From the IMG/VR virus record IMGVR_UViG_3300033141_002315, positions 1 through 22,495 of that record: a DNA stretch of 22,495 nt. One strand, written 5' to 3'. Made by a program: the position numbers and the translations under genes. The notes below the pieces were generated by a model. It saw only the letters and a list, made by a program, of their open reading frames with translations, ran no database searches and was not told the DNA's origin. Origin of the DNA: a virus. Numbering within the stretch: the stretch's first letter is position 1; each line of letters begins with the position of its first letter. This document shows positions 1-22,495 of the stretch, piece by piece.

Positions 1-1638
1 CAGCACCCAGTCTTGCCCTCTCCCTTCAAAGACATTCCCATGCATCTCATAAATCGTGTCCCTATTGACAATAACTAGGGTGGATGCCCAGGGAATGATT
101 GCTCTGATTGGGTCCCCTTTGTGACTTACCGTGGCACTATTGCCGGTAAGGATAGTGTTGGGCTTTCCGGGCACCGTCCACATCAACTCGTTAATGTGCC
201 CAAGAAATATTCTGTTGAGGAAGGGCTTGCTTGCAACAGTTATGTTATTGTAGAGAGCGGACAAAACCCCCGTGTCCAAGGGCCGCCCCCGACTAATCGC
301 CGTCACGTCCGTTATGTTGTGGACTGCGGTAGTTGCAGTGCCGGTAACCGTCGCCACTGCGTAAGGTTGCTGCATGTACCCGCCCTGAGCATACAATATT
401 CTGTGCGTGTAAGGAGTTGCCGGAGCAGCGTCGGCAAATGTTGCGGTGGCCTGAGCATACTGCATCTTCACTCGACCACTCACAGGGCTCGGGGCACTCT
501 CACTAATAATGTTACCGTCAGAGTCCTTCTCCACCCAGGTCTCCCAATACGCATACCCCACATTAGCATCGTTGAGCGGGTAGTCCTCGGCCCCTGATAT
601 GTTGAAATCGGTAAGCTCAACAGTGACAAGGTCCCGCGCTTCAATAACAACCCGGACCGCCCCAATATTACTCCACGAGCCGCCTTCCCCAATCAATTTA
701 AAGTCCGGCCTCATCGTCTTCCAGACCGTCCAAGAGTCCTTGGCGGCAGCCACATGGGACACAGGAACCCGAACAGCGTCCCTCGCAATGCTGACCATTG
801 CCTCACGCTGATCGGCATTTACCGCTGTCCCAGTGTCGCTCTGCAATAGTGAGTCTACGAGAGTCTCCGGGTCAGCTAGGCTCTTGTACTCCAACAAAAC
901 ATCCATTTCAGTGTGCCAAAAGTTCGTGAAGGTCGCATCCCCAATAGAATAATCTTGAGACACTTTCACAACCTTGGCAGGATCGCTGATTTTCAGCGAT
1001 ACTCCATGAATGCCATAGTCCCCTATCGTGTGCGTGCCATTAACCGACAAGTCGCTAGTGCCAGGAACATGCCTGAATTCGAGCCTCAATGTAGTAGCGT
1101 CAGTAGTCCCTGTAGATGTTCCGGAAGTTGCTCCCCCGTCTGTACCCTCCTCGACCGTCATTGTCGAAACTACGGTCAGTGGAGTAAGAGTAGAGCTCCC
1201 AATTGTAGGAGCGCCAGACGGAGCTCCCGGTGGCCAAGGCACAGCAGACCCGTCAGTATCAACAGCTACAGAACTGCCTCCAGGTGTAAGAGACACATAT
1301 ACTCGGTTCCCATATGACGTAATGCCATTAGCATCATTGAGCCCGCCACTCTGCACCAGGCTGAACGTCCCAGTGTAGCCTTGGTACAAATCCTTCCCAC
1401 TAATCGCAAACACCCTGGAGTCACTGCCCAAACCCAAGTCATAGTGTCTGTACAACTGGGTGACTGTTCCGGTTCCGGCAGTGTACCGCTTCCAACTCCC
1501 CCTTCTCACACGTGCCCCGCCAGCCCCCATTGCAAAGTCAACGTTAGTAGCAGTTGCTACCTCGTCCTCAGCGAGAAGATGCTCGGCAGCACGAGAGTTG
1601 ACTTTGTTGAACACAACCAAATGCTGTTCTCTTTTCAC
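1..1638 (-). CDS. Large beta-rich neck/tail structural protein, partial (C-terminus outside window)
   Basis: The frame is open for 546 codons, from a GTG at 1638 to the window edge, with no stop. The start follows the upstream stop by two bases and has GGAG six bases before it. The N-terminus reads VKREQHLVVFNKVNSRAAEH and continues with ATNVDFAMGAGGARVRRGSW. This 'set of N-V-D-F residues then G-x-RRR-G' opening is typical of phage beta-propeller or tail-tube proteins that sit below the adaptor ring. The rest is rich in Thr, Val, Gly and Ser with many short beta-like segments and no membrane segment. Its place directly after two adaptor-like genes supports a neck or tail-nozzle role, comparable to DNA-stabilisation or tail tubular proteins of podoviruses. 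The family assignment is inference; the open frame is seen directly. Confidence 0.72.
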   Translation of the reverse strand, partial: MKREQHLVVFNKVNSRAAEHLLAEDEVATATNVDFAMGAGGARVRRGSWKRYTAGTGTVTQLYRHYDLGLGSDSRVFAISGKDLYQGYTGTFSLVQSGGLNDANGITSYGNRVYVSLTPGGSSVAVDTDGSAVPWPPGAPSGAPTIGSSTLTPLTVVSTMTVEEGTDGGATSGTSTGTTDATTLRLEFRHVPGTSDLSVNGTHTIGDYGIHGVSLKISDPAKVVKVSQDYSIGDATFTNFWHTEMDVLLEYKSLADPETLVDSLLQSDTGTAVNADQREAMVSIARDAVRVPVSHVAAAKDSWTVWKTMRPDFKLIGEGGSWSNIGAVRVVIEARDLVTVELTDFNISGAEDYPLNDANVGYAYWETWVEKDSDGNIISESAPSPVSGRVKMQYAQATATFADAAPATPYTHRILYAQGGYMQQPYAVATVTGTATTAVHNITDVTAISRGRPLDTGVLSALYNNITVASKPFLNRIFLGHINELMWTVPGKPNTILTGNSATVSHKGDPIRAIIPWASTLVIVNRDTIYEMHGNVFEGRGQDWVL

Positions 1639-1640
1639 GC

Positions 1641-2300
1641 CTAGCTCCAACTCTTAATTACTGATATAGCTCCACGCTGACCAACAGTATAGTTGGTTAC
1701 TGGTCGTAGCCGGTTAAAGCGAAACTTCCCTCTCCTGTTACGTTGATGCTTCTTCCACTTGGCTTTTTCTTCGAGGGCCTCCGCCTCCCACATTCTAGCG
1801 AACAAAGGAAGTGTATTCCTGACCAGCCTGGAGGCAGCTTTTAGCTCAATCGCTCTCTTGCAAATAGAGTTCAGTGCTACATCTTCCGTGCCAGCCGCAA
1901 TCTCAGCAGGCCATGGAACTCCCCTAACAATGAACTCATATCGCGCATCCGGTACCGGCCAAACACGAAGAACATTCCATGATACGGGAACAAACGCAAC
2001 AGGACGGTCAGCCGTCTTCCCCTTCCACGTACTCGAATACCTTTCCAACTCGGCATACGTGGTAGGCCAATAGTCCTGCCCATTATAGCTGATTGTTTGG
2101 GGAATCATCACGTTGCTGGGAATATTCATCCATGGGTTCCCTGCAGAGCAAATACTAGTCCCAACGACAACACTATTGTGGTCCAGCGTATACTCGTCAA
2201 ACAGGGCGTCATTCAGAGCATCGTAAATGTGGTCCTTGGTCCAGAACGTCGCACCTCCGGCTTCCCCCAAAATTTCTTGAACATCCGTAACAAGACTCAT
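1641..2300 (-). CDS. Adaptor/neck-like structural protein (second of two)
   Basis: This 219-residue protein starts MSLVTDVQEILGEAGGATFW. Its first third has the pattern of phage adaptor proteins: a short helix, a W-T/TKDHIY helix with acidic and aromatic residues, then a helix near DALFDEY. Later come beta-strand segments (NVLRWVPV-like run, YEFIVRGVPWP) and a C-terminal helix-rich, very basic tail (KWKKHQRNRRGKFRFNR) that could contact DNA or portal. It lies 11 bp after the preceding adaptor-like gene and 2 bp before the large neck/tail gene, so the three look like one assembly module joining the portal to the tail. No enzyme motif is visible. The adaptor role rests on gene order and fold-like pattern, not on a signature motif. 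Confidence 0.6.
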   Translation of the reverse strand: MSLVTDVQEILGEAGGATFWTKDHIYDALNDALFDEYTLDHNSVVVGTSICSAGNPWMNIPSNVMIPQTISYNGQDYWPTTYAELERYSSTWKGKTADRPVAFVPVSWNVLRVWPVPDARYEFIVRGVPWPAEIAAGTEDVALNSICKRAIELKAASRLVRNTLPLFARMWEAEALEEKAKWKKHQRNRRGKFRFNRLRPVTNYTVGQRGAISVIKSWS

Positions 2301-2311
2301 AACGCCCCCCC

Positions 2312-3244
2312 CTACGTAGCGTACCTGTAGCTAGCAAACAGTGTCTGCCCGGTCTGTGGAATATACGCTGCAACAAACGTAATTGTGCTGCCACTAAGCG
2401 TATAGTGAGTGTCTTGCTTCAGCAACACGCCATCCAAAAACAGCTTCAAGCTGTCTGTTGGGCTGGGGGAGTGAGTGAGCGTGAACGTATCATTTGAACC
2501 ATTAATGGTCCCAGAGGGTACCTCATCATAAAACGCCAAACCAGAAGGCCCGGTAACAATCACGTCTAAACCTCCAAACGACGGACTAACAAGTCTCTTC
2601 TCGAAGTCTTCAGCCTCAACAAAACCTGTATACAGCCTCGGGAAGAACTTCCTTTTTACTTTCTTATACTTCAGCAAACGCTCCTTGAACGCTGCTTTGT
2701 AGGCCAAAGCCCGGCTCATGTCCGCTGTCGGCCCATTCCGAGCATAGGCCCTGTACGCACAATAATCCACGCAACTGTACCGCGTCCATGGAGGAAGATT
2801 GCAAGTGTCCGTGTCGGTGGAAAACGACAGCTTGACCGGGTACTCCAAGGTAAGCGTGCCCGTGCTGTCGGGAGGAGGCCACAACCCAAACTCCCCTTCT
2901 GTCTCCTGGTAAACAACAGCGGGCACTCCCCCAGTAGTCACATTTCGCCAATCGCGCTTAATAATACTGAGCTCCTCTGTAGTGAGTGGAGAAAGTAGAG
3001 TAGCCTCCCAATATACAAGGCTGGGCCTTAGTATATCGGTGGCAATGTCGGTAAGAGTGCAAGTACTGGAAGAAGTAGCGTATGTCGCAGTTCCCCAAAC
3101 AAACTCAAGCTCATCATTTACCTTGTCTTGCCAAGCATCCAGGTAATTGTTAAGCTCAGAGTCAGTCCACCAAGCTCCCCCGGAGTCCATCAACTCCCTA
3201 CGTACAGCCGCCCTAAGTTCGCTCCGCGTCCATTGTAGTGCCAT
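2312..3244 (-). CDS. Adaptor/head-tail connector-like protein with C-terminal beta domain
   Basis: This 310-residue protein begins MALQWTRSELRAAVRREL and continues WWTDSELNNYLDAWQDKVND. That helix-turn-helix opening with W-T-D-x-E-L-N is common in phage adaptor proteins that dock under the portal ring. The middle (about 70-215) mixes beta strands with a helical Arg/Tyr/Ala segment and a KKVKRKF basic patch. Residues about 240-310 form a separate beta domain (SGTINGSNDTFTLTHSP, then LDGVLLKQDTHYTLSG) of a type often appended to phage neck and fibre proteins. The ATG is only one base after GAGG, too close for normal Shine-Dalgarno use, and a TATAAT ends eight bases before it. The first 31 bases overlap the end of the glycosyltransferase fragment upstream. 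Confidence 0.65.
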   Translation of the reverse strand: MALQWTRSELRAAVRRELMDSGGAWWTDSELNNYLDAWQDKVNDELEFVWGTATYATSSSTCTLTDIATDILRPSLVYWEATLLSPLTTEELSIIKRDWRNVTTGGVPAVVYQETEGEFGLWPPPDSTGTLTLEYPVKLSFSTDTDTCNLPPWTRYSCVDYCAYRAYARNGPTADMSRALAYKAAFKERLLKYKKVKRKFFPRLYTGFVEAEDFEKRLVSPSFGGLDVIVTGPSGLAFYDEVPSGTINGSNDTFTLTHSPSPTDSLKLFLDGVLLKQDTHYTLSGSTITFVAAYIPQTGQTLFASYRYAT

Positions 3245-3641
3245 GCCTCTTCATTATAGCACAGTCACCTCTCAAATCGTCGATGGCCTTGACTATTCTC
3301 TCGGCCGACACGCTTCCCATAGCACACAGCGGACCGGTAGCCAACACTTCCCCTTTCTCATCTTGAATATTGGCCAGCGGACAACTATCCTCACTATAAT
3401 GAAGCTGGTGGCACGGGTAACAAGGACACCCTTCCGGCTCCAACGCCACACAATTCTTCCAGTACTTCGTCAAGTTCTCCCGCGTACTGTGAGACAAAAA
3501 GACGATCTCAGGCGTGTCAAAACAAGCAGCCGCGTTTGTCAGCGCCGTCTCCGGCCCAATAACCAGATCCGCCCGCTCAACCAGAGCAAACACCTCCCTC
3601 AACGTTGTCTTCCCCGTAAGATCAATCGCCTGCGAGTGCAC
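3213..3641 (-). pseudogene. C-terminal fragment of family 9 glycosyltransferase, out of frame with its N-terminus
   Basis: This frame carries the C-terminal nucleotide-sugar-binding half of a family 9 (heptosyltransferase-like) glycosyltransferase. It has DLTGKTTLREVFALVERADL, then VIGPETALTNAAACFDTPEI, followed by LSHSTRENLTKYW and a Cys-rich CPCYPCHQLHY. The D-x-V-I-G-P-E-T segment is the usual sugar-nucleotide contact of these enzymes. The first possible start is a GTG at 3641 (GTG-CAC), but matching residues (CSWTF) continue upstream of it, so this is the tail of a once longer protein rather than a complete gene. It overlaps the N-terminal fragment by 43 bases in a different frame. It could still be made as a separate polypeptide, but without the N-terminal acceptor domain it is unlikely to be active. 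Confidence 0.65.
3253..3258 (-). promoter_or_regulatory. Candidate -10 (TATAAT) for the adaptor genes
   Basis: The minus strand reads TGCTATAATGAAGAGGCATGG. TATAAT is preceded by TGC, an extended -10, but no good -35 lies 16-18 bases upstream. Transcription would begin about one or two bases before the ATG at 3244, giving an almost leaderless message. The arrangement TATAAT-NN-AGAGG is also found before two other genes in this window. Confidence 0.35.
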
Positions 3642-3807
3642 AAACGTCCAAGAACAGGACCGAGCAAAGGATTATACTTGTGATGGCTGGTACCGGTCAA
3701 GGACACCACAATATTGAACGTATCGTCCGGCAACATCCGCTTAGCAAACCTGCGCTCCTTGGCCGTCAGGTAAATCTCCCCGTTCCTCCCCCTCACATGC
3801 CCATATG

Positions 3808-3822
3808 ACCCCGCTGCCAAAC
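3808..3822 (+). repeat. Dispersed repeat copy 1, plus orientation
   Basis: Exact 15-base core, inside the glycosyltransferase gene, encoding S-L-A-A-G on the minus strand. It is inverted relative to copy 2, about 369 bp away, and is about 150 bp from the gene's frame break. Confidence 0.75.
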
Positions 3823-4172
3823 TAGCATCATAATAGTTCACATTGCACATCTTGTGCCGCCACTCTTTAGTTGTGTAGAAGTCCCGCCTGCCCTCGACCT
3901 TCAACAGCGTCCCCTCAATACTCTCAGAAAGATTCACGTACTTATCGTACTTCTTGGCCCAGTACGCCCAATACTGCCCAAGCTCCCGGTTAGGCACAAT
4001 ATTGCGAATTTGCGGAACTATATTGTCCACGTTGGGATTGTTGAACAGAACCGGAATGCTCGCCGTTGAGCCATTGACAGTCACATGGTAGCCGTCCTCC
4101 TTCAAGCACCTAAGCAAAGGAGTGACCATAATCATGTCCCCAATGGCCCCCAACCGACTCACACACGCCCGA

Positions 4173-4193
4173 GGGTGTTTGGCAGCGGGGTTC
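4173..4193 (-). repeat. Dispersed repeat copy 2, minus orientation
   Basis: Shares 21 bases with the copy at 8786-8806. The core is at 4177-4191 and lies in the glycosyltransferase gene, where it encodes N-P-A-A-K. Confidence 0.8.
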
Positions 4194-4632
4194 TGCTTCA
4201 GCCCAAGCCGCCCCCGAAGCCGCTTAAAAATAGCGTAGACTATGCCGTCTTTGACGAACTGGTCTTTCTTGAGCCAGTACCCACACTTGGAGACAACTTC
4301 ATTGATTTGGGGAAGGGCTGAGGAAGGATCTGAGAAGGACAGAGCAAGAATTAAGTTGCCGCCTACACGTAAGTGTCCGGCGGCTTCAGATACAACAGAC
4401 TCAGTGATATCAGCACCAACACTGCCCAGTAAAACAAAGTCGAATCTGTCATTTGCAAATAGTGAAAAATCGCCATTCTCTACTGGAAAGGCGAAGTTCT
4501 GTTTGGTACGAGCCTCCCTATTGTATATGGGGCCGGTACCATACAACAGCCCCTTACCTCCCATGTATGCAGCACTATGGTAAACCACCCATGGCGGCAG
4601 CCTAGAACTCTTCTTCTTCGTCAATGGGCTGC

Positions 4633-4962
4633 TCATAAGACAACGTGAAGTAGAACCTGTTTGTCTACGGCACAGCGAAAATCCAGTGCCTCAATGCCAG
4701 CTTCCTCCAGGTCTTTCCACAAGGGACAGCCCTCGGAACGGGTTTCCATAACGACATAGATACCCAGGCCGACATCGTCCGAACAGTTCCTCATGTGATT
4801 CTTGATGTTCTCTACCTTGGGAATAATGCGGCTATGGCAAGCTACATTTGCGAAGTGGGTAGGATAGTAGCTTTGACAAATGATTTCCTTTGGCCAGATC
4901 TTAGCCTGGTAAAGGGCCTTCCAGTTGGTTTTGGTCTTTCTTGCAGGTTGTTTTGTAGGCAT
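4633..4962 (-). CDS. Small Cys/His-rich protein of unknown function under its own strong promoter
   Basis: I do not recognise this 109-residue protein. I start it at the ATG at 4962 (MPTKQPARKTKTNWKALYQA), because a perfect promoter ends just ten bases upstream. A longer frame reaching back to 5103 would run through the terminator and promoter and is rejected. The N-terminus is basic. Cys29, Cys42, His43, His56 and Cys60 are spaced in a way that could bind a metal (CHS-x12-HMRNC), hinting at a small zinc-binding, perhaps nucleic-acid-binding, protein. The C-terminal half (EGCPLWKDLEEAGIEALDFR) looks globular. It overlaps the next gene by ATGA, so the two are probably co-translated. The expected 5' leader is only about 3-5 bases. 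Confidence 0.55.
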   Translation of the reverse strand: MPTKQPARKTKTNWKALYQAKIWPKEIICQSYYPTHFANVACHSRIIPKVENIKNHMRNCSDDVGLGIYVVMETRSEGCPLWKDLEEAGIEALDFRCAVDKQVLLHVVL

Positions 4963-4972
4963 ACTCACACTG

Positions 4973-5001
4973 AGTATACCACAAACTTCTCCATTTGTCA
5001 A
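4973..5001 (-). promoter_or_regulatory. Promoter P2 (TTGACA-17-TATACT)
   Basis: The minus strand has TTGACA at 5001-4996, a 17-base spacer, and TATACT at 4978-4973, with TGG just before the -10 (extended -10). This is close to the sigma70 consensus. The -35 directly follows the T-run of an intrinsic terminator. The start point would fall at about 4966, three to five bases before the ATG at 4962, so the message would be nearly leaderless. Confidence 0.8.
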
Positions 5002-5025
5002 GAGAAAACGGCCCTTTCGGGCCGT
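5000..5025 (-). terminator. Rho-independent terminator
   Basis: The minus strand reads ACGGCCC-GAAA-GGGCCGT followed by TTTCTCTT. This is a perfect seven-base-pair GC-rich stem with a GAAA tetraloop and a T-rich tail. It would stop transcripts from promoter P1 before they reach the downstream gene. Confidence 0.8.
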
Positions 5026-5068
5026 AAGGGGAGACCTCCCAAGCAGCCTAGACCCTTGGGCAGCCTCC
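5003..5068 (-). ncRNA. Candidate small RNA or attenuated leader between P1 and the terminator
   Basis: A transcript from P1 would begin near 5068 and end in the terminator T-run near 5003, about 65 nt. Before the terminator it can form CCCAAG/CTTGGG (5060-5055 with 5043-5038) or GGGA-GGTC-TCCC (5040-5029). These share bases, so they exclude each other, as in an attenuator. It holds no convincing short peptide. Whether it is a free RNA or a regulated leader for the next gene cannot be decided from sequence. Confidence 0.4.
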
Positions 5069-5074
5069 ACTCTT

Positions 5075-5103
5075 ACTATACCACAAACCTTGACAAAAGT
5101 CAA
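5075..5103 (-). promoter_or_regulatory. Promoter P1 (TTGACT-17-TATAGT) with inverted repeat over the -35
   Basis: The minus strand has TTGACT at 5103-5098, a 17-base spacer and TATAGT at 5080-5075. The sequence CTTGAC-TTTT-GTCAAG (5104-5089) is a perfect inverted repeat that includes the -35 and may be an operator. The segment GTTTGTGGTATA just before and in the -10 is the same as in promoter P2. Confidence 0.75.
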
Positions 5104-5110
5104 GTGATAA

Positions 5111-5142
5111 CCTACTCAAGGGCTTGCACCAAGTTGAGTAGG
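5111..5142 (-). other. Stable hairpin (9-bp perfect stem)
   Basis: CCTACTCAA pairs perfectly with TTGAGTAGG. The loop contains a further CTTG-GTG-CAAG stem, so the whole folds as one long hairpin with a three-base bulge. It lies between the capsid-region genes and promoter P1. No T-run follows, so it may stabilise the 3' end of the upstream message or bind a protein rather than terminate. Confidence 0.6.
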
Positions 5143-5152
5143 TAGAAAGTGG

Positions 5153-5181
5153 GCTAGGAGCCAGGTGCCCCAGCTCCTAGC
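5153..5181 (-). other. Stable hairpin (9-bp perfect stem) after the decoration gene
   Basis: GCTAGGAGC pairs perfectly with GCTCCTAGC across an 11-base loop, starting 12 bases after the stop codon of the decoration-like gene. It is followed by CCACTTTC rather than a T-run, so it is at best a weak terminator. It may protect the 3' end of the abundant capsid message. Confidence 0.6.
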
Positions 5182-5193
5182 AATCTAAGGCTA

Positions 5194-5607
5194 CTACTCG
5201 TAGACTTCCTGGGTCTCAGCCCAAATGTCAAAGTCACCGAGGCTATCGCCGGAAGCGGTAGCCGTCCCAGTGATTTTCACAGTCGGCTGAGAGTCTGCGT
5301 CAAACACGGCATTTGCACTAGTGACCGTAGCATCAAGAGACTGATCAGCGGTCGCTGTCGTCAGAGTCACAGTCGCAAACGTGTCTGTCCCATTCAAGAA
5401 CGAAGCTACTAGATCAGTAGCTTTATCGTTCGGAATGGTTGTGCAACGCAGACGGAGCTTGTTAACCTTGGTTTTGCGGAAGAACTTCGGAAGCTGCTTC
5501 ACAGCATCTGTCGAGTTGACAGTTGTGCCGCCCGCAGTGCCGAAGTCTACTGCTTGGCCCCACAGGTTTACCTGCCGCGTGTAATACTTCTGGTCAGGGT
5601 ATGCCAT
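5194..5607 (-). CDS. Head decoration-like / capsid-associated protein
   Basis: This 137-residue protein begins MAYPDQKYYTRQVNLWGQAV. It has a mixed N-terminal half and a C-terminal half of Thr/Ala/Val-rich strands (FATVTLTTATADQSLDATVT, then PTVKITGTATASG). It contains no catalytic motif or membrane segment. It follows the major capsid gene by 17 bases and has one of the best ribosome-binding sites in the window (AGGAGG, then AGTAATT, then ATG), which fits high-level expression. Small beta-rich genes directly after a capsid gene are usually decoration, cement or head-completion proteins. That role is inference from position and composition. Confidence 0.6.
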   Translation of the reverse strand: MAYPDQKYYTRQVNLWGQAVDFGTAGGTTVNSTDAVKQLPKFFRKTKVNKLRLRCTTIPNDKATDLVASFLNGTDTFATVTLTTATADQSLDATVTSANAVFDADSQPTVKITGTATASGDSLGDFDIWAETQEVYE

Positions 5608-5624
5608 AATTACTCCTCCTTTCC

Positions 5625-6302
5625 CTACGCACTTGTCACGTAGACAATGTGCTGCTCATTGTCGGCAGAGTAATCCCACACAATCTTGAAGCCAAGCAGG
5701 GCGTACCACGCCAAGCCCAGGTCTCGATTGTAGTCAGTGGAATTCTTCACGCGAATTTCCTCCGGAATAGCCACCGCCTCATAGACGTTGTCCATCCCGA
5801 AGAAGACGCCGGAGCCGTTGTCGCTCCCACTACCGATGGTATTGGAGAAGTACCCGGTTTCCTCCACAAACCGAGTCTGGTAAAACTTACCAATCTCGCC
5901 GTTGTGAATGTTACGGGCAAATTCACCAGTATACTTGCTCACATCAATCCAGCCACCAGTCGCGGTGTCGGCCTGAAGTCCAGCAAGCAAATTCACCGAG
6001 CCAACGCACACATATGTCCCACCACTATACTTGGGAATCTTCTTCCGCTTCATGAAGTTCACAATGGAACGAACATTCGCGGCAGTGAGATCCGCCGAAG
6101 CAGTAGCAGTGGCGGTACCATCAGTTGTGATCGCCACCGAAGCAGTGCCCACGTTGACGGCAATGAAGTCAGTCTTCACATACTCGTCACCGCAGCCATT
6201 CTCCAGGGCAGCCACCATGTCATCCCTGAGCTTGTGCTCAGTAACGGACGAGATCGAAATCTGCCCAAGAGCATCAATCTTCAGGGTGTACGGAACGCTA
6301 TT
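5625..6302 (-). CDS. Major capsid protein, exon 2 (N4gp56-type)
   Basis: This exon encodes the last 225 residues of the capsid protein and begins with AAT AGC GTT CCG (NSVP) right after the intron. It contains the family landmarks: a KLRDDMVAALENGCGDEYVK helix, a long spine-like helix (AANVRSIVNFMKRKKIPKY), YVCVGSVNLLAGLQAD, and ARNIHNGEIGKFYQTRFVEE. The last is the N-G-E-I-G-x-x-x-x-x-R-F-V-E signature of N4gp56-family capsid proteins. A GTG at 6305 could be mistaken for a start, but it consists of the last three intron bases and has no ribosome-binding site. Joined to exon 1 the reading frame is exact (GGT|AAT) and the protein is 318 residues, a normal size for the family. It forms the shell of the head. 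Confidence 0.85.
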   Translation of the reverse strand, partial: NSVPYTLKIDALGQISISSVTEHKLRDDMVAALENGCGDEYVKTDFIAVNVGTASVAITTDGTATATASADLTAANVRSIVNFMKRKKIPKYSGGTYVCVGSVNLLAGLQADTATGGWIDVSKYTGEFARNIHNGEIGKFYQTRFVEETGYFSNTIGSGSDNGSGVFFGMDNVYEAVAIPEEIRVKNSTDYNRDLGLAWYALLGFKIVWDYSADNEQHIVYVTSA

Positions 6303-6936
6303 CACTCAGCCCGCAGCTTTCACTGCGGAGTGGACTGTCATTTGACTCTTGGAAGCTAGCTTCCAACGGAGCCCGTGGTCTTCAGTCTCTGACACGCCTC
6401 GATGGTTGAGAGCACGCAATTTATCCAGAATTTGCAGTTCAGCTTCACTGTACTGCTGGCCTTTGGCGGCCTGCGAATTGCCTCGACTTTCCACAAAGTC
6501 CAGTACAAGCTGAGCCTGCGCCAACTTGCCGACCAGGTAAGGCTTCACGGCCTCCAGCACTTTCTTGCATTTGCTAAGACCGCTGACCGTAACCCAAAAG
6601 CAAGTCTTCTTGCGCTTAGCAGGAGACTGTACCTTAACATAGGGGTTCACGCCGAGCCGACGCATGATTGTCATAGTAGCGTCAACAATCGCCCGGTCCG
6701 TGTTGGTTACAATCACCTTGGGGCTCAGACCCATCATGCCGTTCAGGCGACGATTGCCCGATCTTTCTAAGGTGATCGTCCCTTCCCCATCAATCAATCC
6801 TGCCAAGTATGCCATCTCAACCTCTTGCATATGCGGGTTACCCATTGTTACATCCATCGAACTGTTCCATCAGTAGGGGCCGATGACTTTAGGGCTTTCC
6901 TGCAACTACCACGTAAAAGGGCAATCAATTCAGTTT
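6303..6936 (-). ncRNA. Group I self-splicing intron in the capsid gene
   Basis: Read on the minus strand, the 5' exon ends GGGGT and pairs with the guide GCCCT (U-G wobble at the splice site), forming P1. The three bases before the guide (ATT) pair with the first three of exon 2 (AAT), forming P10. The core follows: CGTGGT pairs with ACCACG (P3). The P4 segment is GCAGGAAAGCCCTAAAG (about 6882-6908) and the Q-like segment is ACAATGGGTAACCCGC. GACTG pairs with CAGTC (P7; R about 6368-6395, S about 6325-6341). P8 is the perfect palindrome TTGGAAGCTAGCTTCCAA (6349-6366) and P9 is CCGCAG/CTGCGG (6311-6328). The intron ends in G at 6303, as required. The endonuclease gene sits between Q and R, in the P6 region. 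Exact length under this reading is 634 nt. Confidence 0.88.
6306..6815 (-). CDS. LAGLIDADG homing endonuclease encoded in the intron
   Basis: The protein opens MAYLAGLIDGEGTITLERSG, with the LAGLIDGEG helix that forms the dimer interface and carries the catalytic acidic residue. Only one such motif is present, so it should act as a homodimer. Its role is to cut intron-free capsid genes and drive spread of the intron. I prefer the ATG at 6815 because AAGAGG lies five bases upstream; ATGs at 6857, 6845 and 6830 are in frame but fall in or next to the intron core. The last 30 or so residues (from VSETEDHGL) are encoded by the intron's R, P8, S and P9 segments, so that tail is dictated by RNA structure. 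Length is 169 residues from this start (183 from 6857). The enzyme looks intact. Confidence 0.85.
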   Translation of the reverse strand: MAYLAGLIDGEGTITLERSGNRRLNGMMGLSPKVIVTNTDRAIVDATMTIMRRLGVNPYVKVQSPAKRKKTCFWVTVSGLSKCKKVLEAVKPYLVGKLAQAQLVLDFVESRGNSQAAKGQQYSEAELQILDKLRALNHRGVSETEDHGLRWKLASKSQMTVHSAVKAAG

Positions 6937-7215
6937 ACCCCACTCATCAATAGTTCCCGTACCCTGACCAACCGTAAAGTTGGTCTCCGGCATGGTAGCC
7001 GTTTCAATCAACGTGGTACCCTGCGTAGCAAGGTTCCCGACTTTGTCAAAAAGCCAGGTGTCTCCACGATTTTTGCCAATGGCCTCTTTTACGTCCACAA
7101 AGCTGCGCAGTCTCCACTCCGGCTGCGCCACGTAGCGCAAGCGATCCGACAGATACGGAACCGCGCCGATGCCTGTGCCTCCAAGAGAGCCAACTGACCA
7201 TGTTTGTCCTGCCAT
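6937..7215 (-). CDS. Major capsid protein, exon 1 (N4gp56-type)
   Basis: This exon encodes residues 1-93, from MAGQTWSVGSLGGTGIG to GTGTIDEWG. The ATG at 7215 has a strong ribosome-binding site (AAAGGAGATG). Without splicing, translation would add only K-L-N and stop at 6925, giving a useless 96-residue fragment. With splicing, residues E-W-G join N-S-V-P-Y-T, matching the continuous E-x-G-x-x-x-P-Y/F-T region of N4gp56-type capsid proteins. The TTLIETATMPETNFTVGQ stretch corresponds to the family's extended segment before that point. It lies directly after the scaffold gene, the standard arrangement. Confidence 0.85.
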
Positions 7216-7231
7216 AATTCATCTCCTTTGG

Positions 7232-8194
7232 TTAAGTTGCTAGCCCATCACGTTTCGCTGCCTGTTGTCTCCGCAAAAAGATATAAGCTTCAAGGGGGTC
7301 TTCCGGCACTTCTTGCTTCTTCTCCTCTTCCTTCTCAGGAACCCGAGGAGACGAAACCTCTTGTGGCTTCATTACCCCTTCACTGATAACTTCCTGCGTT
7401 CTAACAGTAGCGTCTTTGGCACCAGAGGCGCGGGACTCCTTAACAACATTATTCGCGCTGTCCACATAAGCCTTTAGCCGTTCAACATAGAAATCGGCAA
7501 AGTCTTTGTGACTCCTAATCTTGCCTTCTTCTTTCGCACGAATGATATCGCGCTCAATAGCGGAATTGAAAACCCCTTCAAGATTCTTCAAATGGGGATT
7601 TTCTCGCTTAATCTCGTCGGTAAACTTCTGCATTCTGTGCTTGGCTTCAAGCATCTCGACTGTCTGCGCCATGATAGCTTGTGCCTCAGAAGCCCTCTTC
7701 TGAGCATTCAGCTCATCAATGCGCCGAGCCAGAGCACGATCACCTTCCTCGAACTTGCCTTCACGATAAAGTTCTACCCAACTCTCTTGCTTCTGCTCCT
7801 CGACCGGCTGTGGAGCTTCAGGCTCATTAGAAGATGCTGCCGCTTTGAAGCGGGCAATCTCCTCCTGCTGTGCCTTGATCAAAGCCTCCACTTCAGCCAA
7901 CTTCCGAGCAATTTCCTCCTCACTACGCGGACCAGTCGAACCCTCGCTAGCCTCCGGGGCCTCCTTCGCGGACATCTCCTGGTCCCTGTCAATCACAGAC
8001 TCTTCCTGTGGAGCCGAGGATTCCTCTTCCTTAGCTCCCTCTGTGCTCACAACAGGCGAGTCTGCCTGACTCCCGTAGTACTTCTCATAAATCTTTTCGC
8101 GGGCGGTCTTCTCTTCCACGCCGCTGTTTTCCGGTTCCGTAACCGGTGCTTCTTCAGTGCTCTCTTCGTTTTTGGTGATATCGTTGTCTGGCAT
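7232..8194 (-). CDS. Capsid scaffolding protein
   Basis: This 320-residue protein is highly charged and Glu/Lys/Ala-rich, with no hydrophobic core or Cys. The first 90 residues are acidic and probably disordered. Residues about 92-125 (EEEIARKLAEVEALIKAQQE) and 150-250 have heptad-like patterns of a coiled coil. A final short basic-acidic helix (DPLEAYIFLRRQQAAKRDG) would bind the inner face of the capsid subunit. These are the usual marks of a phage scaffold, and the gene sits immediately upstream of the major capsid gene (16-base gap). The protein should direct head assembly and then be lost. It has GAGG seven bases before its ATG and a TATAAT further upstream. No protease domain is fused to it. 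Confidence 0.8.
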   Translation of the reverse strand: MPDNDITKNEESTEEAPVTEPENSGVEEKTAREKIYEKYYGSQADSPVVSTEGAKEEESSAPQEESVIDRDQEMSAKEAPEASEGSTGPRSEEEIARKLAEVEALIKAQQEEIARFKAAASSNEPEAPQPVEEQKQESWVELYREGKFEEGDRALARRIDELNAQKRASEAQAIMAQTVEMLEAKHRMQKFTDEIKRENPHLKNLEGVFNSAIERDIIRAKEEGKIRSHKDFADFYVERLKAYVDSANNVVKESRASGAKDATVRTQEVISEGVMKPQEVSSPRVPEKEEEKKQEVPEDPLEAYIFLRRQQAAKRDGLAT

Positions 8195-8208
8195 AATGTT
8201 ACCTCTAT

Positions 8209-8214
8209 ATTATA
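8209..8214 (-). promoter_or_regulatory. Candidate -10 (TATAAT) before the scaffold and capsid genes
   Basis: The minus strand reads GTATAATATAGAGGTAACATT then ATG. The TATAAT is exact, but no recognisable -35 is present at 16-18 bases. The spacing TATAAT-7-TAACATT-ATG is the same as that before the small basic gene at 9535. Moderate to low confidence that it is an active promoter. Confidence 0.3.
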
Positions 8215-8544
8215 CTATCTGGGCTTCTCCTGCGTACTTAGCTTACCAAAGGCATTAAGCTCCTCAAAAGCCGTAGCTCCATCCCGAAGGATATTCTCAA
8301 TCAGCTTAATGACCTCGGTAATACCTTGAATTCTAGCAGCCACTTGCTCCTTCGTAGCTCCTGTAGTCACCTGCAGACCCGAGCTCAGCACAAGTTGCGG
8401 GAGCAAAGTCCTAAGCTCATTCACCTTGGCCTCCAGCCTGGGCTTGATTACATCCACCCAGCCAGCGTGCTCCAGCAAGTTAGTGACAAGATCAGCGTCT
8501 GCAATAGCTTTCTTCTGCCTCTCAACCCTTGTCTGCTTAATCAT
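8215..8544 (-). CDS. Small helical protein of unknown function
   Basis: This 109-residue protein (MIKQTRVERQKKAIADADLV at the start) is predicted to be almost entirely helical, with alternating charged and hydrophobic residues (GITEVIKLIENILRDGATAF) and no Cys or membrane segment. It overlaps the upstream membrane-protein gene by four bases (ATGA) and precedes the scaffold gene. Its place suggests a minor head or morphogenesis protein. Nothing in the sequence names a function. Confidence 0.6.
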   Translation of the reverse strand: MIKQTRVERQKKAIADADLVTNLLEHAGWVDVIKPRLEAKVNELRTLLPQLVLSSGLQVTTGATKEQVAARIQGITEVIKLIENILRDGATAFEELNAFGKLSTQEKPR

Positions 8545-8750
8545 TTCTTACGAGGACTTGGAGCCTGATGTGCAAGGTTCGTGACCACGGCAATACCGAC
8601 AACAGTAGCCGCCATCACGACCATCTGGACAATCCGCCCCACTTCCGTCTGGAACTCCATCTGGGAAATCCAGTACAAAACAACCCCAAGTGTCGTGTTC
8701 ATCCCGACTGTCTTGCCGGGAGACAATACCTTAAGAAGCTTATCCATCAT
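8541..8750 (-). CDS. Small membrane protein, possible holin
   Basis: This 69-residue protein has a short N-terminal amphipathic stretch (MMDKLLKVLSPGK), a first moderately hydrophobic segment (NTTLGVVLYWISQM, about 19-32), and a clear membrane segment (IVQMVVMAATVVGIAVVTNLA, about 40-60). It ends in a basic tail (SPRKK). Size, two likely membrane segments and charged C-terminus fit a class II-like holin, which makes the membrane hole at lysis. No endolysin is recognisable beside it, so this remains a guess. The start has GGAGG five bases before the ATGATG, and its upstream neighbour's TAA lies directly before it. Confidence 0.55.
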   Translation of the reverse strand: MMDKLLKVLSPGKTVGMNTTLGVVLYWISQMEFQTEVGRIVQMVVMAATVVGIAVVTNLAHQAPSPRKK

Positions 8751-9368
8751 TTATTCCTCCTTTTCCGAGGCCGGTCGAAACTCTAGAACCCCGCTGCCAA
8801 ACACCCCCCACCCCCTGTAGTTGGCGGGGACGAAACGGTACTTGATGGTGAATGTTGGTTCAATGTGGATTTTGTAGCCGGTGTCATTGAGCCAGACTGC
8901 GACTTTCACGATGATTTTGTTGTCGGCAGGCAGAGTACGCCTGATGTGACGGTTGAAAGAAGCGCGTCTGGGCTCCTGGGCTACCGCGTCCTGAATGTAG
9001 ATCAGAGTGTTGTCGGAAGCTGGGAAAGCACGGGTTGAGCCTTCAGGCTCAGTCGTCTGTAGCCCAAACAGCACTCCGGCAAAACGGCCTGGCTCCACAA
9101 TTGCCGGGCCAAGGCCCCCTGTAGTCGGCCATGCCACTAAGTCACCTGAGACCTCAAGAATCTCCACTCGGGTGTTTGGCAGCGGGGTGAATTGTAGCGT
9201 CCATGTCTGAGCCTTGGCCATGCCCCACGTAGAGGGGCGTGTATCTGGGTCGCCTTCAAGGTTTGTCGAGAAGTTGGCGGTAACCAAGCAAGGCTTGAGC
9301 GTTGGTTCACAGGCCAGGCTGGTGGCCGCAAAGATTGTTGCGATACATGCTAGTTTGGCGAGTTGCAT
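8751..9368 (-). CDS. Exported protein of unknown function (signal peptide, beta-rich)
   Basis: The protein has 205 residues. MQLAKLACIATIFAATSLAC is a signal peptide with a short basic region, a hydrophobic core and a small-residue cleavage site. The Cys21 after S-L-A could be lipidated, but the match to a lipobox is poor. The mature part alternates short strands (TWTLQFTPLPNTRVEILEV, IIVKVAVWLNDTGYKIHIEP) and looks like a beta-sandwich. I do not recognise the family. It overlaps the preceding small basic gene (TAATG). Two inverted copies of a 19-base repeat lie near its two ends, encoding TPLPNTR and GVFGSGV. Confidence 0.6.
   Translation of the reverse strand: MQLAKLACIATIFAATSLACEPTLKPCLVTANFSTNLEGDPDTRPSTWGMAKAQTWTLQFTPLPNTRVEILEVSGDLVAWPTTGGLGPAIVEPGRFAGVLFGLQTTEPEGSTRAFPASDNTLIYIQDAVAQEPRRASFNRHIRRTLPADNKIIVKVAVWLNDTGYKIHIEPTFTIKYRFVPANYRGWGVFGSGVLEFRPASEKEE
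8786..8806 (+). repeat. Dispersed repeat copy 3 (ACCCCGCTGCCAAAC core), plus orientation
   Basis: The 15-base core ACCCCGCTGCCAAAC lies at 8788-8802. It extends to 21 identical bases (GA before, ACCC after) shared with the copy at 4173-4193. It is inverted relative to the copy at 9170-9188. Confidence 0.8.
9170..9188 (-). repeat. Dispersed repeat copy 4, minus orientation
   Basis: Reads ACCCCGCTGCCAAACACCC on the minus strand. It is identical over 19 bases to copies 2 and 3. With copy 3 it forms an inverted pair about 386 bp apart, centre to centre. Confidence 0.8.
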
Positions 9369-9535
9369 TACTTCTTCTTTTTTGTGTGCTTCTTACGCTT
9401 GGGCTTCCAACCTGTCTTGCGAAGAGTTCCGTAAACGTAGCGGTCCTCGGCTTCTTTACGGGTTTCGCCTTTTCTTCGGCGAAGCTTCATGTGCTTCACC
9501 TGTCGTCGTAGTTTTCTTTCCAGTTCTTTTGGCAT
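9368..9535 (-). CDS. Small, very basic conserved phage protein
   Basis: This 55-residue protein (MPKELERKLRRQVKHMKLRR at the start) is about 45% Lys plus Arg. It contains YVYGTLRKTGWKPK, a segment that recurs in short basic proteins of many phages. Such proteins are thought to bind DNA or fold on binding; their function is not known to me. The gene follows a good TATAAT and has GAGG seven bases before its ATG. Its TAA overlaps the next gene's ATG, so the exported protein downstream probably depends on its translation. It is short but well supported by motif and context. Confidence 0.7.
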   Translation of the reverse strand: MPKELERKLRRQVKHMKLRRRKGETRKEAEDRYVYGTLRKTGWKPKRKKHTKKKK

Positions 9536-9549
9536 AGTCTTGCCTCTCT

Positions 9550-9577
9550 ATTATACCTAACTTTCGCTTTGTTTGAA
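9550..9577 (-). promoter_or_regulatory. Candidate promoter (TTCAAA-16-TATAAT)
   Basis: The minus strand has TTCAAA at 9577-9572, a 16-base spacer and TATAAT at 9555-9550, in the gap after the 87-residue gene. The -10 is exact and the -35 matches four of six bases. It would drive the small basic gene and what follows, possibly through to the head genes. Confidence 0.5.
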
Positions 9578-9596
9578 TTCACTAGTCAGGACCCTG

Positions 9597-9860
9597 TCAT
9601 ATCTCGCCCTTGGCGTACAGTTCCTCGAAGCGCTCCACAAACTGCCGATATTCCTCGTCGTAATTTGGCGGCGGTTTCAGCCCGCGATCCCTTGAAACCT
9701 TTGCTGCGATCTTCACAAGATCCAGAACAATCGGATCATTCGGGACAACCCAGCCCGGCGGCTTCTTCTCGCATCGTAGCGACAGCATGTCCAGATGCTG
9801 CGCTAGGTCCTTCCAGTTCCACGGCAGGGCGTCAACCAGTTGCTGGAGTTTGGCGTTCAT
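9597..9860 (-). CDS. Small hypothetical protein
   Basis: This 87-residue protein is helical and rich in Trp, Pro and charged residues (MNAKLQQLVDALPWNWKDLA, then KPPPNYDEEYRQFVERFEEL). An in-frame stop lies close upstream of the ATG at 9860, so the start is fixed, but no clear Shine-Dalgarno is present. It has no signal peptide, membrane segment or known motif. It could be a small regulatory or assembly protein. Confidence 0.5.
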   Translation of the reverse strand: MNAKLQQLVDALPWNWKDLAQHLDMLSLRCEKKPPGWVVPNDPIVLDLVKIAAKVSRDRGLKPPPNYDEEYRQFVERFEELYAKGEI

Positions 9861-9898
9861 TGGACAGTATCAAAGGATTGCTTGTGCTAAGCTGACGC

Positions 9899-10078
9899 TC
9901 AACCCATGCATTTGCCTCTGACTCCTTTGAGAAAGGCTTCTGCCTGGTTTAGTAGTTGTTTTGTTTCGGGGTCTTTGTGCTGTTGTCGAGCGAACTCGTC
10001 ACACAGTGCTTCAATGAGGGAGACTGCGTATCGTGAAGGCGTTAAAGGTACGGAGCAGCCGCAGCTTGGACAAGTCAT
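9899..10078 (-). CDS. Small zinc-ribbon-like protein
   Basis: This 59-residue protein begins MTCPSCGCSVPLTPSRYAVS. The C-x-x-C-x-C cluster at its start could bind zinc, with Cys26 and Cys57 as further candidates. The rest is one or two helices (ALCDEFARQQHKDPETKQLL). I choose the ATG at 10078 because GGAGG lies eight bases before it. A longer same-frame reading back to 10666 is an off-frame extension through the neighbouring gene and is rejected. Function unknown. Confidence 0.55.
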   Translation of the reverse strand: MTCPSCGCSVPLTPSRYAVSLIEALCDEFARQQHKDPETKQLLNQAEAFLKGVRGKCMG

Positions 10079-10128
10079 TGCTTCTGCCTCCAAAGTGTCA
10101 CGTGGAAACAGTTGGCTAGTAAGAAACC

Positions 10129-10707
10129 TCACTCCGGGGCCTCCACCGGCTTCAGCCCCTTCGGCAGCTTCCTCACAAATCGCACATTGCCGCTGGCCTG
10201 GTCTAGCTCCCAAAACGCCTTGAGAAATCGCCGGTCGCGCCGCCCATCCCTGAAAGCCGGGGCGCAAAGCTGTTTGGCCGCTTCGATCAATGCTTTGCCG
10301 CGCACCAGGAGAATTCTGTCTCCGCCGCTCTCGCTGACGATGTTGCCCTCGGCGTCCAGGACAACCTTGTGTGGCGTGGCAAACGTCGGATGACTGAACG
10401 CTGCCACAAGTCGCCCTTGAGGATCGCGGAAGAGCGCCGGTGTCCCGAAAGCCAGTCCTCGCCCGGCTGCACAATAGCGCCGCAGTTGCCGAAGTCTCGT
10501 GGCAAGCTCCGTGGCGTCTGTCGGCCTGCGATAGGCGGTCCAGGCGCTGTCGGTTACCGGGGCTTCTAGAGGCTTCAATTCCTGCCCATGCAGTGTAGCA
10601 GCGGCCAAAACGATGACGAACAGCAGAGTAATCCAAGACGCCGCTACCATGAACAGTTCGCACCAATGTCTATCGTTTCGTTCAAGTTCGATCATTGCAT
10701 TACTCAT
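10129..10707 (-). CDS. Membrane-anchored or exported protein of unknown function
   Basis: I start this 192-residue protein at the ATG at 10707 ([20 protein letters not shown]), which overlaps the upstream stop as ATGAGTAA. A 19-residue hydrophobic stretch ([19 protein letters not shown], about 23-42) ends in G-Q-E, consistent with either an uncleaved anchor or a signal peptide. The outer part is Arg/Ala-rich and seems globular ([40 protein letters not shown]). The motif LKPxEAP appears just after the anchor (LKPLEAP) and again at the very C-terminus (LKPVEAP). No family is recognised. Its base composition looks more GC-rich than the head genes. Confidence 0.6.
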
Positions 10708-10936
10708 AATGGTACGCAGTGTAACGGCTTGGTATCTCAACCTTCTCGTAAGTTTGCTGGAAAATGTCGTCCTTGCATGGGTACTGCTCGCCCTTAACGC
10801 CAGTGATGATCCAATCGCCCGGCTCGGCAACCATGTCCCCTTCCAGCGTGCGGATCACGGTTCGCTCTGTGCAGCGCCGCGCCCGGACGATCACTGGCTT
10901 CTTACGATAGAGATCATCCTTGTTGTTTTCTTTCAT
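10700..10936 (-). CDS. Conserved small phage protein ([12 protein letters not shown] type)
   Basis: This 78-residue protein contains [10 protein letters not shown] and then [20 protein letters not shown], followed by FQQTYEKV. This arrangement (K-P-V-x-V, G-D-W-I-x-T-G-V-K-G-E, Y-P-C-K-x-D-I-F-x-x-T-Y) is widespread in phage genomes and prophages, always as a short protein without known function. The start has GGAGG eight bases before it and overlaps the upstream stop (ATGA). Confidence 0.75.
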
Positions 10937-11148
10937 CTCTCACCTCCGTGTAGCAGAAGCCTCCGCCGCATCTGCTGAGTGATTTGTTGGATTCTGTCTG
11001 GCGACAAGGCCTCAGCACACGTCAAGACAACGGCCTCGTGGCAGACCTCCACGTCCACTGGCTCATAGCGCATTCTAGGACGCCGATCCGGAACGAACGC
11101 CAGCAGCATCAAGATGAACGCCAATGCAACCTTATCGAAGTTCGTCAT
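10933..11148 (-). CDS. Small single-membrane-segment protein
   Basis: I start this at the ATG at 11148, which overlaps the fibre gene's stop (ATGA); a longer version from 11208 would run inside the fibre gene. The 71 residues begin [20 protein letters not shown], a hydrophobic N-terminal helix followed by D-R-R-P-R. Two Cys (36 and 44) lie in the outer part, and the C-terminus is an amphipathic basic helix ([17 protein letters not shown]). Size and layout resemble small inner-membrane lysis accessories (spanin-like), but that is only a possibility. Confidence 0.5.
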
Positions 11149-13130
11149 TGCACCTCTCTCCAAACCGGCACCAGCCCCAGCTTCCTCGGTAGCATCGCCA
11201 ATGCCCAAGTGCCGTCAGGTTGCCAAGGCACGAGGAGCTTGGCGTGCAACGGCGGCGACTGGCAGTGCGATTCCCAGCCGCTCACGCAAATGCTCCTGTA
11301 GTCCCAGTAGAGCCGCGCAATGCTGCGGTAGGCTCGCCGGATCTCGGCGGCGCTGACTGGGCGGGAGTAGATGGCGATGAGGGCTTGATCCATATGACCG
11401 TAGTAGTCGCCAGCACGACCAAGCCAAGGCTGACTTTTGGATAATTGAGAGTCAGCACTATAAGCCGTGTCAACAGTCAAGGCCGTACCGTCAAGGTAGA
11501 AAGCGGACTCTTCTATATCCGTCTGTCCACTACCAGGAACTGTGACAGCTAAGACGTGCCAGGTTTCGGTCTCGATAGTCTCGGCAAAATAGCAATAGTT
11601 TTCGCTATTGAGATAGATTAGTGGCTTGCTCTGATTGCCCCAGTCGTCTGGCGACCTTGCGTAGACCGCCGGGCGTGAATCTGTAGCAGACCAACTAATC
11701 ACAGGCTCACCATCTGTAGCGTCATGCATCCGTAGTACAGCAATGACGGTAAAAGCATCCGGCTTCAATGCGGACTCATCAGGCAAGGCAACATAATCAT
11801 CCACCCCATCAAACGTCGCCCCCTGCACCAGACTCTCCTCGGCCGGGTTGGTGTAGGCGGTTGCGGTGGAGCCGGTTTCGAGTTGAGCGCCCCACACGTA
11901 GACAGTATCGACCGACTCAACCCTATCCGGAAGAACAATACGTATGCCATTACCGTCAACCGCGTCCTGAACCGTCAGTGTCCTGCGCACCCACTCGGGC
12001 TCCAAGGAATAATAGCCTGTGTTGCCATAGCTGGTGTAATCTCCACCAGCCTCCGTTGCTGTGACCCTAACTGACCCGCTGCCCTTATCCCACCATGACA
12101 ACGTATAGGTCAGACCCTCGGTAGATGGATTATACGTTTGGACAAACCACGATCCATCGGCATCACCGACAAGCTGGTCTGCCGTCATGGTCCCATTTGG
12201 TGCCAATGCGGCATCGGCATTTACGGAGCCTCCTCCAGAAGCACCCCAGGCATCATGTGTCCAATCGTCCGTGCTCCCCGCTGCCAGGAGGTTCCTGCTG
12301 CTCGGCGTCAACTCCGGGTCGTTGGTGTCCTCGGCCTCACTGGAGCCTCGGACGGCGTCGAATCCGTTGCCAGACCAGTCATGGAAGGTTTGCTGGGCTT
12401 CGGTTTTTTGGTAGAGGGCGGCGCACTCGGCGGCTGTGTGGGAGCCGGGGATAAGCATAGCGCCCCAAACATATACACCAGAAGCGCCATCGCCTGTGTA
12501 CGGTGTGCCTTCGTCTCCTGTAGCCAGATACAGATACCAATATTCGGCTCCTGAGTATACGCGCGTTGTAAGGGCACAACGATACCATCCATTTCCCAAT
12601 GTGGTAATAGATGCACTCGAACCCGCTGTCACAGTTCCCAGTGTGCCGCTGTTCACATCAAAATAGGCATAGGCGTACCCGTGCCCAGGCATGTAACAGT
12701 GCAACTTGACCCAGTTTCGCCCAGCGGGTCGAATACAAACGCTATACGTGTAAATACCCCCTGGAACGTCTCGCTCCTGATTGATAATATGGTTCTCGTT
12801 CTCGACATTATCGACTATCAGATCCGCTGTTGTCGAACCATCTGGCGCAGCCACAACATCGGCAGAGACCGAGGCTCTAACGGCTATCCAGTCTTTGTCA
12901 AACGCCTCCGACCACCGCAGCAAATTCCACCCCACCCAAAACCACCGCGCACCGGGCACCAGCGAGCCGTCAGGGCCGAAGGTGTAGAGGGCGGCAGGGT
13001 TAGCAGGGAGGCCAAGAGCTGTTGCGAGGCCCCGTCCGTGGCGGGTAGGAGGCTCGAAGCTTCGGTGAATTTGGGCTGTCAGACCCCAAGTCAGTGCTGC
13101 CAGGGTAAGTAGAAGAAGAAACCGTTTCAT
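11145..13130 (-). CDS. Lectin-like tail fibre / exported adhesin with nested carbohydrate-binding-type modules
   Basis: The protein has 661 residues. MKRFLLLLTLAALTWGLTAQ is a classic cleavable signal peptide. Residues about 68-230 and 280-425 are two related beta-sandwich modules: N-L-L near the start, Y-T-Y/L-S in the middle, G-W/E-W-x-R, and V-Y-V-W-G-A-M/Q-L at the end. Residues about 435-600 form a concanavalin/LamG-like domain (GATFDGVDDYVALPDESALK to IAIYSRPVSAAEIRRAYRS). The linker DWSGNGFDAV...DTNDPEL normally runs straight into F-D-G-V-D-D-Y, so module 2 appears inserted into the lectin domain. The final 60 residues are unique. The protein should bind a glycan, either as a tail fibre or as a secreted protein. 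The start has AAGGAG upstream. Confidence 0.7.
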   Translation of the reverse strand: MKRFLLLLTLAALTWGLTAQIHRSFEPPTRHGRGLATALGLPANPAALYTFGPDGSLVPGARWFWVGWNLLRWSEAFDKDWIAVRASVSADVVAAPDGSTTADLIVDNVENENHIINQERDVPGGIYTYSVCIRPAGRNWVKLHCYMPGHGYAYAYFDVNSGTLGTVTAGSSASITTLGNGWYRCALTTRVYSGAEYWYLYLATGDEGTPYTGDGASGVYVWGAMLIPGSHTAAECAALYQKTEAQQTFHDWSGNGFDAVRGSSEAEDTNDPELTPSSRNLLAAGSTDDWTHDAWGASGGGSVNADAALAPNGTMTADQLVGDADGSWFVQTYNPSTEGLTYTLSWWDKGSGSVRVTATEAGGDYTSYGNTGYYSLEPEWVRRTLTVQDAVDGNGIRIVLPDRVESVDTVYVWGAQLETGSTATAYTNPAEESLVQGATFDGVDDYVALPDESALKPDAFTVIAVLRMHDATDGEPVISWSATDSRPAVYARSPDDWGNQSKPLIYLNSENYCYFAETIETETWHVLAVTVPGSGQTDIEESAFYLDGTALTVDTAYSADSQLSKSQPWLGRAGDYYGHMDQALIAIYSRPVSAAEIRRAYRSIARLYWDYRSICVSGWESHCQSPPLHAKLLVPWQPDGTWALAMLPRKLGLVPVWREVQ

Positions 13131-13140
13131 GGACTACTCC

Positions 13141-13431
13141 TTAGTAGCGCTGCTCGGCAATGTACTTCACACCTTCCCCGTCTTCACCTACGTCCACCCA
13201 AATGTTTTTCAAGTTATAGACGTAGTAGCGGCTTATCGGTGGGAAGTGGTGACTGTCACCTGGTGCCAGTTGAATCCCGGAAGACGAAGAGACTGAGTCC
13301 CCACCAAGATATACATTGCCTGTGTTAGACGGATCGGCCTGAATGGTCAGCCAGAAGACGTACACATCAGTCGCTGAAAGTCTTTCGGCTGTACCAGCAC
13401 TGGAGACGGTCTTTGTTCCTTCAGCAATCAT
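13141..13431 (-). CDS. Small beta-rich virion protein
   Basis: This 96-residue protein reads MIAEGTKTVSSAGTAERLSA, then NTGNVYLGGDSVSSSSGIQL, then APGDSHHFPP. The series T-A-E-R-L, N-T-G-x-V-Y-x-G-G, G-x-x-L-x-P-G-D-S is a pattern I know from small phage genes next to fibre or head genes, probably a beta-sandwich in the virion. It has a strong AGGAGG five bases before its ATG, begins 17 bases after the tRNA CCA end and ends 10 bases before the fibre gene, with which it may work. Confidence 0.6.
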   Translation of the reverse strand: MIAEGTKTVSSAGTAERLSATDVYVFWLTIQADPSNTGNVYLGGDSVSSSSGIQLAPGDSHHFPPISRYYVYNLKNIWVDVGEDGEGVKYIAEQRY

Positions 13432-13448
13432 CTTTCCTCCTCAAAACT

Positions 13449-13524
13449 TGGAGCTGGTGGAAGGACTCGAACCCTCAACCCGTAGGTTACAAACCCACCG
13501 CTCTGCCAATTGAGCTACACCAGC
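13449..13524 (-). tRNA. tRNA-Thr (anticodon TGT), CCA encoded
   Basis: The minus strand folds as a complete cloverleaf. The acceptor stem is GCTGGTG/CACCAGC, the D arm is GTAGCTCAATTGGCAGAGC, the anticodon arm is GTGGG-TTTGTAA-CCTAC, and the T arm contains GGTTCGAGTCC. The loop T-T-TGT-A-A places TGT at 34-36, reading ACA (Thr). Discriminator T is followed by encoded CCA at 13451-13449. A TATAAT with TGG before it ends 14 bases upstream. Confidence 0.93.
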
Positions 13525-13538
13525 GGCCAACACTTCCC

Positions 13539-13544
13539 ATTATA
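13539..13544 (-). promoter_or_regulatory. Candidate -10 for the tRNA
   Basis: The minus strand reads ATGGTATAATGGG, an exact TATAAT with an extended -10 TGG. The start would fall about eight bases before the mature 5' end of the tRNA. No convincing -35 is present. Confidence 0.5.
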
Positions 13545-13552
13545 CCATCGCT

Positions 13553-14041
13553 CTACACTTTTCGGGCCTTAATGCCCCGACGAGCCAAAAGCCTCCGGAT
13601 GAGGTAAGGGTTGGTCAGCTTGATTCTTTTGCCGATAAGGGCAGGAAGCCGGTACCATAAGAATTCCCCTACGTGGGTCAGCAGCGGCAAAAGGCCTTCG
13701 GCTGGGTTGCCCACATCAAAATCGGCTTCGATGAAGAAGCCGTAGTATGGGTCAATGTGAAGGACAGTTTGCAAAGCAGCAAAAGGAGTGTCCTCCCGAA
13801 AGCCTCTAAAGGCTGTTTTGCGACCAAGGGGCGCGTGCTCCTTGATCATTATGTTCCATGGAACGAAGCGGCTTGAAGCCAGGAAAGCGCGCCATTGCTC
13901 CGTGCCAAAGAACAAAATTCGGTCTTCTCGCAATGGGCGACACACGTGAGGCAGTAGGGTGCATGGCGGTGCTCCTACTGCCTCTGCCCAAGCACGGAAG
14001 TTTTCGTCAAACTGCAAAGCCTTCCGGTCAGTTGCCGTCAT
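13553..14041 (-). CDS. Hypothetical protein
   Basis: The protein has 162 residues from the ATG at 14041 (MTATDRKALQFDENFRAWAE), which overlaps the end of the upstream small gene. It has a globular mix of helix and strand, with several Cys near the start (PPCTLLPHVC), an FFGTEQWRAFLASSRFVPWN segment, and a basic C-terminus (YLIRRLLARRGIKARKV). No domain is recognised. A longer version from 14083 would be read inside the neighbour in another frame. It ends 28 bases before the tRNA. Confidence 0.55.
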   Translation of the reverse strand: MTATDRKALQFDENFRAWAEAVGAPPCTLLPHVCRPLREDRILFFGTEQWRAFLASSRFVPWNIMIKEHAPLGRKTAFRGFREDTPFAALQTVLHIDPYYGFFIEADFDVGNPAEGLLPLLTHVGEFLWYRLPALIGKRIKLTNPYLIRRLLARRGIKARKV

Positions 14042-14231
14042 TGAACATTTTCCCCGTGAACAGATCGTGAAGGGCGCTCCCAACCTGTTGCCAGAACTCG
14101 TCCCACTTCTGGCGATCTTTCAGGGACTGCTCCACCACCTGCTGGCCCTGCGGCGTCTGGAGCCATTTGAATATTTCGGCAGTGGCCGTAGCCAAAGCCT
14201 GAATGGCAGCTAAAACCTGTGTTGGTGTCAT
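14028..14231 (-). CDS. Small helical hypothetical protein
   Basis: The protein has 67 residues (MTPTQVLAAIQALATATAEI, then FKWLQTPQGQQVVEQSLKDR, then WDEFWQQVGSALHDLFTGK). Several amphipathic helices with Gln and Trp suggest a coiled-coil or membrane-surface-associated protein. It has GGAGG upstream and overlaps the preceding stop as ATGA. Confidence 0.5.
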   Translation of the reverse strand: MTPTQVLAAIQALATATAEIFKWLQTPQGQQVVEQSLKDRQKWDEFWQQVGSALHDLFTGKMFNDGN

Positions 14232-14773
14232 CCTTCCACCTCCGTAGGGACCCAGACGGCAACGTAGCCAACCGGAACGTTGAAGCGCTGGAGCTTGTAC
14301 TTCCTTCCCTCATGCTCAACAACAGTCCCAGGTGCCACGGTGGACGTCTTTACTTTGCCTCCAATCATGGCGCTGGCTTGATAGCTGCCCTCCACGGGGA
14401 AGTCCACTTGCTGCCCAAACGCTACCTGGCCCTCAGGCTGCTCTTCATGCTTCCACAAGGGCAGAGGGTCGCAGACGGGCTGGCTAGTGCGAACAATGCG
14501 AACGCCGTTTTTGTCCATTTCCACGTCGTAGCCAAGAGGCACCTGCGGCACGGAAACCTTGTCCATGACTGCCTTGTTGCTCCAGTACTTCTTGGCCATA
14601 GCGTTGTAGTTGGCCACAGCTTGGTAGTATTGAGCAATTAGGTTGCGGTTGAGTTGGGCAACATAGTCCAACATGGCCCGATAGGCCTGCTGGAGCAAAG
14701 TGCCCGGTTGAAACATCTCCGGTAGTTCCGGCATCTCTCTTTTACCTCCAAACATTCGCTTCCAAAAACTCAT
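14228..14773 (-). CDS. Hypothetical protein, possibly virion-associated
   Basis: The protein has 181 residues. The N-terminus is basic and Met-rich (MSFWKRMFGGKREMPELPEM). A long helix follows (LLQQAYRAMLDYVAQLNRNL, then YYQAVANYNAMAKKYW), and the second half is beta-rich (GYDVEMDKNGVRIVRTSQPV, then KYKLQRFNVPVGYVAVWVP). A helix followed by a beta domain fits a small structural or chaperone protein linked to the spike genes. No family recognised. The start follows AAGG with AGAGATC spacing. Confidence 0.5.
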   Translation of the reverse strand: MSFWKRMFGGKREMPELPEMFQPGTLLQQAYRAMLDYVAQLNRNLIAQYYQAVANYNAMAKKYWSNKAVMDKVSVPQVPLGYDVEMDKNGVRIVRTSQPVCDPLPLWKHEEQPEGQVAFGQQVDFPVEGSYQASAMIGGKVKTSTVAPGTVVEHEGRKYKLQRFNVPVGYVAVWVPTEVEG

Positions 14774-14778
14774 GATCT

Positions 14779-15429
14779 CTACCTTCGTCTACTGGGAACA
14801 ACAAAGCGCACCTGATAAAACTTCCGTAGCGCCCTTACATCTGATTGCAGAATGAAGTGTTGCCCCCAAACTATGCTTGGGTACATAATCGAGCGCTCGT
14901 CCTCACTATGGCCCAGACCGAGTGCATGGCCCAGTTCGTGAAGAAGAACCTGCCTTAGTAGACTTGGCCTTTCGTCCCAGTTTTGTGTACTGCTAATTGT
15001 GATTTTCCCGGCGGCGCTCTTCCCCGCACACGGATAGTAAGCTTGCCCGAGAATTCCGTAGCGCAGTGGCCCAAACTCAATTCTCAGCGTGTCCGGCTCA
15101 TCAGGCTGGCGTGCCACAAACCGAATACCAGCGAGCCACCCCCATGTTGACAGTGCATATTCTGCGTCATTGCGCCAACGCACTGGTACACCATCAACAT
15201 TGTAGCCAAGAGTTTGCGCCCATCGCTCACCTTGGTGCCACCCACACACAGCCGACGTTAGCTGAACGTCTCGCTGACAAGCAAACCCCTCAACCGTAGC
15301 AGTCACTACATCAGTAACCGACACGCAAGTATACACTGCAGCCCCTACATTAGCCCCTCTTGCCGTGAAGGGCAATATCAAAAGGAGAGCCAATAGCACT
15401 AACTTCACTCTCATACCCTTGGAGCTCAT
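14779..15429 (-). CDS. Exported matrixin-type (M10) zinc metalloprotease
   Basis: This 216-residue protein starts MSSKGMRVKLVLLALLLILP, a signal peptide; the ATG overlaps the spike gene's stop (ATGA), and an ATG five codons later is an alternative. It contains HELGHALGLGH, the full H-E-x-x-H-x-x-G-x-x-H zinc site of metzincins, followed eight residues later by the Met-turn SIMYP typical of matrixins. Upstream, RIEFGPLRYGILGQAYYPCA and KITISS match the strand and calcium-binding part of the same fold. There is no Cys-switch propeptide, so it should be active once exported. Four or more Cys in the first part could make disulfides outside the cytoplasm. Its place right after the tail spike suggests degradation of proteins in the cell envelope or biofilm, or spike processing. 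Confidence 0.85.
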   Translation of the reverse strand: MSSKGMRVKLVLLALLLILPFTARGANVGAAVYTCVSVTDVVTATVEGFACQRDVQLTSAVCGWHQGERWAQTLGYNVDGVPVRWRNDAEYALSTWGWLAGIRFVARQPDEPDTLRIEFGPLRYGILGQAYYPCAGKSAAGKITISSTQNWDERPSLLRQVLLHELGHALGLGHSEDERSIMYPSIVWGQHFILQSDVRALRKFYQVRFVVPSRRR

Positions 15430-17675
15430 GGGTTGCAGTCCCAAGCCCCGTTGATTCGCACAGCCAACGCTCCGGAGCCGCCACTAGCACACGGTGTTGC
15501 CTTAGTGCAGTCTGAGCAGTAGATTCTGTCTCCATCTGTTGCGTCAGCCGCTAGGTTTGCAAATGTACATGAAGCGCCACCAATCCGACCATCATCGTAG
15601 AGTTTTTGAGCCGCCCCAAAAGCCGAGGATAGAATCTGAATATCACTACCAACAACTCGAATATAACGTGTGGTCCCAGTACTCGGGTGGATAAGTTGAA
15701 GTGTGGAAGCAGAAGTAGCGCCCCCAGCCAGTATCCGCATACCACTGTAATAGGCGTCACCAGCTCGCAGGCCGAGCTCACTGCTTTCCGAACCGAGATC
15801 GGCATTTCCCAAAAGCAGATTTCCACCAATCACTAAATTCGAGCATGGATTTGCGTCGTCCAGATCAAAGTGGTGTGTTTCGACATTAATCCTGTTCCCG
15901 TATACCTGCATTCCCGCAACATTCCGAAGGTATAGACCTGCACCCGCCGAGCTGCTCAAGAAGCTGTCGGATATACGATGTAGCCCCCCACCACTTACGT
16001 AGACAACTGCGGTTCCACCGGCACTTCCGTCATACAACCAAAGCTGATCTCCAGAGAATTGCTTGACGTTGTTTAACCGAAGGGGATAGCCACTCCCATT
16101 CACGTTGTCAAACATAGACTGGCTCATTACAATACTCAAGATAGTATCCTGCTCACTAGACGTGGCGTAAAAGCCGTTGTTGACGGTTCCAGCAGATCTG
16201 TTGCACCAGATGTGATCGAAATACTGACCGCCCGCTCCACTAGCCAAAACCTTGTGAAGATAGACATAGGCCGTCAGTGTAATTTCGGCATCGGTAACAC
16301 GAATGTCAATATCCGTGTACTTCATTTCACCTGTATGATCTGCATCAATCTCCAGCCCGTACTCATGTGGATCAACAATATCGATATGCTGCAGGACAGT
16401 ATAATGGACCCCGGAATCTCCACCTACGTTGATAGCAGAGGCACCACCATCAATTCGAATGTCATGAAAGATGCTATTGTAATTGTTGTCAATAGCAATC
16501 CCATCCAATGTATCGAAACCGGTCAGGTCAAGTGCAAAACCCTCTATTATCAAATTGTACTTGATTGCGGCTGAACCATGAACATCTAGCAGTTCACCCG
16601 TGGTTCCCGCCTTTGGCTTGATGATCGTGGCCGCTGGACCTGCCCCTCGAACATTGGTCGCTTGGCCAATCACCATGGTGTCCGTAATATAGGTACCAGG
16701 CGGAAAGTAAACAGTTTGACCCTCCCCGGCCGCTGTAATCGCATTAGCAATAGCCGTAGTATCATCCGTCACCCCATCCCCAACAGCGCCAAAGGCCTTG
16801 ACATTGTAAACAGACTGCGTCTGAAGCACCCAAGTATCGGCAGATTCACATAAGTACAACCGCTGCCCGGCACTAGCATCACTGTCAACATAGACTTCAC
16901 CAACAGTACACGTCCCAGGCAAACTCGTACTGTTAGGCACCTCCAAAGTAGCTCCACCAAAATCGTGAGCACCGGTCCAAGTGTAGTTCAGATCCTGCAA
17001 ATCACTAGCTTGAATCGCGCTGGAAACGAAGTAAGTTCCATTGCCTCGAAGAAAATTTCCGGACGTTGCTGCACTGTTCACCTGGAAGCCCGTCGAGGCA
17101 TTAAAGACACTGGCCTTGAGGAGAGCATCAGCACTGTCATCTGCGAGGCGCACCTGCAGAGCAGTACTGGAGCGCTTCAGTGCCGGAAAGCCCGAGGTAG
17201 TACCGCCAAACTGCAAAAGGCCAAAGTCTGTTCCGGCAGCGTTCGTCAAGCGCAAACTCCCATCAGACGGAGCATACAGCGCAGTGCTACTCGCAAAGCC
17301 CAGGAGATTCGCAGCACCAGCGAAAATGTTCTTTGCTCTAAGCTCGGCTAGTCCACTGTCATCGGCCAACCGGACCTCTAGACGGGTGCCGGAGCGCTTC
17401 AGTCCTGGGAAACTTGCGGTGCAGCCCCCAAAGCCCACAATGTCGTTTGGGCAGTGCCATTGTAACCCCGCTGCCAAACTTCCACTATTGTTGTATTGGT
17501 ACTCGGTGCCGGAGCCAGCGGAGGTTGTACAGGCGGCTGGAGCCCACTTTGAGCCGTCCCACTGCAAGCACTGGCCGGAAGTTGCTCCGTCTTGCTTGAG
17601 CATTCTCGGGGAGACGACCCCTTGGCCGAAAGCCAGGGCTCCTGCCATGATGAGTGCTAGTAAAAGTTTCTTCAT
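15426..17675 (-). CDS. Pectate-lyase-fold tail spike with N-terminal signal peptide
   Basis: The protein has 749 residues. MKKLLLALIMAGALAFGQGV is a signal peptide. Two related repeats follow (FPGLKRSGTRLEVRLADDSG at about 89-108 and FPALKRSSTALQVRLADDSA at about 163-182), a pattern common in phage fibre shafts. Residues about 291-620 form a right-handed beta-helix: VKAFGAVGDGVTDDTTAIAN is the opening of the pectate-lyase superfamily seen in tail spikes, followed by VYFPPGTYITDT and N-V-R-G-A-G. The C-terminal part has L-R-A-G and two C-x-x-C clusters (YCSDC, TPCASGG) close to the end. Catalytic residues cannot be assigned. Tail spikes degrade surface polysaccharide, but a signal peptide on one is unusual. 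It lies between portal and matrixin genes. Confidence 0.78.
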   Translation of the reverse strand: MKKLLLALIMAGALAFGQGVVSPRMLKQDGATSGQCLQWDGSKWAPAACTTSAGSGTEYQYNNSGSLAAGLQWHCPNDIVGFGGCTASFPGLKRSGTRLEVRLADDSGLAELRAKNIFAGAANLLGFASSTALYAPSDGSLRLTNAAGTDFGLLQFGGTTSGFPALKRSSTALQVRLADDSADALLKASVFNASTGFQVNSAATSGNFLRGNGTYFVSSAIQASDLQDLNYTWTGAHDFGGATLEVPNSTSLPGTCTVGEVYVDSDASAGQRLYLCESADTWVLQTQSVYNVKAFGAVGDGVTDDTTAIANAITAAGEGQTVYFPPGTYITDTMVIGQATNVRGAGPAATIIKPKAGTTGELLDVHGSAAIKYNLIIEGFALDLTGFDTLDGIAIDNNYNSIFHDIRIDGGASAINVGGDSGVHYTVLQHIDIVDPHEYGLEIDADHTGEMKYTDIDIRVTDAEITLTAYVYLHKVLASGAGGQYFDHIWCNRSAGTVNNGFYATSSEQDTILSIVMSQSMFDNVNGSGYPLRLNNVKQFSGDQLWLYDGSAGGTAVVYVSGGGLHRISDSFLSSSAGAGLYLRNVAGMQVYGNRINVETHHFDLDDANPCSNLVIGGNLLLGNADLGSESSELGLRAGDAYYSGMRILAGGATSASTLQLIHPSTGTTRYIRVVGSDIQILSSAFGAAQKLYDDGRIGGASCTFANLAADATDGDRIYCSDCTKATPCASGGSGALAVRINGAWDCNP
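17465..17479 (+). repeat. Dispersed repeat copy 5, plus orientation
   Basis: Exact 15-base core inside the tail-spike gene, encoding S-L-A-A-G on the minus strand. No inverted partner is visible within 400 bp. Confidence 0.7.
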
Positions 17676-17708
17676 TTTGCTCTTTTCCCGTTTGAGAAAA
17701 CTTTTGGC

Positions 17709-19718
17709 TTACTTCTTTCGTTCTCCTTGCTTTATTGCGGCCTTTGCCCGCATTTCCTCGATGTCGAGCTCACGCGAGCGAAGCTCAATGTCCATCATGG
17801 CCTTGAAGAGATTGATGCTATGCTCCTCGTCGGCCCGCTGCTGCTGCTTGGCAAGCAAAGCCTGTTGCTGCTGCATAGCGGCAAGTTGCTGCATCTTCTT
17901 GTTCTCGGCGTTGATGATGCCCGGCAGAGACTTGAGCATGTCGGGAGTGACTTTCTCGACTCCAAAGGCATGGAGCTTCGCAGTCGCTACCTCGGGAGTT
18001 TCGATCACGTCTTCAATGTCCGGAATTTCGGCTCGGAAGGCGGCCAGGATTTTCCGGAGCAGGACATCTTGACGGATGTAGGGTAGCCACTTGTCGCCGT
18101 TTTGCCCCAGAATGTTCAGGAATTGCACGAGGTGTTGCAAGACCTCGACGTTCTTGATCTGGTTGGAGATGCCAGTCACTTTCACGACGTACTGCCCATT
18201 GATGAGTTCTAAGAGTTGGCTCCTGGTCAAGCTTTGAATTGACGGAGCGTTGACGCCGAGAATTGCGGGGACGCGCGGGTCATTGCTCGTGTCCAGGTAT
18301 TGCATGATTAAGTCGATGGACAGCTCGACCATTGGCTTCAGAGCGTGGTTTTCGATGCTACTGGCGAGATTGCCGAAGAAGGTGTCTTGCTGGGCGACTT
18401 TCTTGTCAATTTCGGTTGCGGTCGTTACGCCCCGCCAACGAGGCATGGACTGCTGAACTTCGCTGACTAAAGCGCCTTCCTGGTGAGACCTGTCGAGTAA
18501 GCCGACCAATTGGACAGCACCATTGCTGATGTCCTCTGTTTGGATTGGCTGAATGGCCCGAACCCCGGAAATATCGGACATGCTGCGCATGAAGAATTTG
18601 CCGGGAGCAATGCCGGTCCGAAGGTCCTCTTCATTTTCGAACAGATCGGGGTAGACCTCGAAGATCGGCATTAAGCGGAAAAGAAGGGCGTCCATGCTCA
18701 GGTTGGCGAGTTTGTTGAGGGCCTTGTCGATTTCTCGGACCATTTCGACGAGGCCGACGCCCTCAGTGCGGAAGGGAACTTGGAGAGGACTGAAGGCCAC
18801 ATAAGGGTAACGTTTCGACCACAGTTTGTAGGGTTTGTAGCTTAGCAAGAGGGTCTTGTCGGCGATTATTACGTGGCCGTGCTTCTCAACAACTTCGTTG
18901 TTACGCACGATCGGACCGAAGTACTCGATTAGTTCGACTTCTTCTTGTGATGCTTGGTCAGACTGATACTCGTCGAAACGCGTCATGGTCTTTTGCTGCT
19001 CGTCTTTTACCGTGCTGGGACTGACGCGCTTGATTTCTTCCAGAGTAGCTACGTTGAAGATGCCTTGCTTGGCTTTTTCAATGAGCTCCCACTTCGGCAT
19101 ACGGATTACTTCGAGAGTGCCCTTCCAGTTGTTGAGCTTGCTGCCGGGGAGCCAGTAGAAGTTGTAGGGATCAACGGCCTTGACCATGAGGCGGCCTTCT
19201 TTGGCGGTGCGGACCACAAGTTGGCCGCCGGACTCGGTCGCCAGTTCAGGCTTGTCGGCCAGTTCCCACCAAAGCTTCCAGACCCCAAGGCCCATAATGA
19301 AGCCGCTTTCAAGGCCCGTGCTGAACTCGTCCTTGTAGCCAGCGTTTTCCAGGAAGACTTGGACGAGCTGGGCGAGTTGGCCCGCCCTGACGCCGAGCGT
19401 CAAATTGTCGGGGTCAACCGGCTCGATGCTCCAAGGGTCTTTCGAGATGCCTAGGAAGCGTTCGATGGTTGAGGTCGCTTGCTTCACACTGTTGAAGCTT
19501 TTTGGGAGGACAAGCTTGGAGTTCCATTCCTCCTTTTCGCTGAAGTCCTGTTTACCTCGGTAAAGCTCCCAGCACTCAGTCCAAATGTCTACTTTGTTGC
19601 GTCGGGCGTTGCGTATTTTTTGGAACTTGTCTATGATGTTCGAGACGATCTCTTTTTTTGCCCCGTTGCGCTCCGCCTCAGCATCTATCATTGAAATAGG
19701 GTTTGTTTGTCCAGCCAC
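17709..19718 (-). CDS. Portal protein
   Basis: The protein has 669 residues from a GTG at 19718 (MAGQTNPISMIDAEAERNGA) with AGGAAGGAAG upstream. The N-terminal part (WTECWELYRGKQDF, then NSKLVLPKSFNSVKQATSTI) is the clip/wing opening of phage portals, with the basic-aromatic helix and the 'lock' region. The middle contains VEKHGHVIIADKTLL and KRYPYVAFSPLQVPFRTEGV with G-x-V-E-M-V-R-E-I-D, corresponding to the stem and crown of large podovirus-type portals. The last 65 residues are a Gln/Ala/Lys-rich coiled coil (MQQLAAMQQQQALLAKQQQR), as in barrel-type portals. The gene directly follows the terminase nuclease gene. The protein forms the ring through which DNA enters the head. Confidence 0.82.
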   Translation of the reverse strand: MAGQTNPISMIDAEAERNGAKKEIVSNIIDKFQKIRNARRNKVDIWTECWELYRGKQDFSEKEEWNSKLVLPKSFNSVKQATSTIERFLGISKDPWSIEPVDPDNLTLGVRAGQLAQLVQVFLENAGYKDEFSTGLESGFIMGLGVWKLWWELADKPELATESGGQLVVRTAKEGRLMVKAVDPYNFYWLPGSKLNNWKGTLEVIRMPKWELIEKAKQGIFNVATLEEIKRVSPSTVKDEQQKTMTRFDEYQSDQASQEEVELIEYFGPIVRNNEVVEKHGHVIIADKTLLLSYKPYKLWSKRYPYVAFSPLQVPFRTEGVGLVEMVREIDKALNKLANLSMDALLFRLMPIFEVYPDLFENEEDLRTGIAPGKFFMRSMSDISGVRAIQPIQTEDISNGAVQLVGLLDRSHQEGALVSEVQQSMPRWRGVTTATEIDKKVAQQDTFFGNLASSIENHALKPMVELSIDLIMQYLDTSNDPRVPAILGVNAPSIQSLTRSQLLELINGQYVVKVTGISNQIKNVEVLQHLVQFLNILGQNGDKWLPYIRQDVLLRKILAAFRAEIPDIEDVIETPEVATAKLHAFGVEKVTPDMLKSLPGIINAENKKMQQLAAMQQQQALLAKQQQRADEEHSINLFKAMMDIELRSRELDIEEMRAKAAIKQGERKK

Positions 19719-19745
19719 GACTTCCTTCCTCGCCTACTCCCATCC

Positions 19746-19756
19746 AGTATACCACA
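19746..19756 (-). promoter_or_regulatory. Extended -10 motif (TGTGGTATACT) before the portal gene
   Basis: TGTGGTATACT on the minus strand is identical to the -10 region of promoter P2, and one base different from P1. No good -35 is seen at 17 bases. It lies between the terminase stop and the portal start, leaving a leader of about 20 bases with a good ribosome-binding site. Confidence 0.45.
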
Positions 19757-19767
19757 TAAGGCTCTCT

Positions 19768-20613
19768 TTAGGTGTACAATCTCCAAAATTCTCGCACGCG
19801 TCTGCGGTGAATTTTGGGGGTCTTTGGACTGCTGTTCATGTAGTACTTGCAGTCGTCCATGGCATGGTTGTTGTGGTCGGCAAGAGTCTCCCTCCAGTTC
19901 TTGCTTGCTTTCTGCTTGTCGCTCATGGAGGCATACACAGCCCCCTCAAATTCTTGGATCATGTTTTTGCAACAGTCGAAGATTTTGAAGGTGATGTGGT
20001 TCGGGTCCGACCAGTGCTCCTTCATTTTTGCAAGCCAAGCCTGCTCGTTGTTGTTGCCCCGAATGAGCTTAGTAAGTCCTTTTTCCATGAACAGTTCATA
20101 CATGCTGGAAGGCAAGCCCCGAGAATTGCGGGTGGTGCGCCCGAAGATGGTTGGGTCAGCCGCTATGTACTTCACACTGGCCCAGTAAGGAAAGCTCTTC
20201 ACCTTGTACACAAACTCGTCGATGTTTACGCAAGGCTCGTAAAGTTCCCACACACAGTAGGTTATGCCTTCGTGAATGGTGTAGAAGTGGACACTGCTGG
20301 GGTTGCGCGAGCCATAGTCCAAGCCTCCCCAGTAGGGCATGTCCGGGCCGAACTCCGGATAGGGCCGCCTAACCACTATGTGGCCCTTGTGCTCCCGAAT
20401 TTCGGGAAATGCGAGGTCCCCACTGAGAGCACTGAAGTCGATTTCGTATTCCATGGCCCAGTCCGAGGGGCGCATCCCAGCCTGAGCTTCACGCTTCCAC
20501 ACTTCGGAGCGCTTTCTCGGGTCAGCAGTGTAGTGAAGGCGAACCACACAGAAGCCGTTGTTGTCATTGCGCTTTATTTGAAGGCCAGTGTCTTCATACA
20601 AGATTTTCGGCAT
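19768..20613 (-). CDS. terL: Terminase large subunit, nuclease half (separate gene)
   Basis: I place the start at the ATG at 20613 (MPKILYEDTGLQIKRNDNNG), one base after the previous stop; a TTG at 20637 is an alternative. The 281-residue protein first has the linker seen after terminase ATPase domains (GFCVVRLHYTADP, then W-x-x-E-Y-E-I-D-F). It then has an RNase H-like nuclease: GGLDYGSRNPSSVHFYTI supplies the first catalytic Asp (about 99), YIAADPTIFGR the second (about 153), and HNNHAMDDCKYYM the third (about 253/254). All three acidic positions are present, so it should be active. It has no ATPase domain: that is encoded by the gene ending at 21490. The halves must associate to package DNA. 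Confidence 0.82.
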   Translation of the reverse strand: MPKILYEDTGLQIKRNDNNGFCVVRLHYTADPRKRSEVWKREAQAGMRPSDWAMEYEIDFSALSGDLAFPEIREHKGHIVVRRPYPEFGPDMPYWGGLDYGSRNPSSVHFYTIHEGITYCVWELYEPCVNIDEFVYKVKSFPYWASVKYIAADPTIFGRTTRNSRGLPSSMYELFMEKGLTKLIRGNNNEQAWLAKMKEHWSDPNHITFKIFDCCKNMIQEFEGAVYASMSDKQKASKNWRETLADHNNHAMDDCKYYMNSSPKTPKIHRRRVREFWRLYT

Positions 20614-20614
20614 A

Positions 20615-21019
20615 CTAGTATTTGTATCTTTTTCCAAACATTAAAGTGTCAATGGCGTTCGTTACGGACTCCACGCCGTTTTCCAAAGCAACACCCTCAT
20701 GGACGGAGAGACCAACCCCTGGCTTTCCTGTCACTTTTGCGAATAGAATATGGGCAATCTCGTGGATGATAGTGGTCCTGTAGTCTTCCATTCTGTCATC
20801 CGCTAGAGGGTACAGTTTGGAGGGACGTACTACCCTGATTTGGGCCTCCCGAAATTCCAAGTTCCATCTGCACTCCCCAAGGTCGTTGTCGGGTAGCTTT
20901 GAGACTATGGAGAAGGTTACTTCCCAGTCGTTCAGTTTCAGCAGGTCCAGTATATCGTCGATGAACCTCAACGAGTCTTTTTTAAGTTTTGCCAGGGAGA
21001 TCGTCGTTTTGCTCTTCAT
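20615..21019 (-). CDS. Small HEIAH zinc metallopeptidase-like protein
   Basis: This 134-residue protein contains IIHEIAHILFAKV, a complete H-E-x-x-H zinc site at residues 86-90, with Glu113 or Glu117 (VALENGVESV) as the likely third ligand, as in gluzincin-type peptidases. The N-terminal 60 residues are a helix followed by strands (DWEVTFSIVSKLP, then WNLEFREAQIRVV) that pack in front of the site. There is no signal peptide, so it acts in the cell. It overlaps the upstream nucleotidyltransferase gene by 38 bases and touches the downstream terminase nuclease gene. Its substrate is unknown; a head or packaging protein, or a host factor, are options. Confidence 0.65.
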   Translation of the reverse strand: MKSKTTISLAKLKKDSLRFIDDILDLLKLNDWEVTFSIVSKLPDNDLGECRWNLEFREAQIRVVRPSKLYPLADDRMEDYRTTIIHEIAHILFAKVTGKPGVGLSVHEGVALENGVESVTNAIDTLMFGKRYKY

Positions 21020-21497
21020 TTTTTATTTTCTCGATTAGCTTGGTTACGATGTCGGTGGTGTGTATTCCACTGTCACGCACGTAGATTGTCGGTATGCCAA
21101 AGTCCGGATCAATGGCCCCGACGATTGTCACAAACTCGGAGTCATCGTCTACCTCAAAGACGGCGTCGGCTCCACAGTAGTACAAAGATGTTGCACGTTG
21201 AGGCCAGCTCATGATCGGGCGGAGCTTCCCCTTGGTTCGCCTCAGCTTTGCGTCACTGTCCAAGAGGGCCACGAGCGTGGCGCACCTGTGTCGGGCCTCT
21301 CCAATGAGTCGAAGGTGGCCGCTTGTGAGAATGTCGAACCCTCCGTTAATCATACCCAATGGCCTCGGAAGCAGTTTCACTTTGTTGAGACTGAGGGCGG
21401 TCGTGTTCTGAAGGGCGGACAACACGTCTTCATGTTGCTTGCAAGTAAACCAAGTCTTGGGCACGCGCCTCTCAAAGAACTTTGTGTCTTTAGTCAT
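20982..21497 (-). CDS. Cytidylyltransferase-like nucleotidyltransferase
   Basis: This 171-residue protein carries LGMINGGFDILTSGHLRLIG at about 48-65. That is the N/G-x-F-D-x-x-x-x-G-H motif of the nucleotidyltransferase superfamily that includes the ADP-heptose and glycerol-3-phosphate enzymes; the first position of (H/T)-x-G-H is Thr58 and the last His61. A following VALLDSDAKLRRTKGKLRPI and MSWPQRATSL fit the second half of the nucleotide site, and DAVFEVDDDSEFVTIVGAID the end of the fold. The first 45 residues are a family-specific extension (KTWFTCKQHEDVLSALQN). It should transfer a nucleotide to a small phosphorylated molecule; the substrate is not deducible. It overlaps the terminase ATPase gene by eight bases (ATGACTAA), so the two are translationally coupled. 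Confidence 0.7.
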   Translation of the reverse strand: MTKDTKFFERRVPKTWFTCKQHEDVLSALQNTTALSLNKVKLLPRPLGMINGGFDILTSGHLRLIGEARHRCATLVALLDSDAKLRRTKGKLRPIMSWPQRATSLYYCGADAVFEVDDDSEFVTIVGAIDPDFGIPTIYVRDSGIHTTDIVTKLIEKIKNEEQNDDLPGKT

Positions 21498-22464
21498 AGT
21501 TGCTCAACATATCCATGCACGCCGCCTCGAACCACCCAGGATTGGCGGAACTGGTGGCCGTGAAGCGGCCTCCATTCTGGATGGATGGCTTGGCGGCGGC
21601 AAAGCTAGCGGCTGCCTGGGGCAAAAAGGCAGCCTCGTCTTGGTAAAGACCTCTAGGGTGAAACTGGCGAATCTGGTCCGGGTCCTGGGGGAAGCCCATC
21701 ATTATAGACTCTCCCCCCTTCACAATGAATTCTCCGCCTTTCATGCTGCCGACAGACAGCTTAGCCGGGCTTATGTCCCTGAGAATCTTCGGTTGGTTCT
21801 TGTATATGTGGTGAGCTCGGCTGACGAGGTCATAGGCTTTCCGCGCGTTCAGACTTTGGACGATGTTCTGTGCTCCTTCATTGTAGATTGTGTCCCAGGT
21901 ATAGAAGGCAATAACCATCCAAGTAGCGACCATGTCCCGACTCTTCATAATGAAGAGGTAGCGTTCTGTGAGCCATCTCTCGGCTATGGGCTTGATGTAA
22001 GGGAGGTGGTAGGGAAACGGGCGGATACTTGGCAGTTCCTCGAAGTACGAGAGGACGGCGCTATGGCTTGGAGCTCTAAGACTGTGGGCAAGTTCCAGGT
22101 GGACCGCCAGTTTGTCGAAAGTCAGAGTGCGGTCCTTGTCCGTTCCTTTGCAAAGAGTGCAGCGAAACGCCTGGTGAGGGTCGTAAGTGAAGACGTAGGG
22201 AAGACCCTCTGGCCACTTGTCCGTCTTCACGTGCTGAGTGTGGTCCAACCAGTAAAACAAAGAGTCGTGGCACTTGTCCCACTCAACCTGTGCCATTGCT
22301 TTGGCAGCTTTCTTTTTGAGTTTGGTTGGGCACTTTTCCAGCCACTCCAAGGTTTCGTTGTTGAGACCAAACCACTCCGGGTATTTTGGTACCTTGTCAC
22401 GAACGAAAATATTGTCAGAAATTGCGAGTACTCTTCGTTGCTCGTCTTGAGTCGTTTGGATCAT
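21490..22464 (-). CDS. terL: Terminase large subunit, ATPase half (separate gene)
   Basis: This 324-residue protein has FIMKSRDMVATW at about 171-182, the degenerate Walker A (K-S-R-x-M) used by many phage terminases. GLYQDEAAF at about 272-280 is Walker B with catalytic Asp276-Glu277, and FTATSSANPGWF at about 301-312 is the coupling motif. The protein stops 12 residues later (MDMLSNYD), where the nuclease domain should follow. Before the ATPase, CTLC at 102-105 and VHLELAH at 121-127 form a C-x2-C-x16-H-x4-H zinc-finger-like insert. It drives DNA into the head using ATP. An in-frame stop lies upstream of the ATG, so the N-terminus is complete. Confidence 0.85.
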   Translation of the reverse strand: MIQTTQDEQRRVLAISDNIFVRDKVPKYPEWFGLNNETLEWLEKCPTKLKKKAAKAMAQVEWDKCHDSLFYWLDHTQHVKTDKWPEGLPYVFTYDPHQAFRCTLCKGTDKDRTLTFDKLAVHLELAHSLRAPSHSAVLSYFEELPSIRPFPYHLPYIKPIAERWLTERYLFIMKSRDMVATWMVIAFYTWDTIYNEGAQNIVQSLNARKAYDLVSRAHHIYKNQPKILRDISPAKLSVGSMKGGEFIVKGGESIMMGFPQDPDQIRQFHPRGLYQDEAAFLPQAAASFAAAKPSIQNGGRFTATSSANPGWFEAACMDMLSNYD

Positions 22465-22495
22465 CGTGTGTAGAAGCTTCTAAAAATTGTGTAAC

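Follow-up and report, generated by a model that had tools for sequence, protein, structure and literature searches.

A viral terminase large subunit encoded as two genes, with a cargo site between the ATPase core and the lid

Can the large terminase subunit (TerL) of a virus be encoded by two genes with unrelated genes between them and, if so, where is the protein divided and what divided it? The question is raised by a 22-kb virus fragment (IMG/VR record IMGVR_UViG_3300033141_002315, positions 1 to 22,495), the whole of which, 22,495 nucleotides, is referred to here as the window. Four ORFs were confirmed on its minus strand, in the order ATPase half (TerL-A; 21490–22464, 324 aa), nucleotidyltransferase (20982–21497, 171 aa), HEIAH protein (20615–21019, 134 aa), and nuclease half (TerL-B; 19768–20613, 281 aa from ATG), with neighbors overlapping or abutting, and the arrangement described by a first-pass annotation was recovered in full, coordinates included. 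The ATG of the nucleotidyltransferase overlaps the TerL-A stop codon by 8 nt. For TerL-B, a TTG at position 20637 is also open (19768–20637, 289 aa), but the ATG directly behind the stop codon of the HEIAH gene (TAG-T-ATG) is the more likely start. The portal protein gene (17709–19718, minus strand; PHROG head–tail adaptor/portal matches, E 2e-32 and 4e-14) lies directly downstream of TerL-B, and is its neighbor also in relatives, a conserved context outside the split itself. A tRNA-Thr (TGT) gene (13449–13524, minus strand) is located amid the late structural genes.

TerL-A has the features of a terminase ASCE ATPase core, i.e., P-loop, catalytic glutamate and coupling motif. It matches a PHROG terminase family (E 1e-6) and the profile of T4 gp17 (E 3e-10), and the best Foldseek matches to its AF2 single-chain model (pLDDT 89.9) are the TerL proteins T4 gp17, P74-26, HK97, and D6E. 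The P-loop is of the K-first type and lacks GK[ST]; the Walker A-like motif KSRDM (Lys174 and Arg176, 21937–21945) has both the lysine and the arginine in 30/30 aligned sequences, and the Walker B/catalytic pair Asp276–Glu277 (21634–21639) is present in 32/32. The coupling motif SSAN is encoded at 21541–21552, and the protein ends 16 residues after Asn308, in agreement with the earlier observation that the ATPase half stops shortly after this motif. The N-terminal part of TerL-A additionally carries a C2H2 zinc-finger-like motif (22084–22161, minus strand) formed by Cys102, Cys105, His122, and His127. Among the aligned sequences having the position, each cysteine is found in 28/28 and each histidine in 29/29, and the motif is kept in nearly all gapped relatives.

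TerL-B aligns by profile to residues 197–416 of the D6E TerL chain (E 2e-9), and its AF2 single-chain model (pLDDT 89.9) has D6E TerL as the best Foldseek match (E 1e-12), followed by the nuclease domains of P22, SPP1, and G20c. The protein contains an RNase H/RuvC-type nuclease with an acidic active site composed of Asp99 (20317–20319), Asp153 (20155–20157), and Asp253 (19855–19857), which are present in 36/36, 35/35, and 36/36 aligned sequences, respectively. The catalytic residues of both halves are thus essentially invariant in the alignment; that they are kept in both halves had been noted from the window alone.

The position of the break differs from what had been assumed. In D6E TerL, the ASCE core is followed by a lid subdomain, a 12-residue linker (residues 230–241) and the nuclease, and the lid includes Tyr213, Met216, and Arg224 (PMC5727402). 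The nuclease-half profile aligns from position 25 onward to D6E chain position 197. The chain numbering appears to be offset by three relative to the published one, such that chain residues Tyr216, Met219, and Arg227 would be Tyr213, Met216, and Arg224 of the paper, and positions 25–60 of the TerL-B profile therefore correspond to D6E lid residues 194–229. In the window, this lid segment (HYTADP...EYEID, about residues 25–60) is encoded at 20434–20541 on the minus strand. The lid is present, but carried on the nuclease polypeptide; it follows that TerL is divided within its ATPase domain, where the ATP-hydrolyzing core gives way to the lid, and not at the border of the ATPase and nuclease domains, to which the first-pass annotation had assigned the break. 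In known TerL proteins, coupling between the P-loop arginine and the lid occurs in cis (PMC5727402; PMC7617512). In the TerL of the window, the corresponding Arg176 (30/30) and the lid sit on different chains, and ATPase and nuclease are found not as a single polypeptide but as two genes with two others between.

That this TerL is decaying, or that its split is an assembly artefact while another TerL supplies packaging, is most improbable. Such an interpretation would agree with the window being a fragment of 22 kb, and with the small in-frame and frameshift differences that one related contig (L003) has in these genes. Against it, near-identical copies of the locus occur in two further contigs, and the same split architecture is seen in dozens of independent, divergent contigs. 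One of the near-identical relatives, G001, spans 64,275 bp with 114-bp identical ends, and is for this reason probably a complete genome. A profile search of all six frames and a search for Walker motifs in this terminally repeated sequence detected neither a second TerL nor an intact third terminase gene; only the two split genes match. Furthermore, both halves show very low dN between the window and G001 (dS 0.26 and dN 0.001 for the ATPase half, dS 0.22 and dN 0.004 for the nuclease half), and strong purifying selection on both can therefore be concluded from this one genome pair. The two halves co-diverge, their distances being correlated with r 0.775 (0/5000 permutations), as is expected for any neighboring genes and without being proof of contact. 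A division of TerL into two genes, each recognizable as TerL by profile and fold, is accordingly borne out by a layout that recurs. In the short contig L003 (1396–2538), the zincin-like and nuclease genes are joined in a single open frame, and a frameshift affects the end of the nuclease, either as a real variant or by assembly error.

Scans of IMG/VR and of bacterial and archaeal contigs returned 171 loci with both halves, of which 64 are non-redundant; a first scan of genome contigs with the nuclease half as query gave no match. Six of the 64 loci are fused (ORFs of 537–579 aa, among them L142 with 556 aa) and the others are split, either as abutting or overlapping gene pairs (17 loci) or with a gap of 0.3–4.9 kb (41 loci). 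All three states are directly observed, and the site of the break is invariant in the alignment: it follows immediately on the ATPase coupling motif and precedes the HY[TS]ADP segment. For 15 of the 17 abutting loci, a start codon of the nuclease gene is found within −13 to +6 nt of the ATPase stop codon, and the overlaps take different forms (ATGA, TGATG, TAGATG, and others). These several overlap forms and start codons indicate real bicistronic pairs in several lineages. A frameshift, a sequencing error or one slippery site is an unlikely origin of the abutting forms, given that start codons and overlap types vary between lineages. Of 34 loci in the gapped clade, 28 have a nuclease start codon that touches or overlaps the stop codon in front of it.

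When both halves were used to build a tree, 33 gapped loci grouped with one abutting locus in a clade of 100/100 support, and the other abutting groups and the fused forms fall outside it. The gapped and abutting states are clustered, with 6 changes on the tree versus a mean of 20.5 for shuffled labels. The fused forms were chosen as the root of this tree, and a weakly supported node (85/21) unites one fused group with an abutting one; how many fission or fusion events took place, and in which direction, is therefore not fixed by it. A succession from fused to bicistronic to gapped is likely, though not proven. Long branches affected another tree, built from the nuclease half and using fused isolates for the outgroup, and this tree was kept out of the conclusions. 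Among the relatives, no fused or intact TerL was found in the closest clade. One candidate for a fused close relative (L004) has a nuclease ORF that is open at the contig end, and is compatible with either a fused or an abutting form. A distant split lineage (L071 and L072; IMGVR 3300050821_004166 and 3300037852_000077) holds an HNH/AP2-type endonuclease in the gap, and has an ATPase half close to the split clade and a nuclease half slightly closer to fused TerL proteins.

The first of the two genes in the gap of the window encodes a cytidylyltransferase-like nucleotidyltransferase that resembles the C-terminal part of HldE (PF01467, E 6e-7, above the cut-off; PHROG HldE-type family, E 8e-15). 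The second encodes a zincin-like HExxH protein that is possibly SprT-like, with a match to PF10263 (E 0.007) below the cut-off. The earlier description of the pair as a nucleotidyltransferase and a peptidase therefore stands for the former, but for the latter there is the HExxH motif and the sub-threshold SprT-like match, and the peptidase assignment is not upheld. The main clade has 36 non-redundant gapped loci, of which 29 have an HldE-like nucleotidyltransferase right behind TerL-A and 33 have at least one methyltransferase, usually just before the nuclease gene. The methyltransferases belong to three unrelated families (FkbM, 13; Methyltransf_11-type, 15; TylF-type, 7). A zincin-like gene is present in 6/36 of these gaps, and the zincin of the window has relatives in five other gaps; in the window's own lineage, the zincin is present and a methyltransferase is absent from the gap. 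The nucleotidyltransferase of the window lacks 45 bp (15 residues in the VLGVEYKGHPSRFPG region, with the junction at 21098/21099) that are kept in G001 and in relatives, and in several relatives the HxGH motif of this enzyme is degenerate; because of these features, some of the nucleotidyltransferase copies may be inactive.

On the other side of the ATPase gene, a PfkB-family (HldE kinase-like) gene is present upstream in 23/24 loci and a cupin gene in 17/24. In G001 the PfkB-family kinase and cupin genes lie just upstream of the ATPase gene (51548–52990, outside the window). With kinase and cupin upstream, and nucleotidyltransferase and methyltransferase downstream, these genes thus bracket the ATPase gene, the first three of them as a conserved sugar cassette. 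They could plausibly modify a sugar on the host surface or on the virion. The gap is a cargo site, the insert content of which changes freely between relatives. Since cargo-free bicistronic relatives exist, the split of TerL is not due to the two enzyme genes, and the claim that they had caused it was given up.

A different possibility is that TerL was broken by a mobile insert, whether homing endonuclease, intron or intein, with the full-length protein restored by RNA or protein splicing. In its favor, the major capsid protein gene of the window is also in pieces (5625–7215, minus strand), with an N-terminal part at about 6925–7215, a C-terminal part at 5625–6305, and a LAGLIDADG/HNH-type endonuclease ORF between them at 6306–6857. 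In relatives this gene is intact in 11/14, and the other three, one of which is the window's own lineage, are interrupted at three different positions; G003 has a probable group I intron in its capsid gene (Rfam, 44 bits, E 1e-8), and in G005 the interruption is at another position than in the window. HNH-like ORFs are moreover found in the TerL gaps of L032, L050, L067, and L072, three such ORFs occur among the 36 gaps of the main clade, and a mobile element is thus a possible participant in some of the other lineages. The capsid gene interruptions have the look of recent mobile insertions, and the TerL split is unlike that. A search of the TerL gap against Rfam gave no intron; with the limit relaxed to E≤1, a single chance snoRNA match was the sole result. 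The gap content is multi-gene, overlapping and same-strand, and the abutting cargo-free forms offer nothing to splice. Each half has its own start and stop codons, with variable tails, and no intein-sized extra sequence was found at the TerL junction; as the ATPase half ends 16 residues past the coupling motif, there is no room for intein sequence, including that of a split intein. The earlier reading that the edges show no sign of an intron or intein is in line with these results, and a split intein or intron at the break was rejected. A homing endonuclease was also rejected as the present cause of the split in the window, where the gap contains no endonuclease gene. A gene broken into pieces by a homing endonuclease would be expected to have intact counterparts in close relatives; the clade has no intact TerL, and 17 loci are split without any insert. 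Taken as a whole, the mobile-element origin is very improbable.

Our strongly favored explanation is that a bipartite TerL arose by gene fission between core and lid, that the junction then became a cargo site, and that the two chains reassemble non-covalently. An ancestral fused TerL would have come apart between the ASCE core and the lid, giving two genes with coupled translation, and other genes, for sugar-nucleotide and methyl transfer, lysis, and a zincin, would afterwards have gathered at the junction within the same late operon. TerL-A (zinc finger and ASCE core) and TerL-B (lid and nuclease) would associate as one portal motor, in which the P-loop arginine of one chain may drive the lid carried by its partner, with cutting by the nuclease when packaging ends. 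Non-covalent reassembly has been demonstrated in T4-like phages for nrdA and DNA polymerase that are each encoded in pieces (PMC2988022), and is the most likely outcome here as well, and a working two-part motor would fit the evidence for selection. The direction from fused to split, the formation of a complex, its 1:1 stoichiometry and the packaging function are what we infer from these observations; the structure models cover single chains, TerL-A and TerL-B each alone.

Two further arrangements of the same proteins deserve mention. TerL-B could be an exchangeable lever and nuclease, with a TerL-A ring on the portal that swaps TerL-B during packaging, such that the lever stroke and DNA cutting would both be switched by taking up or letting go of this subunit, a scheme that we regard as unlikely; TerL-A and TerL-B would then, with equally little expectation, need to be neither 1:1 nor permanently joined. 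Alternatively, the halves could be separate enzymes, where TerL-A translocates DNA in a phi29-like manner, by itself or aided by further proteins of the host or the phage, and TerL-B joins only to cut. Consistent with this, each half folds confidently on its own (pLDDT 89.9 each), and the affinities of L072, with the ATPase half nearest the split clade and the nuclease half slightly nearer to fused TerL proteins, look as if the halves could evolve apart. It is opposed by the lack of a lid in TerL-A and its location in TerL-B, by the conservation of the P-loop arginine and the whole lid segment, and by the co-divergence of the halves, and such independence is quite unlikely; cutting by TerL-B at both initiation and termination, as it would entail, is doubtful to the same degree.

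The TerL of the window resembles canonical TerL proteins (T4 gp17, D6E, P74-26/G20c, Sf6, and HK97) with respect to the ASCE core with P-loop Arg/Lys, DE pair and coupling motif, the lid, the RuvC-like nuclease with three acidic residues, and the adjoining portal gene. The differences are that the core and the lid with nuclease are two polypeptides, that an N-terminal C2H2 motif is added, and that unrelated genes lie between. Herpesvirus terminase genes (UL15/UL89) are likewise in two pieces with other genes in the gap, but there mRNA splicing connects the exons, and a single protein results. T4-like phages provide examples of one enzyme encoded by two adjacent genes, i.e., the split nrdA of Aeh1, DNA polymerase 43A/43B and T4 topoisomerase gene 60, and the products of such gene pairs reassemble into active enzyme (PMC2988022). 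Those cases concern single phages or small groups, and are tied to homing endonucleases or an untranslated spacer (PMC2988022), whereas the present split is lineage-wide, exists without an insert, and concerns the packaging motor. The TerL coding sequence is interrupted also in cyanophage Mic1 (PMC7156551) and Campylobacter phage IBB_35 (PMC3322345), by inteins or an intron; splicing should there yield an uninterrupted protein, in contrast to the halves described here, with their own start and stop codons and neither intron nor intein. In MEP401-like marine phages, a core enzyme is similarly encoded by two ORFs with a gene between across a phage group (PMC10580990), but the enzyme is another one, a DNA polymerase, and the spacer is a single small ORF.

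No match to the ATPase half of the window was obtained among isolate phages, and isolate TerL proteins that weakly match the relatives are annotated as one gene in the records examined. Open-licence papers described TerL introns and inteins, and a bipartite TerL was not found in them; neither an isolate nor a paper with a two-gene TerL was thus found. Four related loci (L095, L096, L097, and L098) are within metagenome-assembled genomes labeled Bryobacteraceae, Thaumarchaeota, Omnitrophota, and Acidobacteria, and some of these contigs are probably misbinned phage; two of the related contigs fall in bins of Acidobacteriota, which is our best guess for a host of the related phages.

The lineage with a two-gene TerL is large and uncultured, and annotation pipelines made to look for a single full-length TerL will overlook or misname such phages. 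The usual view of TerL is that of a single-chain motor, and there is debate on how force reaches the DNA from the P-loop arginine, lid and nuclease. A natural split between the core and the lid with nuclease makes this force coupling testable by mixing, mutating or omitting one chain. The relatives show how cargo genes settle inside a packaging operon, and their fused, bicistronic and gapped forms provide a series for studying the dismantling of a core viral machine.
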